A program made the translations under genes and the position numbers. The notes below the pieces were generated by a model. It was not told where the DNA came from, made no database searches, and saw only the letters and a list, made by a program, of their open reading frames with translations. From Sandaracinus amylolyticus (GTDB lineage Bacteria > Myxococcota_A > Polyangia > Polyangiales > Sandaracinaceae), in the NCBI RefSeq assembly GCF_000737325.1, contig NZ_CP011125.1, forward strand, positions 4,774,001 to 4,838,000: a stretch of DNA of 64,000 bases. The letters run 5' to 3'. Positions 1 to 64,000 of this stretch are shown here, one piece after another; position 1 is the first letter of the stretch, and each line of letters opens with the position of its first letter.

Positions 1-294
1 CGTTACGAGCGCGACGAGTACAACGTACCCGCAGACCACGACATAGAGCGGACTAAGACGCGCGCACCGCAGAGCGAGAAATCTCGAGATCGAATAGCCG
101 CGTTCGAAGCGCGCGTCGTATGCGAGCGTCATGCTCGCACCCGAGATGACGAAGAACGCGTACACGCCGTACAGGCCGAGGTTGTAGAGGTGCGCGATCT
201 GCAACCAGCTCGTCACGTGATACACCGCGACACCGATGGCGCACAGGCCGCGCAGGAGATCGATCGAGACGAGCCGGTTCGGCGGTTCGCCCAT
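1..294 (-). CDS. Acyltransferase 3 (OafA/YrhL type), partial
   Basis: This is the N-terminal 98 codons of a polytopic acyltransferase that runs off the left edge. The start of the protein reads RLVSIDLLRGLCAIGVAVYH, the usual opening of the acyltransferase-3 family, in which the His of the first membrane helix is thought to be catalytic. It is followed by FFVISGASMTLAY and a short basic loop rich in Arg, also typical. The family moves acetyl or other acyl groups across the inner membrane onto sugars. The ATG shares one base with the stop codon of the upstream FkbM gene (TGATG), so the two are translationally coupled. Acylation of the exported polysaccharide is the likely role. Confidence 0.85.
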   Translation of the reverse strand, partial: MGEPPNRLVSIDLLRGLCAIGVAVYHVTSWLQIAHLYNLGLYGVYAFFVISGASMTLAYDARFERGYSISRFLALRCARLSPLYVVVCGYVVLVALVT

Positions 295-1151
295 CAGGTT
301 CGACGCCTGCCGTACCAGGTGTGGCGGACCCAGGGGCGCTCGTCGGCTTCCCTGGTCCACAGCTCGAAGCCCGCGTCGCTCAGCAACTCACGCACGCCGT
401 CGAACGTGCGTCGCCAGTCGTGCGGGGCGGACTCCGGCGCAAGGAAGTCGTGGCAGCTGATCGCCACCTGCCGCACGTTCGCGAGCGCCGCGCCCATGCC
501 GCGTAGCGCGTCGAGCTCGGCGCCTTCGATGTTCATCTTCACGAGGTCGATCCGCTCGATGCCTCGCTCCCGCAGCAGCGTCGCCAGAGGCCTTCCGGGC
601 ACACGATGGGCGCCGGACGACGCGTCGGAGCGCACCTGGCTCTTGATGTGATCTTCGTCGTCGGTGATCGAGAGCTCGCACTCCTTCGCCGTCGCGGCGG
701 CGGCGATCACCTCGACCTGACGAAGACGGTTGAGCATCACCGTGCGTTGCAGCGCGCGCGCGGTCTCTGGGTGGGCTTCGATGGCGAGCACGCGACCGCC
801 CGGACCCGCGAGCCGTGAGAACGTCAGGACCTCGGTGCCGACGCCCGCGCCGACGTCGACGACGACATCACCCGGGCTCACGGTCAAACCGTGGAGAAAG
901 GTGTCGCGGGCGACGTAGTCGATCGTCTCGAGAAGAGTCGTATCGATGACGCGATTGACGAGATAGCCATCGGCGAACCGATGGACCCACAGCCCATTCT
1001 CCGGCGTCACCCAGACTCCACGGCCGCGTCGGAGCAGGCTATAGACACTGACCCCGCCACCGAGAACGCCTCGGAGCCCACGGCGATCGAGGAACCGGAA
1101 AGCTGCCTTTCGGACGGGCAGCGTCTTGTCGATCATCCTCTGAAGGGACAT
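294..1151 (-). CDS. FkbM family SAM-dependent methyltransferase
   Basis: The 285-residue protein has the class I methyltransferase fold of the FkbM family. Motif I is VVVDVGAGVGTE at about residues 96-107, the acidic residue after the second strand is in LAIEAHPE, and the family signature LVKMNIEGAELDALRG lies in the C-terminal half. FkbM enzymes O-methylate sugars and polyketides, and in polysaccharide loci they usually methylate a sugar hydroxyl. The ATG is preceded by GAGGAG at good spacing, 10 bases after the glycosyltransferase stop. Sugar O-methylation of the polymer made by this locus is inferred from position. Confidence 0.88.
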   Translation of the reverse strand: MSLQRMIDKTLPVRKAAFRFLDRRGLRGVLGGGVSVYSLLRRGRGVWVTPENGLWVHRFADGYLVNRVIDTTLLETIDYVARDTFLHGLTVSPGDVVVDVGAGVGTEVLTFSRLAGPGGRVLAIEAHPETARALQRTVMLNRLRQVEVIAAAATAKECELSITDDEDHIKSQVRSDASSGAHRVPGRPLATLLRERGIERIDLVKMNIEGAELDALRGMGAALANVRQVAISCHDFLAPESAPHDWRRTFDGVRELLSDAGFELWTREADERPWVRHTWYGRRRT

Positions 1152-1161
1152 TGCTCCTCGC

Positions 1162-2349
1162 TCATACTCGAGCTCCGCCGTTCTCGGCAGAGCGACTCAC
1201 CGACGTCGAGCCACGCGAGACCGCTTCTCGAAGGTGCTGCTGATAGTCGGCGGCCATTCGCGCGGCAGAAAGGCGCTCGACCGCCTCACGGCGCGCTTCG
1301 GCGCCCAGCGACGTGCGCCGGTGCGGATCGCCGATCAGGCCGGCGACGACCGAGGCGAGCTCGGAAGCCCGACCCGGTGTGAACAGCACGCCGCTGCGTC
1401 CATCGTCGATCAGGAGGTCCATTCCCGTGATGCGGGTCGCGACCACGGGCAACCCTGTCGACATCGCTTGCATCACCGACGTGCTCATCGTCTCGGCCAG
1501 GGACGAATGAACGTAGATATCGGACGTGTGGAGCAGCTTCACGACGTTCGGCTCGTCGAGCACGCCTGGTGTCGTGATCACGTCGTCCAGCCCACGGCTC
1601 GTGACGAGCGCTCGAATCGAGCCGAGCGTCTCCCCGTCGCCGGCGAGCACGACTCTCAGCCGTGCGCGCAGATTGGTATCGTGCGCGACGAGCGTTTCGA
1701 TGGCGGAGATGATCGTCGCGTGGTCACGCTGCGGCGTGAAGCGAGAGAGCATCGATACGACGATGCGACTCGAGTCCCCGATGGCGCGCGGAGCGGGCCG
1801 AAAACGCTCGGTGTCGATGCCGTTTGGGATGACGGTCGTTCGTGCGTGATCGACCACAACTCCAAGGCGCGCGCGAACTTCCGAGCGGAACACGGGCGTG
1901 AGGAAGACGACGGAGTCGGACGCGACGAGGCTCATCGCGAGCGCAATCCACTCTCTGCGCTCTTTCGCGGAGTTCGGAGTGTGATCCACCACGACGAAGG
2001 GAACGCCCGTCGACAGCCGATGCGCGAGCGCCGCCGGCACCGTGGTCGGCGAGTGGACCAACACGACGTCGGGTCGACGTGCGCGGAGATCGGCAAGGAC
2101 GGAGCGCAACGACTGCGGGTCGAGACCGGGACGCTTCGTCACCCCCGTCCACGCGACCTGTCGAGCGCGACAGAGCTCGACGTGCTCGGAACGCGGCGCG
2201 TCGATACCGAAGAACGTGACCGAGTGCTGCAACTGCGGCGTGCTCCTGATCAACGAGAGCGCGACACTCGCGTGACCGCCCAACCCCCCGAAGAGAATCT
2301 GGTGCAGCCGGAAACCGTTCGGCAGGTTCGCGCGGGAGTCGTTCGTCAC
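1162..2349 (-). CDS. Glycosyltransferase family 4
   Basis: A 395-residue GT-B glycosyltransferase. The N-terminal domain begins with a GGLGGHAS loop at about residue 21. The C-terminal domain has VIPNGIDTERF near residue 173 and a nucleotide-sugar site ending in STGLPVVAT. The usual GT4 EX7E motif appears as E followed seven residues later by Q (AETMSTSVMQAM), so the second Glu is replaced by Gln. I chose a GTG start at 2349 because it overlaps the flippase stop by four bases (GTGA), matching the coupling seen through the operon; an upstream extension of this frame is only antisense noise. It probably adds one sugar to the lipid-linked repeat unit. Confidence 0.88.
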   Translation of the reverse strand: MTNDSRANLPNGFRLHQILFGGLGGHASVALSLIRSTPQLQHSVTFFGIDAPRSEHVELCRARQVAWTGVTKRPGLDPQSLRSVLADLRARRPDVVLVHSPTTVPAALAHRLSTGVPFVVVDHTPNSAKERREWIALAMSLVASDSVVFLTPVFRSEVRARLGVVVDHARTTVIPNGIDTERFRPAPRAIGDSSRIVVSMLSRFTPQRDHATIISAIETLVAHDTNLRARLRVVLAGDGETLGSIRALVTSRGLDDVITTPGVLDEPNVVKLLHTSDIYVHSSLAETMSTSVMQAMSTGLPVVATRITGMDLLIDDGRSGVLFTPGRASELASVVAGLIGDPHRRTSLGAEARREAVERLSAARMAADYQQHLREAVSRGSTSVSRSAENGGARV

Positions 2350-3785
2350 GCGGAGCCCCGGTGTACAGGAAGCGCCCCATGCGCCGCGAGGACCCGAGCC
2401 AGCACGAGCGCGGACGCGGCGGTGAGAAACGCGGCGCCGCCCCACAGGACGGCCGGTGTCGAATCCGCGGCGTAGCTCGCCGCGACGTAGGCGAGGAACA
2501 GGCAACTCAGGATCGTGCTCCTCGGCATCCCCGCTGCGCGCATCAATCCACTCCGCACGACGAAGACGTGCGCGAGCGCCTGCTGGGAGAATTTCCAAGC
2601 GATGACTCCGACCGTGATTCCGACCGGGCCAAACCATCGGAACCCGGCATAGGCCGCAGCGAGGCCCAGTCCGATCGACGCCAGCGTCATCAGCGGAAGG
2701 AAACGAGTCCGCTTGTGGAAGAAGAGCGGCATCGAGAAATAGAGATAGCGGACCCGGAAGAGGTGAGCGAACGCGAGGAACGGCAGGTATGGCAGCGATG
2801 CCGTGTACTCGCCGCTGCCGAGCCAGGTCACGACCGGGCCTGCGCACGTGAGCGCGATGCACAGCAAGATCACCTGGATCGCGAACAGACCTTCGTAGAT
2901 GCGCTGTAGATCGACATCGACGCGCGCGTCCCCGGCGGACCATCCGCGGTAGATTCGCGGCACGATTGCGGGCGAGACGGCATTCGCGAGGATGTCTGCG
3001 GGCGAGATGATCGTCACCGCCAGAACGTAGACGGCGAGGGTCTCGAGATCCGTCCACCTCTCGAAGAGCAGGCGATCGCCGAGGAAGAGCACGTGATTCA
3101 AGAGCGAATACACGACGATCGGAAGGCCGTACTCGAGCAGCTCTCGCAACTGCGGCATACGGACGCGCAGCGGCAGACTCGACGCGAGGACGAGGAGCGC
3201 GGGCGAGGCGCCGGCGAGGTACCCGAGCGCGCGCCCAGAGACGGCGCCCTCCGCGCCACCGTCCAGCGAAGCGACGGCGACGTACGTGCCGATCGTGCCT
3301 CCGGCGAACGGTAGGAGACTGGCAAGCGCCGCCATGCGGAGGTTCTCGGCGTTCCGAAATGCGAGGAACGCGAGCTGCTGGAGCGTTGCTCCACCGACGG
3401 ACACTGCGATCCACCACCCGTACGGCTCGAACGCAAGCGACGGCCAGGCGAGATCGTAGAGGCGCGGCCCACACACGAGCGCGATGATCGCGGCGAGCGC
3501 CGTGCTGAGGGTGACGCCCGCGAGCACGGTGCCGAGGAGCCGGCCGCCGCCTTCGCGACCTGCGTTGTGCTTCTCGAAGTAGAAGCGGCCGTACGCTTCG
3601 GGCAGCCCGAGCCCCGTCACGAGCAGCGTGAACGTGTACGCGACGTTGGCGAGTCCGACGAGGCCGTATTCCTCGACCGACAGATGCCGTAGGTAGATCG
3701 GCACGACCACGAGGTTCGTGGCGACCGGCACGAACCCGAGGAGCGTGTAGGTCCCGATCGACCTGAGGAGCGCGAGCCTGCGCAT
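2346..3785 (-). CDS. Wzx-type polysaccharide flippase
   Basis: A 479-residue very hydrophobic protein with about 12 predicted membrane segments. The opening has a first helix with TYTLLGFVPVATNLVVVPIY and a following RHLSVEEYGLVGL stretch, the arrangement typical of the MOP/Wzx (RfbX) transporters. These flip undecaprenyl-diphosphate-linked oligosaccharide units from the cytosolic to the periplasmic face. It lies between the phosphoglycosyltransferase that starts the lipid-linked unit and a glycosyltransferase, as expected of a Wzx/Wzy locus. Length is normal for the family. Confidence 0.85.
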   Translation of the reverse strand: MRRLALLRSIGTYTLLGFVPVATNLVVVPIYLRHLSVEEYGLVGLANVAYTFTLLVTGLGLPEAYGRFYFEKHNAGREGGGRLLGTVLAGVTLSTALAAIIALVCGPRLYDLAWPSLAFEPYGWWIAVSVGGATLQQLAFLAFRNAENLRMAALASLLPFAGGTIGTYVAVASLDGGAEGAVSGRALGYLAGASPALLVLASSLPLRVRMPQLRELLEYGLPIVVYSLLNHVLFLGDRLLFERWTDLETLAVYVLAVTIISPADILANAVSPAIVPRIYRGWSAGDARVDVDLQRIYEGLFAIQVILLCIALTCAGPVVTWLGSGEYTASLPYLPFLAFAHLFRVRYLYFSMPLFFHKRTRFLPLMTLASIGLGLAAAYAGFRWFGPVGITVGVIAWKFSQQALAHVFVVRSGLMRAAGMPRSTILSCLFLAYVAASYAADSTPAVLWGGAAFLTAASALVLARVLAAHGALPVHRGSA

Positions 3786-3809
3786 CGAGGGGCGTCGATC
3801 CGACCCGCC

Positions 3810-5330
3810 TCAGGCGTCCGCGCCGGACGAAGCGCCGAGCGGCTCGCCCTCGCGCGGCGCCGCGGTGACGCGCGTGGCCGCCTGCAGCGCAGGCCGGGAC
3901 TCGCGGACCACCGCTCGCCACGACGTGTCGCGCGCGAGGATGTGCGCGGCGACTTCTCCCGTGAGCTGGAGGAGCGGCTCGATCTCGGTGCTGGACGCCA
4001 GGTCCGGGTCGACGAAGAAACGAAGACGCCACGTGCGCTCGTCGACGTTCCACACGTACTCGTACGAGTTCGGGTGCGCGACCTTTTCGTGCGAGTCCTG
4101 CCAGCTCCACAGGACCTGCTCGTCACGCACGAGCTCGCACCGCACGAACCCGTCCACTTCCAGAACGACCGTCGAGAGCCGGCACAGATACTCCGACGCC
4201 GTCGTGTGGCTCCCGGCGAGCGCGAGCGCGATGCGGTTGCGGACCTGGGATTTCGCGACCTCCGACGCCTCGCGCACAACGCGCAGGCGGAAATAGCCAG
4301 CGAACCGGGCGCTCGCGAGCACGACCAAGACCGCTGCGAGGAGCGCGAGACCGACCTGCCAGTCCTTGCCGAACGCCGCGGCAATCGCGGCGACGCACGT
4401 CAGCACGCTGATCCCGTAGAGCAGCAGCACCACGCGACGGTGGGTGAACCCGAGGTCGAGCAGTCGATGGTGAATGTGCCCGCGATCCGCGGAGAAGATG
4501 GGGCGGCGCTCGAGGAAGCGACGCAGCATCGTGAACAGCGTGTCCGTGAGCGGCACCCCCAGCGCGACGACGGGCACGAGCAGCGCGACGACCGTGCTCT
4601 CCTTCTGCCGCCCACTGAGCAACGCGGAGGCCCCGAGGACGTACCCGAGGAACATGCTTCCGGTGTCGCCGAGGAACACCGTCGCGGGGTTGAAATTGTA
4701 GTAGAGGAACGCGAGCACGGACGCACCGAGCGCCACGTTCAACACCGCCGCGAGATGGTTCTCCGTGGTGAGCGCGACGATCGTGTTGGTGATCGCAGCG
4801 AAGAACACCATCCCGCTCGCAAGGCCGTCGAGCCCATCGATGAGGTTGATCGCGTTCACGAACGCGAGGATCCACCCGACGCTCATCACGTAGCTCGCTA
4901 CCGGCGCGAACTCGAAGCTGCCGATCCACGGCAGGTCGAAGGCCTCGATCCGCGCGCCCGCGGCCCACGCGACGCTCGCCGCGATGCTCTGGAAGGCGAG
5001 CTTCTTCTTCGCTCCGAGCGCCCGGACGTCGTCGACGGCGCCGACGCCCGCGAGCAGCAGGCCGCCAACCAGGAAGCCGAGGATCGGCGTCGGCGCGCCC
5101 GCGAACGCGCGTCCCTGGTGAACGTCCCACGCCGCGACGCACGCGAGCGCCGTCACGTACCCCGCGACGACCGCGAGGCCTCCCATGCGTGGGGTGGCCG
5201 TGGTGTGCACGCGGCGCCCGCCGGGTTGGTCGACGGCGCCGAGCCTTCGACCGAGAGCCCGAGCCGCAGGAGTCGCTATCCCGGCGACCGCGAGCCCGAC
5301 GCCCGCGGCGATGGCAAGATCCGTCCACAT
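3810..5330 (-). CDS. WecA/MraY-type undecaprenyl-phosphate sugar-1-phosphate transferase
   Basis: The 506-residue protein contains the full polytopic PNPT core: the VDD pair at about residues 99-101, NAINLIDGLDGLASG around 160-173, GDTGSM near 221 and HIHHRL near 285, which is the sugar-recognition loop of WecA-like enzymes. It transfers a sugar 1-phosphate from a UDP-sugar to undecaprenyl phosphate and so starts the repeat unit. Residues from about 350 to the end form an extra cytosolic domain of roughly 150 residues that standard WecA lacks. That domain shows no motif I can name. It is 80 bases downstream of a glycosyltransferase and 24 bases upstream of the flippase. Confidence 0.9.
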   Translation of the reverse strand: MWTDLAIAAGVGLAVAGIATPAARALGRRLGAVDQPGGRRVHTTATPRMGGLAVVAGYVTALACVAAWDVHQGRAFAGAPTPILGFLVGGLLLAGVGAVDDVRALGAKKKLAFQSIAASVAWAAGARIEAFDLPWIGSFEFAPVASYVMSVGWILAFVNAINLIDGLDGLASGMVFFAAITNTIVALTTENHLAAVLNVALGASVLAFLYYNFNPATVFLGDTGSMFLGYVLGASALLSGRQKESTVVALLVPVVALGVPLTDTLFTMLRRFLERRPIFSADRGHIHHRLLDLGFTHRRVVLLLYGISVLTCVAAIAAAFGKDWQVGLALLAAVLVVLASARFAGYFRLRVVREASEVAKSQVRNRIALALAGSHTTASEYLCRLSTVVLEVDGFVRCELVRDEQVLWSWQDSHEKVAHPNSYEYVWNVDERTWRLRFFVDPDLASSTEIEPLLQLTGEVAAHILARDTSWRAVVRESRPALQAATRVTAAPREGEPLGASSGADA

Positions 5331-5410
5331 CTCGGCGCTCTCGTTCGTTGCAGCCGGTCAGCGAGGATTCAACGAGGAGGACCGAACGGAACCATGCTGG
5401 GGTCCCATGG

Positions 5411-6586
5411 TCAAGCGGCAGGCGCGGCGGCTGCGTGCCGCTCGCTTCGCGCGCGTCGCGATGCGCGCTCGTAGAACGCGATCGTCTCGCGCGTCATGCG
5501 TTCCCGCGTGAAGTACGAGCGAAGTCTGTGCGCCCCACCTGCTGCCAGCCGTTCGCGCAGCGCGCCATCCGAGAGCAGCGCGCTCACTGCACGCGCATAG
5601 GCGTCGATGTCGTACGGACGCACGAGCAGCCCAGTCTCGTCGTGGTCGAGGATCTCGTTCGACGCCGGCACGTCGAACGCCACGACCGGCGTTCCGGCCG
5701 AGAACGCCTCGAGAAACACGACACCCAACCCCTCCGAGATCGACGGCACGAGCACGACGTCGGACGCGGCCATGAACGCAGCGGCATCCGGGCGATAACC
5801 CGTCATCACGACGCTCTCGGAGAGACCTCGTGCCGCGATCGACGCACGGATCTCGTCTTCGAGCGGACCCGAGCCCACGATCACCAGCTTCGCGCTCGGA
5901 TGCGCGCGACGCACGTGGACCATCGCGTCGACTGCATGGCGATGGCCCTTGAAGCCGACGAGGCGCCCTACCATCGTGATCTGCGGAGCTCCGAGACGAT
6001 GCTCGGCGCGCGGCTGCATCGGCGCGGCGGCGAAGTCGAACCCGTAGTGGATGACCTCCATCTCCCGCCGCGCGATGCCGGACTCGACGAAGAGCCTGCG
6101 AAGCCCACGCGAGATGGCGTAGGACGCCGTGACCTGCGACTCGGCGACCCAGCACGCAGTCCGATACGCGTTGCGTGGAACGCGTCGAGGGTCGAAGCCG
6201 TGCTCGTTGGTGAAGCGTTCCTCGTAGCCGTGCTTCGTCGAGACGCGCGCGACGCGTCGCGGCAGTGCGGGACGCGCGAGGGCGCCGACGAAGTCGGCGT
6301 GGACGAGGTGCGTGTGGAGGACGTCGAATTGCTCGTCGCGCACGAGGCGAGCGAGGCCGAGGACGTCGCTCGCGCGCGGGACCCGGCCGAGCGGGAGTAC
6401 GTAGTACGGAACCTCGGCGGCGCGAAGTCGGCGGTACATCGCGTCGTTCCGCGAGCGGTCGGCAGCCGTCACCAGCGCGGCGAAGCGGGCGTCGACCCCT
6501 GCGGCGCGGAGCGCAGGCAGGATCTCGAGCAGATACCGCTCCGAACCCGCCATGCCACCGAGCTTCTGAACGTGAAGTACCTTCAC
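5411..6586 (-). CDS. Glycosyltransferase family 4
   Basis: A 391-residue GT-B enzyme opening KVLHVQKLGGMAGSERYLL, the usual first strand and glycine-rich loop of GT4. The acceptor-side domain has DVLHTHLVHADF, and the donor-binding domain has MVGRLVGFKGH and an intact EX7E motif (EGLGVVFLE) followed by FSAGTPVV. The start codon is GTG and overlaps the preceding stop by four bases, so translation is coupled to the upstream glycosyltransferase. The C-terminus is Arg and Ala rich. Its donor and acceptor cannot be told from sequence. Confidence 0.9.
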   Translation of the reverse strand: MKVLHVQKLGGMAGSERYLLEILPALRAAGVDARFAALVTAADRSRNDAMYRRLRAAEVPYYVLPLGRVPRASDVLGLARLVRDEQFDVLHTHLVHADFVGALARPALPRRVARVSTKHGYEERFTNEHGFDPRRVPRNAYRTACWVAESQVTASYAISRGLRRLFVESGIARREMEVIHYGFDFAAAPMQPRAEHRLGAPQITMVGRLVGFKGHRHAVDAMVHVRRAHPSAKLVIVGSGPLEDEIRASIAARGLSESVVMTGYRPDAAAFMAASDVVLVPSISEGLGVVFLEAFSAGTPVVAFDVPASNEILDHDETGLLVRPYDIDAYARAVSALLSDGALRERLAAGGAHRLRSYFTRERMTRETIAFYERASRRARSERHAAAAPAA

Positions 6587-7770
6587 TCTCCCACTCTCCC
6601 GACGGCGCGACGCTCCTGCGGCGACATGGTTGTAGCTCGCGGCCAGGCGTCGCCGAGCAGCTCTTCGTAGAGCGCAAGATGCGACGCGACGATCGCACCT
6701 CGTCCGAACCGGTCACGCGCGCGTTGCGCCGCTCGCCGCCCCATCGCTTCGAGCCTCGCTCGATCGGACAGCGCATCGGAGATCGCGTCTGCGAGCGCCG
6801 GCGCATCCCGAACGGGCACGCGCCAACCACACGCGTCGTCGACGACGTCGCGACAACCGGGCACGTTGGTCGTCACGCACGCGCGGCCGACCGCGCACGC
6901 TTCCGCGAGCGCGAGCGGGAAGCCCTCGCGATACGAAGGAAGCACGACGAGACTCGCTTCGGCGAGCACGTCCGGCATGTCGGTGCGGTGCCCCCAGGCC
7001 TCGATCAGACCTTCGTCGACCCATTCCCGGACGCGAGCCGGCGGAACACTCGCCGGGTTGGTCGAGCCGCCGCCGACCAGCGCGAACCGCGCGCGCACGC
7101 CTCGCGCGCGTAGGGAACGAGCCGCATCGACGAACTCTCCGACGCCCTTGTCCCAGAGCAATCGCGCCGGAAGGACGACGAGCGGAACCTCTGCGCGGTG
7201 CGGTGGGCGCTCGGCGAAGCGCTCGAGATCGACGCCCGAACCGGGGATCCTGATTGCGCGAGTGGCGTCGACGAGCCCTCTCGACACGAAGAGCGCCTCG
7301 TCATCGGCGTTCTGGAACACGACGCGCACACGAGGCCCCGACAGGGCCACTCGGTAGGCGACCTCGACGCCGACCCGGAGAGCGCGGGCGGAGAGGTGCT
7401 GCGACAAGAAGACGAACCCGAGCCCGCTGATCGCATTCACCACGGCGCGCACGCCGGTGAGCTTCGCCGCGATCGAGCCGTACAGAACGGGCTTGATCGT
7501 GACGTGGTGAACGAGCGTCGGACGCTCCCGCGCGTAAAGGTCGGCGAGACGCGCGAGCGTTCGAGCATCGCGTGTCGGCGAGCGCCCCCCTCGATCGAAC
7601 GGAAGCTCCACGGTGCGGAGCCCGTGCGACTCGAGGGTCGCTCGCGCTCCGCCCGGACCCGCGGCGACGACGACGTCGAGCCCGACGTCTCGCGCGGCCG
7701 TTCCGATCTCGAGGCGGTGGGATACGAAGAACGCATCCTCGTTCACGACGAACAAGAGCTTCGGTCTCAT
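6583..7770 (-). CDS. Glycosyltransferase family 4
   Basis: A 395-residue GT4 enzyme beginning MRPKLLFVVNEDAFFVSHRL. The stretch VHHVTIKPVLYGSIAAKLTG resembles the WcaA/PglA-like branch in which a lipid-linked sugar is the acceptor. IPGSGVDLERF and LPARLLWDKGVGEF mark the donor domain, and the EX7E motif (EGFPLALAE) is intact. The ATG at 7770 overlaps the upstream membrane protein stop by four bases (ATGA); the longer open frame above it is antisense to real genes. It most likely acts early on the undecaprenyl-linked chain. Confidence 0.9.
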   Translation of the reverse strand: MRPKLLFVVNEDAFFVSHRLEIGTAARDVGLDVVVAAGPGGARATLESHGLRTVELPFDRGGRSPTRDARTLARLADLYARERPTLVHHVTIKPVLYGSIAAKLTGVRAVVNAISGLGFVFLSQHLSARALRVGVEVAYRVALSGPRVRVVFQNADDEALFVSRGLVDATRAIRIPGSGVDLERFAERPPHRAEVPLVVLPARLLWDKGVGEFVDAARSLRARGVRARFALVGGGSTNPASVPPARVREWVDEGLIEAWGHRTDMPDVLAEASLVVLPSYREGFPLALAEACAVGRACVTTNVPGCRDVVDDACGWRVPVRDAPALADAISDALSDRARLEAMGRRAAQRARDRFGRGAIVASHLALYEELLGDAWPRATTMSPQERRAVGRVGE

Positions 7771-9047
7771 GCGGCGGCCTGGCTCCCGTGATCGAACGGC
7801 GAGCTCACCGAAGAACCACCAGCGGACTCGTCGATCGCGCGCTGGCGCCGACGATCGCGCACCGCGAGCACCGAGCCGAGCATCACGATCGGAATGCGCT
7901 GTCGGAGCATCAGGCCCACGTTGGCCATCGTTGTGGCGTACGCGACGGTGAGCGGGATCAGGACGACGAGGAACATCACCAGCGTGCCTCGGTCCTCGCG
8001 CCACATCACGCGCGCCGCACGGGCGCCGCGGTAGAAGAAGAAATACCAGATCAGCGCGTCGATTTTGCCGCCCTGGAATCCGAGGGATCCCGACTGCCAG
8101 GGGAACGGTGAGAACAGCGTGTAGAGCAATCGGAGTGGGAACGAGACCCACGGATTCGAGTCGTCGAAGCGAACTCCCGAGCCGCCCTGTGCGTTGTAGT
8201 CCCGCGCGTTCGCCGACGTCGCCGTCTCGAACGTGTCGAGCCCGACTTCGAGCGCTTCGTCCGCGGCGCTCGTCAGACCGATGATCGCCACCGCAGCGGC
8301 GAACGCGAAGGCGAGCGCGATGACGGCGCGCGCGGCTGAGCCCGAACGGATCCCGAGCAGGCTCAAGACGAGTGGCGCGCTGACCAAGAACACCAGATAG
8401 AACCGCACGTACCACGTGCCGAAGAGGCACACGACGCCGATGCAGAGGTCGGAGATCGTGAACCGCTCCGCGAGCCGGAAGGCCGACACGACGGCAGTGA
8501 CTACCAGCAGCGCCGAGATACCGTCCTTGAAGAGGTCGGCCGTGTGGAAGACGAAGCCGGGACTGAAGAGCATCGCGGCCCCGACGAGACGCGAGTCCGC
8601 GCTGGATCCGCCGATGGTCACGCCGAGACGAACCAGCTGCAGGCACGTCATGCACGCGACGAGCGCGTTGATCGCGACGCAGCCCATTCGCGACATCTCA
8701 CCACCATTCAGGTAATGAACGAGCGCGTAGACGTTGACCGCGAGCATCGCGTTGCGCGCTTGCGGGATGTTGATCTCGTCGGCGGTGATGAACGACGGAT
8801 AGCCCTGACCGAACCAGATCTGCGTGACGATCCCCGAGGCCAACTCGTAGAAGCCCGCGTCTGCGGTGTTCGAAGCGCCGTGCGAGAACAGCGGTACTTC
8901 ACGGAGGAACACAGCCGCGCCCATTCGGATGAGGAATCCGAGCAGCAGCACGACGCCGAACTTCCGCGCCTCCTCCGGCGGGAGAACGGCCTGGGGCGCG
9001 AAGTAGACGGTGACCGCGAAGACGACGCTCAGCAGGACCGCGATCAC
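7767..9047 (-). CDS. Polytopic membrane protein of polysaccharide locus (possible Wzy or GT-C)
   Basis: A 426-residue protein with about ten hydrophobic segments and a long periplasmic loop after the sixth or seventh. NTADAGFYELASG early in the first large loop and LFSPGFVFHTADLFKDGIS resemble membrane glycosyltransferases of the GT39/GT-C type and some Wzy polymerases. I cannot separate the two by eye. The GTG start overlaps the asparagine synthase stop by four bases. The locus also has a Wzy_C/ligase-like protein at 13367-15826, so one of the two is the polymerase and the other may be a ligase or a second membrane transferase. Confidence 0.6.
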   Translation of the reverse strand: MIAVLLSVVFAVTVYFAPQAVLPPEEARKFGVVLLLGFLIRMGAAVFLREVPLFSHGASNTADAGFYELASGIVTQIWFGQGYPSFITADEINIPQARNAMLAVNVYALVHYLNGGEMSRMGCVAINALVACMTCLQLVRLGVTIGGSSADSRLVGAAMLFSPGFVFHTADLFKDGISALLVVTAVVSAFRLAERFTISDLCIGVVCLFGTWYVRFYLVFLVSAPLVLSLLGIRSGSAARAVIALAFAFAAAVAIIGLTSAADEALEVGLDTFETATSANARDYNAQGGSGVRFDDSNPWVSFPLRLLYTLFSPFPWQSGSLGFQGGKIDALIWYFFFYRGARAARVMWREDRGTLVMFLVVLIPLTVAYATTMANVGLMLRQRIPIVMLGSVLAVRDRRRQRAIDESAGGSSVSSPFDHGSQAAA

Positions 9048-10999
9048 GCCGAGCTCCTCGCGGACAGGTCTCGCGGCTCCGCGCGTGCGCCTCGCGTGAT
9101 CTCCCGGTGCCAGGCCGCGAATGCGAGCACGTCCCAGAGGGCGAGACCCGCGTCGGCCGGGCCCTCCTGATGCGCCTTCCAGCGCGTGCGCACGAGCCGC
9201 GCATCGAGGCCCACGGACGCGAGCGACTTCGCGTCCAGCAGCGACTCGGCCCAGTCGCGCAGCGGACCTCGCAGCCACGCGCCGACGGGCACGCTGAAGC
9301 CGGTCTTCGGACGCTCGAACACGTCACGAGGAAGCCGCTTCGCGAGCAGCTCGCGGAGAGCCCACTTGCCCTTGCGGTCGCGGATCTTCATCCGCATCGG
9401 CACACGCCACGCGAGCTCGACCACACGGTGATCCAGGATCGGAACCCGCGCCTCGAGCGCGACGGCCATGCTCGCGCGGTCGACCTTCGTCAGGATGTCG
9501 TCCGGGAGGTAGCCGACCGCGTCGCGGACCATCAGCGCATGTGCCGCGTCCACCATCCGACCAGTGCGCGGGGACTCGTCGTGCGTCAGCACGTCGAGCA
9601 CGGGCGACGGCCACCACTGCCTTCGCAGTGCGGCGTACATCTCGTCGAGCGAGCTCGTGCGCAGCGCTCGCGCGCCTTTGTGCAGCTTGTCGCCGACGAG
9701 CCGCACAGGCGGCAGCGGAGGACTGAGGTGCGCGTGGACGGAGTCCCACGCGCTCGTCGGCAGCAGCTCGAGCGCGGCCGCAGCGACCCGACGGGCAGTA
9801 CGCGGGACCGATTGAACGCGCGCGAGGCGCGGTGCCCACAAGTACCGGTTGTACCCGCCGAAGAGCTCGTCTCCGCCGTCGCCCGAGAGCGCGACGGTGA
9901 CGTCGTTGCGCGCGAGGCGCGAGACGAGGAACGTCGGGATCTGCGAGCTATCCGCGAACGGCTCGTCGTAGATCGATGCCAGCTGAGGCACGATCTCACG
10001 AGCCTCGGCGTCGCGGACCGTGAGCGCCGTGTGGCGCGTCCCGAGGCGACGCGCAACCTCCGACGCGAACCCGGATTCGTCGTACGCCGCGTCCGTGCTG
10101 CCGATCGAGTACGTGCGGAGCGGCTCGGTGGAGAGCTCTTGCGCGATCGCGACGACCAGCGACGAGTCGATGCCCCCCGAGAGGAACGCGCCGAGCGGTA
10201 CGTCCGACAGAAGGCGCAGGCGCACCGCGTCCCGCAGCGTTTCCTCGATCCGCTCGAGGATCTCCGGCTCGGAATCGCGAAGCCAGTCGCGAGCTCCGTC
10301 GCGTGCGACATCCTCCACGCGCCAGTAGCGCGTCGCTCGCGGATCGCGCCGCGGCGAATGGAACGTGAGGATCGTCCCGGGCTCGAGCTTGCGCGCGGCG
10401 CGATGGATCGAGAGCGGTGCCGGGACACAGCTCGTCTCGAAGTACGCGGTGAGCGCTTCGCGATCGATCGTCGTGTCGAACTCAGGGTGCGTCCGCAGCG
10501 CGCGGAGCTCCGAGCCGAACAGAAGATCGCCGCGCGTCGTGCGACCCCAGTAAAGTGGCTTGATCCCGACGCGATCGCGCACGAGCTGGAGTGTGCGGGC
10601 TTCGCGATCCCACAGCGCGATCGCGAACATCCCCACGAAGCGCGAGAGCGCGCCTTCGAGGCCCCAGCGCTCGATGGCAGCGAGCAGCGTCTCGGTGTCG
10701 GACGTGCCGCGGAACCGGGCATCCGGGAGATCCTCGCGAATGCGCAGGTGGTTGTAGATTTCGCCGTTGAACACGACGACGTATCGGCTGGACGCTGACA
10801 TCATCGGCTGATGCCCGAGCGGCGAGAGGTCGAGGATCGACAGGCGTCGCTGGCCCAGCACGAGCCCGCACGTCGCGTCTTCCCACTCGCCCGCGTCGTC
10901 AGGGCCGCGATGGGCGAGCGAGTCGCGCATCACCGCGGCACGCGCGCGGAGCGCGTCCCCGCGACCTTCGATCGACCAGATCCCCGAGATGCCGCACAT
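9044..10999 (-). CDS. asnB: Glutamine-hydrolysing asparagine synthase-like amidotransferase
   Basis: The 651-residue protein starts MCGISGIW, so Cys2 is the free N-terminal nucleophile of a class II glutaminase after Met removal. HRGPDD, SILDLSPLGHQPM and VFNGEIYNH belong to that domain. The C-terminal ATP-pyrophosphatase domain has GAFLSGGIDSSL (P-loop SGGxDS) near residue 267 and ALSGDGGDELFGGY. Such AsnB paralogues are common in exopolysaccharide loci, where they amidate a carboxyl such as that of a uronic acid; free asparagine synthesis is also possible. It lies 8 bases after the tyrosine kinase and is coupled to the following membrane protein. Confidence 0.93.
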   Translation of the reverse strand: MCGISGIWSIEGRGDALRARAAVMRDSLAHRGPDDAGEWEDATCGLVLGQRRLSILDLSPLGHQPMMSASSRYVVVFNGEIYNHLRIREDLPDARFRGTSDTETLLAAIERWGLEGALSRFVGMFAIALWDREARTLQLVRDRVGIKPLYWGRTTRGDLLFGSELRALRTHPEFDTTIDREALTAYFETSCVPAPLSIHRAARKLEPGTILTFHSPRRDPRATRYWRVEDVARDGARDWLRDSEPEILERIEETLRDAVRLRLLSDVPLGAFLSGGIDSSLVVAIAQELSTEPLRTYSIGSTDAAYDESGFASEVARRLGTRHTALTVRDAEAREIVPQLASIYDEPFADSSQIPTFLVSRLARNDVTVALSGDGGDELFGGYNRYLWAPRLARVQSVPRTARRVAAAALELLPTSAWDSVHAHLSPPLPPVRLVGDKLHKGARALRTSSLDEMYAALRRQWWPSPVLDVLTHDESPRTGRMVDAAHALMVRDAVGYLPDDILTKVDRASMAVALEARVPILDHRVVELAWRVPMRMKIRDRKGKWALRELLAKRLPRDVFERPKTGFSVPVGAWLRGPLRDWAESLLDAKSLASVGLDARLVRTRWKAHQEGPADAGLALWDVLAFAAWHREITRGARAEPRDLSARSSA

Positions 11000-11007
11000 C
11001 GCTCGGC

Positions 11008-13293
11008 TCAGGCGCGAGGACGACGCTCGTCCTCGCCGTCGGGATCGCTGGAGCGTTCCTCGGCGGGCGCCGCCTCGTCGGAGACGTAGTACCCGCCCTT
11101 CGACTGGTAGTAGTAGTTGTAGTAGCCGTTGCCGCCGCCGTAACCGCCGCCGGAGCGCGGGTCGAACCCGTTGACGATCGCGCCCACGACGTTCGCACCG
11201 ACGTCGCGTAGCTGCTGCAAGACCGCGCGCACCGCATGCCTGGTCGTCTCACGAACGCGCGCGACGACCACCATCCCGTCCACCTGCGGCCCGAGCACCG
11301 CCGCGTCGATCACCGCACCGAGCGGGGGCGAGTCGCAGATCACCAGATCGTACTCACGTCGCGCTTCCTCGAGCAACTCCTTGAAGCGCTCACGATGCAG
11401 CAGCTCTGCGGGATTCGGCGGGATCGGGCCGGACGGGATGACGTGGACACCGGGGACGATCGTGCTCTGCACGATGGAACGCATGTCGTTCTGCCCGGCG
11501 ATGTAGCTCGTCAACCCGACGCGGTTCGCCACGCCGAACGCGCGGTGGACGCGCGGACGCCGGAGATCGGTGTCGATCACGAGCACGCGCTTGCCGCTCT
11601 GCGCGAGCGACACTGCGAGGTTCGCCGTCACGGTCGTCTTCCCCTCGCGTGGGTTCGCGCTCGTGACCGCCAGCGTATGGAGCTTCTCGCCTTCCATGAA
11701 GACGAGGTTCGTGCGGATCGTTCGGAAGTTCTCCGCGACCGCGGAGAGCGGCTGATGATGCGCGATGAGATCTCGACTGCTCGCGCCCTGGACGACCGTC
11801 GCGCGTCGTCGCGGGCGCTGCGTCCCGTTCTTGCGCGCGTCTGGCTCGGACATCAGCGGCAGCACGCCGAGCACGGTCGCTCCGAGCTCGGCGATCTGAT
11901 CGGGCGAACGCAGGCGCGTGTCGAGCTGCGCGAGGCCGAACGCGAGGGCGAGGCCGAGCGCGAGCCCCAACGCGAGGCCGATGCCGACGTTCGTCGTGGT
12001 CCGCGGGCTCACGTGGCTGGTCGGAACGAGCGCTCGGTCGACCATGCGCACGAACGTCGTGCGAAGCGCGCGCGTGATGTCCGCCTCGGTCGTCCGCTGC
12101 AGCACGACCTCGTAGAGCTTCGCGCTGTTCTCGCGCTCCCGGTTCAGACGCGAGTACTCGATTTCGCGGAGGTTCAGCTCGAGCCCGGCCGCCTGCGCTT
12201 GATCCACCGCTCCGCGCAGCCCCGCTTCGAGCGCGGTCGCCTCGCGGACGTCCGCCTCGGCGGAGCGGAGGATCGCCGCGGTCTCGCGTTGGAGCTGCTC
12301 GCGAAGCGCGCCGATCTCCGCGTCGAGCTCGGTCATGCGCGGGTGACGCGCGCCGTAACGCTCCTCGAGGCCCGTGCGCTCCGCGATCTTGGTGCGGAGC
12401 GCGCCGTGGAGCTCCTGCACCGTCGTGCTTTCGGTCAGAGCGCTCGCCTGCGCTTCGATGTCTCCGCTGGCGAGCAGCGTTCGAAGCCTCGTGACGCGCG
12501 CCTGGAGCGCGATGCGGTTCGCACGCGCCTCCGTGAGCGCCGTGTTGAAGTGCTCGATCTCCGCGGCGACGAGGTTGCGCCGGTCCTCGAGCGATACCGA
12601 CAGGATGTTGTGGTCGAGCTTGAACTCGTGGAGCGCGAGCTCGGATCGATCGAGCTGCGTCCGGAGGTTGTCGAGCTGCCCTCCGAGCCATTCGAGGGAG
12701 CTCACCGTGGCCCCCATGCGGTCCTCGAGCGTCTTCTCGATGTAGACGTCGGCGATCGTGTTGGCGATCAGCGCGGCGCGGTCAGGACGCGTGTCGCGGA
12801 CCTTCAGATACACGAGCCTCGTGCCCTGGACGGACTCGATCGTGAGTCGGCCCTGCAGCAGCGCGGCGGCCGTCTCGACCGACATCCCGTCCCAGTTCGC
12901 AGGAACCGAGCTCGGGTCGGTCAGGAACGTGCGGTCGCGATGCAGCTCCAGGCGCTGCACGACGCGTTCGGCGATGACCCGACTCCCGAGGATCCGCTCC
13001 TGTGTCGCGAAGAACTCCCGGCTCAGCCAGAAGTTCGTCATCGGCGTCGCGACGTCTTCGATGTCGCGGCCCAGCGGACGCGGAGGGTTCGGATCGAACT
13101 CGATCGTGCAGGACGCCTCGTAGATCCTGGGCTGCCGCACGCTCCATGCCGCTGCCATCGCCGTGACGCCCGCGCCGAGCAGCAGCACCAGCCACCAATA
13201 GCTGCGCAGCCCTCGGAGGATCTCGCCGAGATTGGCCGCAGACGCACGAGGCGCCCGCGCCGCGCTATTCGGCTTCTCGGGGGAGGCGCTCAT
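11008..13293 (-). CDS. Wzc-type polysaccharide copolymerase / BY-type tyrosine autokinase
   Basis: A 761-residue fused chain-length regulator and kinase. Two membrane segments (about residues 32-50 and 436-456) bracket a periplasmic Wzz domain with long heptad-like helices. The cytosolic ATPase has Walker A SANPREGKTTV near 545, Walker A' LVIDTDLRRP near 571 and a Walker B in LVICDSPPLG. The C-terminal tail carries an eight-tyrosine cluster (YYNYYY and YY pairs), the autophosphorylation site that governs chain length. The ATG at 13293 was chosen because the hydrophobic segment follows at once; the upstream frame is antisense. No Wzb-type phosphatase gene is seen in the window. Confidence 0.94.
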   Translation of the reverse strand: MSASPEKPNSAARAPRASAANLGEILRGLRSYWWLVLLLGAGVTAMAAAWSVRQPRIYEASCTIEFDPNPPRPLGRDIEDVATPMTNFWLSREFFATQERILGSRVIAERVVQRLELHRDRTFLTDPSSVPANWDGMSVETAAALLQGRLTIESVQGTRLVYLKVRDTRPDRAALIANTIADVYIEKTLEDRMGATVSSLEWLGGQLDNLRTQLDRSELALHEFKLDHNILSVSLEDRRNLVAAEIEHFNTALTEARANRIALQARVTRLRTLLASGDIEAQASALTESTTVQELHGALRTKIAERTGLEERYGARHPRMTELDAEIGALREQLQRETAAILRSAEADVREATALEAGLRGAVDQAQAAGLELNLREIEYSRLNRERENSAKLYEVVLQRTTEADITRALRTTFVRMVDRALVPTSHVSPRTTTNVGIGLALGLALGLALAFGLAQLDTRLRSPDQIAELGATVLGVLPLMSEPDARKNGTQRPRRRATVVQGASSRDLIAHHQPLSAVAENFRTIRTNLVFMEGEKLHTLAVTSANPREGKTTVTANLAVSLAQSGKRVLVIDTDLRRPRVHRAFGVANRVGLTSYIAGQNDMRSIVQSTIVPGVHVIPSGPIPPNPAELLHRERFKELLEEARREYDLVICDSPPLGAVIDAAVLGPQVDGMVVVARVRETTRHAVRAVLQQLRDVGANVVGAIVNGFDPRSGGGYGGGNGYYNYYYQSKGGYYVSDEAAPAEERSSDPDGEDERRPRA

Positions 13294-13366
13294 CCGCGAC
13301 CGGCGGCGAAGGTGTTCTCGTTCGAGACACGAGTCAAGCAACCCTGAGTTGCGGGAATCTCCGGGA

Positions 13367-15826
13367 TCATTCGACTCCGGGAGGAGCACATGCGGCGCTG
13401 GTGCGTCCGTCGCGCCGACAGATCTCCATGCGCGCGCGACGGGCGCGCGCGACGTCTCCGACCTCGTCCGAGAGGCTCGCGATCTGGTCGAGCGCGCTGG
13501 AGCTCGGATCTGCGCGGTGGGCCTCCTCGAGCGCGCGGAGCGCGCGCCCGTGGTTTCCCATCCGTCGTTCGAGGCGCGCGAGCAGCATCCGCGCCGCCGC
13601 GACTCGAGCCGGCGCGCCCGATGCGCTCGCCACCAGGTCCCGCACCGCGTCGCGCATACCGTCGGCGTCACCCGCTGCCGCGCGGGCCTCCGCGAGCCGG
13701 CGTAGCCGCTCCTGCTCGGCCTCGCCGTGCGCTCGGAGTTGCTCGAGCGCCTCGGCCGCCCCCGAGGGCCGCTGGAGCGCGAGGAGCGCTTCCGCGCGGA
13801 CGAACGCCACCTGCGGGCTCGGGGTCGGGGTGCCGGCCACACCGTCGAGCTCACCGAGCGCGTCCGCCGGCCGCCCAGCGGCGATCGCTCGCCGCGCGCG
13901 ACGCACGCGGGGTCCCGCGAGCCCGGAGGCCACCAACGCAGCATCTAGCTGCGCCACGAACTCGTCCGGCAGACCGGGACAAGACGCGAGGGCATCGAGG
14001 AGCGCCATGTCGTGCCCGAACACGCGGATGGCGAGCGACGGGTCGGGGCTCGCGGCGAGCACGTCGCAGCCTACGCGAGGCGCGACCGTCGGAAGCCGAT
14101 CGCGAACCTCGCGCACTTCGAGCCAGGCCTGCTCGAGCGCACCCCTACGCGTCAGCCAGCGCGCGGCGATCCGGTGGGGCTCGTGCCAGCCCGGTGCGAG
14201 CCGCATCGTCTGGTTCAACCAGAGCGCCACGCGCTCGTCGCCGCGCCGCGCTGCGGCGTGCGCGCCGAGGAGCGTGAACACGGGCTCGCTGGGGTGGGCG
14301 CGTACGGCATCGACGATCCGCGCATCGAAGGTCTCGAAGTCCCCACGACGAAGCGCGCTGAGGAGCTCGTTCTGCAGTCGGCGCTGATCGAGCGAGACGA
14401 TGCTCGGCCCCAGCGCGACGACGGCGACGAACGCCGTGCCCGCGAGCGCAGCCAGCGTGCGAGACGAGATCGCGACCGAGTCGTCGGCCTCCTCCCGGCG
14501 CGCGGAGGGCGCGATCGCTGCCGCGAGCACGGCCGAGGCGACGATCGCGATGCCCGGCATCTCGAGCGCGAAGTCGACGAGATCGTGCGCCGCGATGGAC
14601 GCGACGGCCGCGAGCGCGCCCGTCTGCGCCGGAGAGCGTGCTGCGAGCGCCCCTCGCGCCCAGGCGGTTGCGAGCGTGACGAGCAGCGCGATGCCTACGA
14701 TCAAGCCCCACTCGCTCGTCCATTGGACGACGATGTTCTCGGGGTGATCGATGCGCTCGTCGGTGCCGAAGAGCCTGACGAAGGCGGCGCTGAACGCGCC
14801 GCGCCCGACGCCGAGCCAGGGGTGCGTCAGCGCGAGCTCGAGCCCTCGCGCCGCGAGTCGGAGCTTCTCGTACGACCCGCCCTCGAGCTCGTGTCGCAGC
14901 CAGTCGAGCACGAGGGCGACGCCCACCAACGCCGCCATCGAAAGAACCGCGATGCCGCCGAGCGACGCGAGGAGCACGCGCCGGGAAAGCGCTCGCCGGC
15001 GCGCGAAGATCAGCACCGCGAGCGTGAGAACGCCGATCGCGAGCGACGCGATGCCTCCGCGCGACGCGCAGACCACGACCACGCCAGCGCTGATCGCGCC
15101 CGAGACGAACCAGCCGATCCGTGCGGGGCGTGCGCGCGCGTCGAGGCCGGCGGCGAGCGAAAGCGGCACGCCCATCGCGACGAACCCCGAGAGATGGTTC
15201 GGATTGAGCAGCGGCCCAATCAACGGGGTGTTCCACCACGGCTCGGAAAGCATGCCGAACGGCGCCCTGAGATCGAGCGCGACGTGTGCGAGCGAGACGA
15301 GCGCGACGAGCAGCGTCGAGGTCGCGCCCAGCCGAACGATCCACTCCCGTTGCCCTCGACTGCAGAGGACGGTGGCCGCCGAGAACGCGCAGATGATCGC
15401 GAGTCCCACGAGGATCTGCGAACGCGTGGCGATCTCCGACGCAGAGAGCGGCCACCACGAGGGCGCGTCGATCCCAAGCGCGGCGATCGATGCGCGCGCG
15501 TCGACACCGTCGGGCGAAAAACGATCGGAGAACGCGGTCGGGAGCGGCACCGCCTGGAGGATCGTGAGCGAGAGCGCGATGGTGACCGCGAGCGCGACGC
15601 CGCGACCCACCACGAACGAGCCGCTCGAGGTCGCGGAGAGCAACCACACCGCGCTCGATGCAGCCGCGATCGCGAGCAATACGATCGCGAGCAGCGCCCC
15701 AGGCGTCGCCCCGCCCATGAGCTCGGGCGAGACGACGATCACGCCAGCGAGGGCCACGAGCGCGACGCGCTCTCGCGTTTCGCGGCCGTTCCGAGAGCGC
15801 ATGCGCGGGTCCGAGGGGCGCCCCAC
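13367..15826 (-). CDS. O-antigen ligase / Wzy_C-like membrane protein with TPR-like tail
   Basis: An 819-residue protein. The first 470 residues hold about 12 membrane helices, including GPLLNPNHLSGFVAMG and HPWLGVGRGAFSAAF, where the H-x-LGxGxG-xF pattern is the Wzy_C (O-antigen ligase/polymerase) signature in the large periplasmic loop. From about residue 500 the protein is soluble, Ala and Arg rich and looks like degenerate TPR helices; it ends in a Cys-containing tail. Members polymerise or ligate lipid-linked glycan. The GTG start sits 7 bases after the OPX stop with GAGG upstream; an ATG eight codons later (15802) is an alternative. Confidence 0.85.
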   Translation of the reverse strand: MGRPSDPRMRSRNGRETRERVALVALAGVIVVSPELMGGATPGALLAIVLLAIAAASSAVWLLSATSSGSFVVGRGVALAVTIALSLTILQAVPLPTAFSDRFSPDGVDARASIAALGIDAPSWWPLSASEIATRSQILVGLAIICAFSAATVLCSRGQREWIVRLGATSTLLVALVSLAHVALDLRAPFGMLSEPWWNTPLIGPLLNPNHLSGFVAMGVPLSLAAGLDARARPARIGWFVSGAISAGVVVVCASRGGIASLAIGVLTLAVLIFARRRALSRRVLLASLGGIAVLSMAALVGVALVLDWLRHELEGGSYEKLRLAARGLELALTHPWLGVGRGAFSAAFVRLFGTDERIDHPENIVVQWTSEWGLIVGIALLVTLATAWARGALAARSPAQTGALAAVASIAAHDLVDFALEMPGIAIVASAVLAAAIAPSARREEADDSVAISSRTLAALAGTAFVAVVALGPSIVSLDQRRLQNELLSALRRGDFETFDARIVDAVRAHPSEPVFTLLGAHAAARRGDERVALWLNQTMRLAPGWHEPHRIAARWLTRRGALEQAWLEVREVRDRLPTVAPRVGCDVLAASPDPSLAIRVFGHDMALLDALASCPGLPDEFVAQLDAALVASGLAGPRVRRARRAIAAGRPADALGELDGVAGTPTPSPQVAFVRAEALLALQRPSGAAEALEQLRAHGEAEQERLRRLAEARAAAGDADGMRDAVRDLVASASGAPARVAAARMLLARLERRMGNHGRALRALEEAHRADPSSSALDQIASLSDEVGDVARARRARMEICRRDGRTSAACAPPGVE

Positions 15827-15833
15827 CCGCGCC

Positions 15834-16445
15834 TCAGAAGATGCGCTCCGGGACGTAGATGATGTCCTGCGCTTGGACCGAGAAGTCTCCCTCGCGTCCC
15901 GAGGTGATCGCGTCGACCGGGACCGCGAATCGACGAGTCTCGCCGCTGACGCGCCTCGACACCGTGGTGCCGTCGCGATTCGCGAGGCTCGTGAAGCCGC
16001 CCGCGAGGCTGATCGCCTGCACGACCGTGAGCCCGCTCTGCATCGGGAAGCTCCCGGGATTCCGCACCGCGCCCAGCACCGAGATCCGCTTGGAGTTGTA
16101 CTCCTGCACGAACACGGAGACCTGTGGGTTCACGAGGTATCCGTCATCGCGCAGCCGGCCCTCGACGAGGTCGGCGATCTCGTAGGGCTCGAGCCCCGCG
16201 ACCTCCATCCGTCCGATGAACGGGTAGTCGATCGTGCCGTCCTGGGCGACGCGGTACGTCCCCGAGAGCTCTTCCTCGCCGAACACGCGCACGTCGAACA
16301 CGTCGCTCGCTCCGAGCGTGGTGTCTTCTTCGCCACTGGTCGGCGGCCGCTCGATGCGGCCGGAGGGGCCGCACGAGGTCGCGAAGAAACCCAACGCGAG
16401 AAACGACAGCAACGCGGCCGGACGCATCGAGCCCGAAAGATGCAT
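15834..16445 (-). CDS. Polysaccharide export (OPX/Wza-like) lipoprotein
   Basis: A 203-residue lipoprotein with a signal peptide ending in the lipobox FFATSC. The mature part has the polysaccharide-export domain (LGASDVFDVRVFGEEELSGT, then DYPFIGRMEVAGLEPYEIADL) followed by one SLBB-like domain (ISVLGAVRNPGSFPM). There is no C-terminal amphipathic helix of the Wza kind, so it is too short to cross the outer membrane itself. This is the class 3 OPX architecture described in Myxococcus, where a separate beta-barrel supplies the outer-membrane pore, and such a barrel is encoded just upstream. Start may be 16445 or the in-frame ATG at 16427; neither has a clear ribosome site. Confidence 0.9.
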   Translation of the reverse strand: MHLSGSMRPAALLSFLALGFFATSCGPSGRIERPPTSGEEDTTLGASDVFDVRVFGEEELSGTYRVAQDGTIDYPFIGRMEVAGLEPYEIADLVEGRLRDDGYLVNPQVSVFVQEYNSKRISVLGAVRNPGSFPMQSGLTVVQAISLAGGFTSLANRDGTTVSRRVSGETRRFAVPVDAITSGREGDFSVQAQDIIYVPERIF

Positions 16446-16496
16446 CGAAAGCGAGATCTGTTCAGCGCCAGAGCGCGAATCCGCCGAGCCGACGGA

Positions 16497-17855
16497 TCAG
16501 TAGAAGACGCGCACGCCGAGCCAGAGCTCGATCTTGTTGTACTGCGCCGGGTCGAGGACGACCGCACCGCCGCCGACCGGGACGTCGTAGGAGAAGTCGG
16601 TGAAGCTGCCGGTGTAGCGGAACGTACCGTTCACTCCGAGCCACTCGGTGAAGCGGTACTCGGCGAAGAGCGATCCGATGAACCGCACGTCCGTGCGTTC
16701 CGTGGAGTTGCCGATCGGCGTCACGCCGTCGGGCGCGACGATCTGCCCGAAGTCGTAGTACGCGAGGCTCAGATCGGCGCCGAGCAGGAACGCGCCGCCG
16801 AACATCATCTGCGTGTTGATGTACCCGCGATCCTGCGAGTAGTAGTTGCCCACGAACGACGGGTGCACGCTGCGGTCGTACCCGAAGCTCAGGCGGAACG
16901 ACTGCATCGGGCGCCATCGGAGCTCCGCACGAGCCAGGAACGTGTCGAAGTCCTGGTCGTACGTGGTCCCGATGCTCTCGAAGAAGCCGGCGCCGTAGCC
17001 ACCCTGCACCATGAACGAGATCTCGTTCGTGATGGCGCCGTTCACACCGAGCATCGAGTTGAGCCGCACGCTGTCGAGCTGCGCGGGGCGATCGCTCCCC
17101 GCGCCCGGCGGCTGGTAGTAGTCGCGAATGATGACGCTCGTGGTGTGGACGAGCGCGGTCTGGGGCAGGAACCGGAACGACTCGCTCAGCGTGATCGCGT
17201 GGTTGAACGTGTTCCCGTACTGCAGCTGCTCGTCCTCGAAGAAGTCGAGCCCGAAGTCGTAGCCGACGCCCACCTGGAGGATCTGGCCGGCCGTCGAGAA
17301 CATCACCTGGAGGCCCGCGTCCTCGCGGATGCGGGCGTAGGAGACATTCGACGTGTTCTCCGTGAACGGTCGGATCGAGCGGCCGAACTGGTTGTACAGC
17401 GTGAACGAGACCGGGCGTCCCTGGAGGATCGACAGGTTGAGCCCGATGTCGATCGCGACGTTGCGGCGGCGTTCGTCGGCGAAGAACTCGTAGTAGGACG
17501 CCGAGAGCCCGCCGCGGAACTGCACGACCGGCGGCTCGCTGGGAGCGCCCTCGCCTTCGGCGCGGCGCTCCGCACCCAGCGTGGAGAACAGCAGGTGCGG
17601 CGTCACCCTGAGGATCGCGCTGTCCACACGCTGCGGGAGCCCCGGCGCAGGATCGTCGCTCGTGTAGTACACGTTCGAGTCCCAGCCGACCTCGAGGCCG
17701 ATGCCGGGGTGGAGCTCGAAATCACCGAGGCGGATGCCTGGACCCTCGGCGCGATCGCGATCCTCGAGCCATCCCTGCGCTGCGGCTGTCCTCGCGGTGG
17801 ACGCGATCACGAGCGCTGCGATCGCGAGGGCAAAGCCAATCTGTCGAAGATTCAT
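16497..17855 (-). CDS. Outer-membrane beta-barrel protein of polysaccharide export
   Basis: A 452-residue exported protein with a clear signal peptide (MNLRQIGFALAIAALVIAST, cleavage near AAA-QG). The mature part alternates polar and aromatic/hydrophobic residues and is rich in Tyr, Phe, Gly and Asn, as expected of a barrel with perhaps 16-18 strands, and it ends in an aromatic residue (GVRVFY), the usual signal for the BAM machinery. It is directly upstream of a short OPX lipoprotein. By analogy with the myxobacterial Wzp porins it probably forms the outer-membrane outlet for the polymer. The pairing is inferred from gene order. Confidence 0.75.
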   Translation of the reverse strand: MNLRQIGFALAIAALVIASTARTAAAQGWLEDRDRAEGPGIRLGDFELHPGIGLEVGWDSNVYYTSDDPAPGLPQRVDSAILRVTPHLLFSTLGAERRAEGEGAPSEPPVVQFRGGLSASYYEFFADERRRNVAIDIGLNLSILQGRPVSFTLYNQFGRSIRPFTENTSNVSYARIREDAGLQVMFSTAGQILQVGVGYDFGLDFFEDEQLQYGNTFNHAITLSESFRFLPQTALVHTTSVIIRDYYQPPGAGSDRPAQLDSVRLNSMLGVNGAITNEISFMVQGGYGAGFFESIGTTYDQDFDTFLARAELRWRPMQSFRLSFGYDRSVHPSFVGNYYSQDRGYINTQMMFGGAFLLGADLSLAYYDFGQIVAPDGVTPIGNSTERTDVRFIGSLFAEYRFTEWLGVNGTFRYTGSFTDFSYDVPVGGGAVVLDPAQYNKIELWLGVRVFY

Positions 17856-17897
17856 CCGGCGGGGCTCCGTCGGGGCAACGAAACTGCCGACCCCTCA

Positions 17898-17939
17898 GTG
17901 CGTGCCTCGAGTAGGCGGGTGCGTGCCTCGAATGGGCGG
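17898..17939. repeat. Two-copy 21-base direct repeat
   Basis: Two adjacent copies of a 21-base unit beginning GTGCGTGCCTCGA lie head to tail with two mismatches, in the 86-base gap between the small exported protein and the beta-barrel gene. The second copy ends two bases before the stop codon of the exported protein. It could be a leader element between the first two genes of the locus or simple slippage; nothing shows which. Confidence 0.6.
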
Positions 17940-17941
17940 TA

Positions 17942-18535
17942 TCAGATGGTGGGGCTGGCAGGCGGCGGGATGAACGGCACGTCGGCCTCCGGCACCTCGG
18001 GGATCACGGTGGGATCCTCGTCCGGCGTCGCGGGGTCGATCGTGGTCGTGATGCGGGTCGCGCCCGTCTCGTAGATGTCCTGGCCGATACACTCGCTGGC
18101 CGCGCGCTCGAGCTGGTCGAGGTTCTGCGCGAGCACCGAGATCACGGTGAACTCGTGGTTGCGGCGCCCTTCGTCGCCGACCTGGCTCGCCGTCTGGAGC
18201 GACTCGACGCGATCGGTGAGCGTGCGGCGGTGCGCGTTGATCTGCGTGAGCTTGTCGTCGAGGCAGGTGACGCGGATCACGTCGCCTTCGCGGCGCGCCT
18301 CGTCGAGCATCGAGCCGACGCGACGGCTCAGCGTTGTACCGCGCTCCTGGATGCGCTGGGCTTCGGCGATCTGCTCGGCGGGGCTGAGATCGGCGCGACG
18401 ACGCGCCGCGATCTCGCCGGTCTCGTCCGTGTCGGTCTCCTCGCCTGTCGCCGCGTCCTGCGCCGCGACGAATCCGATGCCGCCGAGGGCTCCTGTCAGG
18501 ATCAGCGCGAGCAGACTGCCGCGGCCAAGACGCAT
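17942..18535 (-). CDS. Small exported protein of unknown function, first gene of polysaccharide locus
   Basis: A 197-residue protein that I do not recognise. It has an N-terminal signal sequence (RLGRGSLLALILTGALGG, cleavage near VAA-QD), then a Glu/Asp-rich linker, a charged helical segment of about 110 residues (SPAEQIAEAQRIQERG onward) likely to form a coiled coil, two cysteines and a Pro/Thr-rich C-terminus. The start at 18535 is set by a strong GAGGAGGGG ribosome site six bases upstream; the open frame above it is noncoding. The promoter and palindrome just before it make it the first gene of the long minus-strand transcript, so a periplasmic role in polymer assembly is a guess from position. 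Confidence 0.7.
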   Translation of the reverse strand: MRLGRGSLLALILTGALGGIGFVAAQDAATGEETDTDETGEIAARRRADLSPAEQIAEAQRIQERGTTLSRRVGSMLDEARREGDVIRVTCLDDKLTQINAHRRTLTDRVESLQTASQVGDEGRRNHEFTVISVLAQNLDQLERAASECIGQDIYETGATRITTTIDPATPDEDPTVIPEVPEADVPFIPPPASPTI

Positions 18536-18544
18536 CCCACCCCT

Positions 18545-18558
18545 CCTCTGATCAGAGG
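18545..18558. promoter_or_regulatory. Perfect 14-base palindrome at predicted transcription start (candidate operator)
   Basis: CCTCTGATCAGAGG is its own reverse complement. It lies seven bases downstream of the predicted -10 box of the polysaccharide promoter and its distal end runs into the GAGGAGG ribosome site of the first gene. A repressor bound here, or a short hairpin in the 5' leader, could control the whole locus. No binding protein is identifiable. Confidence 0.5.
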
Positions 18559-18565
18559 TGCCGCG

Positions 18566-18594
18566 ACTATATCGGCGACCTTCTGCTTCGTCAA
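18566..18594 (-). promoter_or_regulatory. Sigma70-like promoter of polysaccharide locus
   Basis: On the minus strand the sequence reads TTGACG, a 17-base spacer, then TATAGT, five of six matches to the consensus in each box. The expected start site is near 18559, about 25 bases before the ATG at 18535. The region is much more AT-rich than its surroundings. It is the only promoter in the window that looks convincing by eye. Confidence 0.6.
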
Positions 18595-18706
18595 CGCGAC
18601 GGAATCCGCGCATTTTCCGGCTCCTGGAAGGACTCGTTGCTGCGCCCGCCGCGCACGTTCAGCGGCGCTCTTCCCCGCCGCCGAGCGCCGAGGTAGTACC
18701 CGGCCG

Positions 18707-19483
18707 GTGCCTATCAAGATCATCACCTGGAACGTGAACTCGATCCGGGCTCGCCACGATCGTCTGCTGGCGCTGCTCGCCCGGCACGAGCCCGACGTCC
18801 TATGCCTCCAGGAGCTGAAGCTCGAGGAGGCGAAGTTCCCGTGGGACGAGGTCCGAGCCGCGGGATACCACGCCGCGGTGCTGGGACAGAAATCCTACAA
18901 CGGTGTGGCGATCCTGAGCCGCACCGCGCCCGAGGATGTACGCCGCGGAATGGGCGACGGCGAGGAGGACGGGCACGCGCGGCTGATCTCGGCGCGACTG
19001 CACGGCATCCGGGTCTACTCGGCGTACTTCCCGAACGGCGGGACGCCCGACTCGGACAAGTACGCGTTCAAGCTCGCGTGGATGGCGCGGCTCGAGAAGA
19101 AGCTGCGCACCGAGCACACGCCCGACGAGGCGCTGGCGCTGTGCGGAGACTTCAACGTCGCGCCGACCGACCTCGACGTGAAGAACGTCGAGAAGTGGGC
19201 CGACACCGTGCTGTGCCGCCCCGATGCGCGCGCCGCGCTGGAGCGGATCCGCGGCGTCGGGCTGATCGACTCGCTGCGCCGGCTTCGGCCCGAGGAGGGG
19301 AACCTGTACAGCTACTGGGACTACCAGATGCTCGGGTTCCCGAAGAACGACGGGCTGCGGATCGATCACGTCGACGTGACGGCGCCGCTCGCGGAGCGGC
19401 TGCTCGAGGTGCGGATCGATCGCGAGGAGCGGAAGGGGAAGCAGCCCTCGGATCACGCGCCGGTGATCGCGACGTTCGCGTGA
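18707..19483 (+). CDS. xthA: Exodeoxyribonuclease III (AP endonuclease)
   Basis: A 258-residue enzyme of the EEP superfamily with all signature motifs in order: ITWNVNSIRAR, CLQELKLEE (catalytic Glu), YFPNGGTPDSDKY, GDFNVAPTDLDV, RIDHVDV and a terminal SDHAPV. It cleaves DNA at abasic sites and degrades duplex DNA from 3' ends during base excision repair. Length matches the XthA/ExoA family. The GTG at 18707 gives the usual N-terminus (VPIKIITWNV); the open frame upstream is antisense to the neighbouring exported protein. Its stop TGA is back to back with that of the next gene. Confidence 0.95.
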   Translation: MPIKIITWNVNSIRARHDRLLALLARHEPDVLCLQELKLEEAKFPWDEVRAAGYHAAVLGQKSYNGVAILSRTAPEDVRRGMGDGEEDGHARLISARLHGIRVYSAYFPNGGTPDSDKYAFKLAWMARLEKKLRTEHTPDEALALCGDFNVAPTDLDVKNVEKWADTVLCRPDARAALERIRGVGLIDSLRRLRPEEGNLYSYWDYQMLGFPKNDGLRIDHVDVTAPLAERLLEVRIDREERKGKQPSDHAPVIATFA

Positions 19484-20317
19484 TCAGCGCACGCGGCGGC
19501 CCACCGCACACCAGTAGGGCTCGCCCTCGTGGAACTCGATGCGGTCGAGCCCTGCGGCGCGGAGCAGGCGCTCGACGTCCGCGCGCGAGTAGCGCTTCTC
19601 GAGCCGCGTGCCGAAGCGATCGAGCGCGTCGGTCCGCATGATGTACAGGCTCTTGTCGCGGTAGTGCGAGAGCGGAACGCCCGAGACGTCGAGGCCGAGC
19701 TTCTCGGCGGCGGCCGCGCCGCGCGCGAGCGGCCAGTACACGGTGCGCGCGATCGCTTCGCTGGCGCCGAGCCGCAGCGGGAACGGCAAGCGGCTGATCG
19801 TCCGCCTCACGACGTCGCTCGCGCGCCACAGCGCGCGGAACGCGAGCGGGCGGTTGTCGAGCGCGTAGTAGAGGTACACGAGCATCGGCGCGCCCGGCTT
19901 CAGCTTCCGGACGGCGGCGCGCAGCGCGCCCTCGGTGTCCGGGATGTGATGCAGGACGCCGAGCGAGTACGCGAAGTCGAGGCTGTCCTCGGGGATCGAG
20001 GACTGCTCGATCGTGCCGTGCACCCACTCCACGTTGGGCCGGTCGCGAAGGTTTCGCTTCGCCACCGCGAGCGCATCCGCGCTCGCATCGACGCAGAGGA
20101 GACGCCCCACGCGCGGCGCGACGTAGCGCGCCCAACGACCGGTGCCGCACCCGACGTCGATCCCGACCGGCGCAGGCGGGAGCTCGTGCCACGGAAACAC
20201 GGCGAAGTAGTTCGCGAAGGCGCGGCGGAGCTCCTCGGTGTCCTCCGCGTAGTCGAAGGTGCTCCACTCCTGGCCGAACCCCTCGACCGTCGCGGCGTCC
20301 GCGTTCTCGTGCGACAT
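19484..20317 (-). CDS. Class I SAM-dependent methyltransferase
   Basis: A 277-residue methyltransferase with motif I VGIDVGCGTGRWARYVAP near residues 51-68, then LLCVDASADALAVAKRNL, DFAYSLGVLHHI and a post-motif LKPGAPMLVYLYY. The last is typical of the Methyltransf_11/25 group that includes quinone and lipid methyltransferases. A conserved-looking C-terminal segment FHEGEPYWCAVGRR follows an RYSRADVERLLRAAG helix. The ATG at 20317 gives MSHENADAATVEGFGQEW. It converges on xthA with no intergenic base. The substrate is not predictable; a small metabolite or lipid is more likely than protein. Confidence 0.82.
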   Translation of the reverse strand: MSHENADAATVEGFGQEWSTFDYAEDTEELRRAFANYFAVFPWHELPPAPVGIDVGCGTGRWARYVAPRVGRLLCVDASADALAVAKRNLRDRPNVEWVHGTIEQSSIPEDSLDFAYSLGVLHHIPDTEGALRAAVRKLKPGAPMLVYLYYALDNRPLAFRALWRASDVVRRTISRLPFPLRLGASEAIARTVYWPLARGAAAAEKLGLDVSGVPLSHYRDKSLYIMRTDALDRFGTRLEKRYSRADVERLLRAAGLDRIEFHEGEPYWCAVGRRVR

Positions 20318-20386
20318 CGAGGGGCAATGAAGCGCGTTCGTGGCGGACGAGCAACTCGCGGGATGGCACCGTAGACCGAGCGTGTG

Positions 20387-21982
20387 ATGGGCGAGGTGAT
20401 CCCGATCGAAGAAGCGCTGGCTCGGCCGATCGGGTCGCTCGTGCTGTGCGCGCTCGTGCCGCTCTTCACGGCCTGGGTGATGTGGGTCGTGCTGGTGCGG
20501 CGGTTGCCGGACGATCGGCGCGAGGAGGCGCGGGCCGTGGCGCCGTTTCGATCGGCGGCGTTCGTCGTGGGGATCGTGCAGATCCAGCTCGCGTGGATGC
20601 TCGGCGCGACCGCGCTCGGGCCGCGCTTCGTCGATGCGCCGGGGACGATCGCGGCCGAGCTCTTCGGCGCGGTGTGCGCGATCGTGGCGTTCTGCGCGGG
20701 CGGTGTGGGGCGGCTGATCGAGGAGCGATCGCGGACGTGGCGCGACGTGCGGGAGACCATCGCGCTGCGGCTGCGGATCGTGCCGTTCGTCGGTGGGCCG
20801 ATCGTCGCAGCGGGGCTCGCGTCGCGCCTGCCGGTCGTCGACGGCGACGCCGTGCGCTGGGAGGTCGTCGCGCTCGCGTTCGTGGTCGTCGCGCTCGGCG
20901 CGATGTTCGGTGGGCTCGCGCTCAGCGTCGCGACGCGCGCGATGGTGCCCGCGAGCGACAGCGTGCGCGCGATCGCGCTCGCCGCCGCGGAGGCCGAAGG
21001 CGTGCGGCTCGCGGGTGTCCTCCGGATGCCGACGACGCGGCTCGCGAACGCCGCCGCGATCCCGTGGGCGCGCACGATGATCGTCACCGATCGCATCGTC
21101 GCACTGCTGACGCCGAGCGAGCTGCGCGCGGTGCTCGCGCACGAGGCCGGGCACCTCAGCGAAGGGCCGTGGGTCGCGAGCGCGCGCCTCGGGACGGCGA
21201 TCACGCTGATCTTCGTGCTCACGACCGGCGTGCGCATCGGGAGCGCGCTGCACCCGGACGGCGCGCTGATCGCGATCGCGCTCGGGATCGTGATCGCGGT
21301 GCCGGGGATCTTGCTCGTGCGGCGCCTCGCGCGGCGCATGGAGGAGCGCGCCGACGCGCGCGCTCGATCGACGTCGGGCTCCGCGGCGCTCGCGGACGCG
21401 CTCACGAAGATCCACGAGGACGCGCGCGCACCGATGACGACGGGCGCGCGTCGCGTGCATCCCGATCTCTACGACCGGCTCGTCGCGTGCGGGCGCGATC
21501 CCGGGCCCCGCCCTGCCCCGCCGCGCACGCGCGTCGGGACGATCGTGGGGCTCGCGATCGGCGCGGGGCTCGTCACGACGTTCTTGCTGGTCGAGCACGT
21601 GACCGCGATCGCGATCGACGACGCACCGCTCGCGGGCGACGCATGGACGCGGCTGCGGATCGATCCGTGGGACTCGACCGCGATGCTCGCGTCGGCGTGG
21701 GAGACGCGGCGCGACGAGGATCTGGATCGCGCAGCGCGAGAGCTCGATCTCGCCGCGTGGATGGGCGCGCCGCGCGCGAACGTGCTCGAGCTCGAGGCCG
21801 AGCTCGCCGCGGCGCGAGGTGATTGTGCGAGCGCGCGCGCGCGCTTCGACGAGGCCCTCCGCGAGCGCTCGCGCGTCGCGTACGACGACCCGTGGCGTCC
21901 GCTCGAGCTCGGGGGATGGCACCTTCCGCCGACGCTCGTGACGGAGTGCGGCTACGGCGCCGACGACCCGCCGCGCGAATGA
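20387..21982 (+). CDS. M48-like membrane metalloprotease
   Basis: A protein of 531 residues (ATG at 20387; a GTG directly before it is possible). Four N-terminal membrane helices precede a domain with AHEAGHLSEG at about 251-260, the zinc-binding HExxH helix of the M48 (HtpX/Ste24-like) family. Two more hydrophobic helices follow, then a metal-ligand-like EERADARAR segment, another helix near 390-410 and a TPR-like C-terminal tail. M48 enzymes cleave membrane or exported proteins at the inner membrane. It lies 22 bases before the MoxR gene in the same direction and may be the first gene of that operon. Confidence 0.78.
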   Translation: MGEVIPIEEALARPIGSLVLCALVPLFTAWVMWVVLVRRLPDDRREEARAVAPFRSAAFVVGIVQIQLAWMLGATALGPRFVDAPGTIAAELFGAVCAIVAFCAGGVGRLIEERSRTWRDVRETIALRLRIVPFVGGPIVAAGLASRLPVVDGDAVRWEVVALAFVVVALGAMFGGLALSVATRAMVPASDSVRAIALAAAEAEGVRLAGVLRMPTTRLANAAAIPWARTMIVTDRIVALLTPSELRAVLAHEAGHLSEGPWVASARLGTAITLIFVLTTGVRIGSALHPDGALIAIALGIVIAVPGILLVRRLARRMEERADARARSTSGSAALADALTKIHEDARAPMTTGARRVHPDLYDRLVACGRDPGPRPAPPRTRVGTIVGLAIGAGLVTTFLLVEHVTAIAIDDAPLAGDAWTRLRIDPWDSTAMLASAWETRRDEDLDRAARELDLAAWMGAPRANVLELEAELAAARGDCASARARFDEALRERSRVAYDDPWRPLELGGWHLPPTLVTECGYGADDPPRE

Positions 21983-22004
21983 ACGCTGGTACGCTCGCGC
22001 GCGG

Positions 22005-23588
22005 ATGACGCGCTTCGGCAAGGTCTCGCAGGCACCGACGCTCCCCACGCCCGCAGCAGGGCCGCGCGACTGGGACGTCGCGGATCTCTACTCGGCGCCG
22101 CTCGAAGGAGCGATCGCGCTCGAGCACGCGGAGATCGCGATCGACGAGAAGCTGCGGCAGGCGTACTTCTGGCTCGTCAACAGCGCGATCCTCTCGCCCT
22201 TCTACGACATCGAGTACCAGGACGGGCCGAGCGCGAGCGTGGTGCTCGGAGACGCGAAGAGCCGGCTCGTGCTGCCGAGCGGGCAGAGCTACTCGTCGTT
22301 CGTGCTGCTGCCGCTGCTCAACCTCGCGGTGCGGCGACGATGTCTGCTCGTCGGTGGGCCGGGGCGCGGGAAAACAGCGAGCGCGATCCTGATGGGCGTC
22401 ATCGCGGGCTACTCGATCCGCGACGTGCAGCGCGCGATCCAGCACGGTCAGCCGCAGATGACGGTCATGGATCTGCTCGGCAACCCGCTGCCGAAGGATC
22501 TCGTGAACGCCGAGGATCCCGAGCAGATCCGCATCGCGTGGCGGAAGTGGCTCGGCATGCGCGTCAAGATCGTCGACGAGTACAACCGCATCCCGACGCG
22601 CACGCAGAGCGCGCTGCTGACCGTGATGGCCGACGGCTACGCGGAGGTGCTCGATCAGATCTACGAGTGCCCGGACAGCGCTTGGTACCTCACCGCGAAC
22701 GACGACGCGGGCGGTGGCACGTACCAAGTGATCGAGGCGCTGCGCGATCGCATCGACGTCGTGGTGAAGGCGCTGCACTTCAACCCGCGGCTGCTCGGTG
22801 ATCTGCTCGCGCGCATGGAGCAGGGCGTCGATCCTGCGCGCGCGGTGCCGCCCGAGATCGTGTTCACCGCGGCCGAGCTCGATCGCGCGGAGAAGGAGAT
22901 CCGCGCGGTCGTGATCCCGACCGCGATCCGGCGGCGGCTCGAGTTCTTCGCGTCGCAGTTCGAGCTGTGCGAGCCCGCGGGCGCGCAGTTCGAGTACAAG
23001 ACGAAGGACACGCTGAAGCTCTCGAACGTCGAGTGGCACGCGGTGATCGCGAAGGACGAGGGACGCGATCGCGTGAAGGACCTCGGCTCGCAGACGAAGA
23101 ACGGGCTCAGCGTGCGCGCGCTGATGACGTCGCTCGTGTTCACGAAGGCGATGGCGTACTTCCGCGGCGCGCGCGAGGTGTCGCTCGAGGACGTGCGGCA
23201 GATCCTGCCCTTCGTGCTGCACGACAAGCTCGTGCCCGATCTCGACTCGCCGTTCTTCGAGGCCGCGGGCAACGACGTCTATCGCGTGGATCGCATCGCG
23301 TGGATCCGGCAGCTCTTCGATCTCTCTTGCGCGGAGTACGACCGGCTCGATCTCGATCGCGACGATCCCGTCGGCGCGCTCCTCGCGCAGATGCGCGCGG
23401 GGCTCGAAGGGCTCGACGAGCGCGAGGTCCGCGCGCGCCTCGTGACGATCGAGCGAACGCTCGCGGAGCAGGCGAAGGGGCGCAAGCTGTACGGGCCGCT
23501 CTTCGACGACGCGCTCGTGCTCAAGTACGTGCACCAGCGCTACACGAACTACCTGCGCTGGCTCACGTGGAGGGGCGGGGCGCGATGA
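22005..23588 (+). CDS. MoxR-type AAA+ ATPase, long form
   Basis: The 527-residue protein has a MoxR AAA+ core: Walker A GGPGRGKT at 117-124, a Walker B region KIVDEYN with Asp191/Glu192 followed by RIPTRTQSALLTVMADG, sensor 1 TANDDAGGGTYQ and an arginine-finger region EALRDRID. MoxR ATPases remodel or load cofactors into client proteins, generally with a vWA partner, and a vWA protein is encoded two genes downstream. Standard MoxR is about 310-350 residues; here roughly 110 N-terminal and 170 C-terminal residues are extra. Its stop overlaps the next start (ATGA). Confidence 0.88.
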   Translation: MTRFGKVSQAPTLPTPAAGPRDWDVADLYSAPLEGAIALEHAEIAIDEKLRQAYFWLVNSAILSPFYDIEYQDGPSASVVLGDAKSRLVLPSGQSYSSFVLLPLLNLAVRRRCLLVGGPGRGKTASAILMGVIAGYSIRDVQRAIQHGQPQMTVMDLLGNPLPKDLVNAEDPEQIRIAWRKWLGMRVKIVDEYNRIPTRTQSALLTVMADGYAEVLDQIYECPDSAWYLTANDDAGGGTYQVIEALRDRIDVVVKALHFNPRLLGDLLARMEQGVDPARAVPPEIVFTAAELDRAEKEIRAVVIPTAIRRRLEFFASQFELCEPAGAQFEYKTKDTLKLSNVEWHAVIAKDEGRDRVKDLGSQTKNGLSVRALMTSLVFTKAMAYFRGAREVSLEDVRQILPFVLHDKLVPDLDSPFFEAAGNDVYRVDRIAWIRQLFDLSCAEYDRLDLDRDDPVGALLAQMRAGLEGLDEREVRARLVTIERTLAEQAKGRKLYGPLFDDALVLKYVHQRYTNYLRWLTWRGGAR

Positions 23589-24604
23589 TGATCGCGGGGC
23601 CGTTCGCGGACGCGCTGCGCGAAGGTCGCGAGCGGCACAACGCGCGGTTCGCGACGATCAAGCGAGCGTTCCCGTCGATCGATGGCGCGCGGTTCGCGAC
23701 GCTCCTCGTCGAGGTCGGCGATCCGATCGTGCGCGCGGTGCACGCGCTCGACGCGTCGCGGACGCGCGCGGCGGCGGACGCGGTGCACGACGTGCTCCTC
23801 GAGGTCGTGGCGCGCGAGCTCGACCGTACGCGGCCCGCGGTCGTCGACGTGCTGTGCGCGAACGGCGTGGGGCTCGCGCCGGTGATCGCGGACGCGCCGC
23901 GCCGGACGCTCGCGATCGTGGTGAACGCGACGTTCCGCGTGGCGAGCGTGCTCGGAACGTCGCTGGACGCGTGGCGAGGCAGCTGTGCGCGCATCGCGCG
24001 CGCGCTCGAGGATGATCGCGATGCGCTCGGCGACGCGCTCGTGGTCGCGGCATGGCAGGCCGGCGTGCCCATGCTGCGCGCGGCGGCGCTCGATGCGCTG
24101 CTGCGGCTCCCCGAGCGCGTGGCGCGCGCGGTGATCGCATCGCACGACGGTGCGCCGATCACGGAGATCGTGGCGAAGCTGCGCGCGGACGAGTGGTCGA
24201 TGCCCTCGCGCTTCGCGCGGCGTGGCGCAGCCGACCCGGTGTTCGTGCGCGCCGCGATCGTCGGCGGTTTCCGCGGGCTCGGCGGCCCGTTCGTCGCCCC
24301 GCCGCGCGCCGAGGTGCGGGGCGGGCGGCTCTTCGCGACCGTGGGCGACGAGCGGTTCGTGGTGTGGGCCGATCGCTACGGCGTGTCGCTCGAAGCGAGC
24401 GCGTCGAGCGATGCGAGCGAGACCACGACGAGCGATGCGCTCGCGCTGATGCACGACGGGCGCGTCGCGGGCTTCGGCGCGCGCAGCCCCGCGCCGCTCG
24501 TGCCGGTGCCGGTCGCGTCGTGGGCGTCGATCGGGCGCACGCTGATCGCGATCCCCGAGCGCTCGCATCGCGTGTGCGTGATCGGGCTCGCGGAGTCGAC
24601 GTGA
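23585..24604 (+). CDS. Unknown protein between MoxR and vWA genes
   Basis: I do not recognise this 339-residue protein. The first 230 residues look like paired amphipathic helices (for example VVAAWQAGVPMLRAAALDAL), possibly a HEAT-like or other alpha-solenoid. The last 80 residues look beta-rich (FATVGDERFVVWADRYGVSL). There is no signal peptide or membrane helix. The ATG overlaps the MoxR stop and its own stop overlaps the vWA start, so it is made in step with both. It may be an adaptor or a client of the ATPase. A relation to the small beta-domain partners of described MoxR-vWA ternary systems is conceivable but not shown. Confidence 0.7.
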   Translation: MMIAGPFADALREGRERHNARFATIKRAFPSIDGARFATLLVEVGDPIVRAVHALDASRTRAAADAVHDVLLEVVARELDRTRPAVVDVLCANGVGLAPVIADAPRRTLAIVVNATFRVASVLGTSLDAWRGSCARIARALEDDRDALGDALVVAAWQAGVPMLRAAALDALLRLPERVARAVIASHDGAPITEIVAKLRADEWSMPSRFARRGAADPVFVRAAIVGGFRGLGGPFVAPPRAEVRGGRLFATVGDERFVVWADRYGVSLEASASSDASETTTSDALALMHDGRVAGFGARSPAPLVPVPVASWASIGRTLIAIPERSHRVCVIGLAEST

Positions 24605-26361
24605 GCGAGCTCGAGGCGCTGCGCGCCAAGTGGCTCGCACGATGGGAGGACGCGCTCGCGTGCTGGAGCCGCTACACGCGCCTCTCTGCGCCGCGGATCT
24701 GCGTGACGCGCGAGGAGCTCGAGCGCGAGAAGATGTCGACGGCGTTCGCGCTGATTCGGCTCGTCGATCACGCGGTGGCGATCGACCTCGCGCAGATCGT
24801 CGACAAGGGGCTCGAGTCGCACGCGCTCGCGGTGCTCGCGCACGAGATCGGGCACCACGTGTACTGTCCCGGCGATCTCTCGGATCACGCGCGGGTGATC
24901 GCGCGGGTGCGGCGCGCGCTGCCGACGCGGGAGCACCTCGCGCCGTTCGTGTCGAACCTGTGGAGCGATCTGCTCATCAACGATCGCCTGCATCGCTCGG
25001 CGGGCGTCGACATGGCGGCGGTGTATCGCGCGCTCGGGCTCGCGGAGCGCACGAACGCGGTGTGGTGGATCTACCTGCGCACGTACGAGCTCTTGTGGGG
25101 GCTCACGCGCGGATCGCTCGCGGAGCGCGTCGATTCGAGCACGCCCGAGGGGATGCAGCTCGAGGGCGACGCGCAGCTCGCCGCGCGCGTCGTGCGCGCG
25201 TACTCGAAGGACTTCGTGCGCGGCGCGGGGCGCTTCGCGTCGTTGCTGCTCGGGCACCTGCTCACCGACGATGCGGCAGGCGCGCGACAGCGGTGGGCGA
25301 TCCTGAACGACACCGAGTCGATCGGCGCGGGCGGCGAGGTCGACGGGCTCAGCGAGGTCGACGAGGGCGAGGACGACGTCCTGCATCCCGCCGAGGATCC
25401 GGAGGTCACCGGCCGCGACACGCCGCGCGACGAGACTCCGAGCGCGAGCCCGCGGTCGCGCGGTGTGATGCGCACGGGCACGAAGACGCCGCGCGGGCCG
25501 CGCGAGTACGGCGATCTGCTGCGCGCGATCGGCGCGTACACCGACGAAGACGACGTCGCGATCCGCTACTACACCGAGCAGGCGCGGCCGCACCTCGTGC
25601 CCTTCCCGCGGCGCGAGAGCCCGCGCGCGACCGAGCCGCAGCCCGAGGGGCTCGAGGTGTGGGAGCCGGGATCGCCGATCGAGCGTGTGGACTGGGTCGA
25701 GAGCGTCGTGCGCAGCCCGGTCGTGATCCCCGGCGTGACGACGATGGAGCGCACGTACGGCGAGTCGCCGGGCGCCGATCCCGCGCGCGAGCCGCTCGAT
25801 CTGTACGTCGGCATCGACTGCTCGGGATCGATGGGCAACCCGCGGCTCGTGCACAGCCACGCGATCGTCGCGGGCGCGGTGCTCGCGCTCTCGGCGCTGC
25901 GAGCGGGCGCGCGCGTGAAGGTCGTTCTCTCGGGCGAGCCGGGTCGGACGATCTCGACGCCGGGGTTCGAGCGTGACGCTCGCACCGTGATGAAGCTGCT
26001 GACGTCGTACCTCGGCACCGGCACCGCGTTCGGGATCCATCGCCTGCGCGACACGTTCGCCGACGACTGGCCCACGCGCCGCAGGGCGGTGCACGTGCTC
26101 GTCGTGACCGACTCCGACGTGTTCGGGCATCTCGGCGCGGAGCGCGAGGGCCGCAGCGGGTGGTCGATCGCGCGCGACGCGATCGAAAGAGCGCGCGGCG
26201 GTGGCACGTACGTGCTGCGCCTCGATCCGAGCTCGCATGCCGCCGACGTCGCGCGGATGCGGCAGGACGGCTGGGACGTGCACCACGTGCGCGCGCTCGA
26301 GGAGCTCGTCGCGTTCGCGCGTGCCTTCGCGCGTTCGCGGTACCATCGCGCGCGTCGATGA
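24601..26361 (+). CDS. Metallopeptidase-vWA fusion protein
   Basis: A 586-residue protein with two parts. Near residue 80 is AHEIGHHVYCPGD, with the HExxH zinc motif at 81-85, followed by a helical region containing NLWSDLLINDRLHR, as in predicted metallopeptidases of the DUF2201/COG3864 kind. After an acidic linker (about 240-290), the C-terminal vWA domain has a full MIDAS: DCSGSMG with Asp406, then GTGTAFG and VTDSDVFG. vWA proteins act with MoxR ATPases as client recognition or delivery factors. The GTG start overlaps the preceding stop. Joining a protease-like domain to the vWA in one chain links the pair to the M48 gene upstream. Confidence 0.85.
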   Translation: MSELEALRAKWLARWEDALACWSRYTRLSAPRICVTREELEREKMSTAFALIRLVDHAVAIDLAQIVDKGLESHALAVLAHEIGHHVYCPGDLSDHARVIARVRRALPTREHLAPFVSNLWSDLLINDRLHRSAGVDMAAVYRALGLAERTNAVWWIYLRTYELLWGLTRGSLAERVDSSTPEGMQLEGDAQLAARVVRAYSKDFVRGAGRFASLLLGHLLTDDAAGARQRWAILNDTESIGAGGEVDGLSEVDEGEDDVLHPAEDPEVTGRDTPRDETPSASPRSRGVMRTGTKTPRGPREYGDLLRAIGAYTDEDDVAIRYYTEQARPHLVPFPRRESPRATEPQPEGLEVWEPGSPIERVDWVESVVRSPVVIPGVTTMERTYGESPGADPAREPLDLYVGIDCSGSMGNPRLVHSHAIVAGAVLALSALRAGARVKVVLSGEPGRTISTPGFERDARTVMKLLTSYLGTGTAFGIHRLRDTFADDWPTRRRAVHVLVVTDSDVFGHLGAEREGRSGWSIARDAIERARGGGTYVLRLDPSSHAADVARMRQDGWDVHHVRALEELVAFARAFARSRYHRARR

Positions 26362-26939
26362 AGAGCGGGCCCGACATCGCGACGCTCGTGCGCCGGCTCG
26401 CCGAGACGCCGGAAGACTTCCTCGCGGCGCCGCGCATCGGCGCGAGCGGCGTGATCGACGTCGCGGCGATCGTCGGCGACGTGCTCTGGGAGGTGTCGGG
26501 ACAGCCGATGGATCGCTCATCGCTGACACCGCTCGACGAGGCGCACGCGTCGCGCGCGAACCTGCTGCGGCTGCGCGCGATCGCCGCGTGGCTGTTCCAC
26601 GAGCCCTCGCTGCGACGGCCCGAGCTCGCGAAGGCGATGCTCGCGTTCCTGCTCGCGAAGGAGCTCGAGGAGCTCGCGACGCTGGTCGATGCCTCGCTCT
26701 TCGTGCGCGATCCCGAGCGACGCGAAGAGCTCGCGCGTCGCGCGTTGCTCGCGCTCGAGATGGTGCCCGACGGCGAGACCGAGGCACAGGCGCGCGATCG
26801 TCTCTCGTCGCTCGACTCGGTCGAGCGCACGCGGGTGATCGAGGCCGCGCGGCAGGCCGAGGCGCGAGCGCGGAGAGTGCGCGTGGAGATGGCGCGCAAG
26901 GCGGCCGAAGAGGCCGCTGCGAAGGTGTCGCGCGAATGA
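26358..26939 (+). CDS. Unknown helical protein of MoxR-vWA operon
   Basis: A 193-residue soluble protein that I cannot assign. It appears wholly helical; residues 70-150 are Leu/Ala/Glu-rich helices and the last 45 residues form a highly charged Arg/Glu/Ala helix suited to a coiled coil. There is no cysteine, signal peptide or catalytic motif. Both ends overlap neighbouring genes by four bases (ATGA), which argues that it is a real and stoichiometric member of the operon. A linker or small subunit is the simplest reading. It does not look like a RiPP precursor because it is too long and lacks a distinct core. Confidence 0.68.
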   Translation: MKSGPDIATLVRRLAETPEDFLAAPRIGASGVIDVAAIVGDVLWEVSGQPMDRSSLTPLDEAHASRANLLRLRAIAAWLFHEPSLRRPELAKAMLAFLLAKELEELATLVDASLFVRDPERREELARRALLALEMVPDGETEAQARDRLSSLDSVERTRVIEAARQAEARARRVRVEMARKAAEEAAAKVSRE

Positions 26940-28348
26940 CCGAGCTCGAGCCGCCCTCGCCCGAGCTGCTGCGTCTCTCGCCGCTCGCCGATGCGCGCGC
27001 AGCAGCGCGGGTGCGACGGATCGAGCAGCATCCGAGCGCGCCGATCTGGCGATGGCGCGCGGGAGATCGCATCGACGGCGAGGATCTCCGCGCGATCGCG
27101 GCGTTCGAAGCGACGCTGCGTTCACGCCGCGAGGACCTCGCGCACGATCCGAGCGATGCGCCGCCCGAGCGCGTCATCGCGTGGCTGCGATCGATGCGTG
27201 ATCGCGTGCCGATCTTTCGCGCGCGGATCCGCGAGGGGATCGATCTCGCGCGCTCGTTCTCCGAGATCGCGACGTCGTCGCGCGAGGATCTCGCGCTCCG
27301 TCCCGAGCTCCTCGTGCCCGACGACGCGCCGCTCGAGCGCATGATCGTGTACCGCACGGCGGGCACGACGGGGCACGCGCTGCTCGTGCCGCACGATGCG
27401 CGCGCCGCGTCGTGTTATCTGCCGCTGGTGCGCGTCGCGCTCGAGCGCTGGGGCGTGGACGCGCCGTGCGGCGCCGACGAGATCGGCGCATTCAACGTCG
27501 GCGCGCAGCGCAGCACGGTGACGTACGCGTGCACGCTCTCGGCGTGGGGCGGGACGGGATTCGCGAAGCTCAACGTCAGCGCGGGCGAGTGGCATCGCGA
27601 GCGCGATCCCGTCGACTTCTTCGCGGATCTCGCGCCGCGCCTGCTCACCGGGGATCCGATCTCGTTCGCGGAGGCGATGCGCGTCGGGATCACGTCGCGC
27701 CCGCGCGCGCTGCTCACGACCGCGGTCGCGATGAGCGACGCGCTGCGCGATCGTCTGCGCGCGCACTTCGGCGCCCCGGTGATCGACTGGTACTCGCTCA
27801 CCGAGACCGGGCCGCTCGCGTACGCGTGTCGCGACGGTCGTGGCCATCACGTGCTCAGCCCCGACGTCCACGTCGAGATCGTCGACGAGCAGGGCGCGCC
27901 GATGCGCGATGGCGAGCGCGGCGAGGTCACGGTGACCGGCGGGCGCAATCCGTTCGTGCCGCTGCTTCGTTATCGCACCGGGGACTTCGCCCGGATCGAG
28001 CGCGCGCGGTGCACCTGCGGCGATCCCACGCCGCGCCTCTGCGATCTCGAGGGCCGCGCACCGGTGCCGCTGCGCGCGAACGACGGCGCGCTCGTGAACA
28101 CGGTCGACGTCGGGCGTGCGCTGCGGCCCTTCCCGCTCGTGCAGCACGCGCTCGTGCAGCGCGCCGATCGTTCGATCGACCTCGTCGTGCGCGCCGCACC
28201 GGGCGGCGTCGATGCGCGCGCGATCCACGACGCGCTCGTCGCGCTGTTCGGCGACGTCGGCATCGAGGTGCGCTTCGATGCGGCGCTCGGAGATCGCAGC
28301 GAAGGCAAGGTCCTGCCCTACCGGAGCGAGCTCCCGTTCGACGAATGA
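26936..28348 (+). CDS. PaaK-like adenylate-forming enzyme
   Basis: A 470-residue member of the phenylacetate-CoA ligase/CapK-like branch of the ANL superfamily. The phosphate-binding motif is YRTAGTTGHA at 139-148, the core Tyr-Glu motif is DWYSLTETGPLAYA, the Asp motif is LLRYRTGDFARI, and CTCGDPTPRLCDLEGR is the Cys-containing loop seen in PaaK relatives. The C-terminal catalytic Lys is in EGKVLPY. It should activate a carboxylate as its AMP ester and pass it to CoA or another acceptor. It is sandwiched between the vWA group and two radical SAM genes with 4-base overlaps at both ends, so its product may feed them. Confidence 0.87.
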   Translation: MTELEPPSPELLRLSPLADARAAARVRRIEQHPSAPIWRWRAGDRIDGEDLRAIAAFEATLRSRREDLAHDPSDAPPERVIAWLRSMRDRVPIFRARIREGIDLARSFSEIATSSREDLALRPELLVPDDAPLERMIVYRTAGTTGHALLVPHDARAASCYLPLVRVALERWGVDAPCGADEIGAFNVGAQRSTVTYACTLSAWGGTGFAKLNVSAGEWHRERDPVDFFADLAPRLLTGDPISFAEAMRVGITSRPRALLTTAVAMSDALRDRLRAHFGAPVIDWYSLTETGPLAYACRDGRGHHVLSPDVHVEIVDEQGAPMRDGERGEVTVTGGRNPFVPLLRYRTGDFARIERARCTCGDPTPRLCDLEGRAPVPLRANDGALVNTVDVGRALRPFPLVQHALVQRADRSIDLVVRAAPGGVDARAIHDALVALFGDVGIEVRFDAALGDRSEGKVLPYRSELPFDE

Positions 28349-29049
28349 AGCCGCTCGATCATCCGTACGAGGGCCGCCCGCATCGCGTCTACGCGACGCT
28401 CACGAACCACTGCAACCGCAGCTGTCCGTGGTGCAGCACGTGCTCGTCGCCGCGCGGATCGACGTTCTTGATGCTCGACGATCTGATCGCGGCGCTGCCC
28501 GAGCACGGCGCGTTCGAGGTGCAGCTCGAAGGCGGCGAGCCGACCACGCACCCCGAGTGGCTCTCGTTCGTCGATCGGATGCGCGCGCATCCGCGCTGCA
28601 CGCGCGTCGTGCTCTGCACGAACGGCGCGGTGATCCCGCGCGATCGGGAGCGGCTGCGCGCATGGATCGCGCGGCTCGGTGCGCCGATCACGATCAAGCT
28701 CTCGGTCAACCATCACCTGCTCGAGCACGATCCCGGGCTCGTCGCGCTCGCGCGCTCGATGCGCGACCTGATCGTGGAGCTCGGTGCAGATCGACTGCTG
28801 GTGCTCAACGTGCGTCGCCGCCGCGGCGTCGACGACGACGATGCCCGCGTGGTGCGCGCGATCGAGGACGCGGGCCTGCTCCCCCACGCGAACGTGTTCT
28901 TCCTCCAGCGCTACGGCTTCGCGCGCGACGAGGCTTCGTGGGAGCCGCCACACCTCGTGGGCCACGATTTCCGCTTCGTGAGCCCCGACGGTCGCGTGCT
29001 CGGGCCCGATCTGATCGCGCGCTCCGAGGCGATGCGGGTGCTCCGATGA
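28345..29049 (+). CDS. Radical SAM protein, short
   Basis: A 234-residue radical SAM enzyme. The 4Fe-4S site is CNRSCPWC, with Cys23, Cys27 and Cys30 in the normal CX3CX2C spacing and a further Cys33 beside it. The SAM-binding GGE motif appears as EGGEPTTH, and VVLCTNGA marks the next strand. There are no C-terminal cysteines, so no SPASM or twitch auxiliary cluster. The protein is shorter than most (the barrel may be incomplete). It overlaps both neighbours by four bases. The adjacent radical SAM gene suggests that the two act in sequence or as a pair. Confidence 0.88.
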   Translation: MKPLDHPYEGRPHRVYATLTNHCNRSCPWCSTCSSPRGSTFLMLDDLIAALPEHGAFEVQLEGGEPTTHPEWLSFVDRMRAHPRCTRVVLCTNGAVIPRDRERLRAWIARLGAPITIKLSVNHHLLEHDPGLVALARSMRDLIVELGADRLLVLNVRRRRGVDDDDARVVRAIEDAGLLPHANVFFLQRYGFARDEASWEPPHLVGHDFRFVSPDGRVLGPDLIARSEAMRVLR

Positions 29050-30086
29050 TCGACCTACGCCATCGGCGCGCGAAGAGCGCTGCGTTCGATCTCGCGACGA
29101 ACAGCACCGCGCGCGCGACGCGCACGATCGAGCTCTGGGGCCAGCCGCGCACGATCTACGCGAACGCGAACCTCTCGATCTACAGCGCGCAGCAGTGCAA
29201 TGCGCGCTGCGCGTTCTGCGTCGAGGAGCTGCGCCCCGCGTCGCGCGGCACTGCGCTCGACGCGCAGAAGACGATCGAGCACGACGACGCGCGCTGGCTC
29301 GATGGCCTCGCGCGCGTGCTCGACGCGCTCGAGCCCCTCGATCCCAGCGTGTCGATCACCGGCGGCGAGCCGAGCAAGGACGCGCGCCTTCCGCGGGTGC
29401 TGCGCCTGCTCGCCGAGCGCGGCGCGCGCAAGCGCACGATCACGACGAACGGCTCCGGCCTCTTCGACGTGCGCGAAGGACGCACCGTGCTCGAGTGGAT
29501 CACCTCGACCGGCGTGCGTCACCTGAACATCAGCCGCGCGCATCCCGACGACGCGCGCAACGCGAAGCTGATGGGCTTCTCCGATGCGCCGACCCCGCGC
29601 GATCTGCGCGAGATCGTCGCGAGCGCGCGCGCGGCCGGCACGCGCGTCCGCCTCTCGTGCGTCCTCGTGAGCGGCGCGATCGAGACCCTCGATCACATCG
29701 TCGAGTACCTCGACTTCGCGCGCTCGCTCGGCGTCGACAACGTCGTGTTCCGCCAGCTCATGAAGACCGATCCGCGCACCACGGCGACCAACCACGTGGT
29801 GCTCTTCTCGGATCGTCGCCGCGTCGCGCTCGAGCCGCTGCTCGATGCGATCTCGCGCGATGCGCGCTTCGAGGTCGTGAAGCAGGTCGTCGGCTACTAC
29901 TACTACGTCGAGGTCCATCGCCATCGCGGCGTCGACGTCGTGTTCGAAGAAGCCGATCTCGCGCGGCTCGAGGACACCAAGCGCGACGGCGTGATCCACG
30001 AGCTCGTGTTCCACCCGAACGCGACGCTCGCGTCGACGTGGCAGCCCTGGGACGGTGTCCTCGGGCCGCCGGTCACGCCGCGCTGA
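29046..30086 (+). CDS. Radical SAM protein, MoaA-like core
   Basis: A 346-residue radical SAM enzyme with CNARCAFC (Cys51, Cys55, Cys58), the SAM motif SITGGEPSKD, RTITTNGSGLF and LNISRAHPDDARNAKLMG, all in MoaA-like order. It lacks the C-terminal CX2CX13C cluster of MoaA and any SPASM cysteines, so it is not a molybdenum cofactor enzyme of the standard type. VVGYYYYVEVHRHRGVDVV in the C-terminal part is an unusual Tyr/His-rich segment that could hold a substrate. It ends the seven-gene overlapped operon and converges on the enoyl-CoA hydratase with a three-base gap. Confidence 0.88.
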   Translation: MIDLRHRRAKSAAFDLATNSTARATRTIELWGQPRTIYANANLSIYSAQQCNARCAFCVEELRPASRGTALDAQKTIEHDDARWLDGLARVLDALEPLDPSVSITGGEPSKDARLPRVLRLLAERGARKRTITTNGSGLFDVREGRTVLEWITSTGVRHLNISRAHPDDARNAKLMGFSDAPTPRDLREIVASARAAGTRVRLSCVLVSGAIETLDHIVEYLDFARSLGVDNVVFRQLMKTDPRTTATNHVVLFSDRRRVALEPLLDAISRDARFEVVKQVVGYYYYVEVHRHRGVDVVFEEADLARLEDTKRDGVIHELVFHPNATLASTWQPWDGVLGPPVTPR

Positions 30087-30089
30087 GGA

Positions 30090-30875
30090 TCACTCGGCCT
30101 TGAACGCGGCCGCGCGCTTCTCGAGGAAGGCCTGCATGCCTTCCTTCTGATCGTCGGTCTCGAAGCAGCCCGCGAAGCCGTCGATCTCGAGCGCGTTGGC
30201 GTCGCGCAGCAGACGTCCCTCGCCCTCGCGCATCACCTTCTTCGCCTCGGCGACCGCGAGCGGGCCCATCTGCGCGATCGTCGCCGCGGTCGCGCGCGCC
30301 GCGCTCAGCAGCTCGCCGTGCGGGAGCACGCGGTTCGCGAGGCCGATGCGCAGCGCCTCGTCGGCGCCGATGATCGCGCCCGTGTAGATCAGCTCGCGCG
30401 CGTGCGCGTTGCCGACGCGGCGCAGCAGGCGCTGCGTGCCGCCGAAGCCCGGGATCACGCCGAGCTTCACCTCGGGCTGCCCGAACTTCGCCTTCTCGCT
30501 CGCGTAGATGAAGTCGCACGCGAGCGCGAGCTCGGTGCCGCCCCCCAGCGCGAACCCGTTGACCGCCGCGATCACCGGGAACGGCAGCGCTTCGAGCGCG
30601 TCGAACGCCGCGTGGCCCGCCTGCGCGAAGGCGCGCGCCTGATCGAGGCGCATCTCCTTCATCTCGCTGATGTCCGCGCCCGCGACGAACGCCTTCTCGC
30701 CCGCGCCGGTCACGATCAGGCAGCGCACGTCGCGTGTGGTGCGAACCTCGCGCGCCGCGTCGTGCAGCTCCGCGATCACCTGCGCGTTCAGCGCGTTGAG
30801 CTTGTCCTGGCGGTCGATCGTGAGCGTCGCGAGCGCGCCGTCGATCTCGAGCCGAACGTACGATCGGTTGGCCAC
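30090..30875 (-). CDS. Enoyl-CoA hydratase/isomerase (crotonase)
   Basis: A 261-residue crotonase. The two oxyanion-hole segments are EKAFVAGADISEMKEM and NGFALGGGTELALACDF, and the catalytic Glu region is GQPEVKLGVIPGFGGTQRL, which is the hydratase form. It hydrates trans-2-enoyl-CoA to 3-hydroxyacyl-CoA in beta-oxidation or butanoate metabolism. The GTG at 30875 has GAGGG upstream, overlapping the stop of the 3-hydroxyacyl-CoA dehydrogenase gene eight bases before, so the two form an operon catalysing consecutive steps. Confidence 0.93.
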   Translation of the reverse strand: MANRSYVRLEIDGALATLTIDRQDKLNALNAQVIAELHDAAREVRTTRDVRCLIVTGAGEKAFVAGADISEMKEMRLDQARAFAQAGHAAFDALEALPFPVIAAVNGFALGGGTELALACDFIYASEKAKFGQPEVKLGVIPGFGGTQRLLRRVGNAHARELIYTGAIIGADEALRIGLANRVLPHGELLSAARATAATIAQMGPLAVAEAKKVMREGEGRLLRDANALEIDGFAGCFETDDQKEGMQAFLEKRAAAFKAE

Positions 30876-30883
30876 GTCGTCCC

Positions 30884-31744
30884 TCACTTCGACTCGTACG
30901 TGTAGAAGCCGCGGCCCGTCTTGCGGCCGAGCCAGCCCGCCGCGACGTAGTTCCGCAGCAGCGGCGCCGGGCGGTACTTGTCGTCGCCGAGCTCGCGGTG
31001 CAGCACCTCGGCGATCGCGAGGCACGTGTCGAGCCCGATCAGATCGGCGAGCGCGAGCGGGCCGAGCGGATGGTTGAGCCCGAGCTTCGCGCCCTGATCG
31101 ATGTCCTCGGGCGTGCCGAGCGACTCGGCCAGGACGAAGCACGCCTCGTTGAGGAACGGGATCAGCATGCGGTTCACGATGAACCCGGGGCTGTCCTTGC
31201 TCGTGATCACCGTCTTGTTGAGCCGCTCCGCGAGCGCCTTCGTCGTCGCGTAGGTCTCGTCGCTCGTCTGCAGCGCGCGGATGATCTCGACGAGCTTCAT
31301 GACCGGCACCGGGTTCATGAAGTGCATTCCGATCACGTTCGTCGGGCGCTTGGTGCGCGCCGCGAGCTTCGTGATCGAGATGCTCGACGTGTTGCTCGCG
31401 AGGATCGCGCCCGGCTTCATCGCCGCGTCCGCGCTCTCGAAGATCTTGTTCTTGAGCTCGGGGTTCTCGGTCGCGGCCTCGACCACGATGTCGCACGTCG
31501 CGAGATCGCCGTAGCCGTCCGCGACCGCGATGCGCGCGACGGCCGCGTCCGCGTCTTCCTTCGCGAGCTTGCCCTTCTCGACCGCCTTCGCGAGCTGCTT
31601 CGCGATGCCGTCGCGGCCCTTCTGGGCGAGCGCCGCGCTCGCGTCGAGGAGCTTCACCTCGTAGCCAGTCTGCGCCGCGACCTGCGCGATTCCCGCGCCC
31701 ATCTGGCCCGCTCCGATCACGCCGAAGATCCGGATCTCCGCCAC
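30884..31744 (-). CDS. 3-hydroxybutyryl-CoA dehydrogenase
   Basis: A 286-residue NAD-dependent short 3-hydroxyacyl-CoA dehydrogenase. The Rossmann motif is GVIGAGQMGAGIAQ, followed by VEAATENPELKNKIF, ASNTSSISITKLA, the catalytic HFMNPVPVMKLVEI and FIVNRMLIPFLNEA, with GLDTCLAIAE and LGRKTGRGFYTY at the end. It interconverts acetoacetyl-CoA and 3-hydroxybutyryl-CoA. I prefer the GTG at 31744 because GGAGGC sits six bases upstream of it; a GTG four codons earlier has no ribosome site. It pairs with the downstream hydratase and, about 4.5 kb away, a thiolase. Confidence 0.94.
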   Translation of the reverse strand: MAEIRIFGVIGAGQMGAGIAQVAAQTGYEVKLLDASAALAQKGRDGIAKQLAKAVEKGKLAKEDADAAVARIAVADGYGDLATCDIVVEAATENPELKNKIFESADAAMKPGAILASNTSSISITKLAARTKRPTNVIGMHFMNPVPVMKLVEIIRALQTSDETYATTKALAERLNKTVITSKDSPGFIVNRMLIPFLNEACFVLAESLGTPEDIDQGAKLGLNHPLGPLALADLIGLDTCLAIAEVLHRELGDDKYRPAPLLRNYVAAGWLGRKTGRGFYTYESK

Positions 31745-31873
31745 TGTCGCCTCCACGAGTCGGTGGGGCGTACCAGCGTGCCCGCGGGCCGGTCAAGCCG
31801 CTCGGCTGGCCGTTCGTGACTCTTGAACGGGATCGCGCGGCGCCCGCAGCATCGATCGATCCCGGAGGCCACG

Positions 31874-33646
31874 ATGTTCCGCCTGTTCGCGGTCGCGATG
31901 CTCTGTGCCGCGCCGGTGCTGATCGCGTGCGGCGACGACGACGGCGCGATCATTCCGGACGCCGGTCCCACCGACGCCGGACCGCCGCCGCCCGATGCCT
32001 GGATGGAGCGACCGCCGGCCGAGGAGCAGCGCTGTCCCGGTGACGAGGGCTGCACCGCGGGGAGCGACGGCGAGCTCCAGGCGGGCGCGGCCGCGCTCGA
32101 GATCACGCCGGTCGGCTTCGAGACGTTCACCGACACGAACGGCGACTCGAAGTGGGATCCGGAGAGCGAGCCGTTCGACGATCGCGACGGCGACGACGTG
32201 TTCGACGCTGCGTGGATCGCGGGGTTCGGCAATGCGCGCGCCGCGCAGAGCGTCATGAACCCGCAGTGGGCGCGCGCGCTCGTGCTGCGCAACGGCGACG
32301 TCACGATCGCGTTCGTCGCGCTCGACGTGGTCGGCTGGTTCCTCGACGAGAACCTGCTGATCCGCGACGCCGTCGACGCCGCAGGGCTCGACGTCGACTA
32401 CGTCGTCGTCTCCGCGACGCACGTGCACCAGGCGCGCGACACGATCGGCATCTGGGGCCCGACGCTCAACGACACCGGGATCTCCGACGACTACCAGCGC
32501 TACGTCCGCGAGCAGAGCGTCGCCGCGATCGAGCAGGCGCTCGCCGGCATGCAGCGCGCGAACGTGCAGTACGCCGACGTCCGCCTGCGCGATCGCGGCG
32601 ACGTGCGCCGCTGGGTCGGGGACAACCGCGATCCGAACGTGATCGACGACGAGATCCGCATCCTGCGCTTCGTCGCGCACGGCACCGCGGACGTCGCGAC
32701 ACCCGGGAGCGGCACCACCATCGGGACGATGATCAACTTCGCGTCGCACCCCGAGTACCAGGGCTCGCGCAACCCGCGCCTCTCGAGCGACTGGCCGCAC
32801 TGGATGCGCGAGGTCATCGAGGAAGGCGTCGAGGTCGGGCCCGAAGGCACGCCGGTCGCGGGCGTCGGCGGCGTGACGGTGTTCGTGAACGGCGCGCTCG
32901 GATCGCAGATCGGCCCGAACGGGCTGCGCATCGAGCGCTGGGACGGCACCGCGCTCGAGGGCGACGACGGCGACGAGCACGCGGCGGTGGTGGGCACGCA
33001 GCTCGGCGTGATCGCGCTCGACGCGATCCGCGGCGAGGGCACGACGCTCGAGGAGAGCGCGGACCTCGCGTTCCATCGCCTGCAGGTCTACGTGACCGTC
33101 GAGAACCTCCGCTACCAGATCGCGTACGGCGCCGGGGTGTTCGTGCGCGCGCTCTACAACTACGACGAGACGCGCCGCATCGGAGAGCGCTACGGGAACG
33201 TGCCCGACGTGCTCACCGAGCTCGCGCTGATCGACGTGGGCCGCGCGACGATGCTGACCGCGCCGGGCGAGCTCGATCCCGCGGAGCTCGTCGGCGGCTA
33301 CGAAGCGCCGTGCGACTACACGCCGGGCGGCTGCGACGCGCTCATCGACGAAGACGACGAGAACCCGCCGGATCTCTCGATGGCGCCGAGCGGACCGTTC
33401 CTCCGCGATCGTCTGCTCGAGCGTCGCCCCGACGCGGAGCAGGTGTGGCTGCTCGGGCTCACGAACGACTTCCTCGGATACTTCGTGCCCGACTTCGACT
33501 ACGAGCTGGGCGCCGGCGTGCCGTACGTGAACGAAGCGCCGGGTGATCACTACGAGGAGACGAACTCGGTCGGTATCCACGGTTGGCCGCGCATCCGCGC
33601 GTGGATGATCCGCCTGATCGAGGCAGAGGGCGCGCTGGGGACCTGA
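31874..33646 (+). CDS. Neutral ceramidase-like exported lipoprotein
   Basis: A 590-residue lipoprotein with a signal peptide ending in the lipobox LIACGDDD and a low-complexity Pro/Asp/Ala linker (about 25-45). The rest resembles the N-terminal catalytic domain of neutral/alkaline non-lysosomal ceramidases: AGAAALEITPVGFETFTD at the start, SATHVHQARDT in place of the usual SHTHSGPGG, INFASHPEYQG, and VFVNGALGSQIGP. His residues in the second and third are likely zinc ligands. The ceramidase C-terminal immunoglobulin-like domain is not obvious. Amide hydrolysis of a lipid or peptide outside the cytoplasm is likely, the substrate unproven. GGAGG lies six bases upstream of the ATG. Confidence 0.78.
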   Translation: MFRLFAVAMLCAAPVLIACGDDDGAIIPDAGPTDAGPPPPDAWMERPPAEEQRCPGDEGCTAGSDGELQAGAAALEITPVGFETFTDTNGDSKWDPESEPFDDRDGDDVFDAAWIAGFGNARAAQSVMNPQWARALVLRNGDVTIAFVALDVVGWFLDENLLIRDAVDAAGLDVDYVVVSATHVHQARDTIGIWGPTLNDTGISDDYQRYVREQSVAAIEQALAGMQRANVQYADVRLRDRGDVRRWVGDNRDPNVIDDEIRILRFVAHGTADVATPGSGTTIGTMINFASHPEYQGSRNPRLSSDWPHWMREVIEEGVEVGPEGTPVAGVGGVTVFVNGALGSQIGPNGLRIERWDGTALEGDDGDEHAAVVGTQLGVIALDAIRGEGTTLEESADLAFHRLQVYVTVENLRYQIAYGAGVFVRALYNYDETRRIGERYGNVPDVLTELALIDVGRATMLTAPGELDPAELVGGYEAPCDYTPGGCDALIDEDDENPPDLSMAPSGPFLRDRLLERRPDAEQVWLLGLTNDFLGYFVPDFDYELGAGVPYVNEAPGDHYEETNSVGIHGWPRIRAWMIRLIEAEGALGT

Positions 33647-33655
33647 GCGTGCCGC

Positions 33656-35554
33656 TCACGCGCGCGCGGCGAGCCGGCGCGGCGCCTCGAGCGCGCGCCA
33701 CCGCAGGTCGGCCTCGCGGCGCAGCCGCACGCGCGAGGCGTACGCGCCGGGCTCGCCGCCGACCGCCTCTTCGATCTCCCCGAGGCCGAGGTAGAGCGCG
33801 TCGTCGGGATCGTCGAGCATGCCGTGATCGACGAGGTGCGCGCCGACGTTCGAGGCGGACGCGCGCAGCCGCAGCAGCGCGATCGCGAGCGCCTCGCCCA
33901 TGCGGCCCTTGATGTCCGCGAGCTGGGCGAGGCCCATCGAGAGCGTGCCCGCGATGCCCTCGCGCATCCGGCCGAGCGGACGACCGCGCGCCGTCGCGAG
34001 CAGACGACGAACGGCCTCGCGACGCGCGGTCTCCTCGGCGTCGGTGACCGTGCGGAGCGCGTCGATCAGCGCGGAGCGCAGCGCGGCATCGCTCGCGCCG
34101 TACGGCAGCGGGCGCACGTCGACGCCGATCGGCCGGACGTCGCGCAGCTCGAGCTTCACCTCGTCCCAGCGGCGACGAAGCGCCGCGGGGACCCGGTGCG
34201 CCTCGGGGATCTCGCCGAGCTGATCGACGAGATGACGCGCGAGACGGAGCAGCCGCTCGTCGACGCGACGACGCGCGCGGGTCCGGCGCAGCGCGGCGAG
34301 CGCGTGCACCGCCTCGCGCGGGAGCGTGCCGCACGTCGCCTCGAGCACCGAGACCGCGGTGAGCGTCGCGACGCGCGCGCTCTCGAGCAGCGAGAGCGCA
34401 TCGACGACGACGCGCTGGTGCTCGCGCAGCCCGGCGAGCATCTCGACGCCGGTGCGTGCATCCGCGGCGGCACGATCGATCTCGTCGAGGCGCGCCTCGA
34501 GCGACTCCTCGAACGCGCGCACCGCGGCGACCGGACGCGTGAGGTCCGACGCGATCTGCGTGGCGCGCGCGAGCGCGGACGCACCGTCGATCGCGGGCGC
34601 GCCTGGCATGCGCGCTTCGACGCGACGGTAGGCGCGCGCGTAGATGCGCAGGACGCGCGGCGCATCGTCGTCGGCGCGGCGCAGCGCGCGATCGAGCGCG
34701 TCGATCGCGAGCGGCGCGATCGGCCCTTCGTCCGCGGTGAGCAGCGCGACGCGGCGGTACGGCGCCTCGGTGAAGCACGGCGCGAGCGCGAGCGGGCGCA
34801 CGCCGAGCACGACGAGCCGTCCGCGCAGGTGACCGAACGCGAGCTCCACCGGACGACCGAGCGCGAGCTGCGCGCGATCGGCGAGATCGGCGGCGCGCTC
34901 GACGACGTCGGCGCGCAGATCGCTCGGCGCGTCGCTCAGGGGCCGCATCGTCTTGCGATCGAGCAGCGCGGGCGCGCCGCGCTCCGACCACACGGCGACG
35001 ACGTCGGGGTCACCGGTGCGCGGATCGACGCTCGCCGCGACACCGCTCGCGCCCTCGTCTCGCACCGTCACGCGCACGCCGACCTCGGTGCGCGCGCCGG
35101 CGACGGTGACGCCCCCGATCGCGACGAGCATCTCGCGCGACTCGAGCACGCGGAAGAGCTCGTGCACGCGGGCGCGCACGTCGTCACCGCGGCGCAGCGC
35201 GATCGTCGCGGGCCAGAGCCTGCGGCAGCGCGATGCGAGCGCGTGGGTCCGGAAGAACGCGCCGAGCTCGACGACCGGGCGCGCGAGATCGAGCGCGAGG
35301 GCCGCGGTCACCGCCGCGAGCGTCTTGCCCTCGGCGTCGTCGGAGAGCCCGATGACCCAGATCGCGCCGAAGGGCACCCCGAGGTCGACGACGCGCGCGA
35401 GATCCGCCGTCTCCTCGCCCATCGCGACGAGCTCGTCGCGGCGCATCGAGGCGAGCTCGCGCACGCCGGCGAGAGATCCGATCGAGACGGGGACCGCGCC
35501 CATGTCGGCGCCCAGGATCACCGAAGGTCCGGGGCCGAACAAGAGCGCGATCAC
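33656..35554 (-). CDS. Truncated PEP-synthase-like protein lacking phosphohistidine domain
   Basis: A 632-residue cytosolic protein. The last 90 residues (ALAIALLRLRASASNVGAHL, then DDPDDALYLGLGEIEEAVGG and RREADLRWRALEAP) match the region of PEP synthase and rifampicin phosphotransferase relatives that immediately precedes the swivelling phosphohistidine domain. The protein stops there, so the catalytic His domain is missing. The N-terminal 300 residues are only loosely like the ATP-binding domain and lack recognisable motifs. It begins four bases after the SMI1-like gene with a GTG; an ATG 17 codons later is an alternative. It probably lacks phosphotransfer activity. Confidence 0.55.
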   Translation of the reverse strand: MIALLFGPGPSVILGADMGAVPVSIGSLAGVRELASMRRDELVAMGEETADLARVVDLGVPFGAIWVIGLSDDAEGKTLAAVTAALALDLARPVVELGAFFRTHALASRCRRLWPATIALRRGDDVRARVHELFRVLESREMLVAIGGVTVAGARTEVGVRVTVRDEGASGVAASVDPRTGDPDVVAVWSERGAPALLDRKTMRPLSDAPSDLRADVVERAADLADRAQLALGRPVELAFGHLRGRLVVLGVRPLALAPCFTEAPYRRVALLTADEGPIAPLAIDALDRALRRADDDAPRVLRIYARAYRRVEARMPGAPAIDGASALARATQIASDLTRPVAAVRAFEESLEARLDEIDRAAADARTGVEMLAGLREHQRVVVDALSLLESARVATLTAVSVLEATCGTLPREAVHALAALRRTRARRRVDERLLRLARHLVDQLGEIPEAHRVPAALRRRWDEVKLELRDVRPIGVDVRPLPYGASDAALRSALIDALRTVTDAEETARREAVRRLLATARGRPLGRMREGIAGTLSMGLAQLADIKGRMGEALAIALLRLRASASNVGAHLVDHGMLDDPDDALYLGLGEIEEAVGGEPGAYASRVRLRREADLRWRALEAPRRLAARA

Positions 35555-35558
35555 ACGC

Positions 35559-36089
35559 TCAGGCGTCGTCCTCCTCGGATTCCTCGTCGAGGTCGGCGCG
35601 TGCGAAGAACGCGACGAGATCGGGCCACGTCCGCTCCGGCTCGGCGCTCGCGTCCCACCACGGATGGGTGTCGTTCCAGTCGGCGACGACGCCGAAGCGA
35701 GACGAGCCGCGATCGACGCAGATCATCCAGTCGTGCGCGTCCGACCACGAGCCGATCACGAGCCAGAGCTCGCGCCGCGCCGGCACCTCGATGCCGAGCA
35801 TGTCGCAGCGCTCGTCGATCATCCGCGCGAGATCGCGCGCCGCGCCGAGCCAGACCCAGCCGTCCGGATCGCTCCACGCGGTGGCGCCCGCGAGCTCGAT
35901 CCAGCTGCGGAGCGACTCCGGGAGCGCGAAGCGCGAGGCCGCGTCGCCCCCGGCGCGACGCACGAACACCTCGCGCAGCTGCGCGCAGAGCTCGTCGAGA
36001 TCGACCGTGTCCTCGCGCCCGCTCGGCTCGAGCGAGCGCGACACCCGGAACTTCGCCCACGCGCCGATCACCGCGTCCACGACGATCAC
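35559..36089 (-). CDS. SMI1/KNR4-like protein
   Basis: A 176-residue soluble acidic protein. The stretch ALPESLRSWIELAGATAW, followed by a WVWLGAARDLARMIDER segment and WLVIGSWSDAHDWMICVDRG, follows the pattern of the SMI1/KNR4 (SUKH) superfamily, small domains found in toxin immunity and in regulatory proteins. The C-terminus is a run of Asp and Glu. The start is GTG; no ribosome site stands out. It sits 40 bases after the thiolase and four bases before the PEP-synthase-like gene. No toxin gene is adjacent, so an immunity role has no support here. Confidence 0.6.
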   Translation of the reverse strand: MIVVDAVIGAWAKFRVSRSLEPSGREDTVDLDELCAQLREVFVRRAGGDAASRFALPESLRSWIELAGATAWSDPDGWVWLGAARDLARMIDERCDMLGIEVPARRELWLVIGSWSDAHDWMICVDRGSSRFGVVADWNDTHPWWDASAEPERTWPDLVAFFARADLDEESEEDDA

Positions 36090-36129
36090 GAGAGCGCGAG
36101 GCTCCGCTCGCGCCCTCGCCTCCTCGCGC

Positions 36130-37317
36130 TCACACGCGCTCGACGATGACCGCGACCGCCTCGCCGCCGCCGATGCACAGCGTCGCGAGGCCGCGCTTCG
36201 CGCTGCGATCCTTCATCGCGTGCACGAGCGTCGTCAGCACGCGCGCGCCGCTCGCGCCGATCGGGTGCCCGAGCGCGACCGCGCCGCCGCGCACGTTCAT
36301 CTTCGCGGGATCGATGCCCGCCTTCTTCGCGGTCACCATCGCGACCACCGCGAACGCCTCGTTGACCTCGAACAGATCGACGTCGCCGACCGCGAGCCCG
36401 GTGCGCGCGAGCGCGTTCTCGATCGCGCCGACGGGTGCCGTCGTGAACCACTCGGGCGCCTGCGCGTGCGCGCCGTAGCCCACCACGCGCGCGATCGGCG
36501 TGAGGCCCTTCTTCTTCACGGTCTCGCCGCTCGCGAGGATCACCGCCGACGCGCCGTCGTTGATCTTCGACGCGTTCGCCGCGGTGATCGTGCCCTCCTT
36601 GGGATCGAAGGCGGGCTTGAGCGAGCCCATCTTGTCGAGCTTCGCCCGGCGCGGCTCCTCGTCTTCCTTCACGACGACCGCGTCGCCCTTCTTGCCCTCG
36701 ATGCGCACCTCGGCGATCTCGGCGGCGAACTCGCCCTTCTCCATCGCGGAGAGCGCGCGCTGGTACGACTGCATCGCGAAGTCGTCCTGCTCCTTCCGCG
36801 TGAAGCCGTTCTCCTTCACGCAGAGCTCGCCCGCGACGCCCATGTGGAAGTTCTTGTACGGGTCCCACAGGCCGTCGTGGATCATGGAGTCCACGACCTG
36901 CCCGTTGCCCATGCGGAAGCCGCCGCGCGCCTGGGGCAGGAGGTACGGCGCCTGGCTCATCGACTCCATGCCGCCTGCGACGACCACGTCGGCGTCGCCG
37001 AGCAGGATCGACTTCGTGCCGAGGATCACGGCCTGGAGGCCCGAGCCGCACACCTTGCCGACGGTGGTGGCGGGGACGCGATCGGGAATGCCCGCGAAGC
37101 GCGCGGCCTGACGCGCGGGCGCCTGGCCCTCACCCGCCGTCAGCACGTTGCCCATGTAGGTCTCCTGCACGTCGTCCGCGCTCAGGCCCGAGCGCGCGAG
37201 CGCGGCGCTGATGGCGGTCGCCCCGAGACGCACGGCGGGGACCTCCGCGAGCGCGCCCTGGAACGAGCCGATCGGCGTGCGAGCGGCGGCGACGATGAAG
37301 ACCTCACGCTTCGACAT
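36130..37317 (-). CDS. Acetyl-CoA acetyltransferase (thiolase)
   Basis: A 395-residue thiolase II. The acyl-accepting Cys is Cys90 in GKVCGSGLQA, the other signature segments are EVNEAFAVVAM, GGAVALGHPIGASGAR (catalytic His) and LCIGGGEAVAV (catalytic Cys). It condenses two acetyl-CoA to acetoacetyl-CoA or cleaves 3-ketoacyl-CoA. The ATG at 37317 follows GGAGGAACC, which fixes the start. An inverted repeat lies directly upstream. The nearby hydratase and dehydrogenase complete the cycle, although they are in a separate transcription unit. Confidence 0.95.
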   Translation of the reverse strand: MSKREVFIVAAARTPIGSFQGALAEVPAVRLGATAISAALARSGLSADDVQETYMGNVLTAGEGQAPARQAARFAGIPDRVPATTVGKVCGSGLQAVILGTKSILLGDADVVVAGGMESMSQAPYLLPQARGGFRMGNGQVVDSMIHDGLWDPYKNFHMGVAGELCVKENGFTRKEQDDFAMQSYQRALSAMEKGEFAAEIAEVRIEGKKGDAVVVKEDEEPRRAKLDKMGSLKPAFDPKEGTITAANASKINDGASAVILASGETVKKKGLTPIARVVGYGAHAQAPEWFTTAPVGAIENALARTGLAVGDVDLFEVNEAFAVVAMVTAKKAGIDPAKMNVRGGAVALGHPIGASGARVLTTLVHAMKDRSAKRGLATLCIGGGEAVAVIVERV

Positions 37318-37324
37318 GGTTCCT

Positions 37325-37340
37325 CCGTGCTGGAGCACGG
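37325..37340. promoter_or_regulatory. 16-base inverted repeat upstream of thiolase (candidate operator)
   Basis: CCGTGCTGGAGCACGG has 7-base arms around a 2-base centre and abuts the GGAGGA ribosome site of the thiolase gene. A TTGACG hexamer lies about 30 bases further upstream without a clear -10 box. Placement suits a repressor site or a leader hairpin that hides the ribosome site. Confidence 0.4.
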
Positions 37341-37404
37341 TCTTTGGCACCCGCGTCGCGGCGGCGTCAAGGCTGTCGGGAGCGCGCGCGCACGTGGCGC
37401 GAAG

Positions 37405-39381
37405 TCACGCTCCCGCGTCGTCCGCGGGCGTGATCGCGGCGTCGTCGGAAGGCACGCTCGCGTCGTCGGAGATGGCCCCGTCGGGCGCGATCGACGCGTC
37501 GCCGGCGACGCCGCCGTCCTGCGTGCCCGCATCGCCGCTCGTCTGCCCCTCGCAGCTCGAGATCGGCGGCGGCGCCGGCTCGACGATGAACGTCTCGCCG
37601 CTCGAGATCGCGCGCAGGGTGCCGCCGTCGCGCACGAAGCCGCCGGTGACGAGCACGCGCCCGCCGGACAGCGGCGTGATCGCGTGTCCCCAGCGCGCTC
37701 CGATCATGCGCGCGAGCGTCTGCGCGACGTACGCGTCGGCCTCGTCGCGCGACACGAGCAGCACCGCGTCCGTCGCCCAGAGGTGCGACGGAGACGGCGC
37801 GCCCGCTGGCATCGTGCGCAGCGCGCCGCCGCTGACGATCACCGAGCCGCCGGGCAGCGCGGTCGCCGCATGGATGCTCGGCGTGGGCCACGCGGTCGCG
37901 TCGTAGCTCACCGGGACGCCGCGCAGCATTCCGTCGCCGTCCGCGGAGATCACGGTGAGCGGGCGCGTCGATGCGGTGGTGCTGACGCCGCCGGACATCC
38001 CCGCGACCGGCGCGATCTCCATTCCGCCCGCGATCAGCACGCCGCCGCGGATCGCGGTCGCGGTGTGGAACGCCGTCGGCGGCGGCAGATCCGGCGTGCT
38101 CGCGATCGCGCGTGCGCCGCTGCCGAGCACCTCGCCTGCGTTCGCCGCGACGTCCTCGACGGTCGCCTGGGTCACGTCGCCGCCCCACACCAGCACGCTC
38201 GCGTCGGAGAGGCGCGACGCGGTGTGCCCGAAGCGCGGCGCGAGCATCGGCATCGCCGTCACGGGCGAGACCTGACGCGCGAGCGAGTACCACTGGCCCG
38301 AGATCATCGGGCTCGGGCGCAGCGCAGTGCCGCCGCCATCGAGAAGCCCGAGCGCGACCACCACGAGCCCCGACGCGTCCGGCTCGCTCACGCCGTTCAT
38401 CCCTGCGCGGCGCACCACGCCGGGATCGACGAGCTGCACCTCGATCGCGCGGGTGCGCGGATCGTAAAGGAGATCGACGGAGTCGCGATGCTCGGCGCGC
38501 GCGCCGGGAAGCATCGGCGAGCTGTAGTTCGTGAGGCCCTGGATCGCGTCGAAGCGCGCGCCGGGCTGATCGCGCGCGGTGAACCCGCCGATGACGCGCA
38601 CGCGGTAGCGACCGTCGGCGAGCGTGTCGAGGAACAGCGCGCGATGGAACACCGCGCCGAATCCCTCGCTGCCGTCGTGATCGGTCACGTCGATCTGGAC
38701 GAAGCGCGCCTCCGACGCGTCGTAGACCTCGATCGTGCGCTGCAGCAGCGCGCCCCCCTCGACCGAGAGCGCCTGCACCGACTCGCCGGTGACGCCGCCG
38801 ACGAGCAGCACGTCGCCGTTGGGCACCGCCACCGCGGCGTGCAGCGCGCGTGCGACAGGTGCGCTTCCGTCGTCGCGCGGCGGCGCGCACGACCACACGC
38901 CGTAGGGCTCGAGCCGCACCCGAATCGTGTCCTGCCCCGCGCGCACTCCCTCGGCGCGACCGCGCGCGTAGGGCACTCCGTCGGCGTACGCGCGGAGCTC
39001 GATCTCGTGATCGGCGCCCTCCTCGAGCGCGAGATCGAACGCGAGATCACCGCCCGTGCCTTCGCGTGGGAAGCGCAGCTCGGTCGTGCGCGCGTCGCGC
39101 GAGTCCGACGGGCGCAGCACCTCGACGGGAAGGCAGCTCGCGCCCTCGCGCCGGCACGCGGTGACCGTCACGCAATCGACCTCGGCGGGCAACGCCGCGT
39201 CGGAGCCGGGCTCGCACTCGCGATCGCCATCGGTGCTGCCGGGCTCGGGTGTGGGCGCGAGCTCGATGCGGAGGTCGGCGTGCTCGCCACCGCCGCAGCC
39301 GCCGACCAGGCCCGAGAGCGAGAGCACGGTGAGCGCGGATCGGACGAGCGGTGCGGACGTGAGGCAGCGAACGAAGCGCAC
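37405..39381 (-). CDS. Kelch-repeat-like exported lipoprotein
   Basis: A 658-residue lipoprotein with signal peptide and lipobox LVGGC followed by GGGE. Residues 40-170 form a beta-rich domain with several cysteines. From about 180 onward are kelch-like blades, with recurring patterns of the kind HAAVAVPNGDVLLVGG, HTATAIRGGVLIAGG, HAATALPGGSVIVSGG and HAITPLSGGRVLVTGG, probably a beta-propeller. The C-terminus is a disordered Asp/Ala/Gly tail. Such proteins are abundant in large myxobacterial genomes and are presumed to bind ligands at the cell surface. Function unknown. Confidence 0.72.
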   Translation of the reverse strand: MRFVRCLTSAPLVRSALTVLSLSGLVGGCGGGEHADLRIELAPTPEPGSTDGDRECEPGSDAALPAEVDCVTVTACRREGASCLPVEVLRPSDSRDARTTELRFPREGTGGDLAFDLALEEGADHEIELRAYADGVPYARGRAEGVRAGQDTIRVRLEPYGVWSCAPPRDDGSAPVARALHAAVAVPNGDVLLVGGVTGESVQALSVEGGALLQRTIEVYDASEARFVQIDVTDHDGSEGFGAVFHRALFLDTLADGRYRVRVIGGFTARDQPGARFDAIQGLTNYSSPMLPGARAEHRDSVDLLYDPRTRAIEVQLVDPGVVRRAGMNGVSEPDASGLVVVALGLLDGGGTALRPSPMISGQWYSLARQVSPVTAMPMLAPRFGHTASRLSDASVLVWGGDVTQATVEDVAANAGEVLGSGARAIASTPDLPPPTAFHTATAIRGGVLIAGGMEIAPVAGMSGGVSTTASTRPLTVISADGDGMLRGVPVSYDATAWPTPSIHAATALPGGSVIVSGGALRTMPAGAPSPSHLWATDAVLLVSRDEADAYVAQTLARMIGARWGHAITPLSGGRVLVTGGFVRDGGTLRAISSGETFIVEPAPPPISSCEGQTSGDAGTQDGGVAGDASIAPDGAISDDASVPSDDAAITPADDAGA

Positions 39382-39529
39382 GTCGCGACCCTACCACACG
39401 CCCGAGAGCCGTCGCCCGCACGTCGCCGACGCGTCGCTTGTCGTCACGGTGAGCTGCGGCTAGTTGAGTGCGCGGCGAGCACCGGGGCGCCTGGCCAGGA
39501 CACGGCGCGGTGCCACGCCACCAATCACC

Positions 39530-39571
39530 CTCGGCGAGGCGTGCGGCCACGGTTCCGCGCGCCTCGCCGAG
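39530..39571. other. Strong hairpin in 283-base intergenic region
   Basis: A perfect 12-base inverted repeat (CTCGGCGAGGCG and its complement), continued after one mismatch by four more pairs (GCGG/CCGC), encloses an eight-base loop. No T-run follows on either strand. It lies between the divergent kelch-like lipoprotein and PAP2 genes, an odd place for a terminator. I see no convincing gene in the rest of 39382-39664. Confidence 0.5.
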
Positions 39572-39664
39572 CACGTTCACGTCTCTCGTTGGGCTCGCGC
39601 GATCGGCGCTCATGAGCGAGAGCGTGGAGGTCACGCGACGACGACGCGCCGCGCGAGGTGGCGC

Positions 39665-40378
39665 ATGAAGCTGCGGCCCACCGATCTGCGCCTGCTCCTC
39701 GTGATGCTCGCGACGGTCTCGGCCCTCTGGGTGTTCGCGTGGGTCGCGGACGAGGTCGGCGAAGGCGGGACGCAGGTCTTCGACGACGCGGTGATCCGAT
39801 GGGTGCGCGAGCCCGACGCGCCGCGCGAGGTCGCGGGCTCGACGACGCTCGGCGAGATCGCGCGCGACGTCACGGCGCTGGGATCGATCACGGTGCTCAC
39901 CCTCGTGACCACCGCGGTGGTCGGGTTCCTCGCGCTCTCGAAGCTGCATCGCGCGGTGGTGCTGGTGCTCGTCGCGGCGCTCGGCGGCACGGCGTGGACC
40001 TTCTTGCTGAAGGAGCTCTTCGCGCGCGAGCGACCGCGTCTCGTCGCGGATGCGATCGTGAGCACGACGAGCTTTCCGAGCGGGCACTCGGCGCTCTCGG
40101 CGGTCGTCTATCTGACGCTCGCAGCGCTGCTCGCGCGGCTCGTCGAGCGACGCCGGCTGCGCGCGTACATCGTCGGCGTCGCGGCGCTCGTCACGTTCCT
40201 CGTCGGGGTGAGCCGCGTCGCGCTCGGCGTGCACTTTCCGAGCGACGTGCTCGCGGGATGGACGCTCGGGCTCGCGTGGGCGCTGTTCTGCTGGACCGCG
40301 ATGACGGTGCTGCAGCGTCGCGGCACGGTCGAGACCGTCGAGGAGGCCCACGAGCACGCGCACGAAGCGCCGGGATGA
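39665..40378 (+). CDS. PAP2-family membrane phosphatase
   Basis: A 237-residue inner-membrane protein with about six membrane helices and the three PAP2 signatures: KELFARERPR (K x6 RP), PSGHSAL, and SRVALGVHFPSD (SR x5 H x3 D). The family removes phosphate from lipid pyrophosphates or phosphatidic acid at the periplasmic face; undecaprenyl pyrophosphate recycling is one common role and would serve the polysaccharide locus, but that is inference. The ATG follows GAGGTGG. The C-terminus is His/Glu-rich. Confidence 0.88.
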   Translation: MKLRPTDLRLLLVMLATVSALWVFAWVADEVGEGGTQVFDDAVIRWVREPDAPREVAGSTTLGEIARDVTALGSITVLTLVTTAVVGFLALSKLHRAVVLVLVAALGGTAWTFLLKELFARERPRLVADAIVSTTSFPSGHSALSAVVYLTLAALLARLVERRRLRAYIVGVAALVTFLVGVSRVALGVHFPSDVLAGWTLGLAWALFCWTAMTVLQRRGTVETVEEAHEHAHEAPG

Positions 40379-40406
40379 TCGAGCGCGCGCGGGCGTACGG
40401 CTCGAC

Positions 40407-40802
40407 ATGTGGATCATGATCTCGGGGCCGTACACGTCGGGCGCGCGGAGCGACGCGGATCGGCAGCGCAACCTCGACGTGATGAACGAAGCGGCGGTCG
40501 AGGTCTTCCGGCGCGGTCACGTGCCGATCATCGGCGTGAACATGGCGCTGCCGATGATCGCGGTCGCAGGCGCGCAGTGCTTCGACGAGCTGATGATGCC
40601 GGTCTCGCTCGCGCTCACCGAGCGCTGCGACGCGGTGCTGCGTGTCGGCGGTCCGTCGAAGGGCGCGGACGACGAGGTGGAGCGCTTCCGCGCGCGCGGC
40701 GCGCTCGTTCTCACGCGCGTCGAGGACGTGCCCGACGAAGCGGAGAGACGAACGGCTGGAGAAGCGACGGGACGGAAAGACGAAGGGCCCGTAGCGCGCT
40801 GA
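40407..40802 (+). CDS. DUF4406/nucleoside deoxyribosyltransferase-like protein
   Basis: A 131-residue protein starting MWIMISGPYTSG, then an amphipathic helix with FRRGHVPIIGVNMAL and a second strand RCDAVLRVGGPSKGADDEVE. This is the pattern of the DUF4406 family, related to nucleoside 2-deoxyribosyltransferases, with a nucleotide-binding GPY loop at the N-terminus and the SKG segment near residue 90. The catalytic Glu of true deoxyribosyltransferases may be that of DDEVE. The end is charged and disordered. It lies 28 bases after the PAP2 gene in the same direction and runs into the terminator region of the tRNA on the other strand. Confidence 0.7.
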   Translation: MWIMISGPYTSGARSDADRQRNLDVMNEAAVEVFRRGHVPIIGVNMALPMIAVAGAQCFDELMMPVSLALTERCDAVLRVGGPSKGADDEVERFRARGALVLTRVEDVPDEAERRTAGEATGRKDEGPVAR

Positions 40803-40814
40803 CGCTACGAGCCC
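40774..40814 (-). terminator. Hairpin terminator after tRNA-Val
   Basis: On the minus strand 13 bases after the tRNA, a stem of GGGC plus CGTAGCG paired with its complement (one bulge pair, six-base loop) is followed by TTCGTCTTT, a weak T-tract. The same hairpin overlaps the last codons of the DUF4406-like gene on the plus strand and could act in both directions. Confidence 0.6.
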
Positions 40815-40826
40815 CGTTTCACTGTC

Positions 40827-40898
40827 TGGGCGTTGCTGGATTTGAACCAGCGACTTCCACCGTGTGAAGGTGGCACTCTACCACTGAGTTAAACGCCC
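40827..40898 (-). tRNA. tRNA-Val (anticodon CAC)
   Basis: A 72-base cloverleaf on the minus strand. The acceptor arm GGGCGTT pairs with AACGCCC and the discriminator is A. The D arm has CTCAGTGGTAGAG, the anticodon stem CCACC/GGTGG holds the loop TTCACAC with anticodon CAC, and the T arm is GCTGGTTCAAATCCAGC. The CCA end is not encoded. It reads the GUG codon, heavily used in this GC-rich genome. Confidence 0.95.
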
Positions 40899-40920
40899 GA
40901 TCCTGCTCGCATCTGGTGCT

Positions 40921-40962
40921 GCGCGAGGGACCGGCTACTTACTGCACGGCCGGCCCTCGCGC
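40921..40962 (-). terminator. GC-rich hairpin after S1-domain gene
   Basis: Nine pairs (GCGCGAGGG and complement) plus four more after a one-base bulge enclose a 15-base loop, beginning nine bases after the stop codon of the S1-domain gene. There is no T-tract, so termination may need Rho, or the stem may protect the 3' end. Confidence 0.5.
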
Positions 40963-40970
40963 AAGCGCGA

Positions 40971-43163
40971 TCAGCGCTTTCCGAGCTTGCTCTTCAGCAG
41001 GTCGCCGAAGGTGCCGAAGCCCTTGCGCGCCGCGTCCTTGCGATAGTCCTGGATCGCGCGGCGCTCCTCGTCCTGCTGGAGCGCCTTGCGCGAGAGGCGC
41101 AGGCCGCCGTCGCGATCGGTGCCGATCACCTTCACGTCGAGCTCGGTGCCCGGCGGGAACTTCTTGCGGTGATCGGTGCCGCGCTCGGTCGCCATCTCGA
41201 CGTTCGGGATGAACCCGCGGCCGCGACGGCCGAGCACGCCCTCGACCTGCACGTGCAGGCCGCCGGGCTCGACGCGCTCGACCTTGACCTTGAGGTTCGC
41301 GCCCGGACGCACGACCTTGCCGCCGCCGCCCGTCTCGAGCTGTCCCTCCTGGAACAGCTTCGCGTCGGCGTCGCTCATCTTCGAGAGCGAGATGCGGCGC
41401 GCGCGCTTGTCGAGACGCTCGACGACGACGAAGACCTCTTCGCCCTCCTTGATGCGCTCGTTCGCGTGCTTGAGGTCGCGCCCGAGCTCCGTCACGTGGA
41501 GCAGGCCCTCGACGCCCGGCGCGAGCTCGACGAACGCGCCGAACTCCGCGGTGCGCGTGACCTTGCCCTTGCGCGCCTGGCCCTCCTCGAGGCCCTGCAG
41601 GTGCACGTCCCACGGGTCCGCCGCGAGCGCCTTGAGCGAGAGCGCGATGCGACCGTCGCGGTCCTTGCGGCCCTGCGGCTCGGTCACGCGCAGCACCTGC
41701 ACCTCGACCTCGTCGCCGGGCTTCGCGGCGTCGCTCGGACGAACCGCGCGATCCCACGAGAGCTCGCTCATGTGCACGAGGCCCTCGACGCCGCCGAGGT
41801 CGACGAACACGCCGAAGTCGCGCACCTGCGTGACGCGGCCCTTGAGGCGCTGGCCAGGCTGCAGCGAGCGGCGCAGCTCCTTCGCGCGCTTGCGCGCTTC
41901 CTTCTCGAGGATCGAGCGGCGCGAGACGACGATGCCCTGATGGCCGCTCTTCGCCTGCTGCACCGAGAACTCGAGCCGACGGCCGAGCAGCGTCTCGGGA
42001 TCCTCGAGGTGCTCGGTCGTCATGCCCGAGACCGGGCAGAACGCGCGAACGCCCTCGACGAGCACGTCGAAGCCACCGCGGTTGAAGCCGTACACGAGGC
42101 CCCACACGCGGCGGTGCTCCTCGCGCGCCTTCGCGAGCTTGAGGCGCGCCTCGGCGCGGGTCGCGAGCTTGTTGTGGATCGCGACGTGGCCGCTCTCCGC
42201 GACGGCCGCGACGCGACCGCGGAAGATCGTGCCCACCTCGAGCAGCGCGGCTTCCTCCTCGGGCGCCTCGGGCGCGGCTTCTTCGGGCGCTTCCACGCCG
42301 CCGGCCTCGCTCGCGCTCGCGGGCTGACCTTCTTCCTGCGGGCCGCCGAGCGCCGAGAGCTCGTGCGCCGCCGCGGCGACGCGCGCGGCGTCGACCGACG
42401 CGGGCGCATCGTCCGCGGTGCCCCAGATGCCGTCGGGCCCGGGGCCGACGGGCTGCTCGCCCTCCGGCGCCGGCTGCTCGGGGAGCGCCTCGCTCGCCGG
42501 CATGCCGACCGCGCCCTCGAAGTGCGCCGCCGCGTCGCCGACCTGCGCGAGGTTCGCGCTCGCGGCCTCTTCGCTCTCCTCGGTCTCGACGGCCTCGGTG
42601 CCCGGCGCGGGCATCGGGACCTCGCGAGGCTCGTTCGCGAGCGCGAACGCCGTCGCCTTGCCGAAGAGGTCGATCACCGACGCGCCGTGCTCGACGCGCT
42701 GCACGCGTCCCGCGACGATCTCGCCGACCGAGAACGCGTGGCGGCGATCGCCGCGATCGCGTCCCTCGAAGAAGCGCGCGAACGGGAGGTGCGGCTCCTT
42801 CTTCGGCTCGCGGGGCTGCTGCGGCTGCGCCGCGCCACCCTCGGTCGCGCCTTCGCCGGTCGCGCCCTCGGCCGCGACCTGGCCCGCCGACGTCTCGCCC
42901 GCGCCCTTCTTGCGGCGACGACGACGACGCTTGCGCTTCGCGCCCTCGGCGCCGGGCTGGCCTTCGACAGCGGCCTCGCCCTCGCCTTCCGACTCGTCGC
43001 CTTCGCCGCCGTCGGTCTCGCCCTGCTCGTCGGCGCTCGACTGCGTGTGCTGCGCCTCGACCGCGGTCGCCTCGGTGCGCTCGCGCTCGGGCGCGTTCTC
43101 AGCCGGCGGAGCGTTGCGCTCGCCGCCGTCGGTCGTGGTCACGGTACCGTTCTCTTCCGTCAT
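40971..43163 (-). CDS. S1-domain RNA-binding protein (ribosomal protein S1-like)
   Basis: A 730-residue protein. The N-terminal 130 residues are disordered and acidic with a basic run (KRKRRRRRRKKG) near residue 76. Several S1 modules follow. The clearest are PGQRLKGRVTQVRDFGVFVD, with GGVEGLVHMSELSW, and KGKVTRTAEFGAFVELAPGV, with EGLLHVTELG; a more divergent one contains RVWGLVYGFNRGGFDVLVEG, and a last one contains RGFIPNVEMA. Long acidic linkers interrupt the first modules. The order of domains resembles bacterial S1, but the disordered head and insertions are unusual. It may be a second S1-like translation or RNA-decay factor rather than rpsA itself. Confidence 0.78.
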   Translation of the reverse strand: MTEENGTVTTTDGGERNAPPAENAPERERTEATAVEAQHTQSSADEQGETDGGEGDESEGEGEAAVEGQPGAEGAKRKRRRRRRKKGAGETSAGQVAAEGATGEGATEGGAAQPQQPREPKKEPHLPFARFFEGRDRGDRRHAFSVGEIVAGRVQRVEHGASVIDLFGKATAFALANEPREVPMPAPGTEAVETEESEEAASANLAQVGDAAAHFEGAVGMPASEALPEQPAPEGEQPVGPGPDGIWGTADDAPASVDAARVAAAAHELSALGGPQEEGQPASASEAGGVEAPEEAAPEAPEEEAALLEVGTIFRGRVAAVAESGHVAIHNKLATRAEARLKLAKAREEHRRVWGLVYGFNRGGFDVLVEGVRAFCPVSGMTTEHLEDPETLLGRRLEFSVQQAKSGHQGIVVSRRSILEKEARKRAKELRRSLQPGQRLKGRVTQVRDFGVFVDLGGVEGLVHMSELSWDRAVRPSDAAKPGDEVEVQVLRVTEPQGRKDRDGRIALSLKALAADPWDVHLQGLEEGQARKGKVTRTAEFGAFVELAPGVEGLLHVTELGRDLKHANERIKEGEEVFVVVERLDKRARRISLSKMSDADAKLFQEGQLETGGGGKVVRPGANLKVKVERVEPGGLHVQVEGVLGRRGRGFIPNVEMATERGTDHRKKFPPGTELDVKVIGTDRDGGLRLSRKALQQDEERRAIQDYRKDAARKGFGTFGDLLKSKLGKR

Positions 43164-43269
43164 CGCTCGCGCCTGTTCCGCACGGTCTCGGCGGGGCCGG
43201 CAGACTAAGTTGCAGTCGTTTCGGAGTCAAACGGCGATCGCGCGAGATCGTGCACGCGATCACGCGCGC

Positions 43270-47259
<3,990 letters not shown>

Positions 47260-47298
47260 GGAGGAGGAAAGGTACCTGATCCGAACGCGCGACAGCGA

Positions 47299-48729
47299 TC
47301 AGAGCTGGAAGGGGTACGTGACCTCGAAGCGCTCGCTCGCGAAGCGCGGGAATCGTGCAGTGCGCACGGCGCGCGCGACGCAGCTCCCGACCGGCGTGCC
47401 CGCGAACTGCCCGCCGACGGTCGCCGTGGTCACGCGGCCGGTGCCGGCGACCACGATGCGCACCGACGCGACACCGTGCTCGGCCTCCGCGCACGCGCGC
47501 ACGGCGGGCTCGACCGCCTGGATCGCGGCGAGCACCGCGCCGCGATCGGGCGTCGCGGGCAGATCCGCGTCGAGCTCCGCTTCGGCGGGCGCAGCGGCGA
47601 CCTGCGCGCGCGGGGCGCTGCGCGCAGCTGCCCCCTGATCGGCGCGCGCGGTCGCGGTGGTCGCCGGCGCCTCGCTGACGGATGCCGGCGCGCCCGCACC
47701 TCCCGCGCCGCCACGCGCGTACGCGTCGTCGCTGGCGAGCGCCCGGCGAGCGCGCGCGCGCACGGGCGCTTCGTCGGCAGGGGCGCCGCCCGACGCGAGC
47801 GCGCCGCCCAACATCCCGTGCGGCCCGTCGAGCGCGTAGCCCTCGGCCGCGGCTGCGGCGGCGCCGGGACGCGGCGGGGGCGGAGGCGCTGCCTGCGGCG
47901 CGCCGATCGGCTCGGCGCGCCGCTGCATCGGCGCGGCCGGCATCGGCGTGATCGGCGCGGGCGCCGCCTCCTCCGCGAGCGCCGCATACGCGGCCTCCTC
48001 GGGCGCGACCGTCGGCGTCGCGGCGGGCGCGACCGTCTGCGCGGGCACGGCCGCGCGCTCCGCGCCCGGTGCGTCCTGGTAGATCTGCGTGCTGGTGAAG
48101 ACACCGAGGCCGACCGCGGCCGCTGCCGCGAGCCCCGCGAGCCACTGATATCGACCGCGCTTGCGCAGCGGGACCACCGGCGCCTGCTGCAGCGACGACG
48201 CGCCGGGCGCGGGAGGAATCGACGGGAACGACAGACGATCGCTCGCCTGATCCGACGCGGGCGCGAGCTTCGGGATCTCGCGCGCCACCGGCGGCGCCAC
48301 CGGACGCGCGCTCGGCGGAGGCGGCGGCGCTCCGGTCGCCTTCGCGACGACCACCGGCGCCACCGGCGGGATGCTCTCGAGCTCTTCGACCTGGAACTCG
48401 CCGCTCGTGATCACCGGCCCGAGCAAGCCCGCCGTCGCGTCGCGCAGATCGTCGTCGTCGTCGAACTGCGGCGCGCCGGTCACGTCCACGCCGCGCGGGA
48501 GCGTCTCGTCGAGGCGCTGCTCGATGCGCGACGCGAGCGCTTCGAACGCGGCGTCGTCGGGCTCGGGCAGCGGCCACTCGCGCATCAGCCGACCGAGGCG
48601 CGCGACGTCGTGCGCGTACGCCGCGGCCTGCGGATCACCGTCGAGCAGCTCGCGCAGGCCGGGATCACCGTCGATCCCACCGGGCGCGTCGAGCGCCGCG
48701 GAGATGCGCCGCTGGAGATCGTCTCTCAT
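47299..48729 (-). CDS. Anti-sigma-like membrane protein with AgmX/PglI-type C-terminal domain
   Basis: A 476-residue protein. Residues 1-75 (MRDDLQRRISAALDAPGG on) resemble the cytosolic head of an anti-sigma factor, without the zinc-finger Cys/His set. A Pro-rich linker leads to one membrane helix near 195-212 (YQWLAGLAAAAAVGLGVF). A long Ala/Pro/Arg-rich periplasmic spacer follows and the last 85 residues (AVRACAEAEHGVASVRIVVA on, with two cysteines and VTYPF at the end) match the TonB-like C-terminal domain of AgmX/PglI-type proteins. Its ATG overlaps the sigma factor stop, so it most likely restrains that sigma factor and senses an envelope signal. Confidence 0.78.
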   Translation of the reverse strand: MRDDLQRRISAALDAPGGIDGDPGLRELLDGDPQAAAYAHDVARLGRLMREWPLPEPDDAAFEALASRIEQRLDETLPRGVDVTGAPQFDDDDDLRDATAGLLGPVITSGEFQVEELESIPPVAPVVVAKATGAPPPPPSARPVAPPVAREIPKLAPASDQASDRLSFPSIPPAPGASSLQQAPVVPLRKRGRYQWLAGLAAAAAVGLGVFTSTQIYQDAPGAERAAVPAQTVAPAATPTVAPEEAAYAALAEEAAPAPITPMPAAPMQRRAEPIGAPQAAPPPPPRPGAAAAAAEGYALDGPHGMLGGALASGGAPADEAPVRARARRALASDDAYARGGAGGAGAPASVSEAPATTATARADQGAAARSAPRAQVAAAPAEAELDADLPATPDRGAVLAAIQAVEPAVRACAEAEHGVASVRIVVAGTGRVTTATVGGQFAGTPVGSCVARAVRTARFPRFASERFEVTYPFQL

Positions 48730-49361
48730 GCGCGCCTCCCCGTCGCTGCCGCGCTCACCGCAGCGCCTTCGTCGCTGCTCTCCTCGAGATGATCACCGAG
48801 CACGAGCCGCAAGCGCCGACGCGCCTCGTGCACGCGCCACGCGATCGTCCCTTCCGAGCACCCGAGCACTTCGCTCGCTTCCTTCTGCGGCACGCCCTCG
48901 AGCAGCACGAGCACCACCGTCGCGCGCAGCGAGGGCGAGAGGTCGTCGAGCGCCTTCGCGAGGCGACCGTAGAGCTGCGCCGCCTGCGCCGAATGACGCG
49001 GATCGTTCTGTCCCTGCGTCGGATCCGCCGCCGGCTCGGGCACTCGCGGATCCGAGATGTCCGCGGCGTCCACGCGCTTCCGGCGCCGCAGCGTGTTGAG
49101 CGAGACGTTGATGCAGATGCGGTAGAGCCACGTCGAGAGCTCGGCGCGACCGTCGAACCGATCGATCGCACGCCACGCGCGCAGGAAGGTCTCCTGCACC
49201 GCGTCCTCCGCCTCGCCGCGATCGCCGAGCATGTGGATCGCGCACGCGTACACGCGCCGCTGGTGCATCCGCAGCAGACGCCCGAACGCCGCCTTCTCGC
49301 CACGCTTCGCGCGCTCGATCAGCTCGGACTCGTTGGGCTCGACCATCGGGCGCTCGACCAT
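48726..49361 (-). CDS. ECF-type RNA polymerase sigma factor
   Basis: A 211-residue sigma-70 family protein of group 4. Region 2 holds FGRLLRMHQRRVYACAIHML, DAVQETFLRAWRAIDRFDGR and STWLYRICINVSLNTLRRRK; region 4 holds LSPSLRATVVLVLLEGVPQ, KEASEVLGCSEGTIAWRVHE and ARRRLRL, the DNA-reading helix-turn-helix. A 35-residue acidic linker joins them. Two in-frame starts, 49361 and 49346, are equally possible. It overlaps by four bases the anti-sigma-like gene and with the giant kinase forms a three-gene signalling operon. Confidence 0.93.
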   Translation of the reverse strand: MVERPMVEPNESELIERAKRGEKAAFGRLLRMHQRRVYACAIHMLGDRGEAEDAVQETFLRAWRAIDRFDGRAELSTWLYRICINVSLNTLRRRKRVDAADISDPRVPEPAADPTQGQNDPRHSAQAAQLYGRLAKALDDLSPSLRATVVLVLLEGVPQKEASEVLGCSEGTIAWRVHEARRRLRLVLGDHLEESSDEGAAVSAAATGRRA

Positions 49362-49452
49362 CGGGCGGGTGTCGCTGCCGACGCCGCGTCGGAGACGCGG
49401 TCGCGGTCGGGACGGCGACCCCTCCGCGCCGTGCCTTCCGGCAACGCGACGC

Positions 49453-49481
49453 ATCGTAGGCCAGCCACGCGGCAGGGACAA
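49453..49481 (-). promoter_or_regulatory. Possible promoter of ECF sigma operon
   Basis: TTGTCC, 17 bases, TACGAT on the minus strand, four of six matches in each box, about 90 bases before the sigma factor start. No GGAAC-type ECF autoregulatory -35 box was seen in the divergent region 49362-49592. Confidence 0.3.
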
Positions 49482-49592
49482 CCGAGCACCCATCGTTCTG
49501 CACGCTCCGACCACGCCCCCCGCGGTCGACCTTGGGCCGGACGATGTGCGAAACATGGCGCACGGCCTGCAACTCGATGCATCATCGGGCCC

Positions 49593-49994
49593 GTGGCCGA
49601 ACGGCGGCAGTCCCCCCGCATGGCGATCGAGCTGAGCGTCGAATACAAGCGACTGAACGCGTTCTTCGCGGATTACACGAAGAACATCAGCCGTGGTGGG
49701 ACCTTCATCCGCACCGACAAGCCGCTCGCGATCGGCACGGACTTCGTGTTCAAGCTGAACGTGCCTGGGCTCGGCGAGCCGCTCGCGCTGCGCGGTCGCG
49801 TCCAGTGGATCGTCGAGCCCGCGCAGGCGACGTCGGATCAGGAAGCGGGCATGGGCATCGGCTTCCTCTGGGAGAGCGAAGCGGAGCGCGAGCGCATCGC
49901 GAACCACGTCGAGCGCCTGATGACCGAGAGCCTCGGCCCGGTGATCTACGACAAGCTCGTCGGCCGCCGTCGCCGCGGCGACGACGACGCCTGA
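49593..49994 (+). CDS. PilZ-domain protein (myxobacterial TIGR02266 type)
   Basis: A 133-residue single-domain protein. RRQSPRMAIELSVEYK carries the arginine-containing RxxxR part of a PilZ motif, and FFADYTKNISRGGTFIRTDK the D/NxSxxG part (NISRGG), followed by GLGEPLALRGRVQWIVE. PilZ domains bind cyclic di-GMP and control motility, polysaccharide and adhesion. I choose the GTG at 49593, although an ATG occurs at 49620, because the latter would cut off the arginines of the binding motif. The sequence matches the paralogous PilZ group abundant in Myxococcus. Confidence 0.88.
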   Translation: MAERRQSPRMAIELSVEYKRLNAFFADYTKNISRGGTFIRTDKPLAIGTDFVFKLNVPGLGEPLALRGRVQWIVEPAQATSDQEAGMGIGFLWESEAERERIANHVERLMTESLGPVIYDKLVGRRRRGDDDA

Positions 49995-50010
49995 CGCGCC
50001 CGCGCGACGA

Positions 50011-51417
50011 TCAGAGGATCTTGCCCGGGTTCAGCAGACCCTCGGGATCGAGCGTGCGCTTGATCGCGCGCAGCATCTCGAGCTCCGCGGGGCTGCGCGA
50101 GTAGCCGAGGAAGTCCTTCTTGAGCAGCCCGACGCCGTGCTCGGCGCTGATGCTCCCGTGGTGCTTGCGCACCAGCTCGAACATCGCCGCGTCGCTCTCG
50201 TGCGCATGCGCGAGGAACTCCGCCTTCGGCATGTCGTCGGGCTTCATCACGTTCACGTGCAGGTTGCCGTCGCCGATGTGCCCGAACAGGCAGATCTCGA
50301 AGCGCGGCCACTCCTTCGTGAACACCGCGTCGAGCTCGCTCACGAACGCGTCGAGCGTCGCGATCGGCAGCGCGATGTCGTTCTTGTGCGGCATGCCCGT
50401 CGCCGAGAGGCTCTCGCTGATCCCCTCGCGCAGCTCCCAGAGCGCCCTGCCCTGCCCCGCGCTCTGCGCGAGCGTTCCGTCGAGGATCAGATCGCGCTCG
50501 AAGAGCGACTCGAGCCAGCGCTCGAGCGCGCCGCGATCGTGCGCCTCGACCTCGAGCAGCACGTAGTGCGACGACGGAGTCTCGAGCGGCATCGAGAGCG
50601 CGCGGTGCCGCGCGAGGCGCGCGAAGCAGCGATCGGTGAAGAACTCGAACGCGCTGATCACGAAGGGCCCGACGCGCGCCGCATCGAACAGACGCAGCAC
50701 GCCCGCGAGGTCCGGCACCGCGAACAAGAGCACGTCGAGGTGCCCCGGCACGCGCGTCAGCTTCAGCGTCGCGCCGGTGATGATCCCGAGCGTCCCCTCG
50801 CTGCCGATGAAGAGCTGGCGCAGATCGAACCCGGTGTTGTTCTTCTCGAGCGCGCCGCCGAGCTCGAGCACGTCGCCGTTCGCGGTGACCACCTCGAGGC
50901 CGAGCACCCACTGACGCGTCAGGCCGTAGCGGATCACCTTCACGCCGCCGGCGTTCGTCGCGATGTTGCCGCCGATCTGCGAGCTGCCCTTGCTCGCGAA
51001 GTCGACGGGCCACGTCACGCCGTGCGGCTCGCAGTGCGCGTGCACCGCGGCCGTCACCGCGCCCGCCTGCGCGCGCAGCGTGAGCGCGCGCGTGTCGACC
51101 GCTCCGAGATCACGCATGCGCTCGGTCGAGACGACGAGCTCACCACGCGCCGCGACCGCGCCGCCCGCCAAGCCCGTGCGCCCGCCGCTCGGCACGATCG
51201 CGATGCCGTCGTCGGCACATCGCCGCACGATCTCGACGACGTCCTCGGTGCGCCGCGGGAACGCGATCGCCATCGGCGCGGGGTCGAACACCTTCGTCCA
51301 GTCGCGCCCGTAGGTCGCGAGATCGTCGGGCTCGGTCGAGACCGCGCTGTCCCCGATCTCCTGACGCAGCGCGGCGACGAATCGATCTCGCTCGGAGCCG
51401 GTGAGCGTGCGGGTCAT
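50011..51417 (-). CDS. FAD-linked oxidase of GlcD / D-2-hydroxyacid dehydrogenase type
   Basis: A 468-residue flavoprotein of the vanillyl-alcohol-oxidase fold. FAD-binding motifs are PSGGRTGLAGGAVA near residues 75-88, SSQIGGNIATNAGG near 145-158, GLEVVTANGDVLELG and GSEGTLGIIT. The C-terminal domain has CLFGHIGDGNLHVN, whose His residues bind substrate or metal, and HGSISAEHGVGLLKK, ending with LDPEGLLNPGKIL. The family oxidises D-lactate, glycolate or D-2-hydroxyglutarate. No iron-sulphur (GlcF) subunit is adjacent, so the electron acceptor is unclear. Confidence 0.93.
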   Translation of the reverse strand: MTRTLTGSERDRFVAALRQEIGDSAVSTEPDDLATYGRDWTKVFDPAPMAIAFPRRTEDVVEIVRRCADDGIAIVPSGGRTGLAGGAVAARGELVVSTERMRDLGAVDTRALTLRAQAGAVTAAVHAHCEPHGVTWPVDFASKGSSQIGGNIATNAGGVKVIRYGLTRQWVLGLEVVTANGDVLELGGALEKNNTGFDLRQLFIGSEGTLGIITGATLKLTRVPGHLDVLLFAVPDLAGVLRLFDAARVGPFVISAFEFFTDRCFARLARHRALSMPLETPSSHYVLLEVEAHDRGALERWLESLFERDLILDGTLAQSAGQGRALWELREGISESLSATGMPHKNDIALPIATLDAFVSELDAVFTKEWPRFEICLFGHIGDGNLHVNVMKPDDMPKAEFLAHAHESDAAMFELVRKHHGSISAEHGVGLLKKDFLGYSRSPAELEMLRAIKRTLDPEGLLNPGKIL

Positions 51418-51494
51418 GCCGGCGCGTCATCTAGCACGCGCGCGCACGACCCACTCGCGGATCGGGGGCCGATTCTGGCACTCTCCACGGACCG

Positions 51495-52898
51495 ATGCGC
51501 AGGACGCGCCGTCTCGGTCGCTACCACCTGACCTACCGGATCGCGTTCGGTGGGATGGCCGAGCTCTTCCGGGCATTCACGTTCGACGACGTCGACGGAC
51601 ACCAGCTCAACGTCGCGATCAAGCGGCTGCTCCCGCACTTCCGCGAGGACAAGTCGTTCGTCGACATGCTCACCGACGAGTTCAAGCTCGTCAGCTACCT
51701 CAAGCACCCGAACATCGCCGAGGTGTACGAGCTCGTCGAGCTCGACGACGCGCTCATCATCTCGATGGAGTACGTCGACGGGAAAGACCTCCGCTCGACG
51801 GTCGAGAAGGCGAAGGAGCAAGGGCTCGCCCTCGCGCTCGACGACGTGGTCTACGTGGTCGCGCGCAGCCTCGAGGGGCTGCACCACGCGCACGTCGCGC
51901 GCGATCCGAAGAACGAGCCGCTGCGCATCGTGCACCGCGACTTCTCGCCGTCGAACGTGCTGCTCGGCTACGACGGCACCGTGAAGCTGTGCGACTTCGG
52001 GATCGCGAAGGCGACGCACAACCGCATCCAGACCAAGACCGGGATCATCAAGGGCAAGGTCAAGTACATGTCGCCCGAGCAGGCCTTCGGCCGGAAGCTC
52101 GACTGGCGCAGCGACGTGTTCAGCGCGGGCTCGGTGCTCTACGAGCTCTCGACGCACCAGGCGCCGTTCAGCGCGCCGAACGAGATCGATCTGATCTTCG
52201 CGGTGCGCGAGGCGAACCCGACGCCCGCGCGCGAGGTGAGCCCGGCGATCCCCGAGCAGCTCGCGAAGATTATCGAGAAGGCGATGGCGCGCTCGCGCTC
52301 GGCGCGCTTCCAGAGCGCGCTCGAGTTCCGCAACGCGCTGCTGACGTTCCTGCGCCGCTACAACCCGAGCTATCGCCGCAACAAGCTCGCGCAGTTCATG
52401 AAGCGCGTGTGGCGCGACGAGATCGAGCGCGAGCTGCGCGCGATGGAGGACTACGTCGTCGACGTGAGCGCGGTCGCGCCCGCGGACCTCGGCAAGAACC
52501 TCATCGCGAGCGCGCTCGGGCCCGACGCGCCGTTCAGCCGCTTCAGCCCGAGCCCGACGCGCTCGACCTCGGCGAAGGAAGGCGCGGGCGACGGCGACGA
52601 CGCGGTCCACCACGCGAAGACCGAGATCCTCGACGCGCGCGCGCAGCAGCTCGCGGCCGCGATGCGCCCGCGCCCGTCGACGACGAAGGGCGCTCGACCC
52701 GTCACCGCGCCGCCGCCGCCGCCCAAGCCTCCCGGCGGCTCGCAGCGTCCGCCTCCGCCTCCGCCGCGCGTGCCGCCTCCGCCGCGCGCCGCGCGCCCCG
52801 GCACCGCGAATCGTGGCGCGCCGTCCGCGGATCCCAACGACCCGATCCACAACGAGAAGACCGTCGTCGCAGATCCGCGGCGTGGTCCGACGCGCTGA
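51495..52898 (+). CDS. Ser/Thr protein kinase with proline-rich tail
   Basis: A 467-residue kinase. The catalytic domain fills residues 8-285: YRIAFGGMAELFRA as the glycine loop, AIKRLLP with the ATP-binding Lys, IVHRDFSPSNVLLG as catalytic loop, LCDFGIAKA and KYMSPEQAFGRKLDWRSDVF. There is no membrane helix. The C-terminal 180 residues are disordered with Pro runs and two copies of a similar motif, HHAKTEILD and HNEKTVVAD, each with a Thr that could be a phosphosite. It lies 18 bases upstream of the 5'-3' exonuclease. Confidence 0.92.
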   Translation: MRRTRRLGRYHLTYRIAFGGMAELFRAFTFDDVDGHQLNVAIKRLLPHFREDKSFVDMLTDEFKLVSYLKHPNIAEVYELVELDDALIISMEYVDGKDLRSTVEKAKEQGLALALDDVVYVVARSLEGLHHAHVARDPKNEPLRIVHRDFSPSNVLLGYDGTVKLCDFGIAKATHNRIQTKTGIIKGKVKYMSPEQAFGRKLDWRSDVFSAGSVLYELSTHQAPFSAPNEIDLIFAVREANPTPAREVSPAIPEQLAKIIEKAMARSRSARFQSALEFRNALLTFLRRYNPSYRRNKLAQFMKRVWRDEIERELRAMEDYVVDVSAVAPADLGKNLIASALGPDAPFSRFSPSPTRSTSAKEGAGDGDDAVHHAKTEILDARAQQLAAAMRPRPSTTKGARPVTAPPPPPKPPGGSQRPPPPPPRVPPPPRAARPGTANRGAPSADPNDPIHNEKTVVADPRRGPTR

Positions 52899-52916
52899 TC
52901 CACGCTGCGCTCTCCG

Positions 52917-53798
52917 ATGCAGATCCACCTCGTCGACGGGACCTACGAGCTCTTCCGCTCGTTCTTCGGCGCACCTTCTTCGAAGGACGCGCATGGCCGC
53001 GAGGTCGGCGCGACGCGCGGGATGCTGCGCACGCTGCTCGCGCTGCTCGAGCCGGGGCGCGCCGACGGAGGCGCGACGCACGTCGCGATCGCGTTCGACA
53101 CCGTGATCGAGTCGTTCCGCAATCAGCTCTTCGCCGGCTACAAGACCGGCGACGGGATCGATCCCGCGCTCTGGGCGCAGTTCCCGCTCGCCGAGCGCGC
53201 GGCGCGCGCGCTCGGGATCGTCACCTGGTCGATGATCGAGTTCGAGGCCGACGACGCGCTCGCGACGGGCGCCGCGCGATGGGCGTCGCGCGCGGACGTC
53301 GAGCGCGTGGTGCTGTGCTCACCCGACAAGGATCTCGCGCAGTGCGTCGGCGCGAAGGTCGTGTGCCTCGACCGACGTCGCAAGACGACGATGGACGTCG
53401 ACGGCGTGCGCGCGAAGTTCGGCGTCGAGCCCGCGTCGATCCCCGACTGGCTCGCGCTCGTGGGCGACACCGCGGACGGCATCCCGGGCGTGCCGCGCTG
53501 GGGCGAGAAGAGCGCGTCGGCGGTGCTCGCGAAGTTCCGCCGCCTCGAGGACATCCCCGACGACGCGAAGACGTGGGGCCTGTCGGTGCGCGGCGCGGAC
53601 GCGCTCGCGACGAGCCTGCGCGAGCGACGCGCCGACGCGATGCTCTACCGGACGCTCGCGACCCTCCGCACCGACGCGCCGCTCGCGGAGTCGCTCGAGG
53701 ATCTCGAGTGGCGGGGCGCCGATCGCGCGGCGCTCGTCGATCTCTGCGCGGAGCTCGGGGACGCGGACTTCGTCTCGCGCGTCCCGCGCTTCCGCTGA
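52917..53798 (+). CDS. 5'-3' exonuclease / flap endonuclease-like protein
   Basis: A 293-residue stand-alone relative of the N-terminal domain of DNA polymerase I. Metal ligands are in HLVDGTYELFRSFFG, AIAFD, EFEADDALAT and VLCSPDKDLAQ, and the helix-3-turn-helix that grips the DNA backbone is ALVGDTADGIPGVPRWGEKS. The family removes 5' flaps and RNA primers. No polymerase domain follows. It ends three bases from the stop of the convergent lipoprotein gene. The start is the ATG at 52917. Confidence 0.92.
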   Translation: MQIHLVDGTYELFRSFFGAPSSKDAHGREVGATRGMLRTLLALLEPGRADGGATHVAIAFDTVIESFRNQLFAGYKTGDGIDPALWAQFPLAERAARALGIVTWSMIEFEADDALATGAARWASRADVERVVLCSPDKDLAQCVGAKVVCLDRRRKTTMDVDGVRAKFGVEPASIPDWLALVGDTADGIPGVPRWGEKSASAVLAKFRRLEDIPDDAKTWGLSVRGADALATSLRERRADAMLYRTLATLRTDAPLAESLEDLEWRGADRAALVDLCAELGDADFVSRVPRFR

Positions 53799-53801
53799 GC
53801 G

Positions 53802-54440
53802 TCAGAACTCGTCGTCTTCGGCTTCGCCTTCGTCGGCGCCGCTGCTCTCCGCCTCGTGCTCGTGGATGATCACGCGGCGGCGATCGTCGGGATCGACGTG
53901 GCGCCGCTCGATGAGCGTGTTCACACGACGCATCACGCGCTCCGCCGCGGGCGAGAGGTGCCAGCGCGCGATCACGCGTCCCTCTTCGTCGGCCCACTTC
54001 ACGAACGCGACGAAGCGCTGGTTCAGGATGCGCGCGTCGTTGCCCTGCACGGTCGCGAAGCCCGCGTCCGCCTGGCGCACCGTCAGCGTGACCTCGTCGG
54101 GCAGATCGCCGTGGCGCTCGCGATCGACGTGCGCGACCAGGCGCAGCGTCTCGTGCCGATCGAGATCGACGTCGGTGCGGAGCGTCGTCACCGTCACCAG
54201 CGCGACCGCGTCGGCGAGCGACACGCGGCGATCGATGTCCTCCTCCCACGAGCGCAGCCACGAGCCCTCGAGGATCGACGGGTCGTCGATGTAGTCGACG
54301 GCGTTGTCGAACGCGACCGCGTGCTCGTCGGTGAACGGCCCGGTCACCTGGATCACGGGCGTGCTCGGCCCGCCGCAGCCGGTCGCGAACGAGGAGACGG
54401 TGAGCGTGGCGGCGAGGAGGGCGCGTGCGGTCTGGCGCAT
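53802..54440 (-). CDS. Lipoprotein of unknown function
   Basis: A 212-residue lipoprotein with signal peptide (RQTARALLAATLTVSSFATG) and lipobox ATGCGG. The mature domain is beta-rich and contains repeated strand-like segments such as ADAVALVTVTTLRTD, HETLRLVAHVDRE and EVTLTVRQADAG. It then has RRVNTLIERRHVDPDDRRRV, and ends in a very acidic tail (SSGADEGEAEDDEF). I do not recognise the family. The ATG at 54440 is set by the signal peptide. It is transcribed with or just after the RluA-type gene 32 bases upstream. Confidence 0.75.
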   Translation of the reverse strand: MRQTARALLAATLTVSSFATGCGGPSTPVIQVTGPFTDEHAVAFDNAVDYIDDPSILEGSWLRSWEEDIDRRVSLADAVALVTVTTLRTDVDLDRHETLRLVAHVDRERHGDLPDEVTLTVRQADAGFATVQGNDARILNQRFVAFVKWADEEGRVIARWHLSPAAERVMRRVNTLIERRHVDPDDRRRVIIHEHEAESSGADEGEAEDDEF

Positions 54441-54472
54441 GGTGGTCGAGGTATGCGGTGCGCGCGACGCGG

Positions 54473-55489
54473 TCAAGGTTCGACGGAGGACCACAGAGCC
54501 TCGAGATCGGACGCGAGCGGCGCCGTGAACGTCATCCGCGCGCCGGTGCGCGGATGCTCGATCGTGCAGCGATACGCGTGCAGCGCGTGGCGCTCGTGGC
54601 CGAGCCGATCGCGCAGCGAGTCGGTCATGCCGGTCTCGACCCACTCGACGAATTCGCTGCTGGTGCCGGGGCCGTAGAGCTTGTCGCCCACGATCGGGTG
54701 TCCGATCGCGGCGAGGTGCACCCGGAGCTGGTGCTGGCGTCCGGTGTGCGGCTTGAGGTGCACGAGGGTGCGATCGCCGCGGCGCTCGACGACGCGCAGC
54801 TCGGTGAGCGCAGGCAGCCCCTCGTCGTGCGGCTCCATGCGCAGGTGCAGGCCCTCGCTGGCGCGGCGCAGCGGGCGATCGATGCGCATCTCGTCGGCGT
54901 CGACGCGGCCGCGCACGATCGCGAGGTACTCCTTGTCGACGACGCGCGTCTCGAACTGGCGCTTCACCGCGACCTCGTCGGGCCCCGGGATCGCGCACAC
55001 GACGACGCCGCTCGTCTCGCGATCGAGGCGATGGCAGATGTGCGGTCCGCCCACGCCCCAGCGCGCGCGCAGCATGCTGGTGAGCGTGTTCTTGTGGTAG
55101 GTCGCCGACGGATGCACCGGCAGCCCGGCGGGCTTGTCGACGACGGTGATCGCGTCGTCCTGGTACAGCACGCCGAACTCCTGCGGCGTCTCGGGCTCGA
55201 CGAAGCGCTCGCGCACGAGCAGCACGATCTCGCCGGCGCGCACGCGCTCGCTCGGGACGCGGCGCGAGCCGTCGTCCCGGTACGCGCAGTGGACGACGAT
55301 CTCGTTCGCTCTCTCGCGCGTCAGGCGCGGGATGCGCCAGTGCACGAAGCGATCGAGCCGCTGCCCGTCGAGCTCGTTGGGCACGCGGAACGCGAGCACC
55401 ACGGAGTCGGGATCGCAGCCCGGAGGCACGGCCGCGTGGGAACGCGGCACCTTGGTCACCGGGCTGCCTCTCGAGGGTCGGGTACGCAT
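54473..55489 (-). CDS. RluA-family pseudouridine synthase
   Basis: A 338-residue enzyme. The N-terminal S4-like domain (GQRLDRFVHWRIPRLTRERA) is followed by the catalytic domain with the RluA signature ICHRLDRETSGVVV, in which the Asp attacks the uridine ring, then KEYLAIVRG, LVHLKPHTGRQHQLRVHL and IVGDKLYG. It converts uridine to pseudouridine in rRNA or tRNA. The ATG at 55489 (MRTRPSRGS) is preferred; the frame remains open ten codons further without a ribosome site. Target site unknown. Confidence 0.92.
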   Translation of the reverse strand: MRTRPSRGSPVTKVPRSHAAVPPGCDPDSVVLAFRVPNELDGQRLDRFVHWRIPRLTRERANEIVVHCAYRDDGSRRVPSERVRAGEIVLLVRERFVEPETPQEFGVLYQDDAITVVDKPAGLPVHPSATYHKNTLTSMLRARWGVGGPHICHRLDRETSGVVVCAIPGPDEVAVKRQFETRVVDKEYLAIVRGRVDADEMRIDRPLRRASEGLHLRMEPHDEGLPALTELRVVERRGDRTLVHLKPHTGRQHQLRVHLAAIGHPIVGDKLYGPGTSSEFVEWVETGMTDSLRDRLGHERHALHAYRCTIEHPRTGARMTFTAPLASDLEALWSSVEP

Positions 55490-55532
55490 CACCCGAGAAC
55501 CCTCACGATCCCCGATCACGAAGGAAACGAGG

Positions 55533-55724
55533 TCACGCGGCCTTGATGATCTTCCCGGAGCGGATGCAGCGCGTGCAGACGCGGACGTGCTTCGGGGTGC
55601 CGTCGATCATGACGTGCACGGACTGCAGGTTGGGCTGCTGCCACTTCCGCGACTTGCGGTTCGAGTGGCTGACGTTGTGGGCTGCCTGGGCGCCCTTTTC
55701 GCAGACGGCACAGCGGTAGGCCAT
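55533..55724 (-). CDS. rpmB: Ribosomal protein L28, zinc-binding form
   Basis: A 63-residue protein of the L28 family: CAVCEKGAQAAHNVSHSNRK is the signature N-terminus, then RKWQQPNLQSV and a C-terminal VRVCTRCIRSGKI. Two CxxC pairs (residues 5-8 and about 50-53) form the zinc ribbon of the C+ type. It is a large-subunit component. The ATG at 55724 has GAAGGAAATC upstream. The 42-base repeat array lies about 130 bases upstream of it. Confidence 0.96.
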   Translation of the reverse strand: MAYRCAVCEKGAQAAHNVSHSNRKSRKWQQPNLQSVHVMIDGTPKHVRVCTRCIRSGKIIKAA

Positions 55725-56246
55725 GATTTCCTTCGACTCCGAGAGGGGCGGAGGGGTAGCAGAGGGAGCGACGGCCCGCAAGGGCGCGCCCCGGCGGGGG
55801 CGCGGGCGATGCGAGCCGCTCGCGGTTCGCGTCTCGGTGCGCTCCCGGAGCGGAGTCGGGTGTCCGTGACCCCAGGGACGATTCCAGGATCGATCCTTGG
55901 GTGTCCGTGACCCCAGAGGTCGATTCTAGAATCGATCTTTGGGTGCCCGTGACCCCGGTGGTCGATTCCGAAATCGATCGTTCGTTGTCCGCGACGCTGG
56001 AGATCGACTTCGAAATCGATCGTTGGGTGTCCGCGACCCCAGAAAGCGATTCTGAAACCGGTCTCCGAGGCTCACGCACGCCCGGATCGATTCTGGGATC
56101 GGCGATCGAGCTCGGCGATCGCGCGCTCCGATCGTGGACCGACGGAGGGGCCTGGCGCGTGATTGCGGCCCCCCGGGAATCTCGCCGAGAGCGCCGTCCG
56201 TTTGGGCCCGACGGAGTGGCGTGGCAGGCTTCCTCTCTCGCCTTCG
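55725..56246. other. 522-base region without a gene, divergent L28 / PDZ protein
   Basis: It holds the L28 leader (55725-55800), a GC-rich stretch with no clear promoter, the 42-base tandem repeats (55861-56101) and a spacer to the next start. Short open frames cross the repeats on both strands because the unit length is a multiple of three, but they have no ribosome site and resemble no protein. Confidence 0.7.
55861..56101. repeat. Tandem array of about 5.5 units of 41-42 bases
   Basis: Units begin at 55861, 55902, 55944, 55986, 56028 and about 56070 (partial). Each starts TGTCCGTGACCCC or a close variant, and carries near its middle a small palindrome such as TCGATTCTAGAATCGA or ATTCCGAAATCGATC, then CGTTGGG. 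The core palindrome varies at its centre while keeping symmetry, as if compensating changes occurred. Local AT content is higher than in the flanking DNA. Confidence 0.85.
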
Positions 56247-59018
56247 ATGAGCTCTTCTCCCGACGACAGCACGACGCCGCCCGAGCGTGACGCCCCGAGC
56301 CGTCCCGCCCCTCGCGCGTCGGGAAGCAGGGCGGCGCTGGCGGCGTGTGGTCTCCTCGCCGCCACCATCGCGCTCGTCCCGGGCGATCCCGTCGAGCGGC
56401 CGCAGCGCTCGGAGGCCGGCGCGCACGAGGCGACCACGCCAGCGCCGGTCGGCGCGCCCGTCGGGCCGCGGCCCGCGCGCGGTGATCAGGCGCTCTCGGG
56501 GCGGGTCGTGGATCCCGGGGGGCGCGGGATCGCCGATGCGCGCGTCCAGGCGGTGCGCGAGGACGTCGACGGCGACGTGACGCGCGAGGTGCGCAGCAGC
56601 GCCGATGGTGCGTTCGCGCTGTCCGAGCTGCCCGCGGGGCGCTGGACGCTGCGCGCGAGCGCGTCGGGGTTCGGCGCCACCGGCACCGTGCGCGACGTGC
56701 CGGGCAGCAGCGAGGCGCTCGTGCTGACGATCGCGCCCGTCGCGCGGGTCGCGGGACAGGTGATGGGCGTCGACGGAGCGCCGGTCGCGGGCGCCGAGAT
56801 CGTCCTCGCCGGCAGCGGCGTGTGGCCCGCGCGGACGCTCGAGACCGGCGCCGACGGGCGCTTCGTGCTCGAGGACGTCCCGCCGGGCGTGTACGAGGTG
56901 CAAGCCCACGCGAGCACCGGCGCGGCGCCGCCACGACGCGGGCTCGTCGTCGAAGCGGGCGGGCGCGCGTACCTCACGTTCCACCTCGAGCCGGGCGCGA
57001 CGATGGTCGGTCAGGTGATCGACGCCGAGACCGACGCGCCGATCGCCGGCGCCGAGATCGTCGTCGCCGAGGGCGAGCTCGCGATCGCCCCGCGCGCCCT
57101 GCGCAGCAACGGCGAGGGCGCGTTCCGCGTCGCGGGGCTCGCGAGCGGCGATCATCACGTCACCGTGCACGCCGAGGGCTACGTGCCCGTCGTGGGCGCG
57201 CGATGGACGCCCGGCGAGCCGCTCCGTCTCACGATGGAGCGCGGCGCCGTGCTGAGCGGGATCGTGCTCGATGCGCGGCGCCGGCCGGTCGAGGGCGCGC
57301 GCCTCGAGGTGCTCGGCGAGTCGGGCGATCGCCAGCCGATCGCGATGAACGGCGCGAGCGTCGCGTTCCGCGCCGAGGTCTTCCGCGCGCACGAGCAGGC
57401 GCTCGGCGCGGGGCCTCCGCCGTCGCTCGGCGCGCTCGAGGTGACGAGCGACGTGCCGCCGATCCCGCTCGCGCCCGCGGCGTACGAAGCGCCGGTGGAG
57501 CTCGCGGGCACGCCGGCACCCGCCGCCGCGCCGCGGGTGGGCGCGATCGCGTCGGGCTTCGTGACCGCGTCGGACGGGACGTTCCGCATCGAGGGCGTGC
57601 CTCCGGGCCACGTACAGCTCGTCGCGCGGAAGTCGGGCTTCGCGCCGGGGAGCTCGGAGCGCGTGTGGGTCGGCGCGGGGCGCGAGCGCGAGCGCATCGA
57701 GATCGTGCTCGAGCCCTCGGGACGGATCGAGGGTGAGGTCGTCGACGAGCGCGGCGACGAGGTCGCGAACGCGATGATCGAGCATCGCTCGGACGCCGAG
57801 CCCTGGCCGCGCGTGACGGTGTCGGACGCGAGCGGACGCTTCGCGCTCGACGACGTGGCGGGCGCGGTGACGATCCGCGCGAACGTGGCGGGACGCGCGC
57901 CGGTGCAGGTGCGCGTCGACGTGAGCGCGGGCGGGCGCGAGCGGGTGCGCGTCGTGTTGCCGGCGCCGGGGCCGCGCATCGAGGGACGCACCGTCGACGA
58001 GCGCGGGCGCGAGGTCGCGAGCGTGCAGGTGCGGCTCGAGTCGATGGCGCCGGGCGAGAGCGCGCCGCGCGTGGTGTTCAGTGACGAGCGCGGACGCTTC
58101 GCGATCGACGACGCACCGCCGGGCCCGTGGCGTGTCAGCGCGGATCACGCCGACTACGCGCAGGGTGATCCGGTGGACGTCGACGCGATCGACGGCGAGC
58201 TGCGCGTGGTCGTGCGCGCGGGCGCGAACGTGCGCGGCCGCATCGTCGACGCGATGAGCGGCGAGGCGATCGAGGGCGCGTCGATCGTGATCGAGCGCGC
58301 CGACGGGCCGCCGCTCGCGCGCGATACACGCAGCGACGGCGAAGGATCGTTCGTGATCCCGCGCGCCGTGCCGGCGACGTACGCGGCGACGGTGAGCGCG
58401 CCCGGGTTCGCGGCGTGGCGCGGCGAGCTCGCGGTGAGCGCGACGCGCGCCGGAGAGATCGAGCTCGATGCGATCGAACTGATGCCCGGCGCACGGCTCG
58501 AGGGCGAGGTCGTCGACGCGCTGGGCGCGGTGGTGCGCGGCGCGAGCGTGAGCGTCGACGGTGATCCGGCGCGCAGCGTGCGGACCGACGCGCACGGGCG
58601 CTTCGTGCTCGATGGGCTCGGCGAGGGATCGCTCGTGATCCTCGCGGCGCATCCCGCGGCGGGCGAGGTGACGCACACGATCCAGGTGCGCGCGATGCGG
58701 GATCCCGGCGCGATCCTGATGCGTCTTCCCCAGCGCTTCGATCCCGACGACGCAGCGAGCGAGCGCGCGATCCGGCGCGGCGTCGCGATCGAGGTCGACG
58801 ACGCGGAGGGCGCGGTGCGCGTCGCGCGCGCGTCGGGGCGTGCGGCCGAGGCCGGACTGCGACGGGGCGACGTGCTGCTCGCGATCGACGGCGAGCTCGT
58901 CGAGCACGTCGACGACGCGGAGCGCCTGCTGCGCGGTGCCGACGGGGTGAGCGCGGTGCTCGATCTCGAGCGCGACGGCGAGCCCTTCCGGGTGCGCGTC
59001 GCGCGCGAAGCGTGGTGA
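56247..59018 (+). CDS. Repetitive carboxypeptidase-regulatory-domain protein with C-terminal PDZ
   Basis: A 923-residue protein. A short cytosolic N-terminus leads to one hydrophobic segment (about residues 28-46), then roughly nine to ten repeats of the transthyretin-like CarboxypepD_reg fold, each with a pattern such as LSGRVVDPGGRGIADARV and DGRFVLEDVPPGVYEV. The last 85 residues form a PDZ domain: RAAEAGLRRGDVLLAIDGEL. Such proteins stand at the cell surface or in the periplasm and probably bind protein or glycan. A long loop in the fourth or fifth repeat (about 380-440) breaks the pattern. No protease domain accompanies the PDZ. Confidence 0.83.
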   Translation: MSSSPDDSTTPPERDAPSRPAPRASGSRAALAACGLLAATIALVPGDPVERPQRSEAGAHEATTPAPVGAPVGPRPARGDQALSGRVVDPGGRGIADARVQAVREDVDGDVTREVRSSADGAFALSELPAGRWTLRASASGFGATGTVRDVPGSSEALVLTIAPVARVAGQVMGVDGAPVAGAEIVLAGSGVWPARTLETGADGRFVLEDVPPGVYEVQAHASTGAAPPRRGLVVEAGGRAYLTFHLEPGATMVGQVIDAETDAPIAGAEIVVAEGELAIAPRALRSNGEGAFRVAGLASGDHHVTVHAEGYVPVVGARWTPGEPLRLTMERGAVLSGIVLDARRRPVEGARLEVLGESGDRQPIAMNGASVAFRAEVFRAHEQALGAGPPPSLGALEVTSDVPPIPLAPAAYEAPVELAGTPAPAAAPRVGAIASGFVTASDGTFRIEGVPPGHVQLVARKSGFAPGSSERVWVGAGRERERIEIVLEPSGRIEGEVVDERGDEVANAMIEHRSDAEPWPRVTVSDASGRFALDDVAGAVTIRANVAGRAPVQVRVDVSAGGRERVRVVLPAPGPRIEGRTVDERGREVASVQVRLESMAPGESAPRVVFSDERGRFAIDDAPPGPWRVSADHADYAQGDPVDVDAIDGELRVVVRAGANVRGRIVDAMSGEAIEGASIVIERADGPPLARDTRSDGEGSFVIPRAVPATYAATVSAPGFAAWRGELAVSATRAGEIELDAIELMPGARLEGEVVDALGAVVRGASVSVDGDPARSVRTDAHGRFVLDGLGEGSLVILAAHPAAGEVTHTIQVRAMRDPGAILMRLPQRFDPDDAASERAIRRGVAIEVDDAEGAVRVARASGRAAEAGLRRGDVLLAIDGELVEHVDDAERLLRGADGVSAVLDLERDGEPFRVRVAREAW

Positions 59019-59019
59019 G

Positions 59020-60171
59020 TCAGACCGCGACCCAGCCGCGCTCGGTGCGCTTCGCGCGACCGTCGTGCTCGAGCTTGATCAGGTGCGCCTCGGTGGAGAG
59101 CGCGGCGAGCGGCCACGCGGATCGCGGTGCGTCCGCGTAGGCCATCGGGAGCAGATCGCCCGGGCGCGCCGGCGTCGCGTGCGCGGTGAGCGCATCGAGC
59201 ACGCGGCGCTCGCGCGCGAGCCGGTGCTCGACGTAGCGCTCGAGCACGATCCCCGGCGGTCGCATCACGCCGCCGTGCGCGGGCACGATCGCGCGCGCGT
59301 CGAGCGCTGCGAGACGACGCAGCGACTCGAGATAGAGCGCCATGTCGCCGTCGCCGGGCTCCACCAGGATCGTGCCCACGCCCGCGATCATGTCGCCCGC
59401 GATGAGCGCGCCCGATCGCTCGTCGAGGAAGCACAGATGCCCCGGCGCGTGCCCCGGCGTCAGCACCGCGCGCAGCGTGATCGGCTCGCCGCCATCGAGC
59501 ACGATCCGCGAGCCGTCGGCGAGGCTCGGCTCGAACGTGATCCCGCGCGGGGTGCGGCGCGCGGTCTCGGGATGCGCGACCAGCGGCGCAGCGAGCGCGT
59601 CGCGCAGCGCACGCGCGCCCGAGACGTGATCGACGTGGTGGTGGGTCGCGGCGATCGCGCGCAGCGTGATCCCGGTGGCCTCGAGCGCGCCGACCCACTC
59701 TGCGACGCGATCGAGCTCACTGCGATCGGGCGTCGCCGGCTCGATCAGGACCGCGTCGCGCGATCCGATCACGAAGAGGTTCGTGTGCTGCGCGGGCGGG
59801 AGCGTCGGCGTGCGCACCGCGATCATCCGCAGCGACGGCGCGATCTCGATCGACGTCTCGCCTTCGATCGGCGCGAGCACGATCGCATCGCGCGCGATCC
59901 CGCGGACCACGCTCGCCGCATCAGCCGTGAGCGCGATCTCCGCCCTCCCCCACTGCGCGCGCAGCGCGTCGAGCGTGTGCCACGCGAGCGGCGGCGCCAC
60001 GGGATGCTCGCTCGCGGACTCGACGCGCTCGATCACCAGCTCGTCGCGCTGCTCGACGACGCCGATCGTGTCCCCGTCGCGCGGCAGATCCCAGCGCTCG
60101 CCGAGCGGCAGATCGTCGCGGCGCGCGAGCAGGATCGCGCGCCCGTCGATCACCACCCGCGCGGGCATCAC
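59020..60171 (-). CDS. MBL-fold metallohydrolase
   Basis: A 383-residue protein. The C-terminal two thirds are a metallo-beta-lactamase fold: ATHHHVDHVSGARA (HxHxDH), TPGHAPGHLCFLDE, LIAGDMIAGVGTI and IVPAHGGVMRPPG, followed by a winged-helix-like tail, as in the LACTB2/glyoxalase-II-like group. The first 120 residues (MPARVVIDGRAILLARRDD on) look like a decayed NUDIX-like domain, an arrangement known for such hydrolases. Its ATG overlaps by four bases the stop of the MglA-like GTPase gene upstream, so the two are co-translated. Substrate unknown; thioester or RNA hydrolysis are both possible. Confidence 0.87.
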   Translation of the reverse strand: MMPARVVIDGRAILLARRDDLPLGERWDLPRDGDTIGVVEQRDELVIERVESASEHPVAPPLAWHTLDALRAQWGRAEIALTADAASVVRGIARDAIVLAPIEGETSIEIAPSLRMIAVRTPTLPPAQHTNLFVIGSRDAVLIEPATPDRSELDRVAEWVGALEATGITLRAIAATHHHVDHVSGARALRDALAAPLVAHPETARRTPRGITFEPSLADGSRIVLDGGEPITLRAVLTPGHAPGHLCFLDERSGALIAGDMIAGVGTILVEPGDGDMALYLESLRRLAALDARAIVPAHGGVMRPPGIVLERYVEHRLARERRVLDALTAHATPARPGDLLPMAYADAPRSAWPLAALSTEAHLIKLEHDGRAKRTERGWVAV

Positions 60172-60887
60172 TCCTCGTCGCCGACCGCCGGCACCTTCGG
60201 CGGCGGCGGGATCGCCGGCCCCTCCTCGGTCGACGTGCGCGGGTACATCGATGCACGCCGGCCCGGGAGGATCGACGGCGAGCGCCCCTCGCGCGCCTTC
60301 GTCGGATCACCGACGAGCGCGAGGCACTGCTTCAGCACCGTCTTGAGCGTCTCGGTCACGCCCAGGCCGCGCACCGCGATCGCCTCGAACTCCGCCACGC
60401 CCGCGGGCACGCGCAGCGCTTCGCGCAGCTCGTCCACGCTCGAGACGTCCGGCAGATCGCGCTTGTTGTACTGCACGACGAGCGGCAGCCGATCGGGATC
60501 GTCGCCCTGGCGCCGCAGGTTCTGCTCGAGGTTGATGATGCTCTCGATGTTCTGCTCGAAGCGCGCGCGCTGCGAGTCCACGACGAACACGATTCCGTCG
60601 ACGTGGCGCAGCACGAGCTGCCGCGTGCGATCGTGAGCGATCTGACCGGGCACCGTGCACAGGTGGAGGCGCACCTGGTAGCCCTTGAACTCTCCGAGCT
60701 CGACCGGGAGCAGATCGAAGAACAGCGTCCGCTCGCTCTCCGCGGCCAGCGAGATCAGCTTCCCGCGCCGATCGGGCCGGCTGTTCGCGTGGATGTACTC
60801 CAGGTTGGTCGTCTTCCCGCCCAGACCCGGGCCGTAGTAGACGATCTTCAAGTGGAGCTCGCGGCGAGCGTGCTGGACGAGCGGCAT
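60168..60887 (-). CDS. MglA-like small Ras-family GTPase
   Basis: A 239-residue GTPase. The core follows MglA of Myxococcus closely: LKIVYYGPGLGGKTTNLEYI (P-loop), KGKL-like RGKLISLAAESERTLFFD, HLCTVPGQ as the switch II motif replacing DxxG, and VVQYNKRDLPD for guanine recognition. MglA sets the leading pole in gliding motility with the GAP MglB, but no MglB gene is adjacent and a Pro-rich 45-residue C-terminal tail is extra. It may be a paralogue acting elsewhere. The ATG at 60887 gives MPLVQHARRELHLKI; the upstream frame is not conserved-looking. Confidence 0.9.
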   Translation of the reverse strand: MPLVQHARRELHLKIVYYGPGLGGKTTNLEYIHANSRPDRRGKLISLAAESERTLFFDLLPVELGEFKGYQVRLHLCTVPGQIAHDRTRQLVLRHVDGIVFVVDSQRARFEQNIESIINLEQNLRRQGDDPDRLPLVVQYNKRDLPDVSSVDELREALRVPAGVAEFEAIAVRGLGVTETLKTVLKQCLALVGDPTKAREGRSPSILPGRRASMYPRTSTEEGPAIPPPPKVPAVGDEE

Positions 60888-60967
60888 CGGGGATTGCGGC
60901 GCGGAGGCCGAAGTTGTACCCGTACCCGACCTCGGGCGCGTTGTAAAACGGCCTCGCACCGGACCGA

Positions 60968-61318
60968 ATGGACCAACCGAAACGAGGCACGTCGCCGAAG
61001 TTGGATTCGCGCGTGCTCACGCTCTGCTTCGTCGTGCTCTGCGCATGTGGCGGCGCGCCGCACCGCGATCTCGACGACACGTTCGCGCGCATCCAGGTCG
61101 AAGAGGCGCGCATCGAGCACGCGGCCACGGCACGCGACGCGCACGAGGAGTGCGTGATGCGCGCGGGCGCGTGCGACGAGATCTGCGACGCGACGAGCGC
61201 GCTGTGCGAGCTCGCGCGCGAGAGTGAAGATCGCGACGCGCTCGCGCGCTGCGAGCGCGCCGAGGCGCGCTGTCGTGCGTGCGGCGCCGAGCCCGCATGC
61301 GAGGAGCCTCCGTCGTGA
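60968..61318 (+). CDS. Small cysteine-rich lipoprotein
   Basis: A 116-residue protein with a signal sequence (SRVLTLCFVVLCACGG) ending in a lipobox and a mature part that is helical and Ala/Glu/Arg rich with eight or so cysteines in CxxxC-like spacing (ECVMRAGACDEICD, RCRACGAEPACE). Paired disulphides are likely. I do not know the family. Its stop overlaps the GTG of the following membrane protein by four bases, so the two are made together. Confidence 0.7.
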   Translation: MDQPKRGTSPKLDSRVLTLCFVVLCACGGAPHRDLDDTFARIQVEEARIEHAATARDAHEECVMRAGACDEICDATSALCELARESEDRDALARCERAEARCRACGAEPACEEPPS

Positions 61319-62532
61319 GCGAGTGGATCGAGACCGCGCGCGCGGTCGCGCGCGGCACGCGCGAAGCACCGGCGGGATGGCAGGTGATCCGCGGCGAGCG
61401 CCCGGCTCTGATCGACGCGGAGTCGGTGCGTGGTCTGCTCGCGACGATGGTCGCGGTGATCGCGTGGGCAGGCGCGGTGTTCCGCGAGATGGTCGCGGGC
61501 ACGCCGCTCGATCCGCTCGCGCTCTTCATGCGCCTCGTCGCGCTCGCGATGACGGTGCGCGCCGCGCTCTTCCTGCGCGAGCTGTGGCAGCGCGTGCGCG
61601 TGTGGTCGCGCGCGACGTCCAGCACGCTCGTGCTCGCGCCCGAAGGCCTCTACGCGCAGTTGCCCGACGAAGAAGCGGCGGTCGACAAGCACGAGATCGT
61701 CGGCGTGAGCGAGCGCGGTGTGTGGCAGTCGCGCAGCGCGGGGCGTCGCTACAGCCCGGTCTACGTCGTCGTCGCGAGCGCGATGCGCACGCACGTCGAG
61801 CTGCCGCCGATCTTCGACGCGACGCCGGGTGTGCTCGCGGAGCGACTGATGCGGTGGCGCGGCGTGATCGAGCTCCCCGAGGAGCCGCAGTTCCCGGCGC
61901 CGGCCTCGCTCGCGAGCAAGGTCTACGACGACGCGGCGCGCGGCATCCGCGATCCCGGGACGCTCGTGATCCAGCACGGCGATGGGTGGATTCGCCGCGG
62001 CCCGTGGGCGACGGTCCTGCTCGGCATCGCGATCGTCGAGGGCTTCCTCCGGGCGAGCCCGGAGGAGCGCGATGCGCTCGGCGCAGCCGTGGTGTTCACC
62101 GCGGGCATGGCGCTCGTGCTGACGCCGGTCGTGTGGGTCTGGCTCACGCGCCGTTCGATCGCGCCGCGCCAGGGCCTCGCGATGGTCATGACGCCCGCGG
62201 AGCTGCTCATGCGCACGCGCGCCGGCGTGCTGCGCGTGCGGTGGTCGAACCTGCAGCGGCTGAGCATCGACACCCGCGGCCGTCTCTCGCCGATCGAAGG
62301 CTGGGCGATCCATCGCGCGCTCGTCATCAAGCGCAAGGACGGACCGCCGATCACCTACGACGAGGCGTTCCTCGGCGTGCCTGCCGAGGTCGCGCTCACG
62401 CTCTGCGACGCGCACGCGAGCGGCGCGCTGCTGCCCGCTTCAGGCGAGCTGTCGCGAGAGCTTCCGGAGCCCACCGCGGATCGCGGGACGGAGCGCGAGC
62501 CCGGCGACACGAGCGAGCCCGGGGATCGGTGA
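61315..62532 (+). CDS. Membrane protein of unknown function
   Basis: A 405-residue protein with two pairs of membrane helices (about residues 42-62 and 68-86, then 228-248 and 257-277) and two soluble, beta-rich domains after each pair (TLVLAPEGLYAQLPDEEA and LAMVMTPAELLMRTRAGVLR). The repeated layout suggests internal duplication with PH-like domains. I cannot name the family. The GTG overlaps the lipoprotein stop. The last 31 codons are a low-complexity polar tail that runs antisense into the end of the SRPBCC gene. Confidence 0.72.
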   Translation: MSEWIETARAVARGTREAPAGWQVIRGERPALIDAESVRGLLATMVAVIAWAGAVFREMVAGTPLDPLALFMRLVALAMTVRAALFLRELWQRVRVWSRATSSTLVLAPEGLYAQLPDEEAAVDKHEIVGVSERGVWQSRSAGRRYSPVYVVVASAMRTHVELPPIFDATPGVLAERLMRWRGVIELPEEPQFPAPASLASKVYDDAARGIRDPGTLVIQHGDGWIRRGPWATVLLGIAIVEGFLRASPEERDALGAAVVFTAGMALVLTPVVWVWLTRRSIAPRQGLAMVMTPAELLMRTRAGVLRVRWSNLQRLSIDTRGRLSPIEGWAIHRALVIKRKDGPPITYDEAFLGVPAEVALTLCDAHASGALLPASGELSRELPEPTADRGTEREPGDTSEPGDR

Positions 62533-62880
62533 CGCGAGCACGATGTCCCAGGTGAGCCGCGTGCTGTGCTCGCCGAGCTTCTCCACGATCATCTCGCCGC
62601 GGTGGAAGCTCACCGGGACGCCGCGGACGATGCGGTACACGAGGCGTCCGTTGCGCCCCTCGGCGGGCGCGTCCGCGTAGACGACCTCTTCGTCGATCGT
62701 GACCACGCCGCGGGCGCGGATGCGTCGCACGGTGCCCACGCCCGTGCCGTCACGACGCGCGAGCACGGTCACGCGCGCGTCCATCCAGCGCGACATGCCC
62801 TCGTGATCGTTGATCGCAGCCCAGACTTGATCAGGAGACGCGGCGATCTCCTGCGTGAACACGATGCGCTCCTGGCTCAC
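62440..62880 (-). CDS. SRPBCC (polyketide cyclase/START-like) protein
   Basis: A 146-residue single-domain protein: [20 protein letters not shown], then [34 protein letters not shown] and a C-terminal helix, the helix-grip fold of the SRPBCC superfamily that binds hydrophobic ligands in a deep pocket. The GTG overlaps the GreA stop by four bases, so it is translated with GreA. Its last 31 codons overlap the plus-strand membrane protein gene. Ligand unknown. Confidence 0.85.
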
Positions 62881-63350
62881 CGCCAACGCACCTTCGTGAT
62901 CTCGTACGTCTTCTTGCCGCCGGGCGCGTTGACCGTGACCTCGTCGCCCGGCTCGCGTCCGATCAGCGCGCGCGCGACGGGCGACGTGACCGAGATCGTG
63001 CCCTTCTCGAGATCGGCTTCGTCCGGGCCGACGATGCGGTACTCGACGACCTTGCCGGAGTCGACGTCCTCCATCGTGACGTGCGCGCCGAAGCGGACCT
63101 TGTCGCCGGTGAACGACGAAGGATCGATCACCTCGGCGCGCGAGAGCTTGTCCTCGATCTCGTTGATGCGCGCCTCGATCATGCCCTGCTTCTCTTTCGC
63201 CGCGTGGTACTCGGCGTTCTCGCGCAGGTCGCCGTGCTCGCGCGCGACGCCGATCTCCTTCGAGATCTTCGGGCGCTCCACGGACTTGAGGTGGTTGAGC
63301 TCCTCCGTCAGGGCCGCGTGCCCTTCGGGTGTCATCGGGACCTTTTCCAT
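62877..63350 (-). CDS. greA: Transcription elongation factor GreA
   Basis: A 157-residue GreA. The coiled-coil N-terminal domain has EEIN-like [17 protein letters not shown], the acidic tip [17 protein letters not shown] (the signature that places Mg2+ in the polymerase channel) and the C-terminal domain with [16 protein letters not shown] and [12 protein letters not shown]. It rescues backtracked RNA polymerase by transcript cleavage. The ATG at 63350 is set by AGGTGAG upstream; the GTG three codons before lies within that site. Confidence 0.96.
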
Positions 63351-63436
63351 GGTGCTCACCTATCGCGACGCGAGCCTCCGACATACGACGGGCCCGCGCG
63401 CCGAGCAAGGTTTCATCCGGCCGCGATCACACTCGA

Positions 63437-64000
63437 TCAGAGCGGCTCGTCGAGCAGCGCGCGCTCGTGGAAGAGCAGCATCTCGAGCCCACCGGGACCG
63501 CGGTTGAACGAGTAGTCGTGAGGCCCGGGAACGACGGTGAGATCGTGCGCGACGTGGCGCGCGCGCAGGCGCTCGGAGAGCTGCTCGGTGGGCGCGCGGA
63601 ACGGATCCTGATCGCTCGTGAGCAGACGGATGCGCTGCGATCCGTCGGCCGATGCGATCGCGGCGATCGCGTCCTCGCGGCTGCGCACCGCGGGCTGCAT
63701 CGCGCCGACCGTCGAGAACGTCTCCGGATGACGGAGCCCGACCTCGAGCGCGAGCATGCCGCCGAGCGAGACGCCGTCGATGCCGGTCGATGCACGACCG
63801 TGCGCCGCGCCCGGGAGCTGCTCGCGCACTTGCTCGAGCATCGATCCCGCGACCCAGTCGCCCCACGCGCGGATGCGCTCGCTGCCGGGCGCCTCGGGCA
63901 TCAGATCGGGCGTGTACGGGCACACGACCATCAGCCCTTCGAAGCGATTGCGCGCGAGCTCCGCGTTGACGACCGCGAGGTGATCGAGGCGCACCATGCC
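63437..64000 (-). CDS. Alpha/beta hydrolase (esterase), partial at right edge
   Basis: At least 187 residues of an esterase that starts beyond the window; the ATG at 63997 is preceded by open frame and is likely internal. The nucleophile elbow is GIDGVSLGGMLAL (GxSxxG), preceded by GLMVVCPYTPDLM and followed by LLTSDQDPF as the acid loop and VVPGPHDYSFNRG with the catalytic His. This is the order of the Esterase D/PHB-depolymerase-like group. Substrate unknown. Confidence 0.85.
   Translation of the reverse strand, partial: GMVRLDHLAVVNAELARNRFEGLMVVCPYTPDLMPEAPGSERIRAWGDWVAGSMLEQVREQLPGAAHGRASTGIDGVSLGGMLALEVGLRHPETFSTVGAMQPAVRSREDAIAAIASADGSQRIRLLTSDQDPFRAPTEQLSERLRARHVAHDLTVVPGPHDYSFNRGPGGLEMLLFHERALLDEPL

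Follow-up and report, generated by a model that had tools for sequence, protein, structure and literature searches.

A seven-gene MoxR-vWA block of Sandaracinus amylolyticus as a possible variant of an undescribed system with a constant platform and exchangeable payloads

The protein pairs CbbQ/CbbO, NorQ/NorD and CoxD/CoxE, in which a MoxR hexamer acts together with a vWA/MIDAS partner, remodel metal- or cofactor-dependent clients. The MoxR-vWA ternary conflict systems combine a MoxR and a vWA protein with conserved components and exchangeable payloads; among those of the FtsH class, a subclass with a radical SAM gene is known (Kaur et al., 2020; PMC7159879). In Rea1/midasin, the MIDAS grips its ligand (Ytm1/Rsa4) via one essential glutamate (PMC6624252).

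We analyzed a stretch of 64,000 nucleotides of the Sandaracinus amylolyticus genome (the window), which carries seven open reading frames, g1 to g7, at positions 22005-30086. All features described here lie on the forward strand and are numbered by their position in the window. All six junctions between these genes are 4-bp overlaps (ATGA in five cases, GTGA in one), as had been reported in the preliminary description. With 41 nt of upstream sequence they form a unit of ~8.1 kb (21964-30087), and exactly this block is lacking in a genome of the same genus (G002), where window position 21963 joins 30088 and the flanks are 90-92% identical on both sides. In G001, G003 and G005, the M48 peptidase gene and the enoyl-CoA hydratase gene likewise adjoin without the block. 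The seven-gene block is one unit which was gained or lost as a whole. The M48 peptidase gene, located 22 nt upstream, was considered as an eighth member and rejected; it lies outside the block and is not conserved at other loci. Scans for promoters, terminators and repeats around the block gave nothing informative.

The first gene, g1 (22005-23588), encodes a MoxR-type AAA+ ATPase of 527 aa (AAA_3 1.8e-7, AAA_lid_2 2.6e-6) with Walker A, Walker B (DEYNR) and LRDRID motifs. Its 58 relatives are mostly 60-72% identical (median 66%), and the Walker motifs are present in all 54 relatives scored. The product of g3 (24601-26361; 586 aa) consists of an N-terminal HExxH (zincin-like) region and a C-terminal vWA domain, the latter with a weak match (VWA_2 3.4e-4). 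Its MIDAS motif DxSxS (DCSGS, residues 406-410; 25816-25830) is invariant in 38/38 relatives; the classical MIDAS threonine position is not firmly placed in the alignment. Since AAA_3 and AAA_lid_2 exceed the cut-off in g1 and DxSxS is invariant in g3, the pair belongs to the MoxR-vWA systems in the broad sense. The motif HEIGHH (residues 81-86; 24841-24858) represents the HExxH signature, which is kept in 37 of the 38 relatives (L062 is the exception), and N119, D123 and N127 of g3 are invariant. No peptidase family matched this region above the cut-off, M48 appearing only at E 0.09.

The remaining two proteins of the block's first half, g2 (23585-24604; 339 aa) and g4 (26358-26939; 193 aa), had been called unknown, and neither matched a known family: a recurrent Pfam match was not found among 43 members of g2, nor a Pfam family among 38 members of g4. 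Structure prediction of both, as proposed beforehand, gave AF2 models at pLDDT 94 and 96, respectively, but no convincing fold match. The model of g2 has a helical N-terminal and a beta-rich C-terminal half, while the helical g4, a proposed adaptor, ends in a 39-residue helix. Foldseek searches with the two models returned nothing at E<=0.001. A second structural alignment placed WD40-like pieces on the C-terminal half of g2 (Z ~7) and reached Z<=4 for g4; both values are within background and no fold is claimed.

Downstream of g4, g5 (26936-28348; 470 aa) encodes a PaaK-like adenylate-forming (ANL) enzyme (AMP-binding 4.5e-9). It scores 36 bits against PF00501 (cut-off 29.9), which places it in the PaaK/ANL group, and the P-loop and R-Y-R-T-G-D motifs are found in 35/35 members. 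It stays below every PaaK family cut-off, and its best NCBIfam match, the DVU_1553-family AMP-dependent CoA ligase NF045666 (1.6e-31), reaches 109.6 of the 300 bits of the cut-off. A zinc-ribbon-like CxCG insert (28010-28021) occurs in all seven adenylases of the variant with g6-g7, or in one case g6 only (called type II below), and in one other among the 35. The last two genes encode radical SAM proteins, a short one of 234 aa (g6, 28345-29049; Radical_SAM 2.4e-7) and a MoaA-like one of 346 aa (g7, 29046-30086; Radical_SAM 9.9e-11). Both retain CxxxCxxC, in 7/7 and 6/6 members, and are 55-63% and 60-66% identical across phyla, respectively. No PDB relative of g7 was found at 1e-3, and both proteins fall far below the NCBIfam model viperin_w_prok for prokaryotic viperins (17.1 and 23.8 bits, cut-off 180). 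The domains assigned earlier thus hold throughout, i.e., AAA_3/AAA_lid_2 in g1, HEIGHH and a weak vWA domain in g3, AMP-binding/PaaK in g5 and Radical_SAM in g6 and g7.

Outside S. amylolyticus, the order g1 to g5 is kept in dozens of genomes. About a dozen phyla are represented, with this order in the majority of their complete loci, and it was seen again in a second set of Myxococcota; a distant five-gene form is present at L098. The occurrence is patchy, with 33 of 379 Myxococcota (distant forms included) and 6 of 150 Flavobacterium genomes. The type II variant with g6-g7 occurs in five phyla, in one case with g6 only, and the radical SAM pair adjoins the MoxR/vWA genes at L016, L038, L041, L043, L045 and L088. 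Conversely, g6-g7 and g5-(g6)-g7 are also found without MoxR genes, so the link to the platform is not obligatory, and stand-alone clusters of g6, g7, a methyltransferase and an AAA_28 gene are present at L084 and L085. Judged by gene order, the core is g1-g5, and the two radical SAM genes mark a variant. The preliminary description had regarded the MoxR/vWA pair as locked to the adenylase and both radical SAM proteins; this applies to the adenylase, and to g4 as well, but not to the radical SAM pair, which is absent from most loci.

The possibility that unrelated genes are grouped here by local chance had been given its own test in advance. Gene overlaps are common in high-GC genomes, which would favor such a reading, but the adenylase lies beside MoxR/vWA nearly everywhere and the radical SAM pair does so at the six loci named above. 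Chance grouping is refuted and its probability is practically nil. Because the order is conserved in distant phyla and the block is cleanly inserted, the seven genes, with the g1-g5 core elsewhere, almost certainly form one system. The expectation that no described system has this gene set was borne out in the collections searched. The five-gene core is not named in any of the family, defence or literature collections, and no publication combining MoxR, vWA and PnuC was found, subscription papers being outside the scope of that search; MoxR, vWA and radical SAM occur together in one publication.

Most loci without g6-g7 carry PnuC and NadR in the same operon (type I), often, though not always, together with a different SPASM-type radical SAM gene. 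PnuC and NadR function in the uptake of nicotinamide riboside and its conversion to NAD. The PnuC neighbors pass TIGR01528 (111.1 and 58.6 bits, cut-off 42.45) and PF04973 (192.4 bits, cut-off 27.3). The NadR-like neighbors match nicotinamide-nucleotide adenylyltransferase, with 163.6 bits for TIGR01526, which is below the equivalog cut-off of 341, and contain HxGH in 18/18 and Walker A in 17/18 cases. At L057, seven genes are tightly spaced and g3-g4-g5-PnuC-NadR are joined by 4-bp overlaps. PnuC-NadR and g6-g7 appear to exclude each other (Fisher p 1.8e-4, or about 0.004 in the dereplicated set). PnuC and a complete NadR were not found in six type II genomes, whereas four type I controls scored; most of these genomes are MAGs, so the absence could reflect incompleteness, but the genome of S. 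amylolyticus, one of the six, is complete. At L014, a single g1-g2-g3 precedes two cassettes, first g4-g5 (type II)-g6 and next g4-g5 (type I)-NadR, and at L043 and L045 g1-g3 are divergent from g4-g5-g6-g7. The sequences show that g1-g3 and g4 are constant, that g5 takes the payload position and that the accessory genes vary by type. An architecture of platform and payload is probable, also in view of a fusion gene that takes the place of g5 at L139 and L140 (see below). It is plausible, somewhat short of an even chance, that the block arrived by horizontal transfer and represents the type II form of a MoxR-vWA system not described before, in which a constant platform serves exchangeable payloads.

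The C-terminus of g4 may indicate how platform and payload meet. The last two codons (Arg-Glu; 26931-26936) encode a conserved end: the final residue is glutamate in 37 and aspartate in one of 38 copies, and glutamate or aspartate in 15/15 of a second set, i.e., acidic in 53/53 copies whatever the payload. Further invariant residues are E124, R127, E140 and E185, and g4 is found at loci with or without any radical SAM gene. This end could possibly dock on the MIDAS of g3, a tentative proposal, somewhat short of an even chance, that is a motif argument. The MoxR hexamer and the vWA domain of g3 would then work like the ring and MIDAS tip of Rea1/midasin, with the acidic residue as sixth ligand of the metal ion. 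ATP hydrolysis would pull on or remodel g4 with the bound g5 enzyme, by which the payload might be switched on or released or its product loaded. The g5 enzyme is assumed to activate a small acid, which would depend in type I on the metabolism of NAD/nicotinamide riboside and in type II on the radical chemistry of g6-g7, the two modules standing in for one another. A conceivable analogy for the link to NAD is the NPN-like (LarB/LarE) nickel cofactor. It is rather unlikely, though conceivable, that the genes represent a fifth self-contained MoxR-vWA class, in which g4, with its acidic C-terminal residue, presents the adenylase to the ring and in which PnuC-NadR and g6-g7 can replace each other as suppliers of one activated small molecule or of two equivalent ones; if true, this would add a hitherto unseen cofactor, signal or protein modification linked to NAD. 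The same conserved g4 end, together with the retained HExxH and the invariant N119, D123 and N127, would also suit an AAA+ protease-like machine in which the MoxR ring delivers g4, or other proteins tagged by a C-terminus like that of g4, to the g3 zincin domain. The missing peptidase family match and the absence of HExxH at L062 argue against this, and it leaves g5 and the supply modules unexplained, so that we consider it improbable.

The biological role has to be weighed between two readings. At L139 and L140, an isochorismatase-TCAD9-phosphatase fusion lies directly after g4 in the slot of g5; a TCAD9 protein is part of the operon at these loci and at L142, and the fusion is located directly upstream of g1 at the type II loci L038 and L041. 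TCAD9 is absent from the window and from most loci. It is a domain of the vWA-MoxR-VMAP systems (PMC10910872). By eye, the isochorismatase domain of the fusion, a conceivable nicotinamidase, lacks the usual cysteine. L025 and L046 contain an insertion gene with macro-like and Nuc_deoxyrib_tr domains, and domains of this kind are known from described conflict systems linked to NAD and ADP-ribose (PMC7159879, PMC9503650). Owing to its patchiness, its gain as a block and the displacement of g5 by the TCAD9 fusion, the unit has the look of an accessory, conflict-type element. It is a possibility, at the level of roughly one reading among three, that it is an NAD-centred anti-phage or conflict system, in which the MoxR-vWA switch arms the enzyme payload on attack, nicotinamide riboside import and NadR restore NAD, and the add-on domains, macro-like/deoxyribosyltransferase and phosphatase, act on molecules resembling ADP-ribose. 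The PnuC-NadR linkage, the TCAD9 and DSP-phosphatase fusion, the insertion gene and the patchy horizontal spread agree with it. Against it, the core has no NADase or toxin domain, type II has no NAD module, and the MoxR proteins, at 60-72% identity across phyla, evolve much more slowly than typical conflict components. A known defence system was rejected: PADLOC 2.0 gave no defence model for any member, only a weak generic viperin similarity of the radical SAM proteins (1e-6), and the flanks contain generic kinases without enrichment of defence genes. An origin from plasmids, phages or viruses was likewise rejected, as no copies were found in phage, plasmid and viral-contig collections. The conflict-type alternative raised in the preliminary description has gained from the TCAD9-phosphatase fusion.

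Equally possible is a maturase for a cofactor or protein modification without any defence role, in which MoxR-vWA, in the manner of CbbQ/CbbO, NorQ/NorD and CoxD/CoxE, loads a product of g5 and the radical SAM enzymes (in type I, possibly one derived from NAD) onto a client whose gene lies elsewhere. The slow evolution of g1 and g3, the intact catalytic motifs of all enzymes, the biosynthetic appearance of g5-g6-g7 and of the L084/L085 clusters, the link to nicotinamide riboside salvage and the negative defence-library and phage searches suit this reading, while the patchy spread, the block gain and the displaced g5 do not, and no client enzyme gene recurs as a neighbor at about 50 loci. Taken together, an inducible response to stress or conflict is preferred to a housekeeping role and has close to an even chance, and cofactor or protein modification is nearly as likely.

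Through the widespread five-gene core with its two new protein families, g2 and g4, from about a dozen phyla, MoxR-vWA machines are connected with acid-activating, NAD-salvage and radical SAM enzymes. What the partners of MoxR-vWA grip can be tested through the single residue at the end of g4, and natural controls exist in the empty site of G002 and in L014 with its two cassettes in tandem.

Among described proteins, phenylacetate-CoA ligases (PaaK) are the nearest solved structures to g5 (1.7e-23) and share its intact ANL motifs, but g5 does not lie in a gene cluster for aromatic catabolism. With CbbQ/CbbO, NorQ/NorD and CoxD/CoxE the locus has the ATPase and its MIDAS partner in common; it differs by the additional conserved g2, g4 and g5 and by the absence of genes for Rubisco, NO reductase and CO dehydrogenase from its surroundings. 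The likeness to Rea1/midasin, an AAA+ ring with a MIDAS gripping its ligand via one glutamate, is an analogy of mechanism and not of membership, since Rea1 is a eukaryotic single-chain ring acting on pre-ribosomes. Within the ternary systems, the VMAP class does not apply, as no VMAP domain was found in the 43 g2 and 38 g4 members or the window proteins, nor does the FtsH class, g1 being the only AAA+ protein of the block and no double FtsH gene recurring elsewhere. The beta-propeller class does not fit a g3 that stops right after its vWA domain (residues ~400-580 of 586), and the iSTAND class does not fit an all-helical g4 and the missing NTPase match in g2 and g4, although g2 might conceivably contain a STAND domain of very divergent sequence. 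The ternary systems of Kaur et al. (2020; PMC7159879) resemble the locus in their overall composition and share TCAD9 with some of its relatives. The linkage to PnuC-NadR has not been described for them, and here the vWA domain shares its protein with an HExxH region, both g2 and g4 constitute new families and a PaaK-like adenylase belongs to the core.

The seven-gene overlapping operon of the preliminary description was recovered at 22005-30086, with a 4-base overlap at each junction. It consists of g1 (22005-23588; MoxR ATPase, AAA_3/AAA_lid_2 in Pfam), g2 (23585-24604; no Pfam match), g3 (24601-26361; HExxH and a weak Pfam vWA match), g4 (26358-26939; no Pfam match), g5 (26936-28348; PaaK-like adenylase, AMP-binding) and two radical SAM (rSAM) genes, g6 (28345-29049) and g7 (29046-30086), both assigned to Radical_SAM. 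The closest NCBIfam models are DVU_1553/PaaK-type ligases for g5, and g6-g7 fall in the neighbourhood of MoaA, in both cases below cut-off. PADLOC contains no model for any of the seven genes, a weak viperin similarity being the sole exception.

In a genome of the same genus, both flanks are 90-92% identical and window position 21963 is joined directly to 30088, exactly g1-g7 being absent from an otherwise matching site. There the two flanking genes, for an M48 peptidase and an enoyl-CoA hydratase, lie side by side, as they do in three further genomes (G001, G003, G005). The simplest reading is that the 8.1-kb block was acquired in a single gain within the Sandaracinus amylolyticus lineage. 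The gene for the membrane M48-type peptidase (20384-21982), which adjoins the insertion site and lies next to the enoyl-CoA hydratase gene in relatives, was rejected as a block member: it is located 22 nt upstream, outside the block, and was not found at other loci.

Scanning with g1 revealed 58 loci, in most of which full-length identity is 60-72%; they come from genomes labelled at submission as Verrucomicrobiota, Planctomycetota, Myxococcota, Bacteroidota, Pseudomonadota, Gemmatimonadota, Thermodesulfobacteriota, Acidobacteriota, Spirochaetota, Melainabacteria, Riflebacteria, KSB1 and Actinomycetota. A profile re-scan found the order g1-g2-g3-g4-g5 in most complete loci, and it recurs in a second set from Myxococcota; L131 and L144, whose contigs match those of L017 and L019 in length, are probably the same records as these and not independent. 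The proposal of one conserved system holds for g1-g5, whose order is kept across distant phyla, but not for both rSAM genes, which occur at few loci; most of the other loci carry PnuC-NadR. A more distant five-gene form (L098) has no rSAM. In one Myxococcota locus (L136:6715-17198), further copies of g3 and g4 come after g1-g5, along with a divergent NadR-PnuC, so that part of the platform (g1-g3 plus g4) is duplicated. Four distant MoxR plus HExxH/vWA loci (L099, L100, L149, L150), in which no PaaK-like enzyme was detected, are possibly a sister system; an rSAM-like protein follows in L099, L100 and L150, and a further uncharacterised gene (345-368 aa) is present in L099 and L150.

The system occurs patchily, in 33 of 379 Myxococcota (distant forms included) and 6 of 150 Flavobacterium, and phyla are intermixed on the MoxR tree, with a planctomycete nearest to the window copy. 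Patchiness and gain as a block favour a conflict or stress role, since described conflict systems share these themes as well as add-ons, displacement and a NAD link (PMC7159879, PMC9503650). However, g1 and g3 evolve slowly, the defence library gave no match, the flanks are not rich in defence genes, and phage, plasmid and viral collections held no copies. A cofactor or modification role is rated nearly level.

PnuC and NadR, for nicotinamide riboside uptake and conversion to NAD, occur at most other loci, often inside the same tightly spaced operon. 4-bp overlaps join g3-g4-g5-PnuC-NadR in Riflebacteria (L057), and in Flavobacterium the pair lies just upstream of g1. A SPASM-like rSAM is found at about a third of loci, mostly between g3 and g4. 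The g6-g7 loci (type II: the window, L016, L038, L041, L043, L045, L088) all lack PnuC, NadR and the SPASM-like rSAM; in G369 a type II locus is apparently split between contigs (L144 ends in g4, L086 begins at g5). Tallied by hand, PnuC and/or NadR is present at 0/7 type II loci versus 36/47 others (Fisher p 1.8e-4; 0.004 once close relatives are merged). Whole type II genomes gave neither PnuC (0/6) nor full NadR (0/6), whereas four controls of type I, the PnuC-NadR form, score. As PnuC-NadR and g6-g7 replace one another, we infer that they may be different routes to something required by g5 or its product. On the g5 tree the type II proteins cluster together (76/92, modest support), and they share a CxCG insert. 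Type II is scattered on the g1 tree, which suggests that cassettes move from platform to platform.

Stand-alone g6-g7 pairs in a related Myxococcota family (L084:10280-13830, L085:11036-14413), possibly a separate biosynthetic cluster, are followed by a gene with C-terminal Methyltransf_24 and an AAA_28 (NadR-kinase-like) gene. The unassigned N-terminal region of the Methyltransf_24 protein has a HGTD motif and is possibly ADP-ribosyltransferase-like. These g6-g7-methyltransferase-kinase clusters and the enzymology of the components speak for the cofactor or modification role, the NAD linkage for the conflict or stress role.

The motifs are intact: Walker in g1 (54/54), DxSxS of the vWA metal site (MIDAS) in g3 (38/38), HExxH in g3 (37/38), adenylate-forming (ANL) motifs in g5 (35/35) and CxxxCxxC in g6 and g7. 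The predicted g4 structure is confidently all-helical with a final helix of 39 residues. Its last residue is Glu in 37/38 and Asp in 1/38, and Glu or Asp in 15/15 of the second set, irrespective of payload; the same comparison found no conservation of the last residue in g2, g3, g5 or NadR. In Rea1, the MIDAS metal ion is contacted by the acidic residues Ytm1 E80 and Rsa4 E114 (PMC6624252). The acidic end of g4 would likewise suit the MIDAS metal ion of g3, and on account of this fit g4 is proposed as an adaptor, which the vWA domain of g3 may grip and the MoxR ring may remodel, with g5 as its usual cargo.

Platform and payload (g5) appear separable at several loci. L014 carries one g1-g2-g3, then g4-g5(type II)-g6 and g4-g5(type I)-NadR, and in L043 and L045 g1-g3 lie on one strand with g4-g5-g6-g7 divergent on the opposite strand. 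At three loci g5 was not detected; its slot after g4 holds a fusion of isochorismatase-like, TCAD9 (7.6e-48) and DSP-type phosphatase domains (L140:14714-17017, L139:3419-5725, L142:5652-8030), 5 nt downstream of g4 in L139 and L140. The same fusion, apparently frame-broken, is located just upstream of g1 in type II L041:7483-9941 and L038:2542-4946, and is thus part of the wider system. Among conflict systems, the vWA-MoxR-VMAP type has TCAD9 as one of its domains (PMC10910872). Two planctomycete loci (L025:1723-2832, L046:11570-12592) contain, between g1 and g2, a gene with a C-terminal Nuc_deoxyrib_tr domain and an N-terminus that we read as macro-like. Displacement of g5, the TCAD9/phosphatase add-ons and the macro/deoxyribosyltransferase add-ons all point to a conflict or stress role. 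In loci of the TCAD9 type, a gene between g3 and g4 (L140:12013-12582, L142:4144-4716) weakly matches TY-Chap3, a peptide-binding chaperone.

Compared with open papers, the system fits none of the four described MoxR-vWA ternary classes, nor the CbbQO, NorQD and CoxDE types, in agreement with the earlier view that no described system with the full set is known. It is in the broad sense that the g1-g7 system is a MoxR-vWA system.
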